Source of the DNA: a virus | Reading direction: 5' to 3' (one strand) | Length of the DNA: 39,541 bases | IMG/VR virus record: IMGVR_UViG_3300022752_003243 | Location: 1 to 39,541 of that record | Part shown: one piece after another, positions 1-39,541 of the stretch | Layout: every line of letters begins with the position of its first letter | How positions within the stretch are numbered: the stretch's first letter is position 1 | The notes under the pieces: model-generated | Databases searched by the model: none | Told to the model about the DNA's origin: nothing | Seen by the model: the letters and a program-made list of their open reading frames with translations, nothing else | Position numbers and translations under genes: made by a program

Positions 1-10
1 GTTCAGTCAT
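1..10 (-). CDS. start of next gene (cut by window edge)
   Basis: An ATG at 10-8 overlaps the stop of the preceding 59-aa gene in the ATGA arrangement used throughout this region. Only three codons (Met-Thr-Glu) lie in the window, so the product cannot be named. Confidence 0.4.
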
Positions 11-186
11 TTCAGTCCAATCAGTTTAGCAAAATCAGGAGTGATAGTAAGGTTTTGTTCTTTTACAAGATTACGAACTTCTTTACGGAGATGAAGATAC
101 TTGTCTCGGTATTCTGTGAGATACTTTTGTGCTTTGTTCTTTTCATCAAAGTCGCACTGGTGTTCGTAGGTTCTATCATATCTCAT
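7..186 (-). CDS. small hypothetical protein, 59 aa
   Basis: A complete 59-codon frame starts at 186, overlapping the stop of the upstream gene (ATGA at 186-183), and ends at 7. The product is charged and probably helical, with many Lys, Glu and Arg (for example RDKYLHLRKEVRNLVKEQ), and has no signal peptide, membrane segment or metal motif. It belongs to the block of small genes expressed from the promoter at about 2370. I do not recognise a family; T4-like cyanophages carry many such genes in hyperplastic regions. Confidence 0.6.
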   Translation of the reverse strand: MRYDRTYEHQCDFDEKNKAQKYLTEYRDKYLHLRKEVRNLVKEQNLTITPDFAKLIGLK

Positions 187-371
187 TTTTTTAAGTCATC
201 CAAACAAGCAATAAGTTTTACGATGTGATAGTTTTCTTTGAAATGCTCTGTGCTATTCAATTCCTCATAGGCATCTTCTATTGTAAGGTAAATGACTTGA
301 TTGGTCTTGTGTAAATCAGCATAGACCTTACCATCCTGCCTTTTCAACATAATCACATAGAATTCAGTCAT
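183..371 (-). CDS. small hypothetical protein, 62 aa
   Basis: A 62-codon frame with ATGA overlaps at both ends (368-371 upstream, 183-186 downstream), which supports translation as part of the operon. It looks like a small soluble alpha/beta protein, starting MTEFYVIMLKRQDGKVYADL. No known motif is visible. Confidence 0.6.
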   Translation of the reverse strand: MTEFYVIMLKRQDGKVYADLHKTNQVIYLTIEDAYEELNSTEHFKENYHIVKLIACLDDLKK

Positions 372-622
372 TTCAGTTCCTCTTCATCTTGTTCAATTTG
401 AAAGATAGCATTTAGAAACTCCAAACCATACTTAGCAACCACAAATGCATCTTTATCCTCAAAGAACCTATCACCTATGGTTCTCATATCATAACCTTCT
501 TTGTGTTTATCAAAGAAAGCAACAACACAACAAGTTTCACCGTGAGTTTGAGGATACCACTTGACGAGTTCATACTTTTGATTGCATTTACTCCAACGAA
601 ACTCTACATTACGAAATCTCAT
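368..622 (-). CDS. hypothetical protein, 84 aa
   Basis: The frame is open from 649, but I place the start at the ATG at 622 (MRFRNVEFRW). It is preceded by GAGGAG at good spacing, and it overlaps the upstream gene by only 14 bases. The product is soluble and rich in aromatic and acidic residues, with a Cys-Cys pair near residue 31 and an acidic tail (QDEEELK). No recognised domain. Its stop overlaps the next start (ATGA). Confidence 0.6.
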   Translation of the reverse strand: MRFRNVEFRWSKCNQKYELVKWYPQTHGETCCVVAFFDKHKEGYDMRTIGDRFFEDKDAFVVAKYGLEFLNAIFQIEQDEEELK

Positions 623-794
623 TTTTCTCCTCAAAATCAAACCATTCATACAAAGAATTCATCGCACCCTCAACCACACAATCAACCACAGCATCTTCGT
701 GCGGGTTTTCTACGTGTTTGTGAGCACGATTATAACCGAAACGGACACCTTCTTCAAGTGCCATTTCTAATACTTTACGAAAGTTAGGTTTCAT
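609..794 (-). CDS. small phage protein, 61 aa (paralogue of 2145-2330)
   Basis: It begins MKPNFRKVLEMALEEGVRFG and is clearly homologous along its whole length to the 61-aa product at 2145-2330. Shared blocks are MKPNFRKVLEMA, GYNRAHK-VENP and NSL-EWF-FE. The pair therefore arose by duplication inside this operon. The predicted protein is a small helical soluble one with unknown function. Its start overlaps the upstream stop as TAATG. Confidence 0.7.
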   Translation of the reverse strand: MKPNFRKVLEMALEEGVRFGYNRAHKHVENPHEDAVVDCVVEGAMNSLYEWFDFEEKNEIS

Positions 795-1006
795 TAAATT
801 ACCTCCCAGTGTGCGTCAGATTTGTCACCGAAACGATTAGTTCCAGTTCTTGTGCTAACCCAGAAGAAGTATTTGCGGTTTTCTGATGCCAAGAATAACT
901 CACCACCAGTATCCTGTTCTACAATACAAATAGGATTGTTTTCCATAATGTTAGCTAGGCGATTCTTCGCTTTGCTGCTTTTGGGTCTGACTGTTACTCT
1001 TCTCAT
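794..1006 (-). CDS. small basic hypothetical protein, 70 aa
   Basis: The start at 1006 has a GGAG ribosome site 7 bases upstream. The N-terminus is basic (MRRVTVRPKSSKAKNRL), and the rest has the look of a small beta-rich fold (GGELFLASENRKYFFWVSTR). It overlaps the upstream zinc-ribbon gene by 56 bases and the downstream gene by one base (TAATG). No family recognised. Confidence 0.6.
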   Translation of the reverse strand: MRRVTVRPKSSKAKNRLANIMENNPICIVEQDTGGELFLASENRKYFFWVSTRTGTNRFGDKSDAHWEVI

Positions 1007-1223
1007 TTTGAATCTCCAGTTTCAGTTTGCGAATACCAGTAATGAAGTAAGCAAAGTCGCGGGATTCAGTCACCCGCTTTTCTTCACCACACACACCACA
1101 TTTACCATTCCATACAGATGAACAACCTACGGAATAAACTCCATAAGTTTTCCCACAATCCATACAAGTGGTGCCTGCCTGTTCAAGGCGTTTGAGTAGT
1201 GCCTTCTTCTCTTTGAGAGTCAT
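951..1223 (-). CDS. zinc-ribbon-like protein, 90 aa
   Basis: The frame is open from 1280, but the internal ATG at 1223 (MTLKEKKALLKRLEQAG) gives a sensible start, although its ribosome site is weak. Two Cys pairs are visible: CMDC near residues 19-22 and CGVC near residues 40-43. They suggest one zinc ribbon. The C-terminus is polar and low-complexity (NSQTQKQQSEESPS). It overlaps both neighbours in other frames. A role in nucleic-acid or protein binding is only an inference. Confidence 0.55.
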   Translation of the reverse strand: MTLKEKKALLKRLEQAGTTCMDCGKTYGVYSVGCSSVWNGKCGVCGEEKRVTESRDFAYFITGIRKLKLEIQNEKSNSQTQKQQSEESPS

Positions 1224-1377
1224 AATCCAGTTCAACAAGAGGTTTTTTGTCTGTGAGGTAATCATACAGCATATCGGCAAACCCGTAATGGGGTCTTGTG
1301 CCAGTTTCTATACTGGTTGAGGTCGCCACCGTCCACATAATATCCAGGTCAAATTTGTCAGGTAGATTTTTCATCAT
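1183..1377 (-). CDS. small hypothetical protein, 64 aa
   Basis: A 64-codon frame that starts with two Met codons at 1377 and 1374 and overlaps the upstream gene by 20 bases. The sequence is acidic and soluble (MMKNLPDKFDLDIMWTVATS) with no recognisable motif. The overlap with the following zinc-ribbon gene is 41 bases, longer than usual here, so one of the two starts may be misplaced. Confidence 0.5.
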   Translation of the reverse strand: MMKNLPDKFDLDIMWTVATSTSIETGTRPHYGFADMLYDYLTDKKPLVELDYDSQREEGTTQTP

Positions 1378-1705
1378 TCAACTCTATATCATCAGTAAGT
1401 TCTTTAATCCTATCAAAGAAATCTTCATCAAGTGGATATACCTTTTCTTCACCACGATCTATTCTATCACACATATCCATCAGATATTCTAGAAATTCTT
1501 TAGGATATGTTTCATCCATATTGATAGAAGTCCAGAACCACTGGTAACATTCTTCATATGGGTCGTCATCTTTCAGTAGGGCATAGTTCTCATAGTTTCC
1601 ACTGATGAGATCTCTCCACATCTTGAAGTTGTTCCAGACTTCTCTCCATCCCGTCCGGAAACAATGTCCAAAGTAATACTCAAACCAATTCAGTTTCGTC
1701 TTCAT
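1358..1705 (-). CDS. acidic hypothetical phage protein, 115 aa
   Basis: A 115-aa protein rich in Trp, Tyr and acidic residues. It has an aromatic N-terminal half (NWFEYYFGHCFRTGWREVW) and an acidic C-terminal half (LDEDFFDRIKELTDDIEL). No signal peptide or catalytic motif is seen. It overlaps the upstream gene by 26 bases. It sits in the duplicated small-gene block, and I do not recognise a function. Confidence 0.65.
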   Translation of the reverse strand: MKTKLNWFEYYFGHCFRTGWREVWNNFKMWRDLISGNYENYALLKDDDPYEECYQWFWTSINMDETYPKEFLEYLMDMCDRIDRGEEKVYPLDEDFFDRIKELTDDIELNDEKST

Positions 1706-1961
1706 CTAATTTCTCCAGTCGTTCCCAATTCCAAGTGCGTTCAATAAATCCAATATCAAATCCGAATTTATATACCCAGAACAGAATACTCAAAATACTA
1801 CCAGTTCCTGATTTAATTTGAATATAAGGCCAAGAAGGATAATCATTCCAACTTACAGATGCCTGAAGAAGCGCCCAACGATCTGTAAATAGAAACTGAA
1901 TATACCATTCGTGCCCAAAGTCTTCACGATAAGACCATTTAGCAACTTGAAAAAATTTCAT
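1680..1961 (-). CDS. Trp/aromatic-rich hypothetical protein, 93 aa
   Basis: The start at 1961 overlaps the upstream stop as ATGA. The product is unusually rich in Trp and other aromatics (MKFFQVAKWSYREDFGHEWY and later RTWNWERLEK) and has a hydrophobic central stretch (SILSILFWVYKFGFDIGF) that might touch membrane. No known family. Confidence 0.6.
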   Translation of the reverse strand: MKFFQVAKWSYREDFGHEWYIQFLFTDRWALLQASVSWNDYPSWPYIQIKSGTGSILSILFWVYKFGFDIGFIERTWNWERLEKLDEDETELV

Positions 1962-2152
1962 TGATTCAGTTCCTCAGCAAGTTGTAGCATATCATTCTTA
2001 TCCAGAACGATCATATCGTTCTGTGCATTATACCACTTTACAGTTTCTGCTGCTACTTGAAGAACTGCTGCAACTAACTTTTCTTCTGTGTCAGCACCAG
2101 AGTTTCGATGTTGCCATACCACGTTCATAAACTCTTTTGCTCTATCAGTCAT
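1958..2152 (-). CDS. small hypothetical protein, 64 aa
   Basis: The open frame reaches 2185, but the ATG at 2152 (MTDRAKEFMNVVWQHRNSGA) follows a GAGG ribosome site and overlaps the upstream gene by only 8 bases, so it is the likelier start. The protein is helical and soluble, with no motif. The stop overlaps the next start as ATGA. Confidence 0.6.
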   Translation of the reverse strand: MTDRAKEFMNVVWQHRNSGADTEEKLVAAVLQVAAETVKWYNAQNDMIVLDKNDMLQLAEELNQ

Positions 2153-2330
2153 CTTTATAGTTATCCTCAAATTGAAACCATTCATCCAAAGAGTTTATTA
2201 CTTGTTCCACAATACTATCAATCACAGCACCTTCACTTGGATTCTCCACATACTTATGAGCACGATTATACCCATATGTCACTCCATATTCAATTGCCAT
2301 TTCCAACACTTTACGAAAGTTTGGTTTCAT
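2145..2330 (-). CDS. small phage protein, 61 aa (paralogue of 609-794)
   Basis: This is the first gene after the consensus promoter at 2357-2385. It begins MKPNFRKVLEMAIEYGVTYG and aligns end to end with the 61-aa product at 609-794, sharing GYNRAHK-VENP and NSLDEWF. Function unknown. The duplicated copies bracket five other small genes. Confidence 0.7.
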   Translation of the reverse strand: MKPNFRKVLEMAIEYGVTYGYNRAHKYVENPSEGAVIDSIVEQVINSLDEWFQFEDNYKDD

Positions 2331-2356
2331 TGTTATTAATTTTATTTTATGTACAC

Positions 2357-2385
2357 AGTATACTTAATAAAAGTAAAAAGGTCAA
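2357..2385 (-). promoter_or_regulatory. sigma70-type (early) promoter
   Basis: On the minus strand TTGACC (2385-2380) and TATACT (2362-2357) are separated by exactly 17 bases. Transcription would start near 2350, about 20 bases before the 61-aa gene at 2330, and would run through the small-gene block to the window edge. Early T4-like cyanophage promoters are known to resemble host sigma70 promoters. Confidence 0.75.
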
Positions 2386-2433
2386 GTTCTAATGTGACGC
2401 TTTAAGAACCGTCCTCATACAAAAATTATATGT

Positions 2434-2763
2434 TTACCTCTCAATATAACTCAAGGTATGATTCTGAGCATAAAGTTGTTGGATAATAATATCACAACCA
2501 ATTTTTGGATTACAATCTCCACAAGTATAAACATCTACTGCTGCTTTACCCTCTTCAGGCCAAGTATGAATACTAATATGACTTTCTGCCAACAAACACA
2601 TCACAGTCACTCCTTGCGGATCAAACTTTTTTGAAATCGTTTGTACTACAGTCGCACCACTAGCAACTGCTGCATTCTCTAAAAGATCTATAAGACAACG
2701 CTCATCATCTAAAAGGACAAACGAACACCCATACAAATTTAAGAGATAGTGCTTTCCCATCAT
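2434..2763 (-). CDS. speD: S-adenosylmethionine decarboxylase (SpeD)
   Basis: A 109-aa protein of the short bacterial SpeD type, which makes decarboxylated AdoMet, the aminopropyl donor for spermidine. The self-cleavage motif AESHISIHTWPE is intact: cleavage would fall between Glu60 and Ser61, making the pyruvoyl group on Ser61. His66 and Cys81 (VYTCGDC) match the known processing and catalytic residues of this family. The gene starts with two Met codons and overlaps the upstream stop. speD is a known auxiliary metabolic gene of T4-like cyanophages. No speE is visible, so the product probably feeds the host polyamine pathway. Confidence 0.93.
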   Translation of the reverse strand: MMGKHYLLNLYGCSFVLLDDERCLIDLLENAAVASGATVVQTISKKFDPQGVTVMCLLAESHISIHTWPEEGKAAVDVYTCGDCNPKIGCDIIIQQLYAQNHTLSYIER

Positions 2764-2978
2764 TCAATCGCTTCGGAGTCTATACCATATTCATTTATTA
2801 ATTTATCTATTTTGGTTTCTTGACCGGATAACTTCTCCACTTCATAAATGGAAGATTTTTGATACTTTTTAAGTTTTTTATATTGCTTGATAATTTTATT
2901 TACCTCTTGATTTTTTACATAAAGAAGCAATTTTTTGTCTTTGGCTGGATCAGAAAATCCCTTAAAACCTTCAGTCAT
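2760..2978 (-). CDS. Lys-rich hypothetical protein, 72 aa
   Basis: A highly charged small protein (KKLLLYVKNQEVNKIIKQYK) with alternating Lys and hydrophobic residues that predict a long helix or coiled coil. It has ATGA overlaps with both neighbours and so is coupled to speD. No family recognised. Confidence 0.6.
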   Translation of the reverse strand: MTEGFKGFSDPAKDKKLLLYVKNQEVNKIIKQYKKLKKYQKSSIYEVEKLSGQETKIDKLINEYGIDSEAIE

Positions 2979-3313
2979 CTTTTTTTCTTTTTCTTATCTT
3001 CTTTTTGATATCCCCAAAGTTTTGGATTGGTTCTGCCATATCCAAAATCAATTTTTCTCACAGCACCTGGACCATACTTGTCATAATACATGTCAAATAT
3101 ACGAACTCTACTACCTCTAATCAAATCCATATGAGTTTCATTTCCAATCTGATACCAGATTAGATATCCATCATTTGGAAATGATGGATTTTTTGCCTGA
3201 TCTATTGTTGTTTTTTCAAGAAGTATTTCACATCCATACTCACTAGGCAGAATATCTTTGTCTGTATTATCATACTCTGCCATAGTATTCTCCTGCTCTA
3301 CTGCTACTGTCAT
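2975..3313 (-). CDS. conserved-looking phage protein, 112 aa
   Basis: The start at 3313 overlaps the upstream stop (ATGA); a second Met at residue 11 is an alternative start. The product is soluble, has a beta-rich centre (GYLIWYQIGNETHMDLIRGS) and a strongly basic end (KEDKKKKKR) that could contact nucleic acid. Function unknown. Confidence 0.6.
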   Translation of the reverse strand: MTVAVEQENTMAEYDNTDKDILPSEYGCEILLEKTTIDQAKNPSFPNDGYLIWYQIGNETHMDLIRGSRVRIFDMYYDKYGPGAVRKIDFGYGRTNPKLWGYQKEDKKKKKR

Positions 3314-3882
3314 GAACGCCCACCCCAGTTAATATCTGGATAAGCTTCTTTGACATTCTCAAATGTGATCTTATATTTATTACCAAGTTTTTTATCCTTA
3401 ACAAGAATTAGAACTTCTGCTTCTTTAGGATGAAGTCCTCTTAGTAAATTAATAAACATCGTCTCTCTACGAATTGTAGAAAGACTATCGTTTCCACCTT
3501 TTACAAAATGATAAAGATTTTGATATTCTCTGCGAAGAGAAGTTTTACCACGACCATCTAAATCTTGACCAGTTGCGGACTCTCCTCCAATAGATTCTTT
3601 TCTAAGATTATCTGAAAGAGTTCCAGAGTAAACGGTTTGTTCATTTGCTTCAGCATATGGAACATCCCCATCTGGAAGAAGACTGATAACAGTTTCATCA
3701 AAATTCCAAATAAAAATTGATTTTAAAGCATCATGTTCATAAGTTTTAAGAACTTCTACTGTTTTTGCAGCAGACCTCTGTTTTGATGCAAGTTCCAAAA
3801 CCTCAAACACAAAAGGATTGAGTGGTAAACTTTCGATTGGTTTTTCAATCGTCTTCTTCGTCGTCGTTATAGTCATAGTCAT
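3310..3882 (-). CDS. conserved cyanophage protein, 190 aa (DUF6433-like)
   Basis: The frame is open from a TTG at 3888, but the first ATG is at 3882. The segment around LPLNPFVFEVLELASKQRSA and WNFDETVISLLPDG resembles a conserved T4-like cyanophage family that I recall as DUF6433; this identification is from memory. The protein ends NWGGRS and is probably soluble. No catalytic motif is visible. The gene overlaps the upstream membrane-protein gene by 38 bases. Confidence 0.65.
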   Translation of the reverse strand: MTMTITTTKKTIEKPIESLPLNPFVFEVLELASKQRSAAKTVEVLKTYEHDALKSIFIWNFDETVISLLPDGDVPYAEANEQTVYSGTLSDNLRKESIGGESATGQDLDGRGKTSLRREYQNLYHFVKGGNDSLSTIRRETMFINLLRGLHPKEAEVLILVKDKKLGNKYKITFENVKEAYPDINWGGRS

Positions 3883-4066
3883 TTTCAAAACGTACTGCTA
3901 AAATTTCGTCTGGTATTACATTCCCATTTTGATCGAACATCTCTGGGTGTGTATAAATCGGAGATGTTTGATAGAAGTGCTCTTTGGCTAACCACCCTAC
4001 TACACCTCCTACAAAAAAGAACATGATTGAAACTAATGTTCCTATGGTGAGAGTTACTGCTAACAT
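3845..4066 (-). CDS. single-pass membrane protein with acidic tail, 73 aa
   Basis: The start at 4066 has GGAG seven bases upstream. An N-terminal hydrophobic span (residues about 3-25, VTLTIGTLVSIMFFFVGGVV) is followed by a tail containing HPEMFDQNGNVIPDEILAVR and a very acidic end (DYNDDEEDD). The C-terminal plan (HPEM, then D-LLxVRF, then an acidic tail) recurs in the gene at 37642-37932, so the two are probable paralogues. Role at the membrane unknown. Confidence 0.65.
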   Translation of the reverse strand: MLAVTLTIGTLVSIMFFFVGGVVGWLAKEHFYQTSPIYTHPEMFDQNGNVIPDEILAVRFENDYDYNDDEEDD

Positions 4067-4249
4067 AGTTTTTCTCCAGAGATTTATTTTTTCCTTGTAT
4101 CAATATGAAATTCAAAGTAAAAATGAAATTCTCTGTTAAGAAGAGAAATCATTTTCCCAAACTTCAACTGAAAAGTCTTTGGTTTTAATGATTTGCTTCT
4201 CCTATTGCGTAGTAATAACTCAATTCCCCTATTAATTTGGGGACCATGA

Positions 4250-4609
4250 TTATTTAGATTTCTTTTTTCGTCTCCCTGGTCGTTTATCATGACTGTATTT
4301 CCATGCATCCTCTAAAATGCCGTACAAATAGTTTCTAATTTTTCTTGCTTCTGGTTTGGAAATATGTCCGTATGCCTCTCTCAATTGTTTATGTAAGTTA
4401 TCAGCACCACCTTCCAAGTATTCATCCAAATCTGATACGAGTTCACTGATATTATGTGCAGTAGCACTCTCAATGAACTCATCTACCTCAAGTTTTTTTG
4501 TTCCACGAACCTTTAAATAATCATAAAATTTAAGAACAAACTGTCCATTAAAAGCATAATCAATTGCTTTCTCAACATCAGTATAAACTTCGTGAACGGT
4601 GTTTTCCAT
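4250..4609 (-). CDS. hypothetical protein with basic tail, 119 aa
   Basis: A soluble, helical protein (MENTVHEVYTDVEKAIDYAF) with a basic C-terminus (RPGRRKKKSK) suggesting nucleic-acid contact. Its start overlaps the glutaredoxin stop by one base (TAATG), so the two are probably co-translated. The 183 bases downstream of it (4067-4249) hold no convincing gene. No family recognised. Confidence 0.6.
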   Translation of the reverse strand: MENTVHEVYTDVEKAIDYAFNGQFVLKFYDYLKVRGTKKLEVDEFIESATAHNISELVSDLDEYLEGGADNLHKQLREAYGHISKPEARKIRNYLYGILEDAWKYSHDKRPGRRKKKSK

Positions 4610-4845
4610 TAAACTAAATTTTGCTCCTTTAAAAATTGAACAGTATCAGAACATCCTCCGATGTATTTGTCATCTACAATTACTTGAGGAAATGTAGATC
4701 TTTCTCCAAATTCGGAATAGAACTCCTCACGAGTAAAATCTTTATTCAGTTTATAAATCACATATTGCAACTCTGCTAATTGTAGCACCTGTTCGACTTT
4801 TGTGCAATATGGACAACCATCTTTTGAATAGATTGTAAATTTCAT
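4609..4845 (-). CDS. glutaredoxin
   Basis: A 78-aa glutaredoxin with the dithiol active site CPYC at residues 11-14, the cis-proline segment STFPQVIVDD around residue 53, and the GG motif (YIGGCSD) that binds glutathione. It would donate electrons to ribonucleotide reductase or other targets in the cytoplasm, as T4 NrdC does. The frame is open back to 4944, where an ATG overlaps the upstream stop (ATGA). That start would add 33 residues unlike any glutaredoxin, so I prefer the ATG at 4845, though it lacks a clear ribosome site. Confidence 0.85.
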   Translation of the reverse strand: MKFTIYSKDGCPYCTKVEQVLQLAELQYVIYKLNKDFTREEFYSEFGERSTFPQVIVDDKYIGGCSDTVQFLKEQNLV

Positions 4846-4940
4846 AGTTTTATTTGAGTTTTGATTTTTATTTAGGATAAACAATTGAGGCCAAGTATCA
4901 CGAATAATCTCTGCAAGTTTATAAGGTGTCTCCGAACTAA

Positions 4941-5648
4941 TCATTTATATTTTTCAAGAGCATAAATTCCATTTTTCTCCACAATCGCAGAGCAAGTATC
5001 ACACCAATCACCGCAGCACATATACAAAAGTTTATTAAAGTACCTGATGTTTCCGTGATGAATATGACCGCAGATTACGCCATCATATTTCTTATCTCTT
5101 TGAATACAATATGATGCAATATCAGTCTCATATTGATTGATATATTTTTTCCCACGAATCGTATTCTTCAGTGCATAGACCAAAGAAAATCTGAAAAATC
5201 TTTCCAGAAACAAACTCAGTGGTGTAATCAATTCATATCCTTTATTAAACACCAACTGCTTCCAAGACCCAGAAGAATACTCCGAATACTTATCTCCGTG
5301 AATACACAAAAACTTGTTGCCTCTTGAATCTCTATGCGTATATTCATCTACCATTCTAAAGTTCTTATGTTCAAAATCACAATACCGACGAATCTGCCCT
5401 TCATGATTTCCCAGAATATAAATGACTTCTGCTCCTTTCTTGGCAAGGTTTAGAATCTGATGAACACACTCCGTATGTTCTTTTTTCCAGTGAGTGTTGT
5501 ATGTCTCCATACAAGCAATATCAATAATATCTCCGACCAATACTAATTTTTTTGTTTTGAGTTCTTTAATAAACTTTAAGAACTTTTGAGTGTTGCATCT
5601 GTTTGTGCCTAGATGCACATCAGAAATAAAAACTGTATCGTAAGTCAT
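4941..5648 (-). CDS. calcineurin-like metallophosphoesterase (LpxH-like)
   Basis: A 235-aa metallophosphoesterase. All five dimetal motifs are present in order: SDVHLG near residue 9, GDIID near 40, GNHE near 80, HGD near 118 and GHIHHG near 195. The spacing and the CGDWCD end resemble UDP-2,3-diacylglucosamine pyrophosphatase-like proteins of cyanobacteria and phages, but the substrate cannot be fixed from sequence. I use the ATG at 5648 rather than the TTG at 5654. It lies downstream of psbA and the endonuclease gene. Confidence 0.85.
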   Translation of the reverse strand: MTYDTVFISDVHLGTNRCNTQKFLKFIKELKTKKLVLVGDIIDIACMETYNTHWKKEHTECVHQILNLAKKGAEVIYILGNHEGQIRRYCDFEHKNFRMVDEYTHRDSRGNKFLCIHGDKYSEYSSGSWKQLVFNKGYELITPLSLFLERFFRFSLVYALKNTIRGKKYINQYETDIASYCIQRDKKYDGVICGHIHHGNIRYFNKLLYMCCGDWCDTCSAIVEKNGIYALEKYK

Positions 5649-5740
5649 AATCAAGTGTTTATTTTATATATCTTGCGTGATGGACATTATAAACATGAAG
5701 ATTCCAAACAATTGGAAGAGGAGGAGGATATGAAGGAATG

Positions 5741-6169
5741 TCATTGGTGTTTTTGTAGATATGCCGCAAGTTTTCCTAAATGATTTATACTATCATCAAC
5801 TTGACCTAATACCATATTGCAGTTTCTACAAAGCAACTGACGGACTTTCCCAGTCTTATGGTCGTGGTCTACACATAGTTTCTTCCACTTTCCATCTCCA
5901 GGTTTTTCACAAACAGCACAAACACCTTTTTGTTTTTCAAACATCTCTTGATGTTCTTGGAGAGTTATACCATAGTTTCTTTTTAAGTCATTATTTCTTG
6001 TGCGATTTGGATTTTCTTCGTGCCTCCTCTTCACCCTCTCTTTATCACATTCTTTACAAGCAGAATGCCTAACCATAGTCACCTTATTTCTTACATAAAA
6101 ATCCGTAGCAAGTTTTTCCTTACCACAGGTCATACAAGTTTTATAGAGGTCAGAGTAAAGTTTAGTCAT
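5741..6169 (-). CDS. endonuclease VII-like (HNH) nuclease, candidate free-standing homing endonuclease
   Basis: A 142-aa protein. It has Cys pairs C12/C15 and C38/C41, then C84/C87, then the catalytic segment VDHDHKTGKVRQLLCRNCN (residues 100-118), giving the paired Cys zinc site and the D-H plus N signature of the recombination endonuclease VII (T4 gp49) superfamily. It starts 69 bases after the psbA stop, just past the psbA terminator, and has its own late promoter at 6195-6202. Stand-alone nucleases next to psbA can act as homing endonucleases in cyanophages (F-CphI of S-PM2). Whether this one resolves DNA junctions or spreads an intron is undetermined. Confidence 0.8.
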   Translation of the reverse strand: MTKLYSDLYKTCMTCGKEKLATDFYVRNKVTMVRHSACKECDKERVKRRHEENPNRTRNNDLKRNYGITLQEHQEMFEKQKGVCAVCEKPGDGKWKKLCVDHDHKTGKVRQLLCRNCNMVLGQVDDSINHLGKLAAYLQKHQ

Positions 6170-6194
6170 TCTCGTGTTTTCTTTCGTGCATAAT

Positions 6195-6202
6195 TATTTA
6201 TA
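6195..6202 (-). promoter_or_regulatory. T4-type late promoter for the endonuclease VII-like gene
   Basis: TATAAATA on the minus strand, about 26 bases before the ATG at 6169. It directly continues the T-tract of the psbA terminator. The 15-base string CTTTTTTTATAAATA is identical to the one at the other terminator/late-promoter junction (13476-13490). Confidence 0.65.
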
Positions 6203-6227
6203 AAAAAAGAAACTCCGAAGAGTTTCT
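6202..6227 (-). terminator. rho-independent terminator after psbA
   Basis: On the minus strand the perfect 8-bp stem AGAAACTC/GAGTTTCT is closed by a stable TTCG tetraloop and followed by seven T. It lies 11 bases after the psbA stop. Confidence 0.9.
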
Positions 6228-6237
6228 CCTTATTATA

Positions 6238-8400
6238 TCATCCGATGGTTGGAGCAGTCAAGGCAACTGGTGTTGCTTCAACTGATGCTAAATCCAAAGG
6301 AAAGTTGTGTGCATTCTTGAAATCCCACTGTCGCCAGGGGCAAGGACTATATCATCACTCATAAGAGTGTCGGACGCTAGTGGCGTATTACGGATGAAGC
6401 GTCATCCACCGCCTAGTCTCTGAACCTTCCTTACACGCTTGCAAGGCTTGGCTGCTGATTGTCTACAAGAGAGTTCCAGCAATTCATCCGATTTAACGAG
6501 CGCCATGCGGACACAAAACGCTCGTGCATTACCTCAAATCCCAAATTTGCGGAATTTAAGATGTCTGCCCAAGTTTTAATTACATGATTTCTATTATCAA
6601 GGAGTGATTGGTTGAAGTTGAAACCGTTCAGGTTGAATGCCATGGTGCTAACACCTAGAGCAGCAAACCAGATACCCACAACAGGCCAAGCAGCAAGGAA
6701 GAAATGCAAAGATCTACTATTATTAAATGAAGCATATTGGAAAATTAGACGACCAAAGTATCCATGAGCAGCAACAATGTTGTAGGTCTCTTCTTCTTGA
6801 CCAAACTTGTAACCGTAGTTCTGAGAAATATCCTCAGTGGTTTCACGAATCAGACTAGAAGTAACCAGAGAGCCGTGCATCGCACTGAACAGAGAACCAC
6901 CGAACACACCAGCAACTCCAAGCATGTGGAAGGGGTGCATCAGGATATTATGTTCTGCCTGGAATACCAACCATTAGGCAGAACGGGAACCTATGTTTCC
7001 ATAGGGATTGGACTATATCATCAATCTATTTTATTAGATTGTCGGGCGCTTAAACCTGTTATTAAGGGGACTAAACCCCTCAGGTAGTCTCTGAACCTTT
7101 CTTAGATGTATCTAAGACTTGGATGCTGATTGCCGTGTCGTATTGCTCTTTAAGAAAGAGATTAAACTGTTCTTCTGTATTATTACCATAACCATAAAGG
7201 TCGTGGAATAGTTTATGAACTTCTTTGTGAATAAGAACGCCGTTGGTAATATCATATCTTCTTTGGGGATATGCGTTCCAACCATCTAAATGATGAGTAA
7301 CAAGGTTAGATTTTTTACCAGTAATAACACAAGTTCTATTAAACCTTTGCTTTACTGCCTCTCTCCAAATATAATAATCTGTTGAGGGGTTGTTAAAATC
7401 TCTATTGGGAGTTCCTTTATATGCAGGATGGTTTTTACCGAACCTGCCTTTGAGAGAACCTTTGCGACCTTGTGCTTTTAGAGATAGAAGTTTTCTGGTT
7501 TCATCACTAACATCCTTTCCTTTTTGAGTTTTGGAAATAGTGATTTTCCTACAATGAGGGCACCCAGTTTTCTTTGCGTTTTTATAAGAAGCAACACTTG
7601 TATCAAAATGATTATTACAAGTATTACAGAAAAACTGAACTTTACTTTTGATATCAGTATAACCTTCCATAGAAACTATTGTGTGGTTTCTATTTTCGGC
7701 AATATCTTTTATATCATCAATAGTAAGTTTCTTAGACATTTAACTTTATGTATCTATTATTATTTATAATAACATAAAGTTTAAGGTTAGTCAATACGAT
7801 TTAGGTTTCCAGCAGTTCACCCGATTTATACTACACATTGGTTTAGTTTATGTAGTTAAACGTACCAGAGATGCCCAGAGGCATCGCATCAGAGAACGAA
7901 CCTTGACCGAAAGGATAGACCAAAAATACAGCAGATGCAGCAGCAACAGGAGCACTGTATGCAACACAGATCCAAGGACGCATTCCAAGACGGTAGGAAA
8001 GCTCCCACTCACGTCCCATATAGGCATAGATACCAATCAGGAAGTGGAAAACAACAAGTTGGAAAGGTCCACCGTTGTAAAGCCACTCATCTAGGGAAGC
8101 AGCTTCCCAGATGGGGTAAAAGTGAAGTCCAATAGCGTTAGAAGAAGGAACAACAGCACCAGAAATGATGTTGTTTCCGTACATCAGTGAACCTGCGACT
8201 GGTTCACGAATCCCGTCAATATCAACGGGAGGAGCTGCAACGAATGCAACAATGAAGCAAATAGTAGCGGCAAGCAATGTTGGAATCATTAGAGTTCCAA
8301 ACCAACCGACATAAAGACGGTTATTGGTTGAAGTAACCCATTCGCAGAATGAGTCCCACGCCGAAGTAGTTGAGCGGCGTGAAGCGATTGTAGCAGTCAT
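6238..8400 (-). CDS. psbA: photosystem II D1 protein, three exons
   Basis: Exon 1 is 8400-7850, exon 2 is 6971-6518 and exon 3 is 6315-6238, all minus strand. Joined, they give 1083 nt, a 360-residue D1 protein with the usual end ([10 protein letters not shown] plus a short processed tail). Exon 1 ends GISGTFNY plus two bases of a Met codon; exon 2 begins [17 protein letters not shown] and ends EVMHER; exon 3 supplies the last Mn-cluster residues. Glu is present in YMGREWE, the variant linked to high-light D1 forms. D1 turns over fast in light, so phage copies keep photosystem II working during infection. Both exon ends finish in T and both introns end in G, as group I splicing requires. Confidence 0.95.
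6316..6517 (-). other. group I intron 2 of psbA (202 nt, no ORF)
   Basis: The exon end ACGAGCGT pairs over 8 bases with the internal guide GCGCTCGT, including the diagnostic T.G pair at the splice site. Core elements in order are TAAATCGGATGAATTGCTGG, CAATCAGCA, AAGGTTCAGAGACTA (J6/7-P7) and GATGATATAGTCC (P7 3' strand and P8 side). The intron ends in G at 6316. The insertion sits between the H-E-R and N-A-H codons of the Mn-cluster region. Its core is plainly related to intron 1. Confidence 0.92.
7080..7739 (-). CDS. intron-encoded HNH homing endonuclease
   Basis: A 219-aa protein with an N-terminal zinc ribbon (C38, C41, C60, C63). A NUMOD3-like segment ([19 protein letters not shown], about 92-110) follows, and then an HNH nuclease core (THHLDGWN at about 148-155, N166, HKEVHKLFH at 171-179). 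Such proteins cut intronless alleles at the insertion site and so spread the intron. The gene sits wholly inside intron 1; its last 19 or so codons also encode the ribozyme core (the codons for KKGSETT contain the P7 strand). A late promoter within a hairpin lies just upstream. Confidence 0.9.
   Translation of the reverse strand: MSKKLTIDDIKDIAENRNHTIVSMEGYTDIKSKVQFFCNTCNNHFDTSVASYKNAKKTGCPHCRKITISKTQKGKDVSDETRKLLSLKAQGRKGSLKGRFGKNHPAYKGTPNRDFNNPSTDYYIWREAVKQRFNRTCVITGKKSNLVTHHLDGWNAYPQRRYDITNGVLIHKEVHKLFHDLYGYGNNTEEQFNLFLKEQYDTAISIQVLDTSKKGSETT
7742..7781 (-). promoter_or_regulatory. hairpin enclosing a late promoter, upstream of the intron HNH gene
   Basis: A perfect 10-bp inverted repeat (AACTTTATGT at 7781-7772, ACATAAAGTT at 7751-7742) encloses TATAAATA (7768-7761). 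The 3' arm ends two bases before the ATG at 7739. In full-length psbA transcripts the hairpin would mask the start region; transcripts begun at the late promoter would lack the 5' arm and be open. The T4 td intron gene I-TevI is controlled in this way; its application here is inferred. Confidence 0.75.
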
Positions 8401-8453
8401 ATGTTTTAAAAGGGTAAGTAAAAGTCCAGGGGGTTCTGGATATTACAATATGC

Positions 8454-8476
8454 TCCGCAACACCCTCCATTGCGGA
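8454..8476 (-). promoter_or_regulatory. stem-loop in the psbA 5' leader
   Basis: A perfect 7-bp stem (TCCGCAA/TTGCGGA) with a 9-base loop containing GGAGGG lies in the leader of about 165 nt between the psbA promoter and the ATG at 8400. No ribosome site is seen directly before the ATG, so the leader may influence stability or translation. Confidence 0.55.
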
Positions 8477-8571
8477 TATGAGAGACTGTGTTTAACCTCC
8501 CCATAGGTCTCGGTTAGGTAGAGGAACTCTGTTACGAATTATGAGAATTTGTAACATTTGTTTACTTATTT

Positions 8572-8600
8572 ATTGTAGCATTGTCAGGAAATCCTGTCAA
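8572..8600 (-). promoter_or_regulatory. sigma70-type promoter of psbA
   Basis: TTGACA (8600-8595) and TACAAT (8577-8572) on the minus strand with exactly 17 bases between them. Transcription would start near 8565. The psbA-to-plus-strand gap (8401-8672) otherwise holds the leader hairpin and the opposing late promoter at 8642. Confidence 0.85.
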
Positions 8601-8641
8601 TAGGAATAAATCCTTAGAGCATTCAATACACAATCACAAAA

Positions 8642-8649
8642 CATAAATA
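8642..8649 (+). promoter_or_regulatory. T4-type late promoter for the plus-strand island
   Basis: CATAAATA on the plus strand, 23 bases before the ATG at 8673. This fits the late promoter of T4-like cyanophages recognised by the gp55-type sigma factor. It marks the switch in coding strand. Confidence 0.65.
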
Positions 8650-8672
8650 CTTACAAACTTATTAATAGAGCA

Positions 8673-9134
8673 ATGAAAAGACTTCTTTTAGCCTTTTCGT
8701 TATTCTTAACTACTCCTGTTTTTGCTGCTGAAATTACATCCAAAATTGTTGATTCCGTACAATTAAATGTTCAGGGTGCTGCGGTACAATCAAATAGAGT
8801 AGGAGGTTCCTACTCAGTCTCAGGTACAAATATTGATGTTACAACTCTTGGTGGAGTTGGTAATGCTGGTTCATACGATATTAATACAAATGGTGCAGCA
8901 TTTACTTTTTCTGAAACATCAGTCACTGCAGATACTATTGTCACCACTCAGTCGGCAGCTTCTGGAACAGTTGCTTCTCCCAACCTTTATAGCAACTCTA
9001 CTACTCAGTTAGGTGGAGACAAAGGTTCTCTTGCTGGTTCTTTAAGTGGAACTGGTGTTCCTACTGTAACTGCTGGTGGATCTGGCACAACTGCAACTGC
9101 ACAACGTAGCGTAGAACTGAGCGTATTCAAGTGA
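8673..9134 (+). CDS. secreted Ser/Thr/Gly-rich protein, 153 aa
   Basis: A clear signal peptide (MKRLLLAFSLFLTTPVFAAE, cleavage after VFA) is followed by a low-complexity Ser/Thr/Gly/Val-rich mature part. It contains SYSVSGTNIDV and GAAFTFSET, motifs that recur in the next gene. No enzyme motif is visible. Late expression suggests a periplasmic, envelope or virion-associated role. The gene ends overlapping the GTG of the next one. Confidence 0.75.
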   Translation: MKRLLLAFSLFLTTPVFAAEITSKIVDSVQLNVQGAAVQSNRVGGSYSVSGTNIDVTTLGGVGNAGSYDINTNGAAFTFSETSVTADTIVTTQSAASGTVASPNLYSNSTTQLGGDKGSLAGSLSGTGVPTVTAGGSGTTATAQRSVELSVFK

Positions 9135-9493
9135 GATACATAACTCTCAGACTGGTTACAGTTTTGGGAGTTATAAGTCCCTCATACGCTGGACCGATAA
9201 CTCCCAATTTCACCAGTGGGACCATTACATCAGAGACTAAGACTCGCACTGAAGTGATTGAGGTTATCAAGCAAATAGAATACACCACTGGAACATCTTA
9301 TACTGTCACAGGTACTAATATAAACATCCCTGCTCGTCCAGAGCCAGGAGCGAACTATACCATCATCAATCAAGGTGCTCCGTTCCAGTTCAGTGAGACT
9401 CATCTGACTCCTGGAGTGGCAAAGGAAACATGGATAGATCGAAAAACTACCGAAGATTCGGTAACAAACAGCATATCTGTATTCACTCAATAG
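9131..9493 (+). CDS. secreted protein, 120 aa (related to the previous gene)
   Basis: The likely start is the GTG at 9131, which overlaps the previous stop as GTGA. A signal peptide runs to PSYAG. The mature part repeats the neighbour's motifs (SYTVTGTNINI, GAPFQFSET), so the two genes are probable tandem paralogues. Function unknown. It overlaps the next gene by 64 bases. Confidence 0.7.
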   Translation: MRYITLRLVTVLGVISPSYAGPITPNFTSGTITSETKTRTEVIEVIKQIEYTTGTSYTVTGTNINIPARPEPGANYTIINQGAPFQFSETHLTPGVAKETWIDRKTTEDSVTNSISVFTQ

Positions 9494-10026
9494 TATTTCT
9501 ATTGAGCGCATCTGCATATGCACAGCAAGCACCATCAAATACAAATATAGCAGGACCCTCAGCATCTGCGACTGGTAATGTAACTAACCAAGCAGTTCAG
9601 GTTCTTCAGGGTCCTTATGCTATGAACACTTATGGTGGTGGAGTCTCTTGCCAGGGACCAACAATGAGTGTTGCACCGTTTATGTTGGGAAATTTGAATG
9701 GCAATAGAGATCCGACATCTTATCAAACATATAGTGGAAATGCTGGAATATCAATGGGATTTAATTTTCCTCTTGATGGTTCACTACAAGAACTTTGTAA
9801 GGCAAGAGTTCGCACAGAAATATCAAGGCAACAGGCAGAAGCAGACAAAGCACGTCTTGATTTTGAACTTGTAAGGATGATCAAGTGCCTAGAGATTATA
9901 AAGGGTGGTGGTTTTTTTCACCCAGAAAGTCCTTATGGAAAAATATGTGCAGACATAGTTGGACCATCACCTAATGGATATTTAATGACTGGGAATGGTA
10001 AAGTTGTTTCAAAAATTACAAAATAA
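9430..10026 (+). CDS. secreted protein, 198 aa
   Basis: The ATG at 9430 follows AAGGAAAC. The basic N-terminus is long for a signal peptide, but the hydrophobic core and cleavage region (SIVFLLSASAYAQQ) are clear. The mature protein has a Gly/Asn/Thr-rich first half and a helical second half (CKARVRTEISRQQAEADKAR) with several Cys that could form disulfides. Unknown function; the long overlap with the previous gene shows compact packing. Confidence 0.72.
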   Translation: MDRSKNYRRFGNKQHICIHSIVFLLSASAYAQQAPSNTNIAGPSASATGNVTNQAVQVLQGPYAMNTYGGGVSCQGPTMSVAPFMLGNLNGNRDPTSYQTYSGNAGISMGFNFPLDGSLQELCKARVRTEISRQQAEADKARLDFELVRMIKCLEIIKGGGFFHPESPYGKICADIVGPSPNGYLMTGNGKVVSKITK

Positions 10027-10034
10027 TTTCTACT

Positions 10035-10042
10035 CATAAATA
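10035..10042 (+). promoter_or_regulatory. T4-type late promoter
   Basis: CATAAATA on the plus strand, 22 bases before the ATG of the 37-aa basic peptide gene. It matches the element at 8642-8649 in sequence and in distance to the start codon. Confidence 0.6.
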
Positions 10043-10063
10043 CTAAGTTACCGCAACAGTCAA

Positions 10064-10177
10064 ATGGCAAAGTCAGCAAATAAAGGCAAAAAAGGTTCTG
10101 CTGGAGGGAAGCAGTCCAAACAGAATCAAGGTAACGCTACTGCTAAAAAAGCAAAAAATGGTGGTAAGAAAAAATGA
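10064..10177 (+). CDS. Lys/Gly-rich small basic peptide, 37 aa
   Basis: A 37-codon frame made almost only of Lys, Gly, Ala, Asn, Gln and Ser (MAKSANKGKKGSAGGKQSKQ, ending KKAKNGGKKK). Such a peptide is likely disordered and DNA- or RNA-binding. It follows a late promoter and precedes the next gene by 6 bases. Function unknown. Confidence 0.6.
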   Translation: MAKSANKGKKGSAGGKQSKQNQGNATAKKAKNGGKKK

Positions 10178-10183
10178 GGTATT

Positions 10184-10378
10184 ATGCCAAGAGAATGGAA
10201 TACTCCCGTTCGGGAACCTTGGAATCCTATAATTAAAAAGTGCCTTGATGCTGTCGATGAACACATCAAGGAATATGTCAAAACTGAAGACCCCTGGCAT
10301 TTATCGCAAGCAGAAATATTAAGAAAATATGTAAAAGACTTAAAAGTTTGGATACACAAAAAAGAGGGAAGAGAATGA
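10184..10378 (+). CDS. hypothetical protein, 64 aa
   Basis: The start follows TGAGG with short spacing. The protein begins MPREWNTPVREPWNPIIKKC and is helical, charged and soluble, with three Trp after the start. Its stop overlaps the next ATG (ATGA). No family recognised. Confidence 0.65.
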   Translation: MPREWNTPVREPWNPIIKKCLDAVDEHIKEYVKTEDPWHLSQAEILRKYVKDLKVWIHKKEGRE

Positions 10379-10587
10379 AAAATTTAGCACTTATTTTATC
10401 AGCAACAAGTCTGGCGATTAGTGGAGCACTTGCTTATGGTGCTTATGTGACTTATCAAAAGGCACAGAAGATTCTGAATAATCCAGAAGAGTTTGTTGGT
10501 GCTGTTGTAGAAAAACAAGTCAGTAAAGCAATCGAAAAGTTGCCTATTCCCAAGATAAATACTGAGAAGTTTAGATTACCTTTCTAA
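10375..10587 (+). CDS. small membrane-anchored protein, 70 aa
   Basis: The frame opens at 10348, but the ATG at 10375 overlaps the upstream stop (ATGA) and follows GGGAAGAG. An N-terminal hydrophobic span (LALILSATSLAISGALAYGA) is followed by an amphipathic helical tail with VEKQVSKAIEKLPIPKIN. A single-pass membrane protein or uncleaved signal anchor is likely. Function unknown. Confidence 0.65.
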   Translation: MKNLALILSATSLAISGALAYGAYVTYQKAQKILNNPEEFVGAVVEKQVSKAIEKLPIPKINTEKFRLPF

Positions 10588-10589
10588 AT

Positions 10590-10979
10590 ATGAAACTTTT
10601 TAAAATTGGTGCAGTGATTGCTGCCCTTTCATTAGCAACACTTGCTGTTAAAGCAGATGTTATTGTTGGAGTTCATGATGGAGATACAGTAACCACAGCA
10701 TCTGGTGAAAAAATTCGTCTTGCTTGTATTGATGCTCCAGAAGTAACCAATAACAAGCATGGTAAAAAAGACCCAATTGGTGGTCCTGCTGCACAGAAAT
10801 GGTTGTCTGATTTAGTTCTCAACAAAGATATTAAAATTGAGAGAGTTACCAAAGACCTTTATGGTAGAACTGTTGGTCGTCTCTTTCTTGCTGATGGAAC
10901 TGAAATTAATCAACAAGCAGTGGCAACAGGTCATGCTGTAGTTTATATGCCAAAGGCTTGTTCTTGGGCACAAAAATAA
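10590..10979 (+). CDS. secreted thermonuclease-family nuclease
   Basis: A 129-aa staphylococcal nuclease (SNase/TNase) family protein with an N-terminal signal peptide (to VKAD). Family residues are visible: VHDGDTV (metal-binding Asp), RLACIDAPE (Arg and Asp/Glu) and YGRTVGRLFL. It would hydrolyse DNA or RNA outside the cytoplasm. It is the last gene of the plus-strand island and its stop directly abuts the stop of the converging gene at 10980. Confidence 0.88.
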   Translation: MKLFKIGAVIAALSLATLAVKADVIVGVHDGDTVTTASGEKIRLACIDAPEVTNNKHGKKDPIGGPAAQKWLSDLVLNKDIKIERVTKDLYGRTVGRLFLADGTEINQQAVATGHAVVYMPKACSWAQK

Positions 10980-10992
10980 TCACTTTGAGTGA
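10972..10992 (-). terminator. possible weak terminator at the convergent gene ends
   Basis: A 5-bp stem (TCACT/AGTGA) with a 3-base loop followed by TTATTTTTG on the minus strand, formed from the last codons of the gene at 10980-11756. The short stem makes this uncertain. Confidence 0.3.
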
Positions 10993-11756
10993 AACTTATT
11001 ATATTGGTCTTTCTTTTCTACCTTCTGTTCTTTTTTGAGTAACTTATTTACTTTTTTCATAGAAGCAGATTTTTCAAAAGCAAAATAAACTTGCGTTTCA
11101 TATGGGGTAAGATCTCTGTTTAAGAGTTTCTTACCCCTTACAAATATCTGCTCAACTATTGGTTTCATTTTTTTTACCATCCATTCCACCAAAGATTTGC
11201 CAACAATAGCCGCAGCAACAGAAGCAGTAGCAGTGGTGCCAGCAAGTATAACCTGTTCTTTTGGAGGAACTGGAACTGCACCAACAAATGGAACTTGAAT
11301 TTCTGGTACTCCAAGATTACTATTTGTAGTGGGTTGATCGGAAATATTCCGATTATCTTGAGTATTTTGAACAGGAATTTGAATCTGAGTTAATGTAGGT
11401 TTACTGTCTGGTAGCCCTCTGGATTTTTCTTCCTTTTCTTCTTCTTTCTTTTTTTGCTCTGCTTTCACGGCAGCATCAAACTCTTCCTGTGTTGGCACAT
11501 CAATCACAGGATAATTTAATGTAGGGTTTGGCATATCAATGATAGGAAGTGCCAAACCCCTTATACTAGGTTTCTCAGGTAACCGATTAGACCCTTCCGA
11601 CAGGTACGGAATTATCGGTGGAGGCATCTCCCGCACCGCATTCTGGGCAACTTTCGGTTGATTCAGAAGAGGCAATTGCTGCAAACTCTGGTTCTGGAGT
11701 TGGTTCAACTGCTGTGATTGCAGGTTCGGGATCTCGTTTGGCATCTTCTGGACCAT
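10980..11756 (-). CDS. Gln/Pro-rich protein with a hydrophobic segment, 258 aa
   Basis: The N-terminal part is low-complexity and rich in Gln, Asn, Leu and Pro. A charged Lys/Glu stretch follows (AEQKKKEEEKEEKSRG, about 100-115), then a proline-rich region with repeated V-P and I-Q-I-P units, a hydrophobic segment (VILAGTTATASVAAAIVGKS) and a basic helical C-terminus. It may be anchored in a membrane or the virion. The frame overlaps the upstream holin-like gene by 170 bases if the first ATG is used; a Met at residue 44 (11627) would cut this to 41 bases but has poor ribosome-site spacing. Unknown function. Confidence 0.6.
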   Translation of the reverse strand: MVQKMPNEIPNLQSQQLNQLQNQSLQQLPLLNQPKVAQNAVREMPPPIIPYLSEGSNRLPEKPSIRGLALPIIDMPNPTLNYPVIDVPTQEEFDAAVKAEQKKKEEEKEEKSRGLPDSKPTLTQIQIPVQNTQDNRNISDQPTTNSNLGVPEIQVPFVGAVPVPPKEQVILAGTTATASVAAAIVGKSLVEWMVKKMKPIVEQIFVRGKKLLNRDLTPYETQVYFAFEKSASMKKVNKLLKKEQKVEKKDQYNKFHSK

Positions 11757-11910
11757 CCTTTTTCATAGTATTGATACCGAATGTTGCAGCAGAAGCAGTA
11801 AATACCGTAGCAATAAAAGTTGGATCCATTTTAGCAAGAAGTCCAGCATAGCTAGCAGTCAAGAGCGCAGCGGACCAACTCAAGATTGCAATACGAATTA
11901 ACTGTCCCAT
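11587..11910 (-). CDS. two-span membrane protein, holin candidate, 107 aa
   Basis: The ATG at 11910 (MGQLIRIAILSWSAALLTAS) follows AAGGAAACT and is preferred over 11940. There are two hydrophobic spans (residues about 4-26 and 31-50), then a Pro/Glu/Ala-rich tail with a CPEC pair. The size, two spans and position directly after the endolysin gene fit a small holin, but holins share no reliable motif. This is inference from context. Confidence 0.6.
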   Translation of the reverse strand: MGQLIRIAILSWSAALLTASYAGLLAKMDPTFIATVFTASAATFGINTMKKDGPEDAKRDPEPAITAVEPTPEPEFAAIASSESTESCPECGAGDASTDNSVPVGRV

Positions 11911-11964
11911 AGTTTCCTTTCTTTTTGTTTGTTCTGACATTGTTGGTAAGTTAGGTAAGTAAGT

Positions 11965-12534
11965 TTACTTAATAACTTCACAGCAACGAGCATAATATTT
12001 TTTACGGTCATCTAAACCGTTATAACCACCGTTGACTCTTTTTGTAACTTGATCAACACTTGGGTTTGAATCACATAAAGCATTCATATTATTATTATGC
12101 CACCAGAACCCAGCTGATGTCATAGGATACTTATTAGCAACATATGTAACACCCTGCATAACATTAGGGTCTTTAATGTAGTTTGCAAATGCCTGATAGT
12201 TTGCACGACCAGTCATCTGGATGTATCCAGCGCCCTTAAATTTTTTACCATCACCTGCTTGAGTATTTCCAAGATCTGAACGACCTTCATAATCAGCACC
12301 AGAAGCAAGTTCTTCTTTATATCTTCCTCCACCACTTTCGTGAGAGATTTGTGAAAGGAAGTGTCTGATACGGACTGGTGTATTAATCTTGAAAAAACCA
12401 AGACCATGATTCATTTCATCAACCTCAGCATCGCTGATGAGGTTCTCTGCACAGTTCCAGATGTATGCAAGTTGTTTCTTAGTTACAAGAACAGGACCGC
12501 TGCCACCCGCAGAAACAGGAGCAGCGGATGTTAC
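11965..12534 (-). CDS. GH19 (chitinase-like) endolysin, -1 frame segment
   Basis: Glycoside hydrolase family 19 domain, which cleaves the peptidoglycan glycan chain. It shows the early helix ([16 protein letters not shown]), [20 protein letters not shown] with the catalytic Glu in HES, the second Glu in YEGR, and [16 protein letters not shown]. The frame has no ATG, GTG or TTG before the Met at 12414, and a TAG closes it just before 12540. That internal Met would remove the first helix of the fold. I therefore read this as the downstream part of a frameshifted fusion with the 49-aa frame at 12531-12680, total 238 residues. Annotation tools would show only 11965-12414. Confidence 0.85.
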
Positions 12535-12552
12535 TTTTTTCTATAAATCTCC
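12497..12552 (-). promoter_or_regulatory. predicted programmed -1 ribosomal frameshift signal (dnaX-type)
   Basis: The slippery heptamer A AAA AAG (12540-12534) is in the correct zero-frame phase and is directly followed by TAA. Six bases after it starts a perfect 7-bp GC-rich stem (CCGCTGC 12527-12521, GCAGCGG 12503-12497) with a 17-base loop. A GGAG (12552-12549) lies 8 bases upstream. These are the three elements of the Escherichia coli dnaX site. Slipping back by one base joins the 49-aa frame to the GH19 domain. Confidence 0.75.
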
Positions 12553-12680
12553 GCCCAATCAGCAGTGTCTTCAAGATATTCTTTAGGTAGATTATCCTCT
12601 AACCATTGAACTGCTTTTACATGATTTGCATTCTTATCATCATAAAATTTAAAAAAGTTGTGTAAATCAATTCTTGCCAT
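12531..12680 (-). CDS. N-terminal module of the endolysin (zero frame), 49 aa
   Basis: It starts at 12680 after a strong GGAGG and ends [10 protein letters not shown]-stop. The 49 residues match the first 47 residues of the C39-like peptidase next door (DLHNFF, Y-D, NHV-AVQWLED-LP and W--I-R shared). In that neighbour the module runs in frame into the enzyme domain, so here it is probably the front of the GH19 endolysin, reached by a -1 frameshift at the end of this frame. Without slippage it would be released as a 49-aa peptide. The module is of unknown function, perhaps wall targeting. Confidence 0.75.
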
Positions 12681-12804
12681 TTGATCCTCCGAAATACTTT
12701 TGATAAAGGTCGTTTGCTTCTTTATGTTTTCCGTTATTTGTAAGATCCTTTATGATCTTAAGCATCTTTCTTTTAAAATTAATCGAAGATTCTTCCCCAT
12801 CCAT
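12667..12804 (-). CDS. small basic protein, 45 aa
   Basis: The ATG at 12804 has an ideal AGGAGG five bases upstream, embedded in the end of the peptidase gene (26-base overlap). The product is basic and helical (NFKRKMLKIIKDLTNNGKHK). It overlaps the next gene by 14 bases. No family recognised; it lies inside the lysis cassette. Confidence 0.65.
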   Translation of the reverse strand: MDGEESSINFKRKMLKIIKDLTNNGKHKEANDLYQKYFGGSNGKN

Positions 12805-13450
12805 CGTTGCCTCCTGGACACCAACGGTACTTAAGCATTGCTTTTGTATAAATGGTTTTGTGACCATTAGTTACGGGACCTGTGTAATTATCATTACACG
12901 AACCATATGGATCATTGCAGTAATAACCCTTACCATCTGGGGTCTTTCCAATCACTACAACCATGTGCCCGCCAGTAGGTGCAGATAAAGGACCACGGTG
13001 CAGAATACCAATAACGACAGGTTTCCCAGCGTCAAGACTTTTATCAATATCAGAAAAAGAAAGATTGTAACTAAAGTGTGACTTAACACCATAACCTGCA
13101 AGAACTTTTGTCTGAACTGCATGGTCAGTTGTGTCACCAATCGCAAATACTTTCTTAATGTATTCGTCATCGCCTTTAATTGCACCAGGTTTAAGGAATG
13201 CAAGGCACATTGCACACGACGAAGAGTTGCAAGTTCTATGTGCATCTCTATAGTTATCTACTTGATTAAAGTAAGGTACATTTAGTACTGCTGGAGCTGG
13301 TGGTTTTGTTCTAAAAATATTTACCCAATCAGTATCCGAATCATCCATAAACTTTTCTGGTAGATGATCCTCCAACCACTGAACTGCTGCTACATGATTT
13401 TCATTGTTCTCATCATAATACTTAAAAAAGTTATGAAGATCTAATGTCAT
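12779..13450 (-). CDS. C39-like cysteine peptidase, probable lysis enzyme
   Basis: A 223-aa protein. Residues 1-47 are the same module as in the endolysin. After a Pro-rich linker (KPPAPA) comes a papain-like peptidase C39_2-type domain beginning VLNVPYFNQVDNY: probable catalytic Cys74 (RTCNSSSCAMCL), His162 (GGHMVVVIG) and Asn179/Asp180 (YYCNDPYG). It could cut peptide cross-links in peptidoglycan or act on another substrate. A late promoter lies about 26 bases upstream, and the gene leads the lysis group. Confidence 0.8.
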   Translation of the reverse strand: MTLDLHNFFKYYDENNENHVAAVQWLEDHLPEKFMDDSDTDWVNIFRTKPPAPAVLNVPYFNQVDNYRDAHRTCNSSSCAMCLAFLKPGAIKGDDEYIKKVFAIGDTTDHAVQTKVLAGYGVKSHFSYNLSFSDIDKSLDAGKPVVIGILHRGPLSAPTGGHMVVVIGKTPDGKGYYCNDPYGSCNDNYTGPVTNGHKTIYTKAMLKYRWCPGGNDGWGRIFD

Positions 13451-13475
13451 TTTTTATATTTCTAAACACTGAAGG

Positions 13476-13483
13476 TATTTATA
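13476..13483 (-). promoter_or_regulatory. T4-type late promoter of the lysis cassette
   Basis: TATAAATA on the minus strand, 26 bases before the ATG at 13450, fused to the T-tract of the hli operon terminator. The layout copies the one at the psbA/endonuclease junction. Confidence 0.7.
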
Positions 13484-13508
13484 AAAAAAGCGCCTCCAGG
13501 GCGCCTTG
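13483..13508 (-). terminator. rho-independent terminator of the hli operon
   Basis: GCGCC/GGCGC stem (extendable by G.T and two A-T pairs) with a 5-base loop, followed by seven T on the minus strand. It lies just after the hli gene cluster. Confidence 0.85.
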
Positions 13509-13514
13509 TTTATT

Positions 13515-13562
13515 TTAAGATAGATTATACTCGATTCCTTCACTACGCAGTTTAATCTCCAT
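13515..13562 (-). CDS. possible 15-aa peptide gene
   Basis: A 15-codon frame (MEIKLRSEGIEYNLS) whose ATG overlaps the hli stop as TGATG, the same junction used by the three genes before it. The size makes chance possible; the coupling and its place before the terminator are the only support. Confidence 0.35.
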   Translation of the reverse strand: MEIKLRSEGIEYNLS

Positions 13563-13681
13563 CAAAATACACCAGGAATTACTTGCCCAGTAACAAGATA
13601 TGCGCCGACAGCGGCAACAAATCCAAGCATTGCCAAACGTCCATTCAGACGCTCTGCTACTTCAGTAAAAATTTTGTCCAT
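13562..13681 (-). CDS. hli: high-light-inducible protein, 39 aa
   Basis: MDKIFTEVAERLNGRLAMLG and then a hydrophobic helix ending GQVIPGVF: the single-helix chlorophyll a/b-binding-like Hli (Hlip/SCP) core with the ExxNGRxAM motif. Such proteins sit in the thylakoid and protect photosystems or carry chlorophyll during repair, fitting with phage psbA. At 39 residues it is about the minimum Hli helix. It is coupled to the upstream gene as TAATG. Confidence 0.92.
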   Translation of the reverse strand: MDKIFTEVAERLNGRLAMLGFVAAVGAYLVTGQVIPGVF

Positions 13682-13842
13682 TAGTTTTCTCCTCTTTTAG
13701 TAATGTTTTGAATAACTATAAATTTGTCTTTTGGAAGGGTGCCTGCTACACATACTTTGAGTTCGTCTTCATTAGACCAGGCACCACTTTCTACGAGTTC
13801 CTGAAGGGCAAGAGAAAGTTGCCCAAGCATTCCAGCAGTCAT
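13681..13842 (-). CDS. hypothetical protein in the hli operon, 53 aa
   Basis: Begins MTAGMLGQLSLALQELVESG and ends in a Lys/Arg-rich tail. Soluble, with a helix then a short beta-like part (LKVCVAGTLPKDKFIVIQN). It is linked by one-base overlaps to the 28-aa gene before it (TGATG) and the hli gene after it (TAATG). No family recognised; its position implies a link to photosynthesis or photoprotection. Confidence 0.65.
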   Translation of the reverse strand: MTAGMLGQLSLALQELVESGAWSNEDELKVCVAGTLPKDKFIVIQNITKRGEN

Positions 13843-13928
13843 CAGTAAGTTTCTGCGACTTTCTCTACAGCATAACTCAAAAGCACAAAAAATGCAACTG
13901 AGGTAATGGTAAAAATTGCTTCAGTCAT
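13842..13928 (-). CDS. single-span membrane micro-protein, 28 aa
   Basis: MTEAIFTITSVAFFVLLSYA followed by VEKVAETY: one transmembrane helix with a short polar tail, similar in size to small photosystem or cytochrome b6f subunits, though it matches none that I know. TGATG overlaps on both sides couple it to the two neighbours. Confidence 0.6.
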   Translation of the reverse strand: MTEAIFTITSVAFFVLLSYAVEKVAETY

Positions 13929-14122
13929 CAGAAGATTCCGAAGAAGAAGTTGCCAGTGAGAGTATAAGAAATAATCCCAGCAACAAAACCGACCATTGCC
14001 CAGCGTCCATTAGTGCGCTCCTTGACTTCGTTGGGGGTCAACATCCCATAGTTTTCATAATACATGGTGGGTTCTTTTGCCCACATGTTTTGTTGTCCGT
14101 ATTCATTAGTTGTTACAGTCAT
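13928..14122 (-). CDS. hli: high-light-inducible protein, 64 aa
   Basis: The first gene of the hli operon. A polar N-terminal extension (with GQQNMWAKEPTMYY) precedes the Hli core VKERTNGRWAMVGFVAGIIS and the helix end TGNFFFGIF. A thylakoid single-helix protein that binds or protects chlorophyll during infection. The start lies about 20 bases after the predicted transcription start. Confidence 0.93.
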   Translation of the reverse strand: MTVTTNEYGQQNMWAKEPTMYYENYGMLTPNEVKERTNGRWAMVGFVAGIISYTLTGNFFFGIF

Positions 14123-14148
14123 TATCTTTTGTAAAGATTTACAACAAT

Positions 14149-14177
14149 AGTATATAGGAAAAAGAAAAAACTGTCAA
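14149..14177 (-). promoter_or_regulatory. sigma70-type promoter of the hli operon
   Basis: TTGACA (14177-14172), 17 bases, TATACT (14154-14149) on the minus strand; the -35 box overlaps the stop region of the glycan cluster's last gene. Near-consensus, like the psbA promoter. Confidence 0.85.
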
Positions 14178-15328
14178 TAGTTTTCGCCCAGATCGATCTG
14201 AACGCTGGGAAGCATTGTCACGATTTTTCCACGATACTCTGGACGAAGAGATTGGATAATATAATCTTTAAAATTATGCGCGAGAACAATCAAATACTCT
14301 GGTTGATCTTGATATAGTTTCTCTCTTGTAACTACTTCAAATCCAGTTCCAGGTACAAACATTCCTTGCTTATTTTTTGTATCATCAACCACATAAGCAT
14401 TAGGAAAGTTCTTGGTGCTAATACCAAGAGCATTCAGATAAACACATCCTTTGGCTGCAGCACCAAAAAAAGCAACTTTACCGTCTAAATTCTCAATCCA
14501 TTTTTTATCTTTAACAATCTTCTTGTGCATCTTGTCTGCTGCTGCAAAGAAATCAAAGTTCTTCTCCGCTTTCAGGTATTCATCAGCAGCACCAGTTGGA
14601 TTGGAGTGCTTTTTATGAGCAATCCACAAACGCAATGTTCCACCATGAATGGTTTGCTCTTCCGTATTGATAATACGCAATCCATACTTATCAAATAGTT
14701 TTACTAGAGGAGTAACCAACCAATAGTAATAGTGCTCATGATAGAATTGATCAAATTGTAAAGTCTCAAATGTTCTTAACGTATATGGAAACTCAAGAAT
14801 CCATACACCAGTATCTGCAAGATGTTTTCTAACTGCAGCAAGAAACTTTTCAGCACCAGGAGTATGTTGAAATACATTAGTAGAAGTAATAATATCTGCT
14901 TTAGGAAGTTCTAGATCCTCATTGAAATAATCATTAATATACTCAATTCCTGCCTCAAGATTCTCTTCACGAAATGAAGCAGATGCGTCTACATTAATAA
15001 GATTAAGCGGGTCTTTTGTTTGAGACCGAAACGCTTTCAGTAGAGTACCGTCATTACCACCAACATCAAGGATAGTGTCATGCTTCAGATGTTTGATACT
15101 ATGCCACATCTTCTGGCAGTGATAAACATAGGGTTTATTCACAGCAGAGTGATATAAGTATTTCATGTACAATTCCTCTGAAGGAATTGCCAAATCTAAT
15201 TGGATTTTAAGATCTGAATCAATGACAGAACTCATTGGATATTGTGTTGCATCTAATGATTCTTGTTTTGTATAAAACAAGTTATTGACTAATGGTTGTT
15301 TTCCAAGGTCTAGTAAAGTCTTATCCAT
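14174..15328 (-). CDS. SAM-dependent C-methyltransferase (TylC3/NovU-like)
   Basis: 384 aa from the ATG at 15328, directly after the upstream stop (open to 15373). It begins LLDLGKQPLVNNLF as these sugar methyltransferases do after their zinc domain, then has the SAM motif DTILDVGGNDGTLLKAF, a central YHEHYYYW block and a C-terminal Rossmann-like domain (KVAFFGAAAKGCVYLNALG). The usual N-terminal Cys-rich zinc part is missing. It would add a methyl group to a nucleotide-bound keto-sugar. Last gene of the glycan cluster. Confidence 0.82.
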   Translation of the reverse strand: MDKTLLDLGKQPLVNNLFYTKQESLDATQYPMSSVIDSDLKIQLDLAIPSEELYMKYLYHSAVNKPYVYHCQKMWHSIKHLKHDTILDVGGNDGTLLKAFRSQTKDPLNLINVDASASFREENLEAGIEYINDYFNEDLELPKADIITSTNVFQHTPGAEKFLAAVRKHLADTGVWILEFPYTLRTFETLQFDQFYHEHYYYWLVTPLVKLFDKYGLRIINTEEQTIHGGTLRLWIAHKKHSNPTGAADEYLKAEKNFDFFAAADKMHKKIVKDKKWIENLDGKVAFFGAAAKGCVYLNALGISTKNFPNAYVVDDTKNKQGMFVPGTGFEVVTREKLYQDQPEYLIVLAHNFKDYIIQSLRPEYRGKIVTMLPSVQIDLGENY

Positions 15329-15329
15329 A

Positions 15330-16127
15330 TTATGATCCGCTAGGTTCTGTGATTCTTCCAAGATATGGATCATAGTTCATATAATCCACAATATCAATAT
15401 TTGCACCATTTTGTGTCCAGAAATTAGTCAAAGCTTGATAATTGCCTTTATGATATACATCAACATGATCTGGATGAATCGATGACCCAAGTTCAGTTCT
15501 ATAGATCAACAAAGGAATGGAAAAAGTATTTCCAGAATTATAAATCAAATCATCAGCAACTGCTCTTGGTTTGCATCCATTATCCAATTTATATTTTTCT
15601 CCACGAATATGAAATTTTAAAAGTTTCTCTGCATGATGTCTATTAATTAAGTAGCAAGCAGTAGAAAAATCATTTACAAATCTTTTGTGCAATCTTACAT
15701 GAATGTCCCCAGTACATATGATTGCAATTTGCACAACATCCCAATCATAGGGAATATGTGCGTAAAAATCATCCCATGTAAAATTCCAATATTTAACCAA
15801 GTCTAAATTACAATCATCTTCCATCATGACTGCATAGGGACTATCTGATGTTTCCATCCAATGTTTGATTGCCTTGAGATGTGATGTAGTACAACCAATT
15901 TCACCTGAGGTCATATTATCTGGGTACTTTCCAGAAATAATATCACTCAAATCATCGTGCCTACCATCATATCCAGAAATCCTAGTATAATTATTAATCT
16001 CCCAATACTTAAATTGGTCCTCCATATACTTCCATCTTTCTGGTTGATCATCAAGATTTACACAGTAAATTGGACCGATGTTTTTAAGTTTATATGCAGA
16101 TTTATTTTTGTCTAATAAGTTGTTCAT
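15330..16127 (-). CDS. glycosyltransferase family 25 (LPS type)
   Basis: 265 aa with GT25 features: IYCVNLDDQPERW near the N-terminus, SGEIGCTTSHLKAIKHW, the metal-binding AVMMEDDCN, and ADDLIYN in the C-terminal third. These enzymes transfer a sugar to LPS or glycan chains. ATGA overlap with the dehydrogenase gene upstream. Confidence 0.88.
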   Translation of the reverse strand: MNNLLDKNKSAYKLKNIGPIYCVNLDDQPERWKYMEDQFKYWEINNYTRISGYDGRHDDLSDIISGKYPDNMTSGEIGCTTSHLKAIKHWMETSDSPYAVMMEDDCNLDLVKYWNFTWDDFYAHIPYDWDVVQIAIICTGDIHVRLHKRFVNDFSTACYLINRHHAEKLLKFHIRGEKYKLDNGCKPRAVADDLIYNSGNTFSIPLLIYRTELGSSIHPDHVDVYHKGNYQALTNFWTQNGANIDIVDYMNYDPYLGRITEPSGS

Positions 16128-17236
16128 AAATCAATCCAAAATACTTCTTCGCAAGGAATTCCAAAAATAATTCTATCGTCACAGTATGATCTTACAAGAT
16201 CCTCTACAACGTAGACTTTATATCCTTGATCTAACAAATCTAAGCACAGACGATACTGTTGACTTTCTTCCAAAATATCTGTTCCTTCTTTGTAGGAGAT
16301 ATAATGAAAACAAAATGGTAGATTTTTTTCATTTTTCTTTACGAAGTATTCTACCAAAAATCTTGCGTGTTCATTATTAAAATCGTCCGTGGTTGATCCC
16401 AAGTTGTATTCCAAACCAAGTTTCTTTGCATAAGCAGCAAAAGAACGATTATCTCTAGGCAAACAAGGACCACCATATCCATAACCAAACTTCAGATACT
16501 TGGAACCTACCCGACTATCTGAACCAATTGCTTGCAAAACTTTATCAATTTCACACTCACGACCACTCAATGCCATTACTTCTCCGACCATATTGGCATA
16601 CGAAATCTTGGTTGTTAGGAAACAATTGACTGCAAGTTTTACAAGTTCTGCGGAAGTTGTACTCATTGTATGAATACTTGGCGGAATCACCTGAATTTTA
16701 GAATAGATTTCTTTAATTATATCAAGGTGTTGCCCTTCTCCACCAATCAAAACCATATCAGCATAGCGAAGGTCTTTGATGATAGAACCCTGTGCAATAA
16801 ACTCTGGATTGTAATAAACATCCACACCATGAGGATTGAGTTGTGTTTGAAACAATTCACAATCACCAGGATTAGTTGTGCATCCAACTACAAAACTCTT
16901 ATTACTCAGAGGAAACTCACAAGACTGAATATCTGCAACCACTTGCCAAACTGCACTCACATCATAACTTCCGTCAGGCAACGATGGAGTTGGAACAAGT
17001 GTATAGATGATGTCTGCGTTTTTAATAACCTCAACATTATCAAGCACAGCAGTAAAATTTTTTGCATCATCTAAAAGATCTGCAACTTCTGGTTCGTTAG
17101 TTTTAATCACGCGATTGTTTAGACCGATGACATACTCATCACGGACATCAGATACAATCACATCATATCCTGCTTGGTCTAACAGAAGAGCAAAGCAAAT
17201 TCCAAGTCTTCCTGCGCCAATAACTCCAATTTTCAT
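16124..17236 (-). CDS. UDP-glucose/GDP-mannose 6-dehydrogenase family
   Basis: 370 aa from the ATG at 17236, which overlaps the upstream stop (ATGA). NAD-binding motif MKIGVIGAGRLG, central helix region AELVKLAVNCFLTTKISYAN, and the catalytic Cys in GYGYGGPCLPRDNRSF. It oxidises a nucleotide sugar to the uronic acid in two NAD-dependent steps. The exact sugar (UDP-Glc, UDP-ManNAc or GDP-Man) is not decided by what I see. Confidence 0.88.
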   Translation of the reverse strand: MKIGVIGAGRLGICFALLLDQAGYDVIVSDVRDEYVIGLNNRVIKTNEPEVADLLDDAKNFTAVLDNVEVIKNADIIYTLVPTPSLPDGSYDVSAVWQVVADIQSCEFPLSNKSFVVGCTTNPGDCELFQTQLNPHGVDVYYNPEFIAQGSIIKDLRYADMVLIGGEGQHLDIIKEIYSKIQVIPPSIHTMSTTSAELVKLAVNCFLTTKISYANMVGEVMALSGRECEIDKVLQAIGSDSRVGSKYLKFGYGYGGPCLPRDNRSFAAYAKKLGLEYNLGSTTDDFNNEHARFLVEYFVKKNEKNLPFCFHYISYKEGTDILEESQQYRLCLDLLDQGYKVYVVEDLVRSYCDDRIIFGIPCEEVFWIDL

Positions 17237-18006
17237 TTTAGTTTCGCGGCAATCAATAAGTGCCAACCCAAGTTTTTCTCAAGAGTTGTAAACATTTCTG
17301 GAGGCATTGCGTCAAACCAAGGTTGTTTGATATACTCTCCACGCTTATATGGTTCTACTTGATATGGAAAAATATGGTCCTGCTCAATGGACAGAACTTC
17401 ATATCCATCTAACAATTCTACCACATCTTCTTTAGAATAGGTATTCGCAATCGGACAACCATACTGGGCTTCTGGTTGGTCCATCCCTGCCTCAATCATA
17501 TAGTTCTTCCAGGAGTTCTTCGCATACAGCATAATCTTAAGAACACTGTTCTCATTCATATACTTTTTGATTTCTGCAATGATCTTTTCTGGATGGGGAC
17601 TATGATGAATCACTCCAAAAGAGTAAATCAAATCATAGGTCTCAACAGGAACAAAAGAAGAAAGTTGTTCTGCATTACCCAAATAAAACCTTCCAGGTTG
17701 ATTATAAAGATCAAATCTCTTTTCAGCCAAATTTAAACTTTCTTCTGACAGTTCCACACCAGTATAGTCTGCACCATATGCTGCAAAATTAATACCTACC
17801 GTTGCAAGACCGCAACCAACCTCTAGAACTTTTTTTCCTTGCCATTCTGAAAAGTTGCTGAAAGAAACAATGTGTGGTTCTGCCTTAAATTTTTTAGCAG
17901 ATACTTCTTCAAAGTATTCTAGTGTTCCAACTTCTTTATTGGAGTGGCGAATATTACAAGGTCTGTCGTTCCAAAACTTTTTTACGTCTTCTATTGTTGC
18001 CGTCAT
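17233..18006 (-). CDS. class I SAM methyltransferase
   Basis: 257 aa. The SAM motif I is KKVLEVGCGLATVGINFA, followed by YTGVELSEESLNLAEKR and the post-motif DLIYSFGVIHHSPHPEKI. The N-terminal FWNDRPCNIRHS element is common to a family of methyltransferases in glycan clusters. Acceptor unknown. ATGA overlaps on both sides. Confidence 0.82.
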   Translation of the reverse strand: MTATIEDVKKFWNDRPCNIRHSNKEVGTLEYFEEVSAKKFKAEPHIVSFSNFSEWQGKKVLEVGCGLATVGINFAAYGADYTGVELSEESLNLAEKRFDLYNQPGRFYLGNAEQLSSFVPVETYDLIYSFGVIHHSPHPEKIIAEIKKYMNENSVLKIMLYAKNSWKNYMIEAGMDQPEAQYGCPIANTYSKEDVVELLDGYEVLSIEQDHIFPYQVEPYKRGEYIKQPWFDAMPPEMFTTLEKNLGWHLLIAAKLK

Positions 18007-18830
18007 AGTTTAAATGTAGGAATAGGGAGCATTTTATGTTTGTTCTGTGTATTAAATTTTTGATATTGTTTGATTGCTAATTTATGTTCATCTGAAAGAA
18101 TTTCACCCTTCCACATGTCAAGACTCTGTGGGTTGTCATGATACTTAAAAACTTGAGAGTCCATTACCCATTCAAGCATTTCATATGATACACCAATCTG
18201 ATCTTCATCTGTTCGGTTGTCCTCCCAGAGACCATCTGTTGGTTGTGCATTGATAATACGTTCATCTACACCAAGATATCTTCCAAGTTCCCATACTTCA
18301 GTTTTATACAGATCTGCGATAGGAGCAATATCAACTCCACCATCACCATATTTAGTATAAAATCCAACACCATAATCTTCGACTTTATTACCAGTGCCAA
18401 CCACAATACCATTAACTGAACCAGCAATCTGATACAAAGTCACCATACGAATACGTGATTTGGTATTTGCATTTGCAAGATTATTGCTGGTATATTCTGT
18501 GCCATTAGTCCACCAGGAAAGACTATGAACAAACTTATCATAAACTCCAGAGAGTTCTACACGAATCCTAGTGACATTGGAATATTTTGCTTCCAATGCT
18601 TTTGTATGATCATCAGAGAGACGATCATTATCGTGCGACGAATGCAAAGGCATTGAAAGCACATAGGTTGGCAGTCCAGTCTCAGCACAAAGAGTAGATA
18701 CTACAGCAGAATCAATACCACCAGATACACCCACAACAAATGCTTTAATGTTGGGATTCTCCAAGACATAATCACCCAACCATTTGACAATTTGATTTTT
18801 AAGATTTTCGTAATCAGTAATGCGGCTCAT
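18003..18830 (-). CDS. nadE: NAD+ synthase (ammonia-dependent type)
   Basis: 275 aa from the ATG at 18830, overlapping the upstream stop. The ATP pyrophosphatase loop VVGVSGGIDSAVVSTL, VGTGNKVEDYGVGFYTKYGD and DIAPIADLYKTEVWELGRYL are diagnostic of NadE. It converts nicotinate adenine dinucleotide to NAD+ using ATP and ammonia; no glutamine amidotransferase domain is present. Its place among glycan genes may supply NAD to the many NAD-dependent epimerases and dehydrogenases, which is inference. Confidence 0.9.
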   Translation of the reverse strand: MSRITDYENLKNQIVKWLGDYVLENPNIKAFVVGVSGGIDSAVVSTLCAETGLPTYVLSMPLHSSHDNDRLSDDHTKALEAKYSNVTRIRVELSGVYDKFVHSLSWWTNGTEYTSNNLANANTKSRIRMVTLYQIAGSVNGIVVGTGNKVEDYGVGFYTKYGDGGVDIAPIADLYKTEVWELGRYLGVDERIINAQPTDGLWEDNRTDEDQIGVSYEMLEWVMDSQVFKYHDNPQSLDMWKGEILSDEHKLAIKQYQKFNTQNKHKMLPIPTFKL

Positions 18831-19675
18831 AAAACAATCCAATCAGGACAATACAGGTCTTTCGTATCTTTATCCACATATGATGGTCCAAACCACATAC
18901 GAGGAGCAATCACTTTTTTATTTGGGTTGGAGATAAGCCATGCTCCCCACCAACTCAAAGAACTATTAGCAATAATAGCATGAGAACACAAAGACATCAA
19001 GCATAGATCAGCATATGGGGTGTAAGAACCATCTGCGTATTTGTCTTGTGGTTCCGAAATTAAAAACCTATCACCAGAAAAAAACTCTTGTTCTTTTACC
19101 CATTCTGGTGAATCAGAAAATACAATCACTGGTTGAGTTTCATCAAACTCTGCCAGTGCTTTTTCGTAATACTCAAGTGGTTGGACTGGATGTTGATCTC
19201 CACATTGCGTATAGGACCACTTAAATCCTCTAGGATCAACAAGATTTGGATCTCCACGACGCACATGAAGCATGATTGGTTCTCCTTCCACAGATTCCAT
19301 CATCTCTTTACATGGTCCCAGATGTTCATCATGAAATGTAAAGTCTTTGCGTAGTTCATCTGAAATATGTGCAAAATACTTTTCAGACTGAAAGAATCCA
19401 TGAAGACTTACATTGTCAGGGCAGTTCTCAAATAGTTCTGCAGAAAAATGAAAGTGAGGTTCTTGAACGTACTGAAACTCCTCAATAATTGCTTCATGTC
19501 TTTGTGGTGCTAATTTAAAACATTCATGAAGACTATAATTTTCAATTCCCTTTCTATCTGATGGGGGAATGCACCATTCGTATCCATGTTTTGCTGCAAT
19601 TCCACGAACCGCAGCATACTCAAACATTTGATTTCCAAGTCTACCCAAACTTCCTATATGATTAAATGCCAGCAT
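18827..19675 (-). CDS. glycosyltransferase family 11 (alpha-1,2-fucosyltransferase-like), copy 1
   Basis: 282 aa with the GT11 motifs: GRLGNQMFEYAAVRGIA near the N-terminus, HVRRGDPNL (HxRRxD donor-binding motif) and SSLSWWGAWLISNP. It would transfer fucose or a related deoxy-sugar from GDP to a glycan. The second copy is at 21848-22654. Confidence 0.9.
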   Translation of the reverse strand: MLAFNHIGSLGRLGNQMFEYAAVRGIAAKHGYEWCIPPSDRKGIENYSLHECFKLAPQRHEAIIEEFQYVQEPHFHFSAELFENCPDNVSLHGFFQSEKYFAHISDELRKDFTFHDEHLGPCKEMMESVEGEPIMLHVRRGDPNLVDPRGFKWSYTQCGDQHPVQPLEYYEKALAEFDETQPVIVFSDSPEWVKEQEFFSGDRFLISEPQDKYADGSYTPYADLCLMSLCSHAIIANSSLSWWGAWLISNPNKKVIAPRMWFGPSYVDKDTKDLYCPDWIVL

Positions 19676-19681
19676 AATTTT

Positions 19682-20296
19682 TCAGATAAAACTCAAATCA
19701 TAGTACTTATTAAAATTGACTAGTCCACTACCTTGAGTGTGTCCATGTGCAATATCAGAGATATCAAAAACTTCATGTCGATTTTTATCAATACTTTCCC
19801 AAAATCCAGTCATATCTCCATCATTATTATTATGAATGTCATCCAAATATAAAAGTCCACCTTTCCAATTATCTTCAAGATATTTTACCATACCTCTTTC
19901 AGGTTCTCCCTGATGACTAGCATCAATTGTAATTAATCGTATTTCATCATAATTAATATCATCTTCTCTAAAATCGCCAAATCTAAATTCTATATTGTTT
20001 CTATCAATTTCATATTTAAATAAACTTAACCTATCTACTACATCATAACTAATGATTTTATTAGTCTGATTGTGCGATAGCATAACTGCAGAACCACCAT
20101 AAGAAGTTCCAATTTCTAGAATAGTAGTATTACTAACAAGTTCAGAATAATATGCATAAAAAGGATAATCAGAAATTCCTGGTTTATTATAATTACCATC
20201 TTGATCAGCACACATATACTGTGTCAGATAATTATAATCTTCCTGTGCGTGATTTAGAATATAATTCCTATCAATTTTTATTTTTTGTTTTTCCAT
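19682..20296 (-). CDS. class I SAM methyltransferase (Methyltransf_24-like)
   Basis: 204 aa. TTILEIGTSYGGSAVMLSHN is the SAM motif, followed by RLITIDASHQGEPERGMVKY and LLYLDDIHN. The fold fits small sugar methyltransferases of LPS clusters. It overlaps the preceding gene by 26 bases. Acceptor unknown. Confidence 0.75.
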   Translation of the reverse strand: MEKQKIKIDRNYILNHAQEDYNYLTQYMCADQDGNYNKPGISDYPFYAYYSELVSNTTILEIGTSYGGSAVMLSHNQTNKIISYDVVDRLSLFKYEIDRNNIEFRFGDFREDDINYDEIRLITIDASHQGEPERGMVKYLEDNWKGGLLYLDDIHNNNDGDMTGFWESIDKNRHEVFDISDIAHGHTQGSGLVNFNKYYDLSFI

Positions 20297-21104
20297 TTAC
20301 ATACCTCTTAAGATAATCTTGATGTGAGTAATACTCAACCAATTGCACTTTATTCATTGTCTGAATTTTTTCCCACTCTTGCATATTAGAAAGCATATGT
20401 GGATTATTGAACCAAGAGTTTTCTCCTCTTGCATGTTCTAGATGATAAACATAATTATTAATTCGTCCTACATTATAACCTAAAGTTGTAAATCTGTAAA
20501 ATCTTTCTTTGTCCTCTGGAGCATAAGCCTTAAAATTTTCATTCTCCATTCCACCATCAATATAAACTTGACGATTAAAAAACTGTACCCATCCAAAATC
20601 AGAAGTATGAAGATTGGAATGTTGATTAAGATAATCAAAATTTCCAGTTTGTAAAAAATGAGAGACTATTTCATCAGTTGCTCTCACTTGTTGCTGATAC
20701 ATTCCCTGCCCATATGGATAGATCACATCATGTGTGCGATGAAGGATTGATTGATATGCTTCATGATAAGAATCTAATGGAAGCAAAACATCACAGTCAT
20801 AATTAACCACTATTTCTGTATCTGCTGCAACAATCATTTCATTCAGAACTCTCTGACGATGAAACAATGGATCATTACTCTTTTCAAAGATATGCTGAAC
20901 TTTTACATCAACATCCAGGATATCCTCTAAAACTGGAAGAGCATCTCTCAGAAAGACCGATTCTGAATCAACCTCTTTGACAATAATATTTGTATCAAAA
21001 TTTTCTAAAAGAAAAGCAATAGATGTGATTACATTCCGAAGTCTATCAGGAGACTCAATACGAATAGGAATAATAAACGTTGCTTCTGTTAAATCAATTC
21101 TCAT
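20271..21104 (-). CDS. family 2-like glycosyltransferase
   Basis: 277 aa from the ATG at 21104, which follows AGAGG and overlaps the upstream gene by 11 bases. It has the beta-strand/loop start ATFIIPIRIESPDRLRNV, the metal-binding VNYDCDVLLP (DxD) and HTSDFGWVQFFNRQVYIDGG as in galactosyltransferase-like enzymes. Donor and acceptor unknown. Confidence 0.8.
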   Translation of the reverse strand: MRIDLTEATFIIPIRIESPDRLRNVITSIAFLLENFDTNIIVKEVDSESVFLRDALPVLEDILDVDVKVQHIFEKSNDPLFHRQRVLNEMIVAADTEIVVNYDCDVLLPLDSYHEAYQSILHRTHDVIYPYGQGMYQQQVRATDEIVSHFLQTGNFDYLNQHSNLHTSDFGWVQFFNRQVYIDGGMENENFKAYAPEDKERFYRFTTLGYNVGRINNYVYHLEHARGENSWFNNPHMLSNMQEWEKIQTMNKVQLVEYYSHQDYLKRYVNGKTKNKN

Positions 21105-21855
21105 CTGGATACCTCTTATCACCAATGAAAAATTCCTTATGCTTTACCATTAAGTAATCAATTTCTTTGCTATCTACTAACCATGATCCTTCAGGATGAT
21201 CAATCCTGGCATCATACTGCATTGTACTACTAGTCCTATCATCATGTTCTCTGTTTGCAATCAAAATATCATCAATAATATGAGGCATTCCATGCTCAAT
21301 TCTCATACGATGATAAAACTCCGTATCTACCAAAAGTTTAATATTGGTGTCAAGATACATCTTTGATTCATTCAGAAGAGCAACACAAGAAGGACTACCA
21401 AGAAGATTACGACCTTCCAAAATCATATCGCACCAGCGTGGAACACAATCTCTATGAGTCTCCACACCATCAGTAGTGTGAGTAAAACCATGAAACAACC
21501 ATTTGCAGTTAGTTTTATCAAATCCTTGTTTGATTTTTTCCAACGCTTGATCATGAACAAACAAGTCATCTTGCATAATCAACTTGAGAATTCTACCCTC
21601 TGCATTTTCCATTACACAGTTAATATTTGATGCCTGGAATCCACGATCATTTGGATTTTTCATATAAGTGATGGAAAATTCATCACTACTTTTCTCACAA
21701 AAATTTTTAATTACATCATCTTTACTGTGATCAGATACAACAATATCAAAGTCCTGAAACGTTTGAGTTCGCAGACCATTGAAAATATCAGTAAGATACT
21801 TTACGCCTTGACCTTTAAATTCATACGTTGGAATACATACCGAAATCTCAGGCAT
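21094..21855 (-). CDS. glycosyltransferase family 2
   Basis: 253 aa from the ATG at 21855 (the TTG at 21858 is less likely). Typical GT-A start ISVCIPTYEFKGQGVKYLTD, then DFDIVVSDHSKDD, and LKLIMQDDLFVHDQALEKI in place of DxD, matching GT2. Donor unknown. Confidence 0.87.
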   Translation of the reverse strand: MPEISVCIPTYEFKGQGVKYLTDIFNGLRTQTFQDFDIVVSDHSKDDVIKNFCEKSSDEFSITYMKNPNDRGFQASNINCVMENAEGRILKLIMQDDLFVHDQALEKIKQGFDKTNCKWLFHGFTHTTDGVETHRDCVPRWCDMILEGRNLLGSPSCVALLNESKMYLDTNIKLLVDTEFYHRMRIEHGMPHIIDDILIANREHDDRTSSTMQYDARIDHPEGSWLVDSKEIDYLMVKHKEFFIGDKRYPDEN

Positions 21856-22654
21856 CAATTCTCTCCCATTCTTCAGGTATCAAATCAGTATCATCTAATG
21901 TTGCATCTGGTCCAAACCAAGATACTGGAGCAATCACCTTTTTACTATCTGCTAGCCAAGCACCCCACCAACTAAATGTGCTGGCAGCAATAATATGATA
22001 TTGGCACATTGTCATTAGACACATATCGTGGATATTATCACTTGATTCGGAGATTAAAAACCTATCATCAGAAAAAAGTTCTTGAGTTTTACACCACTGA
22101 GGTTCATCAGAAAAAACAATCACAGGCAAATCACTAGGAAGTTTTGCAAGTGCTTTCGTAAAATAATCATCAGTCTGAAGATAATGATACTTTTGTTTTA
22201 CAACTTGATCTGTTCTACGAACATGCAAAGAGATTGCCTCTCCATCAGGAATAATTTGATCATAAATTTCTTTGCAAGTATTCCAAACATTATCAAGCCA
22301 GATAAAGTCCTTACGAATTTCAGTCTCAATGTGTTTAAAATATTTTTCTGACTGAAGATATCCATAAAGATTTACATTATCCTCACAATTATTAAACAAG
22401 TCTTCGTCAAAATTAAAACTTGCTTCCTGACGATATGGTGCGGGAAACAGATTTACTTCTTTGACTGATGATAGTTGAAATGCCATGAAGAGTTTATGTT
22501 GATTTTCTTCGTCATTAAACTCTTCATCATTTACTGGTCCCGGTGGAATACAAAAATCAAATCCACGATTTGCAGCGATTCCTTTTGTTGCTGCATACTG
22601 AAACATTTGGTTGCCAAAGCGACCATTTCTACCAAGATGATTATGTCCGATCAT
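21848..22654 (-). CDS. glycosyltransferase family 11 (alpha-1,2-fucosyltransferase-like), copy 2
   Basis: 268 aa, paralogous to the gene at 18827-19675: GRFGNQMFQYAATKGIAANR, HVRRTDQVV and STFSWWGAWLADSKKVIAP. HVRRTD replaces HVRRGD. The two copies are probably for different linkages or donors. ATGA overlap upstream. Confidence 0.9.
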   Translation of the reverse strand: MIGHNHLGRNGRFGNQMFQYAATKGIAANRGFDFCIPPGPVNDEEFNDEENQHKLFMAFQLSSVKEVNLFPAPYRQEASFNFDEDLFNNCEDNVNLYGYLQSEKYFKHIETEIRKDFIWLDNVWNTCKEIYDQIIPDGEAISLHVRRTDQVVKQKYHYLQTDDYFTKALAKLPSDLPVIVFSDEPQWCKTQELFSDDRFLISESSDNIHDMCLMTMCQYHIIAASTFSWWGAWLADSKKVIAPVSWFGPDATLDDTDLIPEEWERIDA

Positions 22655-23325
22655 AGTTTTGTACCTTCAGGAAGAAAATAATGAAATCCAAATGGTTTGA
22701 TTCCTTGTGTTTCTGGCAGTGGTCGTTCGTGGGAAAACCTTGCTGCAACTTCTATTGGTGCAATTTTACAACCAAGTGCCTCATAAATGTGTCTATTATG
22801 AACGCAGATATTTCCATCTTCGGAAGTAAAACCAACTCCCATATGCTTATAAAAATCTCCCCAATTGACATCAAAGTGAATATATGCATGTTTAGGAACA
22901 TCAAGTAACTTTTTACTGCGGAAAGAAAATCCACCATTACCTACGCGATGTGGTTTTCCCCACGGGTCCAAGTATGCATCATCAGCAAGAGCCCATGGTG
23001 CTCCAATATAATCATAATTAAACCAATCATCATCCCACTGTTCTGGATTGATCACAAATCCATCAGGTTGGATCAACAAACAATAATCAGTATCAATATG
23101 ATTAGTTAGATTATATAAGCAATAATAATTATAATCGTGAATAGACTTAATCTCATAACACTTGGAAAACTCAATGGTTTCGGGAAGATTTCCTGGGTCT
23201 TCGTGTGTAATCAGTTTAACCGCACCAAAGTTAATGCCCCTCATACTATACTGAAGAACTTTGATTGCGTCTTGGACTTTATTAGAGGAAATGCAAAATA
23301 ATGTTACGTTTGGTAGTTCAATCAT
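22651..23325 (-). CDS. DUF5672-like putative glycosyltransferase
   Basis: 224 aa. YDYIGAPWALAD, VGNGGFSFRSKKLLDV, GNICVHNRHIYEALG and AARFSHERPL fit the DUF5672 group of putative glycosyltransferases in phage and bacterial glycan clusters. The LIQPDGF segment would take the DxD role. ATGA overlaps on both sides. Confidence 0.75.
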   Translation of the reverse strand: MIELPNVTLFCISSNKVQDAIKVLQYSMRGINFGAVKLITHEDPGNLPETIEFSKCYEIKSIHDYNYYCLYNLTNHIDTDYCLLIQPDGFVINPEQWDDDWFNYDYIGAPWALADDAYLDPWGKPHRVGNGGFSFRSKKLLDVPKHAYIHFDVNWGDFYKHMGVGFTSEDGNICVHNRHIYEALGCKIAPIEVAARFSHERPLPETQGIKPFGFHYFLPEGTKL

Positions 23326-24257
23326 AAGTCACCTTCATAGATATTTGTTGTCTTTTTATACTCTTCCCATTCTACTCTACATTCATCAGGAGTAAAGAGT
23401 TTCCCCTGCCTGTCCATATAGTGTGATGGATAACTATATATGCTACATCCAAGAGACCACCATCCTTGAGAACGATTAAAATCATTCCAATACTTAGGTG
23501 CAATACAATATTCCAAATTATTACTTAACCATAAAGGCCAACATGCAAATGTAGACGTTCCAGAAATTACATACTTAGCATTTTTAATAGCAACAAAATC
23601 CCATGCCACACTATTATGATATGCAGGATATTCTGGTAATACTTGATTTGCAGTTGCAACATCCTCAGTTACGATTGCAAACTCCATTTTAGGATTATGT
23701 GCAATCATTGCTTTAATCGCATTATCATAGTATGACCTTGGTAACCAACAACCAGCATTACCAATCATGTCACTTCCACGAAAATTGATGATACAAATAT
23801 TGTCACCATATGTATCATCATGTTCATATTCTGGTTTGATACGCAACCAGTCTTTTACCAAGTCCAGTTTATCATAGAAATAATCTTCAGACTGAAATAA
23901 TCCATCAATTTTAGTATTGTCTTTGATCTTAAAAAGATTTTTATCAGTCAAACGAATATCTGTTTTGAGTCTAGAATCGGTATGAAGACCATGACGATAT
24001 TCAAAGTAATGGTAATCAATACCTTCAGGAAGTTCATCCGGTGGTCCACCTGGAGGGCTTGATCCACCAATCACATCTCCACCTAGATCTAAATTCATAA
24101 AGTGAACGCCTTCAGTATTAAAGCGACGGTCACCTAAATTTTCACGACCAGAAATACCAAACTCATATCCAAGATTGTGAGCAAGCATTCTAGTTGTTAC
24201 ATAAGCAAAGAGTTGATTACCAAATCCTTGCCCGTGATATAGTTCAGTAATAATCAT
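23322..24257 (-). CDS. glycosyltransferase, fucosyltransferase-like fold (GT11-related)
   Basis: 311 aa. GQGFGNQLFAYVTTRMLAHN resembles the GT11 N-terminus, ICIINFRGSDMIGNAGC replaces HxRRxD, and ISGTSTFACWPLWLSNN corresponds to the SSLSWWGAWL motif. A Gly/Pro-rich loop (GGSSPPGGPPDELP, about 64-77) is unusual. A third, more diverged fucosyltransferase-type enzyme. Confidence 0.75.
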   Translation of the reverse strand: MIITELYHGQGFGNQLFAYVTTRMLAHNLGYEFGISGRENLGDRRFNTEGVHFMNLDLGGDVIGGSSPPGGPPDELPEGIDYHYFEYRHGLHTDSRLKTDIRLTDKNLFKIKDNTKIDGLFQSEDYFYDKLDLVKDWLRIKPEYEHDDTYGDNICIINFRGSDMIGNAGCWLPRSYYDNAIKAMIAHNPKMEFAIVTEDVATANQVLPEYPAYHNSVAWDFVAIKNAKYVISGTSTFACWPLWLSNNLEYCIAPKYWNDFNRSQGWWSLGCSIYSYPSHYMDRQGKLFTPDECRVEWEEYKKTTNIYEGDL

Positions 24258-25549
24258 TTAAATTTTCTGACAACATCATCAATATAATTAATCATAGCAT
24301 CATTTATTGTTGGTGAACACCCCAAGAAAAATACTTTATTCAAAACCTGATTTGCCTCTGGATATTTGGAGGCATCATCAAGGTGTTTGTATCCAGGATG
24401 TAAAAGAATATTTCCTGCAAAATAGTTTCGAGTCTGAATTTTATTTTCCTCAAAATAAGAAACTAGAGAACGTTTTAATTCTTTAGTTTCGCAAATAATA
24501 GGAACACCAAACCAACTAGTCTCTGCTTTTTGTTTTTCATTAACCACACGAACACCAGAAACTGTTTCTACAATCTTCTGAATTTTTTCTTTGTTTTGTC
24601 TACGAATATGATGAATTTCATCAAACTTTAAAAGTTGAACGGATCCAACAGCACCCTGAAGATCAAGGGGTTTGAGATTATATCCCATGTTAGAAAACAC
24701 ATATTTGTGGTCAACAATATCATCATATCCAGTAAGCCAAGTATCAAATCTTCTACCACAAACACCATTAGATAAAAGATTTTGTTGTCCTACACAATAA
24801 CATCCACGACCCCACCATGCAAAACTTCTTGCAAGATCAATAATTTCTTTTATATCAGAAGAAACCATTCCACCCTCAATGGTACAAATATGGTGTGCAG
24901 GATAAAAAGAACAAGATGCAGCAACAGCATAATCTGTTAGATAATTTCCATGCCACCTACTACCAAGACTATCACAATTGTCAGCAATGAGAGCAATATT
25001 ATTCCTCCTACACAAATCTACAAACTTGCTGATGTTGTATGGATTACCCAGAACTGGAGATGAAATTGCTCCAACAGTTCTAGATGTGATCTTCTCTGAA
25101 ATTTTATCAATATCCCAATTCAGATCTTCCCAAGTTATATCAACAAATACAGGTTTCAATCCATTTTGGACAATGGGAGCAACAGTTGTAGCAAATCCAC
25201 ATGCACAAACAATAATCTCATCTCCATCCTGCCAACCAAAATATTTTTTCAGTGCAGCAAACATTACTAGATTAGCAGAACTGCCAGAGTTCACCATCAC
25301 CGAATGTTTAAAGTTAAACTTTTTAGAAAACTCACGCTCAAATTTATTAACCTTCTCGCCAGAAGATAACCACTTACCTTTTAGAACAGCATAGATAAGT
25401 TCTTGTGCCTCCATGTCATCCCAATAAGGACCAGAGTAATATACATTGTCTCTTCCCGCTACAAAGTCTTTTTTATTTGCAATAAAAGGAAAGATGTTAT
25501 CATCAATCTCTTTTGCAGACTGAATAAAATTATTAATAAGTTGATACAT
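24254..25549 (-). CDS. E1/RfbH-type nucleotide-sugar 3-dehydratase (aminotransferase fold, PMP and Fe-S)
   Basis: 431 aa of the DegT/DnrJ/EryC1 fold. In the active-site segment SFYPAHHICTIEGG the usual PLP-binding Lys is replaced by His (His219/His220), the hallmark of sugar 3-dehydratases such as RfbH/E1 and ColD. Cys192, Cys250, Cys252 and Cys264 give C-X57-C-X-C-X11-C, close to the C-X57-C-X-C-X7-C [2Fe-2S] site of E1. So it is more like RfbH than ColD and would remove the 3-OH of a 4-keto-6-deoxy sugar. No separate reductase (E3) is in the window. Confidence 0.85.
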   Translation of the reverse strand: MYQLINNFIQSAKEIDDNIFPFIANKKDFVAGRDNVYYSGPYWDDMEAQELIYAVLKGKWLSSGEKVNKFEREFSKKFNFKHSVMVNSGSSANLVMFAALKKYFGWQDGDEIIVCACGFATTVAPIVQNGLKPVFVDITWEDLNWDIDKISEKITSRTVGAISSPVLGNPYNISKFVDLCRRNNIALIADNCDSLGSRWHGNYLTDYAVAASCSFYPAHHICTIEGGMVSSDIKEIIDLARSFAWWGRGCYCVGQQNLLSNGVCGRRFDTWLTGYDDIVDHKYVFSNMGYNLKPLDLQGAVGSVQLLKFDEIHHIRRQNKEKIQKIVETVSGVRVVNEKQKAETSWFGVPIICETKELKRSLVSYFEENKIQTRNYFAGNILLHPGYKHLDDASKYPEANQVLNKVFFLGCSPTINDAMINYIDDVVRKFK

Positions 25550-26222
25550 AATTACTTTTCTCTATAAAATCTTCAGTCCAAATAGCATGTAATGCCCTTT
25601 CAATCAAGTATGCTTCAGCACATACAACTTCACAATGAGAACAATATAACATAAGTTTCTCATAAAGAGACTTACTATACTTTAAAATATTTCCCCTAGG
25701 AACAACATAATTTCCACCAGGAGGAAATCGAATATACTCTGGATTGACTGGATTATCAAATAATAAAGACATCAATTCAAAATATGTCGTAAAATATTTT
25801 GATGGAGATTGATGACGATACCAAGATGGTTCAATGTATCCACCACCATTCACATAATAAGAGGTGCTATCATGATATCTTTCTATCGGCAGATAATAAT
25901 TGGCATGAAGTGCGCGAATAAAACGATCTTTTGTTGTGTAATATTCTTCACCGCCTTTATCTTCAGGTCTTGAGAACAAATTACCTTTAATAAAAATAGA
26001 AATGTCGGGTAGATTATCATAATTCTCTGCAATAAACCGCATCATATCATAGATGTTTTCCCCAACATTGGGAGAACGGATGCTTTTTCCCAGGTGAGAC
26101 CAATCTTTTTCTATATCACTTCTATCATAAATCACGGTATTTTCTGGAGAAAATCCATGATCGTAGGTCATTTCCAACCACGCCAAATCAGAATTATGAT
26201 TTGATACTATCAAAGTTTTCAT
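25533..26222 (-). CDS. DUF3431-like putative glycan enzyme, 229 aa
   Basis: LPDISIFIKGNLFSRPEDKG, NVGENIYDMMRFIAENYDN and PPGGNYVVPRGNILKYSKSL fit the pattern I recall for DUF3431. This is a cluster-associated putative glycosyltransferase-like family; the assignment is from memory. ATGA overlap upstream, 17-base overlap with the next gene. Confidence 0.6.
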   Translation of the reverse strand: MKTLIVSNHNSDLAWLEMTYDHGFSPENTVIYDRSDIEKDWSHLGKSIRSPNVGENIYDMMRFIAENYDNLPDISIFIKGNLFSRPEDKGGEEYYTTKDRFIRALHANYYLPIERYHDSTSYYVNGGGYIEPSWYRHQSPSKYFTTYFELMSLLFDNPVNPEYIRFPPGGNYVVPRGNILKYSKSLYEKLMLYCSHCEVVCAEAYLIERALHAIWTEDFIEKSNYVSTY

Positions 26223-27154
26223 TTAGATATACTATCTTCTACAATTTTATCAAAAAAATAGGGAAGCGTCAAATGCTCCAAGTTTATTGTTTGTGCTTGT
26301 CGAAACAAATGATCATTTTCTTTGAGCAAATCTTCTGTCACTTCGGCATAGTCATTTACAAACAAAACGGGTAGATCTTTATACAGTTCTTCAAGATATG
26401 AATGACGTTTCATTATCGGAACTCGTCTCATGTACAAGACTTCCCAGTTACGGTGACAGTCAATTGCATTTCCTCTTGGACAAATCATAAATTTTGCTTG
26501 ACACATTTTTCCAAGAAATTCAGAGTAAGAACTTCTAGATTCATCAACAATTGCCCATTTCTTTTCACGGAATAAGTCTTTAATACCCATTCTTTCTTGA
26601 TTTGATGAATCATTATGACTTACATACAAGAGAGTGAGTGGTTTTATCGGAGGAAACTTCATGAAATTTTGAATGACACCAATCCTATCATCCTGAGGAT
26701 TCATTGCTCTCTGAAGCCCATATGGAGCAGGAATGACTTTATCGCCATGAGCAATAGCATTAACAGCAGATATAGACAAAACATTATCAGGAATAGCATC
26801 AAAAATAAATTCGTCTGTTGGAGTATCTTCCAGATTAGTAAAAATGATAAACTTCATGTCAGGAAAATAGGAGCAGAGTTTAAGAAGATCACTCTGCTCC
26901 ATCAATCCATCTACGTAGGGACGATCAGATTCACTAACTTCTACGATATATCTTTTATATAAACGAATATTATCAATAAACAAAGTCATATAATTACGAC
27001 TTTTCTTTATCTCAAATAATTTAGACACAAACTCCACATTGGTGAGATTTGCATCTTTCATAAAAGAAGTATAGATATTTCCCCATTGTCCAGACTGGTC
27101 ACCAAAAGAATAATCACAAAGTTTGGAAAGTGCTACTCCCTCAATCAATTCCAT
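26219..27154 (-). CDS. exostosin-like putative glycosyltransferase, 311 aa
   Basis: The C-terminal half has KFMICPRGNAIDCHRNWEVL and YMRRVPIMKRHSYLEEL, resembling the donor-binding half of exostosin-type and other GT-B enzymes in glycan clusters. The N-terminal half is not recognised. Soluble, no membrane span. Confidence 0.6.
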   Translation of the reverse strand: MELIEGVALSKLCDYSFGDQSGQWGNIYTSFMKDANLTNVEFVSKLFEIKKSRNYMTLFIDNIRLYKRYIVEVSESDRPYVDGLMEQSDLLKLCSYFPDMKFIIFTNLEDTPTDEFIFDAIPDNVLSISAVNAIAHGDKVIPAPYGLQRAMNPQDDRIGVIQNFMKFPPIKPLTLLYVSHNDSSNQERMGIKDLFREKKWAIVDESRSSYSEFLGKMCQAKFMICPRGNAIDCHRNWEVLYMRRVPIMKRHSYLEELYKDLPVLFVNDYAEVTEDLLKENDHLFRQAQTINLEHLTLPYFFDKIVEDSISK

Positions 27155-28002
27155 GGTTTAATTAGATCAGAATACTTTTCTTGATTTTGAACAATATATT
27201 CTGGAAAAGTATCATCAATTGCTACTGCTTCCAAACGATTAGAGCGTCCAAGTGGGTCCATTCCTTCATCAATTCTTTGTTCCATATTATCAATATTAGA
27301 TGAAATATTATTTTCTGTATGTTCATATGATGCTAACTTAAGGCGAACATTGTCAGCATCACCTAGAAAACTCCAGTGCCATCCAGCATTCTCAATCTGA
27401 TACGCTTGTCTCCAATCCGTGCGAAGACGATCAACAGTGGTAGACTTCAGATGCTCAAATGTACAAAGGCGAGTTCCTTTCCAATTCTCTTGATAAAGAT
27501 AATTTAATTTAAAGTAAAAAGCACGACAAAGTGCAACATAATTATGTGATGAATCAAACCAATCCAAGTCCTCAATGACATATGGATTGATGATTTCATC
27601 AGCATCACTTGTCATCACAATGTCATTATCTTCCGCCCCTGCTTTTACGAGACCGTAAGCACTACACTCACGATTGTAGACAGCACGTTGAAAACGAATA
27701 GGTAGGTCAATATATCGTGTACCACTTTCATCAGATGAACTATAGTCAGTATGAAATGGTTTCTTCACCAGATAGTCATTAAAATTATCAGGAATTTCCT
27801 CTGTAATATTATGAATAATCTTATCGTTAAACTTACCAAATCTGTCTTTATTATCCTGATAGTACAGTGGTTTTTCATTTCCACTTACAGTAAATGGAGA
27901 CTCCGTAAGAACAAAATAATCCACAACATCATTTAGAATGTTGAGGCGAAGTTCCAAAAGATCAAGTTCATTAAAGAAAATAAATGAGTCGAATACTTTC
28001 AT
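27145..28002 (-). CDS. glycosyltransferase family 17
   Basis: 285 aa beginning MKVFDSFIFFNELDLLELRL, then VDYFVLTESPFTVSGNEKPL and VMTSDADEIINP (the DxD site), the pattern of GT17 (N-acetylglucosaminyltransferase family). It ends WHWSFLGDADNVRLKLASYE, also typical. Two bases separate it from the upstream FkbM gene. Confidence 0.88.
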   Translation of the reverse strand: MKVFDSFIFFNELDLLELRLNILNDVVDYFVLTESPFTVSGNEKPLYYQDNKDRFGKFNDKIIHNITEEIPDNFNDYLVKKPFHTDYSSSDESGTRYIDLPIRFQRAVYNRECSAYGLVKAGAEDNDIVMTSDADEIINPYVIEDLDWFDSSHNYVALCRAFYFKLNYLYQENWKGTRLCTFEHLKSTTVDRLRTDWRQAYQIENAGWHWSFLGDADNVRLKLASYEHTENNISSNIDNMEQRIDEGMDPLGRSNRLEAVAIDDTFPEYIVQNQEKYSDLIKPWN

Positions 28003-28004
28003 AA

Positions 28005-28688
28005 TTAATTTTTAAAAATAACTTCTAAACAACGCTTTTCTCTATCATCAGTAAAATTACCTTCAATGTAAGGCAATATTCTATCCATATTAACTGCTGT
28101 TGGATCAACCCACCAATCTTCAAATGGATCTCCTCCAAGATTAGAGACGTTCTTTGCGACCAATACATATCCAAGAGATTCTAACAAATCAATTTGTTCT
28201 TGCTGAACATGCTGATCTTGCCCAAGGTAAATTGCAGTTTCAAAACAAATTACAGAAAATCTATAGTCTTCACAAACTGATGCCTTAAGAGCATCTAAAG
28301 TTTGTTGTGCAGGTTCAATATCTACCTGAAGAAAATCAATTTGTTTTGGAAATTTATATTTTTTAAATAACTCAGAATAATTTGCTTTTGTTGCATCCTC
28401 ACATAAACAAGGGTTTTTTCTTTGGGAAACATATCTACTCCATCCAGGTTCTAGCCATTCAAAAGCAAGACCCGTCCAATCATATTGAGTTTCTAAAATA
28501 TAAGTGTTATTAATAGAAATTCCGTCATCAGCACCAATCTCAAGATAAGTTCCATTTCTTTTACCATCAAGAACACTCAAAACAAAAATGTCTTGAAGAG
28601 ATTGTGAGTAGTTTGTTTCAATTTCATCTGCGGTATTAAAATTGAGTCGCAATCTATCAACGTCAGACTTTGTATATAAATTGGACAT
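28005..28688 (-). CDS. FkbM-family methyltransferase
   Basis: 227 aa: YSQSLQDIFVLSVLDGKRNG, TYLEIGADDGISINNTYILE (SAM motif I variant), DFLQVDIEPAQQ and SVICFETAIYLG match FkbM-type methyltransferases, common in LPS and phage glycan clusters. Acceptor unknown. It overlaps the upstream stop as TAATG. Confidence 0.82.
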   Translation of the reverse strand: MSNLYTKSDVDRLRLNFNTADEIETNYSQSLQDIFVLSVLDGKRNGTYLEIGADDGISINNTYILETQYDWTGLAFEWLEPGWSRYVSQRKNPCLCEDATKANYSELFKKYKFPKQIDFLQVDIEPAQQTLDALKASVCEDYRFSVICFETAIYLGQDQHVQQEQIDLLESLGYVLVAKNVSNLGGDPFEDWWVDPTAVNMDRILPYIEGNFTDDREKRCLEVIFKN

Positions 28689-29680
28689 TAGATCCTCCAG
28701 TATTCGTAAATGTCTTTTGTAACTTCATATTCCATATTTTTAACTTTTCTATTTGGTTGTTTCATTGCCCATAGAAACATGTTATCCACTAGGTCTTGCA
28801 AATCAGTTTGGTCCTTAAACTCCAACACTGTCTTTGCTTTTGTATGATCACAATAAGCATGTTTAACCTCATGACGTGGCTCACCGTGCTCAATAGGTAC
28901 ATCATATCCATATTTTTTTGCTGTACTCTGAACAACAGAAGCAACCTCATTTAAAGTGAAATACTTATCTGCTCCGATATTAAATATTTCATTATCATAA
29001 TCAGTCAGAAGCTTGTCAAATGGTTCCATATAATAACGGATGTCAGAAAAAGCACGAGTCTGTTCTCCATCGCCATATACTAAAATGGGTTGTCCATTGA
29101 TTGCTTTACGAATAAAAATGCCAATTACATTGCGATATTTGTCCCAAATATTTTGATAGACACCCAAGACATTATGGGGTCTTACAATATTGTAACGAAG
29201 ACCGAATTGTTCATGTGCAAGTTTCAGATCACATTCTACAGCATACTTTGCAATTCCATATGGATCAATTGGTTGGGGTCTTTTTTCTTCCGTAAATGGA
29301 GGTTCTTGTTCACCATAAACGGCCATGCTTGATGTAAAAATAAACTTAGTATTATGAGTAATGCACTCATTAATTAGATTAGCAGAGCAAACAAGATTAT
29401 TGCGATAGTTGTAATTTCGAATAAATGGAGATAAGCCCTCTGCAGCGTAGGCAGCAAAATGAAAAAGCACTTCGGGTTTATACTTTTCAAAAAGTTCTAC
29501 AACTTTTTTTCGTTTTTCTAGATTAAACTTTACAAAAGTAAAGTTTTCTGCCTGCGGTACAAATGCTTTATATCCACCAGAAAGGTCATCAATACCTACA
29601 ACTTCATGTCCATTTGCAAGTAAGTGTCTTGTATAATTTGCGCCAAGAAGTCCAGCGCATCCTGTTACAAAAATTTTCAT
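28688..29680 (-). CDS. NAD-dependent epimerase/dehydratase (extended SDR)
   Basis: 330 aa. NAD motif MKIFVTGCAGLLGANYTRHL, FIFTSSMAVYGEQEPPF, catalytic YGIAKYAVE (Tyr-x3-Lys), PHNVLGVYQNIWDKYRNVI and YGDGEQTRAFSDI match UDP-glucose 4-epimerase-like enzymes. The substrate is not fixed. ATGA overlap downstream. Confidence 0.83.
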   Translation of the reverse strand: MKIFVTGCAGLLGANYTRHLLANGHEVVGIDDLSGGYKAFVPQAENFTFVKFNLEKRKKVVELFEKYKPEVLFHFAAYAAEGLSPFIRNYNYRNNLVCSANLINECITHNTKFIFTSSMAVYGEQEPPFTEEKRPQPIDPYGIAKYAVECDLKLAHEQFGLRYNIVRPHNVLGVYQNIWDKYRNVIGIFIRKAINGQPILVYGDGEQTRAFSDIRYYMEPFDKLLTDYDNEIFNIGADKYFTLNEVASVVQSTAKKYGYDVPIEHGEPRHEVKHAYCDHTKAKTVLEFKDQTDLQDLVDNMFLWAMKQPNRKVKNMEYEVTKDIYEYWRI

Positions 29681-30501
29681 TGCGGTAATTGATATTCTAA
29701 CATTAATTTTCTTTGTGAGGAATCATTCTTCCAACTGCATGGATAAACTGGAATATAATCTTTAAGTTCAACCTCATAAACAGTTACATCACTATCATAC
29801 AGCATAGAACAATTTAAGTGTTCAGTCAAGTATGCATTTGATGTAAAAAGGTTTTGGATATTTTGAGAGCAAAGTGCAGCAGAAACACCAAATGTTCCGA
29901 CACCCGATGTTGCAAGATTCTTTGCTGCAAGAAGAGTTGCATAATCCTCTACAACAGAAAGTGATTGAAACTTCAATCGATCAATCTTTTGGAGTTCTGG
30001 AACTACAGGATTATTGCTATTTGGTTCAGCAACAACAATAACGTTTTTAAAATCTTCAATTAAAGCAAGATAATAAGAGAGTGGGTTCTGAACATAGTTA
30101 TGAGGTTTTTCATATTCTCGCTCAATAATATCTCCACCACGAATATGAACAACAAGTGTATCCTCATCAAATGGATCTAGTGTTGGAACTTTAAGATGGG
30201 GATAAATGAAGTTTTTACACACTCTTCTCATGTTGGCATAAGCATGTTCTTTACTAATGCCGATTTCATTTCCACCCTCTAGTGTTCCATTATCACAGTG
30301 AACGGTAGGTTCCCAATTATAGAACTTACCATCAACATGTTGCCCATCTTCACCAAAGTTATAACCAAATTTACCAATAATATCATGATCAAGTCTTTGC
30401 TCAAAACTATGTTCACGATACTCTGCAAGCATAATGCAATTTGCTGTTTGTTGGATATTATTTCCAACTCTTCCAGCCCAGTGAGAAACTGAATATCTCA
30501 T
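29677..30501 (-). CDS. putative glycosyltransferase with fucosyltransferase-like motifs, 274 aa
   Basis: WAGRVGNNIQQTANCIMLAE resembles the GT11-type start, LVVHIRGGDIIEREYE corresponds to HxRRxD, and ATSGVGTFGVSAAL lies where SSxSxWGAWL is expected. Remote relation to the three GT11-like genes is likely, but a different donor is possible. Confidence 0.65.
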   Translation of the reverse strand: MRYSVSHWAGRVGNNIQQTANCIMLAEYREHSFEQRLDHDIIGKFGYNFGEDGQHVDGKFYNWEPTVHCDNGTLEGGNEIGISKEHAYANMRRVCKNFIYPHLKVPTLDPFDEDTLVVHIRGGDIIEREYEKPHNYVQNPLSYYLALIEDFKNVIVVAEPNSNNPVVPELQKIDRLKFQSLSVVEDYATLLAAKNLATSGVGTFGVSAALCSQNIQNLFTSNAYLTEHLNCSMLYDSDVTVYEVELKDYIPVYPCSWKNDSSQRKLMLEYQLPQ

Positions 30502-31058
30502 GATGTTTTTCTTTTAATAAAGACACAAAACATATCATCAGGGTGAATATATTGTTTTACTTCAAAATTAATAAAACAATTTTCTATATTCTCAACAGTA
30601 ATTTCTGACCAATCTTCTGGTTCAGTTACCCCAAATAATCTATAATCATCAATAAGAATTAACCCCTCATCGGATTTATAAAGTTGATCTATAGATTTAC
30701 ATTCCTCCAAAAGAGGAACATCTTTATCACCTTTAGATGTACATCCATGAGAAAAATGCCCATCTAACCAAAAAACACACTGTTGTTTATCATCGAATTG
30801 ATTTAACAAATTTGGAATAACTTTAGTGCTATCTCCAAGATGAACGGTCACATTCCCATAATCGGGATGTTCTTGGAAAAATCTACTATAAAGGTAATCT
30901 GAAATTTCAATAGTATGAACATCATTAAAATATGGTTGGATACTTTTTACTGTGTCTCCAACATATGTTCCCGTCTCCACAAAAGTAGAATAGTTATCAG
31001 AGTCCAAGTCAAATTTTTCAATTACATCATTTAATTTTTCTACAGTTAAAGTTGGCAT
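30498..31058 (-). CDS. methyltransferase-like protein, 186 aa
   Basis: STFVETGTYVGDTVKSIQPY has the shape of a SAM motif, and CVFWLDGHFSHGCTSKGD and LILIDDYRLFG fit the acidic loop and later strands of a class I methyltransferase-like fold. Substrate unknown. ATGA and TAATG overlaps with its neighbours. Confidence 0.65.
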   Translation of the reverse strand: MPTLTVEKLNDVIEKFDLDSDNYSTFVETGTYVGDTVKSIQPYFNDVHTIEISDYLYSRFFQEHPDYGNVTVHLGDSTKVIPNLLNQFDDKQQCVFWLDGHFSHGCTSKGDKDVPLLEECKSIDQLYKSDEGLILIDDYRLFGVTEPEDWSEITVENIENCFINFEVKQYIHPDDMFCVFIKRKTS

Positions 31059-31909
31059 TACACATACTCCTTTTTCATTTCAGCAAAAACTTTAGCAATT
31101 CCTTGATCCAATGAGGTTTTAGGCATCCACCAATCAGTAATATAAGTGTCTGCCTCATTCCTTTTATCCATCTGAACACTGTCTTTAGCAATGCCAGGTT
31201 TGATCTTTACATCATAACGACCAATAAGATTAAACTGCCCCTGAATCATTTCAGCAACTGACTTAATTGAGTCATTGCGGAAAGAAGTGATATGCAAAGG
31301 ATCTGTTGGTTTAAAGTTAGAGTAACAATTCATAATTGTCTCAAGACCCTCACAACAATCTTCTGCATAAAGAAACTGACGCTCCTCTGTGCCATCAGTC
31401 AGCATCTCAAACTCACCTTCCTCAAATCCACGACGAATAAAATCAGTAATAACGTGTGACTTTTCTGGATCTTTCTCTACACCATAAACATTCCAAAATT
31501 TAACAACAAGACCACCCAGAGTTTGAGTATATAATTCACCAACTCTTTTTAAAACTCCATAGGGAGAGTAACTCATATTACTCATTTGAGATGATGCAAA
31601 AACAAATGGTTTGCGATATTCAGCAAGATACTGAAACACATTTGCCATAATTCTGGTGTTGTTATTGATGAAATCATAGGTATGCTGATACTTCTTTAGA
31701 TACCTAGAACCACCCACATCAAACGCAAGAAAGAATACAAAATCAGCAAGACGAATATCGTGCATCAATTTGGTATTAGGAATCTTGGTGAGGTCTTGAT
31801 CCTCACCATTCACAACATCAAACTCTGTAACTTCATGTCCCTTTTCACGAAGATACTCTGTCAGATATGCCCCAATCTGACCACCGGAACCCAAAATAGT
31901 TACTTGCAT
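31058..31909 (-). CDS. NAD-dependent epimerase/dehydratase
   Basis: 283 aa from the ATG at 31909 (ORF open to a TTG at 31915). NAD motif ILGSGGQIGAYLTEYLREKG, FVFASSQMSNMSYSPYGVLK with the Tyr-x3-Lys pair, then RQFLYAEDCCEGLETIM. An extended SDR acting on a nucleotide sugar; the specific reaction is not evident. Confidence 0.8.
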   Translation of the reverse strand: MQVTILGSGGQIGAYLTEYLREKGHEVTEFDVVNGEDQDLTKIPNTKLMHDIRLADFVFFLAFDVGGSRYLKKYQHTYDFINNNTRIMANVFQYLAEYRKPFVFASSQMSNMSYSPYGVLKRVGELYTQTLGGLVVKFWNVYGVEKDPEKSHVITDFIRRGFEEGEFEMLTDGTEERQFLYAEDCCEGLETIMNCYSNFKPTDPLHITSFRNDSIKSVAEMIQGQFNLIGRYDVKIKPGIAKDSVQMDKRNEADTYITDWWMPKTSLDQGIAKVFAEMKKEYV

Positions 31910-31911
31910 AA

Positions 31912-32973
31912 TCAAACAGAATAGTAAAATACTTTAATTTGAGGCTCAATCCAATTATAAGTCTTACGAATTCCTTCCTCAAGTGTTTGAGAATAATCCC
32001 AACCAAGTTTTTCACGAATCAAATCATTATTAGAATTACGACCGCGAACTCCAAGTGGAGCATCCAATTTATGCTGCTTGGTGACGGTCTTACCAGCAAC
32101 CTTAGCAGCGATATCTACTAACTGATTGATCGTAACCATTTCTTCTGAACCAATATTTACTGGTCCAATAAAATCAGAATTCATCAATCTGCGTGTTGCT
32201 TCAATACATTCATCAATGTAAAGGAAAGATCGAGTTTGTTTTCCATCTCCCCACACCTCTACTGTTCCACCTTCTTCTGGAAGATATGCAACTTTACGAC
32301 AAATTGCTGCAGGAGCTTTTTCACGCCCACCCTCCCAAGTTCCTTCGGGACCAAAGATATTATGATATCTGGCAACACGCACAGGAATATTATAGTTGCG
32401 ATGATAGGCAAAATAAAGACGTTCCGAAAAAAGTTTTTCCCATCCATATTCAGAGTCTGGGTTAGCAGGATAAGCGGACTCCTCACGACAATCGGGATTG
32501 TCTGGATCTAATTGATTATGTTCTGGATACATGCAAGCAGATCCAGAATAAAAGATTTTGGTAGCGTTAACTCCCTTGTCTTCATTCATCTTACGTTGCA
32601 TCTCAAGAACATTCAGATTAATAGTGACAGAGTTGTGCATAATATCTGCATCATTCTCACCAGTAAAAACAAATCCTGCTCCACCCATATCAGCAGCAAA
32701 CTGATAAATCTCATCAAATGTTTCAATGTAACGCCAGGGAACAGAATTGTAAAAATTCTTATATGGTCCTTTGTACTCAAGAACACGACGCACAAAATCT
32801 GCATCACGAAGATCTCCTTGAATAAATTCATGTGCTTCACTTTCAGAATATTCTGGACGCTTGAGATCTACACCACGCACCCAATATCCTTCGGAACGCA
32901 ATCTGCGAACCATATGATTTCCAATAAAACCACCTGCACCAAGCACAAGTGCAGTTTTTGTATATTCAGACAT
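31912..32973 (-). CDS. GDP-mannose 3,5-epimerase-like
   Basis: 353 aa closely resembling plant-type GDP-mannose 3,5-epimerase: VLGAGGFIGNHMVRRLRSEG, FAADMGGAGFVFTGENDADI, SGSACMYPEHNQ, catalytic YGWEKLFSE, ARYHNIFGPEGTWEGGREKA, and GVRGRNSNNDLIREKLGWDY. The enzyme converts GDP-mannose to GDP-L-galactose or GDP-L-gulose, giving a GDP-hexose donor. It may feed the GT11-like transferases. A start-proximal AGGAG and a promoter lie upstream. Confidence 0.9.
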   Translation of the reverse strand: MSEYTKTALVLGAGGFIGNHMVRRLRSEGYWVRGVDLKRPEYSESEAHEFIQGDLRDADFVRRVLEYKGPYKNFYNSVPWRYIETFDEIYQFAADMGGAGFVFTGENDADIMHNSVTINLNVLEMQRKMNEDKGVNATKIFYSGSACMYPEHNQLDPDNPDCREESAYPANPDSEYGWEKLFSERLYFAYHRNYNIPVRVARYHNIFGPEGTWEGGREKAPAAICRKVAYLPEEGGTVEVWGDGKQTRSFLYIDECIEATRRLMNSDFIGPVNIGSEEMVTINQLVDIAAKVAGKTVTKQHKLDAPLGVRGRNSNNDLIREKLGWDYSQTLEEGIRKTYNWIEPQIKVFYYSV

Positions 32974-32997
32974 AAAAACATTTCACTCCTAGTATAT

Positions 32998-33026
32998 AGT
33001 ATAGATTATTTACAGATAGATTGCAA
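32998..33026 (-). promoter_or_regulatory. possible internal sigma70-type promoter
   Basis: TTGCAA (33026-33021), 17 bases, TATACT (33003-32998) on the minus strand, with the next gene starting at 32973 behind an AGGAG. It lies over the end of the upstream gene and would boost the 14-33 kb part of the cluster. Confidence 0.55.
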
Positions 33027-33797
33027 GCCTGTTTGCAAGTCAACTTCTGGTTTAAATCCAAGATTTTTGAGTTTACTTACATTCATATAATACTCAAATG
33101 AGGAATTTGAAAGATAATTTATTTTACTTTTACTATCTAAAATTTCTTTGCAATATTCAACTGCGGTTCCAAATTCTGTAATAATTCCCGTGCCAACATT
33201 ATAAATTTCATTTAAATTTGAATGCTGTATTAAAAAATTTATAGCACCACATACATCATCAACAAATATAAAATCTCTTTTAAACTTACCGAAATTATAA
33301 AGATTCACTTCTTCATTACACTTAAGTCTATCAACAATATATCCCAAAACATTTTTCTTTATCGATCTATTTTTATCATTTCCATAAACGTTTGCCAATC
33401 TAAAAATACGATATTTAACTCCAAATGTTTCACAAAAAGTAATTAACATTTGTTCTGCTGCTCTCTTTGTTATGGAATAAAATCCTTTAGGATTACAAGA
33501 ATCTTCTTCAGATGCATTGATTACCTCATACCCATAAACAAATCCAGAGCTAATAAAATTAAATACAATATCTTCACTTTTACAATGTTCCAAAACCTCC
33601 ATCAAAATATTAAGATTAGTATTAATATCAATGTGTAGATCTTCGTAAATATTATGATTAGTTGTTGTACTGATACAATAAAGAATATTATTTGTCTCTG
33701 GATTTCTTTGCTCTCTTGGAATTCTTACTCCACCATATAATTCGCAAAATCTTCCACCAACAAACCCACTTGATCCAAAGACGGATATATCACTCAT
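33006..33797 (-). CDS. NAD-dependent epimerase/reductase (extended SDR)
   Basis: 263 aa from the ATG at 33797, overlapping the upstream gene by 8 bases (open to 33815). ISVFGSSGFVGGRFCELYGG is the NAD motif; NFISSGFVYGYEV and FYSITKRAAEQ (Tyr-x3-Lys) form the active site; DFIFVDDVCGAINFLI is typical of the family. It could act as the 4-keto reductase completing a deoxy-sugar. Confidence 0.78.
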   Translation of the reverse strand: MSDISVFGSSGFVGGRFCELYGGVRIPREQRNPETNNILYCISTTTNHNIYEDLHIDINTNLNILMEVLEHCKSEDIVFNFISSGFVYGYEVINASEEDSCNPKGFYSITKRAAEQMLITFCETFGVKYRIFRLANVYGNDKNRSIKKNVLGYIVDRLKCNEEVNLYNFGKFKRDFIFVDDVCGAINFLIQHSNLNEIYNVGTGIITEFGTAVEYCKEILDSKSKINYLSNSSFEYYMNVSKLKNLGFKPEVDLQTGLQSICK

Positions 33798-34326
33798 ACT
33801 TTTCACACTCTCCAAAGACTATTCCTTTTCTGTCTTTTTCAGACAAAATTGGATTTGCAACTTTCCAATTGATATTTAATTTATCATCATTCCACAATAA
33901 AGTCCTTTCATTCTCTTTATATTGGTAATCTGTGACTTTATAAAGAACCTCTGCTACAGGAGATAAAACAGAAAAACCATGAGCAAAACCAGGAGGAACC
34001 CAAAGTTGCATGGGTCCTGGTGTTAAACGAGTTCCTATCCACTTTCCAAATGTTTCTGAACCTTGACGAAGATCAACAATTACATCATAAATCTCACCTG
34101 ACAAACAACGAACAATTTTTCCCTGAGCATGATTAACTTGATAGTGAAGTCCACGTACTACATTCTTTGCAGACACTGAATGACAATCCTGAACAAATTC
34201 ATATTGTCCAATAATTTTTTGCACTTCTCTTAGATTAAAGGATTCTGTAAAAGATCCTCTATTATCTTCATATATTTTTGTCTTAAGGAGATATGCGTCC
34301 TTAAGTTCAGTTTCTATTGCGTTCAT
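33790..34326 (-). CDS. rfbC: dTDP-4-dehydrorhamnose 3,5-epimerase-like (RfbC)
   Basis: 178 aa cupin fold from the ATG at 34326 (open to 34359). DNRGSFTESF, VRGLHYQVNHAQGKIVRCLS (with the catalytic His), YDVIVDLRQGSETFGKW and PPGFAHGFSVLSPVAEVLYK match RfbC. It epimerises C3 and C5 of the 4-keto sugar made by RfbB. It overlaps rfbB by 20 bases. Confidence 0.9.
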   Translation of the reverse strand: MNAIETELKDAYLLKTKIYEDNRGSFTESFNLREVQKIIGQYEFVQDCHSVSAKNVVRGLHYQVNHAQGKIVRCLSGEIYDVIVDLRQGSETFGKWIGTRLTPGPMQLWVPPGFAHGFSVLSPVAEVLYKVTDYQYKENERTLLWNDDKLNINWKVANPILSEKDRKGIVFGECEKYE

Positions 34327-35233
34327 ACCACTCAATTGTTTTTTGTAATCCATAGTCAAGAGAAAATGATGGTGTCCAGAAAAGATTGTTTCGAATCTTG
34401 GAGATACTTGTAGAATATCTTCTATCGTGTCCTGGTCTATCTTTTACATATTCTATCATACTCTCTGGTTTATTCATAATGTCAAGAATTTTTTTAACTA
34501 GTTCAATGTTGGCAATCTCACACTCTCCACCAATATTGTACTTTTCGCCAATCACACCACTTTTCCAAACTTTAATCAAAGCAGTGCAATGATCCTGAAC
34601 ATATAACCAATCTCTTACTTGTAACCCATCACCATACACAGGGATTTTTTTTCCAGAAAGAATGTTTAAGATTGTCTGTGGAATTAGTTTTTCCTTATAT
34701 TGTCTTGGTCCATAGTTATTAGAACAATTAGTGATATTCACAGGCAATCCGTAAGTGTTATGATATGCCATTACAAAGTGATCACTTGCTGCTTTAGATG
34801 CTGAATATGGATTTCTTGGTGCATAATTTGTATGCTCGGTAAATGATCCTCTATCAATTGATCCGTAAACCTCATCCGTAGAGATGTGAATAAATTTATC
34901 CACCTCATGTTTTAGAGCAAGATCAAGAAGACTGATTGTGCCTACAATATTGCTGTGAATAAATGGAGAGCAATCTTTAATGGAATTATCTACGTGACTT
35001 TCTGCAGCAAAGTGAAAAATAGTTTTAATTTTGTGTCTGGGAAAAATATAATCACAAGCAGACTTGGAAGCAATATCAACGGTATAAAGTTTTACATTGT
35101 CTGGAATATAGTGCCAATCTGCCGCATAAGTAAGTTTATCAATACAAACAATCTCTTCGTCGGTAACTTTAACTAAATGGTGGAGAAAATTGCTTCCAAT
35201 AAATCCAGCACCACCAGTAACTAAAATGCTCAT
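34307..35233 (-). CDS. rfbB: dTDP-glucose 4,6-dehydratase (RfbB)
   Basis: 308 aa, near the family length. ILVTGGAGFIGSNFLHHLVK, FHFAAESHVDNSIKD, STDEVYGS with the Thr-Asp-Glu catalytic set, NPYSASKAASDHFV (Tyr-x3-Lys) and NCSNNYGPRQYKEKLIPQ are diagnostic of RfbB. It makes dTDP-4-keto-6-deoxyglucose. No rfbA (RmlA) is seen, so dTDP-glucose probably comes from the host. Confidence 0.93.
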   Translation of the reverse strand: MSILVTGGAGFIGSNFLHHLVKVTDEEIVCIDKLTYAADWHYIPDNVKLYTVDIASKSACDYIFPRHKIKTIFHFAAESHVDNSIKDCSPFIHSNIVGTISLLDLALKHEVDKFIHISTDEVYGSIDRGSFTEHTNYAPRNPYSASKAASDHFVMAYHNTYGLPVNITNCSNNYGPRQYKEKLIPQTILNILSGKKIPVYGDGLQVRDWLYVQDHCTALIKVWKSGVIGEKYNIGGECEIANIELVKKILDIMNKPESMIEYVKDRPGHDRRYSTSISKIRNNLFWTPSFSLDYGLQKTIEWYERNRN

Positions 35234-35234
35234 A

Positions 35235-35735
35235 TCAATCGTTCTTAAGGGAATACTTATCTAAAATTTCTGGCGAATATTGGCGAGGAGCCTCAATCAG
35301 TTCTTTGTGCTCTCTTTTTTCTTTCTCAAGTGAATAAACTCGATTTCTAAGTTCAGTTGAAGAATATTGATGCCTCCTCAGATGATAATGCAACTCAATA
35401 TCATTATCAATGCAATATTGCTTTCCAGTAAAATCAACGTCTTTATACTCTTCACTCAGAAACCTAATATGAATCGTTTGAGTTTTAATTAAATTTAAAA
35501 GGTCTGCTTCAGTTTCATAAACAAGAATTTCATCAACATATTTGCAAGCCTGGAGTTGAACATAACGCTCATAAACAGATTGTGTTGGTTTATTTTTAAT
35601 TCCTGGGCGATCTATTGTTGGATCAACCTGAAGTGCTACCTTCAAATAGTCACACATTTCTTTTTCCATCTTAAGCATTGTTACATGCCCAGCATGAAAT
35701 AAATCAAATGAACTGCAATTAAATCCTATTTTCAT
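35235..35735 (-). CDS. cytidylyltransferase-like nucleotidyltransferase, 166 aa
   Basis: Start at 35735 (ATG); the TTG at 35741 is also open. NCSSFDLFHAGHVTMLKMEK holds the HxGH motif, DRPGIKNKPTQSVYERY follows, and YSSTELRNRVYSLE matches the second ATP-binding element. The family includes glycerol-3-phosphate cytidylyltransferase and heptose-1-phosphate adenylyltransferase; the substrate is unknown. First gene of the glycan cluster. Confidence 0.8.
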   Translation of the reverse strand: MKIGFNCSSFDLFHAGHVTMLKMEKEMCDYLKVALQVDPTIDRPGIKNKPTQSVYERYVQLQACKYVDEILVYETEADLLNLIKTQTIHIRFLSEEYKDVDFTGKQYCIDNDIELHYHLRRHQYSSTELRNRVYSLEKEKREHKELIEAPRQYSPEILDKYSLKND

Positions 35736-35755
35736 AGACAAAAGTATTTTATTTT

Positions 35756-35784
35756 ATTATACTAAAAAAGGTGAGTTTATGCAA
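35756..35784 (-). promoter_or_regulatory. sigma70-type promoter of the glycan operon
   Basis: TTGCAT (35784-35779), 17 bases, TATAAT (35761-35756) on the minus strand, about 20-25 bases before the first gene. The -35 box lies in the loop of the preceding terminator. Confidence 0.75.
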
Positions 35785-35790
35785 CCCACC
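35764..35790 (-). terminator. rho-independent terminator before the glycan operon
   Basis: 8-bp stem GGTGGGTT/AACTCACC (one G.T pair) with a five-base loop, then six T on the minus strand. It ends transcripts coming from the tRNA region. Confidence 0.82.
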
Positions 35791-35799
35791 TCTAGTAAC

Positions 35800-35895
35800 T
35801 CAGGCTCGCCACCAATTCTTTGTCTGGAAATTGGAAACCAGGCGGGAGAGAGTCCCATCCGCACCAACTGCCCTTGAGAGAGGCAGTAAACTCAT
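35800..35895 (-). CDS. possible 31-aa peptide gene in a structured leader
   Basis: A frame beginning MSLLPLSRAVGADGTLSRLV and ending KNWWRA, just upstream of the terminator. Locally GC-richer than its surroundings and full of hairpins (ACTGCC/GGCAGT at 35869-35889). A tiny ORF (Met-Thr-Leu-Leu) precedes it with an ATGA junction. It could be a real peptide or a stable small RNA; evidence is thin. Confidence 0.35.
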   Translation of the reverse strand: MSLLPLSRAVGADGTLSRLVSNFQTKNWWRA

Positions 35896-35928
35896 AATAG
35901 GGTCATATTGACTCCACCAGTATAAGTT

Positions 35929-36165
35929 TTAAGTCATTCCAGGACTCAAAAAAAGTTGGGTTAACTTTGATATCTCGGAAATACCAAAAAATGTACATAA
36001 GAATAGCACATCCCAAAGTTTAAGTTTGATTGCAAAAGGTACTGTTAGTAAACCTCCAATACATTTGATCATCAAACCATATTTAAATTCTCCCCACAAC
36101 ATAGTTTGATAACCAATAATGAGAAGAAAATTTCCAATGTATCTTAAGATACTTGTTTTAGACAT
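35929..36165 (-). CDS. small hydrophobic membrane protein, 78 aa
   Basis: MSKTSILRYIGNFLLIIGYQ and two further hydrophobic stretches give two to three predicted membrane spans. The end LTQLFLSPGMT is polar. No family recognised. A 13-base string (AGTTTTAAGTCAT) at its stop also occurs 264 bases upstream. Confidence 0.6.
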   Translation of the reverse strand: MSKTSILRYIGNFLLIIGYQTMLWGEFKYGLMIKCIGGLLTVPFAIKLKLWDVLFLCTFFGISEISKLTQLFLSPGMT

Positions 36166-36233
36166 AAGGGGTTTTCATCACCGACCAGGGCTTAGTTTTA
36201 AGTCATAACCGAGACTATTGAATACCATTGATC

Positions 36234-36476
36234 TCAATCCAAAATGTCATCTTCTCTAACATAGCAAGGAACTCTATCTGGATCTAACCATCGGCAATAT
36301 TGATGATCTTCCATTGCAGTAACACATTGCATAGAATTATCAAAAAGATAAATGTCATTCCAACGTTTGGTGTATTCATTTTGTTTTTGTAAGCGATAAT
36401 CGGGTTTACCGTTTATCTCAAGAATACCTGCTTCAATAAAGCGATACCCTTCACGTTCTAAAAGAACTTTTGTCAT
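36234..36476 (-). CDS. hypothetical protein, 80 aa
   Basis: MTKVLLEREGYRFIEAGILE and later CRWLDPDRVPCYVREDDILD; soluble, acidic, with several Cys. It overlaps the upstream stop in ATGA style. No motif recognised. The gap before the next gene (36166-36233) holds only a 16-codon frame. Confidence 0.6.
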   Translation of the reverse strand: MTKVLLEREGYRFIEAGILEINGKPDYRLQKQNEYTKRWNDIYLFDNSMQCVTAMEDHQYCRWLDPDRVPCYVREDDILD

Positions 36477-36688
36477 GCAACCTCAACAGTTTCAAGATCA
36501 GAAAGAATATATTCCATGAGCATCTCATAATCATCCAGAGGATCACCAGAGAATACTACACCTTCATTTTCATAGAAACGGCGAACCTTTTTATAAAGTT
36601 TTGGATTTTTTACATCAAGATAAAAATCTCCGTTTGCTGCTCCACGAAGAGTTTGAACGTCTTTCTTAAATTTTGCTGTAAGAGTCAT
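36473..36688 (-). CDS. hypothetical protein, 71 aa
   Basis: Start at 36688 (MTLTAKFKKDVQTLRGAANG), about 16 bases after the predicted transcription start, instead of 36739, which would lie inside the promoter. Soluble, acidic C-terminus (DYEMLMEYILSDLETVEVA). No family recognised. Confidence 0.65.
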   Translation of the reverse strand: MTLTAKFKKDVQTLRGAANGDFYLDVKNPKLYKKVRRFYENEGVVFSGDPLDDYEMLMEYILSDLETVEVA

Positions 36689-36710
36689 TGTTTTGATTGT
36701 TGACCTATGT

Positions 36711-36739
36711 ATTATACAGGTTTGACTTAGAGAAGTCAA
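36711..36739 (-). promoter_or_regulatory. sigma70-type promoter
   Basis: TTGACT (36739-36734), 17 bases, TATAAT (36716-36711) on the minus strand, directly after the 3' end of the CAU tRNA. It drives the 71-aa and 80-aa genes. Confidence 0.82.
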
Positions 36740-36740
36740 G

Positions 36741-36813
36741 TGCTGGTTGTCGGGATCGAACCGACCTGTCTTGCCTTATGAGGGCAGTGCTTTCGCCAGA
36801 GAGCTAAACCAGC
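36741..36813 (-). tRNA. tRNA with CAU anticodon (Met, or Ile2 if lysidine-modified)
   Basis: 73 nt. Acceptor GCTGGTT/AACCAGC, anticodon loop CTCATAA (CAU), T arm GTCGG-TTCGATC-CCGAC, discriminator A, no encoded CCA. The D stem has only three pairs, and position 27-43 is C.A. The stem of the anticodon arm has four pairs plus this mismatch. CAU could mean elongator Met or Ile2. Confidence 0.85.
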
Positions 36814-36817
36814 ATTC

Positions 36818-36840
36818 GCTATTCGCAAATAACGAATAGC
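36818..36840 (-). repeat. inverted repeat (hairpin) between two tRNAs
   Basis: Perfect 8-bp arms GCTATTCG and CGAATAGC around a 7-base loop, without a T-tract. A processing signal between tRNAs is a plausible role. Confidence 0.5.
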
Positions 36841-36842
36841 AA

Positions 36843-36930
36843 TACGAGTGCCTGGATTCGAACCAGGTCAAAGCCGCTAATCTGGCGGAAAGAGTTTATA
36901 AGACTCCTCTGACTACCAAGTCTCACTCGC
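36843..36930 (-). tRNA. class II tRNA with apparent UAU anticodon
   Basis: 88 nt. Acceptor GCGAGTG/CACTCGT (first pair G.T), D-arm region GACTTGGTAGTC, anticodon stem GGAGT/ACTCT with loop CTTATAA, a long variable arm CCGC-CAGATTA-GCGG, T arm CCTGG-TTCGAAT-CCAGG. A long variable arm normally means Leu, Ser or Tyr, but the loop reads UAU (Ile AUA). Identity therefore uncertain. Confidence 0.75.
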
Positions 36931-36937
36931 TTGCGGT

Positions 36938-37168
36938 TTATGATGCCTCGTCGTGATCAGTGTATATTCGTATGAGGTCATCATCCACAATTGATTTTAT
37001 TGTATACTTTATGATTCCATTATAAGGAACTATCACTGCACTATTATTTTCATCATGTATAATAAATGATTCGCCATTTTCGACTTTTTCCATTAGATTA
37101 TCAAAATCTGCCTGAAACTCTTCTACTGTAAATGATTTAAGTTCGTTTAATTGTTGATTCATTTTCAT
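36938..37168 (-). CDS. Phd/YefM-like antitoxin, 76 aa
   Basis: SFTVEEFQADFDNLMEKVEN followed by GESFIIHDENNSAVIVPYN resembles the N-terminal DNA-binding half of the Phd/YefM antitoxins, small proteins that bind operator DNA and neutralise a partner toxin. No toxin gene is next to it: the 5' side is tRNA-Pro and the 3' side is the class II tRNA. It could be a solitary anti-toxin that protects phage infection from host systems. Starts at residues 1 or 3. Confidence 0.7.
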   Translation of the reverse strand: MKMNQQLNELKSFTVEEFQADFDNLMEKVENGESFIIHDENNSAVIVPYNGIIKYTIKSIVDDDLIRIYTDHDEAS

Positions 37169-37185
37169 AAAGTGATTTTTATGAG

Positions 37186-37257
37186 TCGGAGTGGAGAGGA
37201 TCGAACTCCCGTCTTCATCTTCCCAAAAGATGCCGTCTACCGCTGACTTACACTCCG
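37186..37257 (-). tRNA. tRNA-Pro (UGG)
   Basis: 72 nt. Acceptor CGGAGTG/CACTCCG, anticodon stem CATCT/AGATG with loop TTTGGGA (UGG), T arm GGGAG-TTCGATC-CTCTC, discriminator A, no encoded CCA. Confidence 0.93.
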
Positions 37258-37265
37258 TTGCACCG

Positions 37266-37382
37266 TTATTTAGTTCGGTGTATAAGCATTATACCCGCAA
37301 TCGGCACAATCGTCAATCCCAATCCACAGAGTCCTATCCAGATTGGACTTGTTGCTAGTGTCTCTACAATATGAAAAATCAT
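37266..37382 (-). CDS. single-span membrane peptide, 38 aa
   Basis: A 38-codon frame (MIFHIVETLATSPIWIGLCG, then GLTIVPIAGIMLIHRTK) overlapping the upstream stop as ATGA. One hydrophobic helix. No family recognised; the size resembles small photosystem-type subunits but no match is seen. Confidence 0.6.
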   Translation of the reverse strand: MIFHIVETLATSPIWIGLCGLGLTIVPIAGIMLIHRTK

Positions 37383-37576
37383 CGTCCTCTCCAATTCTTG
37401 TATTCATAGTAAAAGTATTGATCTACCTCATCAAGACCTGATAGAGGAGCATCTACTTGCCAATCTGTCCATTCTAAACAAAACTGTTTCATTGATGAAT
37501 CAATTTTTCTAAATCCATACATTCTAGAAAAAGCAGATAGTGCAAATTCATATCTTTGTTTATTGTGGATATGCAT
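37379..37576 (-). CDS. hypothetical protein, 65 aa
   Basis: The ATG at 37576 follows TTGGAG at good spacing; the frame is open to 37615 but would then cover most of the 29-aa gene. Aromatic and acidic soluble protein (CLEWTDWQVDAPLSGLDEVD). Unknown function. Confidence 0.55.
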   Translation of the reverse strand: MHIHNKQRYEFALSAFSRMYGFRKIDSSMKQFCLEWTDWQVDAPLSGLDEVDQYFYYEYKNWRGR

Positions 37577-37649
37577 GAGTAAGACTCCAACATATGAAAA
37601 GTCCAATAAGACCAAAAATAGTCATTGCATTAAAAATTACTTTACTCAT
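37560..37649 (-). CDS. single-span membrane micro-protein, 29 aa
   Basis: MSKVIFNAMTIFGLIGLFIC, then WSLTHAYPQ: one hydrophobic helix. The ATG overlaps the end of the upstream gene by 8 bases. Too short for routine gene callers. No family recognised. Confidence 0.5.
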   Translation of the reverse strand: MSKVIFNAMTIFGLIGLFICWSLTHAYPQ

Positions 37650-37932
37650 CTTCTTCGTCCTCGTAAGTAGATGGTTCTTCGAATAATTCGTCTATCTTTT
37701 GTTGTAAAACTCTTTTTTGAAGTTCTTGTAAATCTTCGTCTGTGAATCTTACCACGAGTAATGGATCTCCTGCCTTAACGTCATTCATTTCTGGATGCTT
37801 TACCTTTGGACTTTTTGAGTATCCATGGTGAGCATTCATTACCATCCAACCCTGCACAAACATTGATAGTGCAATACCCACAAGAACAAACCAAGGAACC
37901 AAAAAGATTAGTTCAGCGTGATTTTGAGCCAT
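37642..37932 (-). CDS. membrane protein with acidic tail, 96 aa (paralogue of 3845-4066)
   Basis: Start at 37932 (MAQNHAELIFLVPWFVLVGI); the frame is open to 38010. One hydrophobic span, then VKHPEMNDVKAGDPLLVVRF and an acidic end EDEEDE. The C-terminal HPEM and LLVVRF motifs recall the gene at 3845-4066. The start Met codon overlaps the upstream gene by 25 bases. Function unknown. Confidence 0.65.
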   Translation of the reverse strand: MAQNHAELIFLVPWFVLVGIALSMFVQGWMVMNAHHGYSKSPKVKHPEMNDVKAGDPLLVVRFTDEDLQELQKRVLQQKIDELFEEPSTYEDEEDE

Positions 37933-38114
37933 GGTAATAAAGGTGGGATTACCCCAACTAGTCTTAGAAGTCCCTCTGCAAATAAAGCAAGAACCACCCA
38001 ACCGACGCACATACTAATGATAGAAGCATTACGGTTGTGTCGTCGTATAGCAGCATCAATCATCTCCTGCACTTCTGTACGAGTTACATAATCATCGTCA
38101 AAAGGTTCCATCAT
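37908..38114 (-). CDS. single-span membrane protein, 68 aa
   Basis: MMEPFDDDYVTRTEVQEMID, a basic stretch (IRRHNRNAS), then a hydrophobic span (ISMCVGWVVLALFAEGLLRL). ATGA overlap with the upstream gene. No family recognised. Confidence 0.6.
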   Translation of the reverse strand: MMEPFDDDYVTRTEVQEMIDAAIRRHNRNASIISMCVGWVVLALFAEGLLRLVGVIPPLLPWLKITLN

Positions 38115-38260
38115 TTCTCGTCTCCAAGAAACTTTGCCAGAGGGTCTCTTCTGGTTTTGACTATTTCACACGCTCTTCGGTAAAACATATTATCTGTATT
38201 GCCAGACTGTTCGAAGGTCTCCTTGATCTTCACCCAATTATCATAGGTGTGCTGATCCAT
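38111..38260 (-). CDS. small hypothetical protein, 49 aa
   Basis: MDQHTYDNWVKIKETFEQSG and NMFYRRACEIVKTRRDPLAK; helical, charged, soluble. The first gene after the promoter at 38287; the stop overlaps the next ATG (ATGA). No family recognised. Confidence 0.65.
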   Translation of the reverse strand: MDQHTYDNWVKIKETFEQSGNTDNMFYRRACEIVKTRRDPLAKFLGDEK

Positions 38261-38286
38261 AGGGTTTAGGTTGAATACTACTAGTT

Positions 38287-38314
38287 ATGATAGTGAGTAC
38301 TTCTACTTTGTCAA
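38287..38314 (-). promoter_or_regulatory. sigma70-type promoter
   Basis: TTGACA (38314-38309), 16 bases, TATCAT (38292-38287) on the minus strand, about 20 bases upstream of the ATG at 38260. It drives the small genes down to about 37.3 kb. Confidence 0.7.
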
Positions 38315-38372
38315 GTTTGTGTTGATACAAAAATATAGATTAAGAAAATCTAAACTTTTGTAATATTTGTAA

Positions 38373-38459
38373 CGGAAACGACTGGATTTGAACCAGTGGA
38401 GGTGTTACCCTCATTTGTTTTCAAGACAAACGCAATAAACCAGACTCTGCCACGTTTCC
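38373..38459 (-). tRNA. tRNA-Ser (UGA)
   Basis: 87 nt class II tRNA. Acceptor GGAAACG/CGTTTCC, anticodon stem TTTGT/ACAAA with loop CTTGAAA (UGA), long variable arm GAGGGTAACACCTC, T arm ACTGG-TTCAAAT-CCAGT, discriminator G. No encoded CCA. Confidence 0.93.
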
Positions 38460-38470
38460 AATAAAAGTCC

Positions 38471-38722
38471 TCAACGGACTTCAAAATCTAATTTACGAAC
38501 TTTTCTTTTTCTTCTCTCTTCCTGCCAAGCAATATCTTGAGAGGATAGCACACTTTTATTTTGATTTTCTTTTAAAGAGTTTAGCATTACAACTCTTGAT
38601 AAGTCAAGTGCTGAAATTCTATCTCCACGAATTGTTGCCATATTTGGACAACCACAGGTTACTGTTTTTGATGGATGTCCGTGCAATTCTCTATTGCAAT
38701 CTTTGCATCTTATTGAAAGCAT
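38471..38722 (-). CDS. small zinc-ribbon-like protein, 83 aa
   Basis: MLSIRCKDCNRELHGHPSKT is followed by TCGCPN, so Cys6/Cys9 and Cys23/Cys25 could bind zinc, in the style of small phage zinc-ribbon proteins. The C-terminal half is basic (ERRKRKVRKLDFEVR). Nucleic-acid binding is plausible but unproven. Confidence 0.65.
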   Translation of the reverse strand: MLSIRCKDCNRELHGHPSKTVTCGCPNMATIRGDRISALDLSRVVMLNSLKENQNKSVLSSQDIAWQEERRKRKVRKLDFEVR

Positions 38723-38737
38723 TGTTCTTCATCCTTA

Positions 38738-39172
38738 TCACTGTAAATGTGATCTCAATTGCCATACAAACTTACCATGAGATTCCATTAAGTCTTGAAC
38801 CAGATTAGCAGTTGCATATTGCTTTTGTGTTTCAGACTCTTCAGAAATCTCTTGCATTAACTCACAAAACTTAGTGTTATTATCAAGCAATTCCTGAAGC
38901 ATTTCTTTTGCTCCCGTAGAGCTTGCTGCTTCTTTAATTTGTGTTACCTCAAGCATTCTTGAAAGGGAACTTAAAGGTTTAATATTCAGATATCTCATAT
39001 GTTCTGAGAGACGATCAATCTCCTCAAACATAGTCTCATACTGTCCACCAAAAAGTTGATGAAGTTGAGTAAAATCTTCTCCAACTACATTCCAGTGAAA
39101 TGCCCAAGTTTTATGAAACAAAACAAAAAGTGATGACTGAGCATCACTTAAGAGTTTAAACAGTTTTTCCAT
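38738..39172 (-). CDS. Dps/ferritin-like protein, 144 aa
   Basis: From the ATG at 39172 (MEKLFKLLSDAQSSLFVLFH). The Dps ferroxidase signature is present: FHWNVVGEDFTQLHQLFGGQ and EEIDRLSEHMR, giving the two His, Asp and Glu that form the inter-subunit iron site. Four helices fit a Dps dodecamer. It would store iron, remove peroxide or protect DNA. The frame is open to 39199, but that start lies between a late promoter (39189-39196) and the tRNA-Val; the shorter form is preferred. Confidence 0.83.
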   Translation of the reverse strand: MEKLFKLLSDAQSSLFVLFHKTWAFHWNVVGEDFTQLHQLFGGQYETMFEEIDRLSEHMRYLNIKPLSSLSRMLEVTQIKEAASSTGAKEMLQELLDNNTKFCELMQEISEESETQKQYATANLVQDLMESHGKFVWQLRSHLQ

Positions 39173-39188
39173 TATACTCTTTTTTGAA

Positions 39189-39196
39189 TATTTATG
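39189..39196 (-). promoter_or_regulatory. T4-type late promoter of the Dps-like gene
   Basis: CATAAATA on the minus strand, 16-17 bases before the ATG at 39172 and directly after the 3' end of tRNA-Val. Confidence 0.55.
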
Positions 39197-39200
39197 CAAG

Positions 39201-39272
39201 TGGGAGCAGAGGGATTTGAACCCCCGACTGTCTGAATGTAAGTCAGAAACTCTACCACTGAGTTATGCTCCC
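39201..39272 (-). tRNA. tRNA-Val (UAC)
   Basis: 72 nt. Acceptor GGGAGCA/TGCTCCC, anticodon stem TCTGA/TCAGA with loop CTTACAT (UAC), T arm GGGGG-TTCAAAT-CCCTC, discriminator A, no encoded CCA. Confidence 0.93.
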
Positions 39273-39276
39273 AAAT

Positions 39277-39342
39277 GGGTAGTGAGTGCCCACCACCCGC
39301 AGAAGACACTTTCTGCGATTTTCACTGCATTAGAGGGCAGTG
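39277..39342 (-). repeat. three adjacent hairpins between tRNA-Asn and tRNA-Val
   Basis: Arms at 39277-39284/39291-39298 (7 of 8 paired), 39298-39304/39311-39317 (7 bp, CGCAGAA/TTCTGCG) and 39323-39328/39337-39342 (6 bp, CACTGC/GCAGTG). The 194-base spacer otherwise has no convincing gene. Processing or spacer structure is plausible. Confidence 0.45.
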
Positions 39343-39466
39343 AATAAGAAAGATAGGCAGGTGCGGTATCCGTCGTGCGTTTCAGAAGTGTCACCGAGTC
39401 CCATGCTCCTTTTTCTTTCCTTACCTTTCTCAATTTGGAAGACCCAGACATTTCCAGTCCTTCCAA

Positions 39467-39538
39467 CTCCCCCGACAAGATTCGAACTTGTGACCTGGAA
39501 ATTAACAGTTTCTCGCGCTACCGCTGCGCCACAGGGGA
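39467..39538 (-). tRNA. tRNA-Asn (GUU)
   Basis: 72 nt. Acceptor TCCCCTG/CGGGGGA, anticodon loop CTGTTAA (GUU), T arm ACAAG-TTCGAAT-CTTGT, discriminator G, no encoded CCA. It lies close to the window edge but is complete. Confidence 0.93.
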
Positions 39539-39541
39539 ATA

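Follow-up and report, generated by a model that had tools for sequence, protein, structure and literature searches.

A split endolysin gene with a candidate frameshift signal

How could a phage produce an endolysin whose reading frame offers no ordinary place to start? The question is raised by IMG/VR virus record IMGVR_UViG_3300022752_003243, of which we analysed a stretch of 39,541 nucleotides (the window). An initial annotation, made from the letters alone, had pointed out that a GH19 endolysin frame lacks a usable start codon before residue 41 and is closed upstream by TAG, and had proposed that the enzyme is made as an extension of the 49-aa frame in front of it, through a programmed −1 frameshift of the E. 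coli dnaX type. The elements of the locus are the following, with "shifted" denoting genes in which the enzyme lies in the −1 frame relative to the domain before it.

12531–12680, minus strand: module ORF of 49 aa in the 0 frame, a conserved helical N-terminal module ending A AAA AAG TAA
12534–12540, minus strand: slippery heptamer A AAA AAG, identical in all seven distinct shifted sequences
12531–12533, minus strand: 0-frame stop TAA directly 3′ of the heptamer, TAG in all six relatives
12549–12552, minus strand: Shine–Dalgarno (SD)-like GGAG, 8 nt 5′ of the heptamer; GGAG in five of seven sequences, GAGG in L011, weak in L015
12497–12527, minus strand: candidate stimulatory hairpin of 8 + 5 bp with one bulge, 6 nt 3′ of the heptamer
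11965–12540, minus strand: GH19-type endolysin frame (−1) comprising linker and catalytic domain, lacking a start codon ahead of residue 43
11965–12680, minus strand: predicted 238-aa module–linker–GH19 fusion by −1 frameshifting; relatives have the same domains fused in frame
12779–13450, minus strand: neighbouring C39 peptidase gene with a paralogous module fused in frame

The ATG of the module ORF is preceded by a strong ribosome-binding site, GGAGG, and the 3′ end of the ORF reads TAT AGA AAA AAG TAA, with the heptamer (12540–12534) sitting at the frame junction, precisely in X XXY YYZ phase. Counted from the slipped AAA, the GH19 frame has 191 codons; it is closed 5′ by a TAG directly before the slipped codons of the heptamer and contains no ATG, GTG or TTG before residue 43, which is residue 41 from the first shifted codon. 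The reading frames, the slippery phase, the GGAG eight bases upstream (12552–12549) and the length of the fusion (49 + 189 = 238 aa) had thus all been described correctly. Elsewhere in the window, A AAA AAG is found in phase at 4 of 10,566 other codons; given this rarity and the preservation of the arrangement in six further distinct sequences, the junction is more than a chance pattern.

We consider it very probable, judging from the sequence, that programmed −1 frameshifting yields two forms of the endolysin through a dnaX-type cassette. Ribosomes would initiate at the module ATG and translate 49 codons up to A AAA AAG; those that stay in frame would stop at the adjacent TAA and release the free module, and a fraction would slip by −1, with help from the hairpin 6 nt further on and probably also from the GGAG upstream, and continue via the linker into the GH19 endolysin to give the 238-aa fusion. 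It is from these features that we infer the slippage itself, its translational nature, its efficiency and the roles of both products. In E. coli, few sites are as prone to shifting as A_AAA_AAG, and in about half of bacteria both Lys codons are read by one tRNA (PMC5009743).

Module and enzyme

The 49 residues had been matched to the N-terminal module of the neighbouring C39 peptidase, and the relationship holds at the DNA level, with 76% identity over about 130 nt; the module–enzyme junction of that peptidase gene has no slippery site. Modelled alone, the module is predicted to adopt a fold (pLDDT 82), so that a free form is plausible as a product; no PDB match was found for the model. For a homologue of the fusion, the prediction reached a pLDDT of 43 with a shallow alignment. 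The GH19 frame matches the endolysin family PHROG 181 (7.5e-42), the endolysin of PDB 9ms7 (3.5e-32) and PDB 4ok7, with a weak match to the chitinase of PDB 5h7t and a Pfam PF00182 score of 13.8 bits, below the cut-off of 25.5 bits. By its similarity to PHROG 181 and the PDB endolysins, the window enzyme is a GH19-type endolysin.

Conservation of the split frame

With the GH19 protein as query, we retrieved 80 loci from IMG/VR, and most of the sequences compared are metagenomic fragments. Besides the window, six distinct metagenomic sequences (L005, L009, L010, L011, L015 and L017) have the module ORF, A AAA AAG with TAG directly after it, and GH19 in the −1 frame. The seven come from different metagenomes and share 80–92% of their GH19 DNA; their pS is about 0.43–0.54, with a mean of 0.54 synonymous differences per site in GH19. 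The comparison of homologues that had been proposed as a check thus came out in favour of programming: heptamer, stem and split frame are conserved across seven distinct sequences. A stop at the slippery site just before the domain, combined with the lack of an ordinary start, is found only in these seven and in L043 among 106 distinct GH19 loci. Four further loci that fitted the DNA pattern (L086, L088, L092 and L094) were rejected as chance matches, and the GH19 DNA tree did not resolve the shifted genes as one clade or the shifted state as having a single origin.

The initial annotation had offered a simple one-base deletion in the A tract as the alternative. As an event peculiar to this genome, the deletion is excluded by the seven concordant sequences, six relatives sharing the split. 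More broadly, a one-base deletion or an assembly error could have disrupted an ordinary in-frame fusion: close relatives do have the same domains fused in frame, and a seven-A in-frame variant is known in the C39–GH19 context described below. Such an origin is nevertheless extremely unlikely, as the split is common to seven distinct sequences of large synonymous divergence and, in the case of Synechococcus phage S-PM2, is present in two genome records, and as shifted and in-frame members also differ at bases outside the A tract (AAAAAAGTAGCATCC vs. AAAAAAGACTAGTGCC).

Within the shifted set, the median dN/dS is about 0.12 for the module and about 0.05 for GH19 read in the −1 frame, and we conclude from these substitution patterns that both frames are under purifying selection; the 0 frame 3′ of the heptamer contains 7–12 stops. 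The same numbers bear on the idea of a decayed gene, in which the 49-aa module alone is used and the GH19 is a relic, as a frame without a start codon might suggest. That idea is hardly credible given the low GH19 dN/dS, a frame open in all members and an invariant HESGGGR motif, conserved in 15 homologues. We take this motif, from general knowledge of the family, to hold the catalytic glutamate. Moreover, the split-gene GH19 is the sole GH19 match in each contig searched.

Separate translation of the GH19 frame, from a non-canonical start or by termination–reinitiation at the TAA, has parallels in the ATGA-overlapping lysis genes of relatives, and in L009 and L010 a GTG lies 22 codons upstream. 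In five of the seven shifted sequences (the window and four relatives), however, a TAG stands directly 5′ of the frame and no ATG, GTG or TTG precedes the domain. Separate translation would also leave unexplained the conservation of the in-phase heptamer and the −1 stops of the in-frame relatives, and we regard it as very unlikely.

The hairpin and the SD-like element

The window stem, CCGCTGC paired with GCAGCGG, begins 6 nt past the heptamer, at the position first annotated; the 7 bp given for it proved too few, the fold being larger with 8 outer and 5 inner base pairs. The 101-nt region has a folding energy of −32.4 kcal/mol (z = −3.3 against dinucleotide shuffles), and each of the seven distinct shifted module–GH19 sequences has its hairpin start at +6. 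The Ala and Gly codons of the linker bias the region toward GC-rich pairing, and the stability of the hairpin was assessed with synonymous controls: in each of the seven it exceeded that of at least 96% of synonymous recodings encoding the same −1 protein. Covariation within the stem was not above shuffles among the seven shifted sequences of the window clade, where the stems are maintained mostly by pairs that are unchanged or of the wobble type; the one compensatory pair is that of L011.

The likeness to E. coli dnaX (tau/gamma) extends to the A AAA AAG heptamer, the hairpin 6 nt downstream of it (PMC11162774) and, less clearly, an SD-like element upstream (PMC11162774, PMC3711429). Of the three dnaX parts initially claimed, the heptamer and the stem position agree and the SD-like element does so roughly, with a spacing of 8 nt in the window vs. 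10 nt in dnaX and GGAG or GAGG in six of the seven shifted sequences. The genes are unrelated, and the outcome differs: the shift makes a fusion in the window and a truncation in dnaX. A two-ORF dnaX whose long form needs recoding has been reported, giving precedent for both polarities (PMC3711429).

Opposite polarity in the in-frame relatives

All eight distinct genes with the module and GH19 in frame have a −1 stop two codons past the slippery run (GAC TAG, GAA TGA, GGC TGA and similar), as is the case in dnaX; the run is A AAA AAG, except for A AAA AGG in L019. A survey with the module uncovered a large sister family that combines it with a T4-type lysozyme and includes the isolates DSL-LC02 and DSL-LC03. 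In 60 such sequences GGA AAA AAG is invariant, despite Lys codons being used 58:42 and GGA accounting for 31% of Gly, and no other stretch of the gene is as constrained at synonymous sites as the five codons from GGA AAA AAG. In 52 of the 60, a −1 stop follows two codons on, against 19.5 expected from synonymous choice, with nominal p-values that overstate independence because the sequences are related; the stops span differing residue pairs (TS, GN, SS, TN, NN, SN and NS). The in-phase heptamer is found once per module–lysozyme gene, always at the junction, and the codons 11 nt 5′ of it are biased to GCG (56% vs. 4%) and GAG (79% vs. 26%), forming an SD-like GGCGGAG. Downstream of the heptamer, the module–lysozyme genes have no structure beyond synonymous expectation. 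As the in-frame relatives keep both the heptamer and the −1 stop, a shift would there yield the module alone, a polarity that is dnaX-like and the reverse of that in the window.

These patterns also help to weigh ribosomal slippage against slippage of RNA polymerase, which could add an A within the run and bring some of the mRNAs in frame. An A run does exist, the junction of phage S-CAM7 has a T8 run, and the dnaX of Thermus uses the process, at a longer run (PMC3711429). The window run, however, is six A between G residues, and the runs quoted for such slippage have n > 7 (PMC3711429); moreover, conservation of the hairpin and, in the module–lysozyme genes, of the SD-like codons favours the ribosome. 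We consider polymerase slippage unlikely.

C39 junctions and cultured isolates

Beyond the window endolysin, where the proposed dnaX-type signal stands, the signal is not unique: besides its opposite polarity in the in-frame relatives, it recurs in many T4-like cyanophages where a C39 peptidase is joined to GH19 or lysozyme. In L043 and L263 the C39 peptidase ends GTA AAA AAG TAG, GH19 comes next in the −1 frame and a hairpin lies 5 nt downstream. The C39–GH19 junctions of L044 (2390) and L045 (3000) contain seven A, are in frame and retain the hairpin. A scan with the C39–lysozyme protein of ACG-2014f, together with four isolate loci, provided 76 scorable C39–lysozyme loci, and at 50 of these the lysozyme is in the −1 frame. 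An in-phase A AAA AAG with a stop immediately after it or one codon later is found at 36 of the 50 (29 distinct, the isolates S-PM2 and S-SRM01 among them), and the others are mostly ordinary ATGA overlaps with a second module. The two frames have median dN/dS of 0.14 and 0.22 (unsaturated pairs only), indicating purifying selection on both, and no further in-phase heptamer occurs in the C39 ORFs.

One C39–lysozyme subgroup has a 12-bp stem with 98.5% pairing, in which three pairs have changed on both sides. Of five covariation measures, three (score, pairing and changed cells) were each reached by only 3 of 500 shuffles; the number of pairs changed was reached by 33 of 500. In the subgroup of S-PM2, an 11-bp stem is 95.5% paired and its covariation score was reached by 53 of 500 shuffles.

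Among cultured phages, Synechococcus phage S-PM2 (NC_006820.1, L470:795–1978) has a C39 ORF ending GCA AAA AAG TAA, the lysozyme in the −1 frame and an 11-bp hairpin from 5 nt past the heptamer; the junction is identical in a second genome record, that of a deletion mutant. In GenBank, the S-PM2 peptidase is a hypothetical protein and the putative lysin begins about 270 nt past the C39 end, well inside the domain. S-SRM01 has A AAA AAG CAA TGA at the C39–lysozyme junction, with an ATG available too. ACG-2014f has the two domains fused in frame; the junction (L388:2211–2240) reads A AAA AAG TCT GAG, has a TGA in the −1 frame and is followed after 5 nt by an 8-bp hairpin, and by its sequence would be one of the reverse, dnaX-like polarity. 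Three sequences were tested for the stability of this hairpin, which exceeded that of about 99% of synonymous variants in two and of 93% in the third. S-CREM2, with separate C39 and lysozyme genes annotated, was rejected as a split case, being an ordinary overlap in which the module has its own start. In S-CAM7 (L469 and L591, about 1490–1515), the −1 lysozyme frame follows the T8 run in place of A AAA AAG, and the run is a possible alternative slippery site.

Domains joined at A AAA AAG would thus seem to be a wider trait of T4-like cyanophage endolysins, the shift making either the fusion or a truncated form. A broader conjecture, for and against which we see the case as evenly balanced, is that the −1 cassette acts in the endolysins of Kyanoviridae as a dual-output switch, old and under selection, in which A AAA AAG has been kept as the catalytic domains (GH19, lysozyme and C39) were swapped and the default product flipped, and that selection acts on how much free module or peptidase is made relative to fused endolysin, a ratio that helps to set lysis.

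Known systems and possible roles

The searched open-access literature yielded no frameshift case like this one in a cyanophage or an endolysin, in line with the initial claim for cyanophage endolysins. Phage tail assembly chaperones of the lambda gpG/gpGT type are gene pairs joined by −1 frameshifting into a short form and a fusion. They differ from our case in being morphogenesis genes rather than lysis enzymes and in typically using other slippery sites, and the window gene, a module plus endolysin beside a C39 peptidase, is not one of them. In the endolysins CTP1L, CD27L and Ms6 LysA, one lysis gene gives the full-length enzyme and a partial product (PMC4777826; Ms6: PMC3111421), although by an in-frame internal start with no frameshift. 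In CTP1L the free binding domain, which is C-terminal, modulates endolysin activity (PMC4777826). By analogy, the free module could modulate the fused enzyme; the shift could also simply cap the endolysin dose, and the two products together possibly serve either role. That the phage would meter its endolysin output through the frameshift, as first suggested, we likewise infer.

The nearest lysin precedent is a lactococcal lysin (1994), which PMC10885494 cites with other genes in which a frameshift is known. It belongs to a different host and is a different gene. To our knowledge, it has no link to cyanophages or to A AAA AAG. Given this precedent, frameshifting of a lysin may not in itself be novel; a signal that runs through a family of cyanophage endolysins in both polarities appears to be, within the searchable literature.

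T4-like cyanophages are among the most abundant viruses in water. If our reading is correct, the lysis enzymes of many of them are mis-annotated, the S-PM2 lysin and its "hypothetical" peptidase being examples, and endolysins join the short list of phage genes expressed through programmed frameshifting. The family would also offer a natural series with one signal in both polarities, and how cyanophages set the form and dose of their endolysin would become testable in cultured phage. The shift would then seem to be an overlooked step in the killing of marine and freshwater cyanobacteria, recurring in many related viruses including S-PM2.

Surroundings of the locus

Several other features of the window deserve mention. 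A 66-aa ORF (12667–12867) bridges the C39 and module ORFs, overlapping both, and its 3′ end contains the ribosome-binding site of the module; a similar sequence precedes the endolysin in DSL-LC03. Just downstream of the endolysin, two ORFs (10980–11940) overlap by 170 nt, the second in another frame, and the first, of 117 aa with a hydrophobic stretch, is a holin candidate. Beside the lysis genes, the plus strand encodes a secreted nuclease-like protein (PHROG 452; 10590–10979). A cluster of six tRNAs (Met, Ile, Pro, Ser, Val and Asn) at 36740–39539 has no tRNA-Lys. A long run of overlapping genes on the minus strand (14174–35741), one of them matching a nucleotide-sugar epimerase (PHROG 540), is perhaps a surface-sugar cluster.
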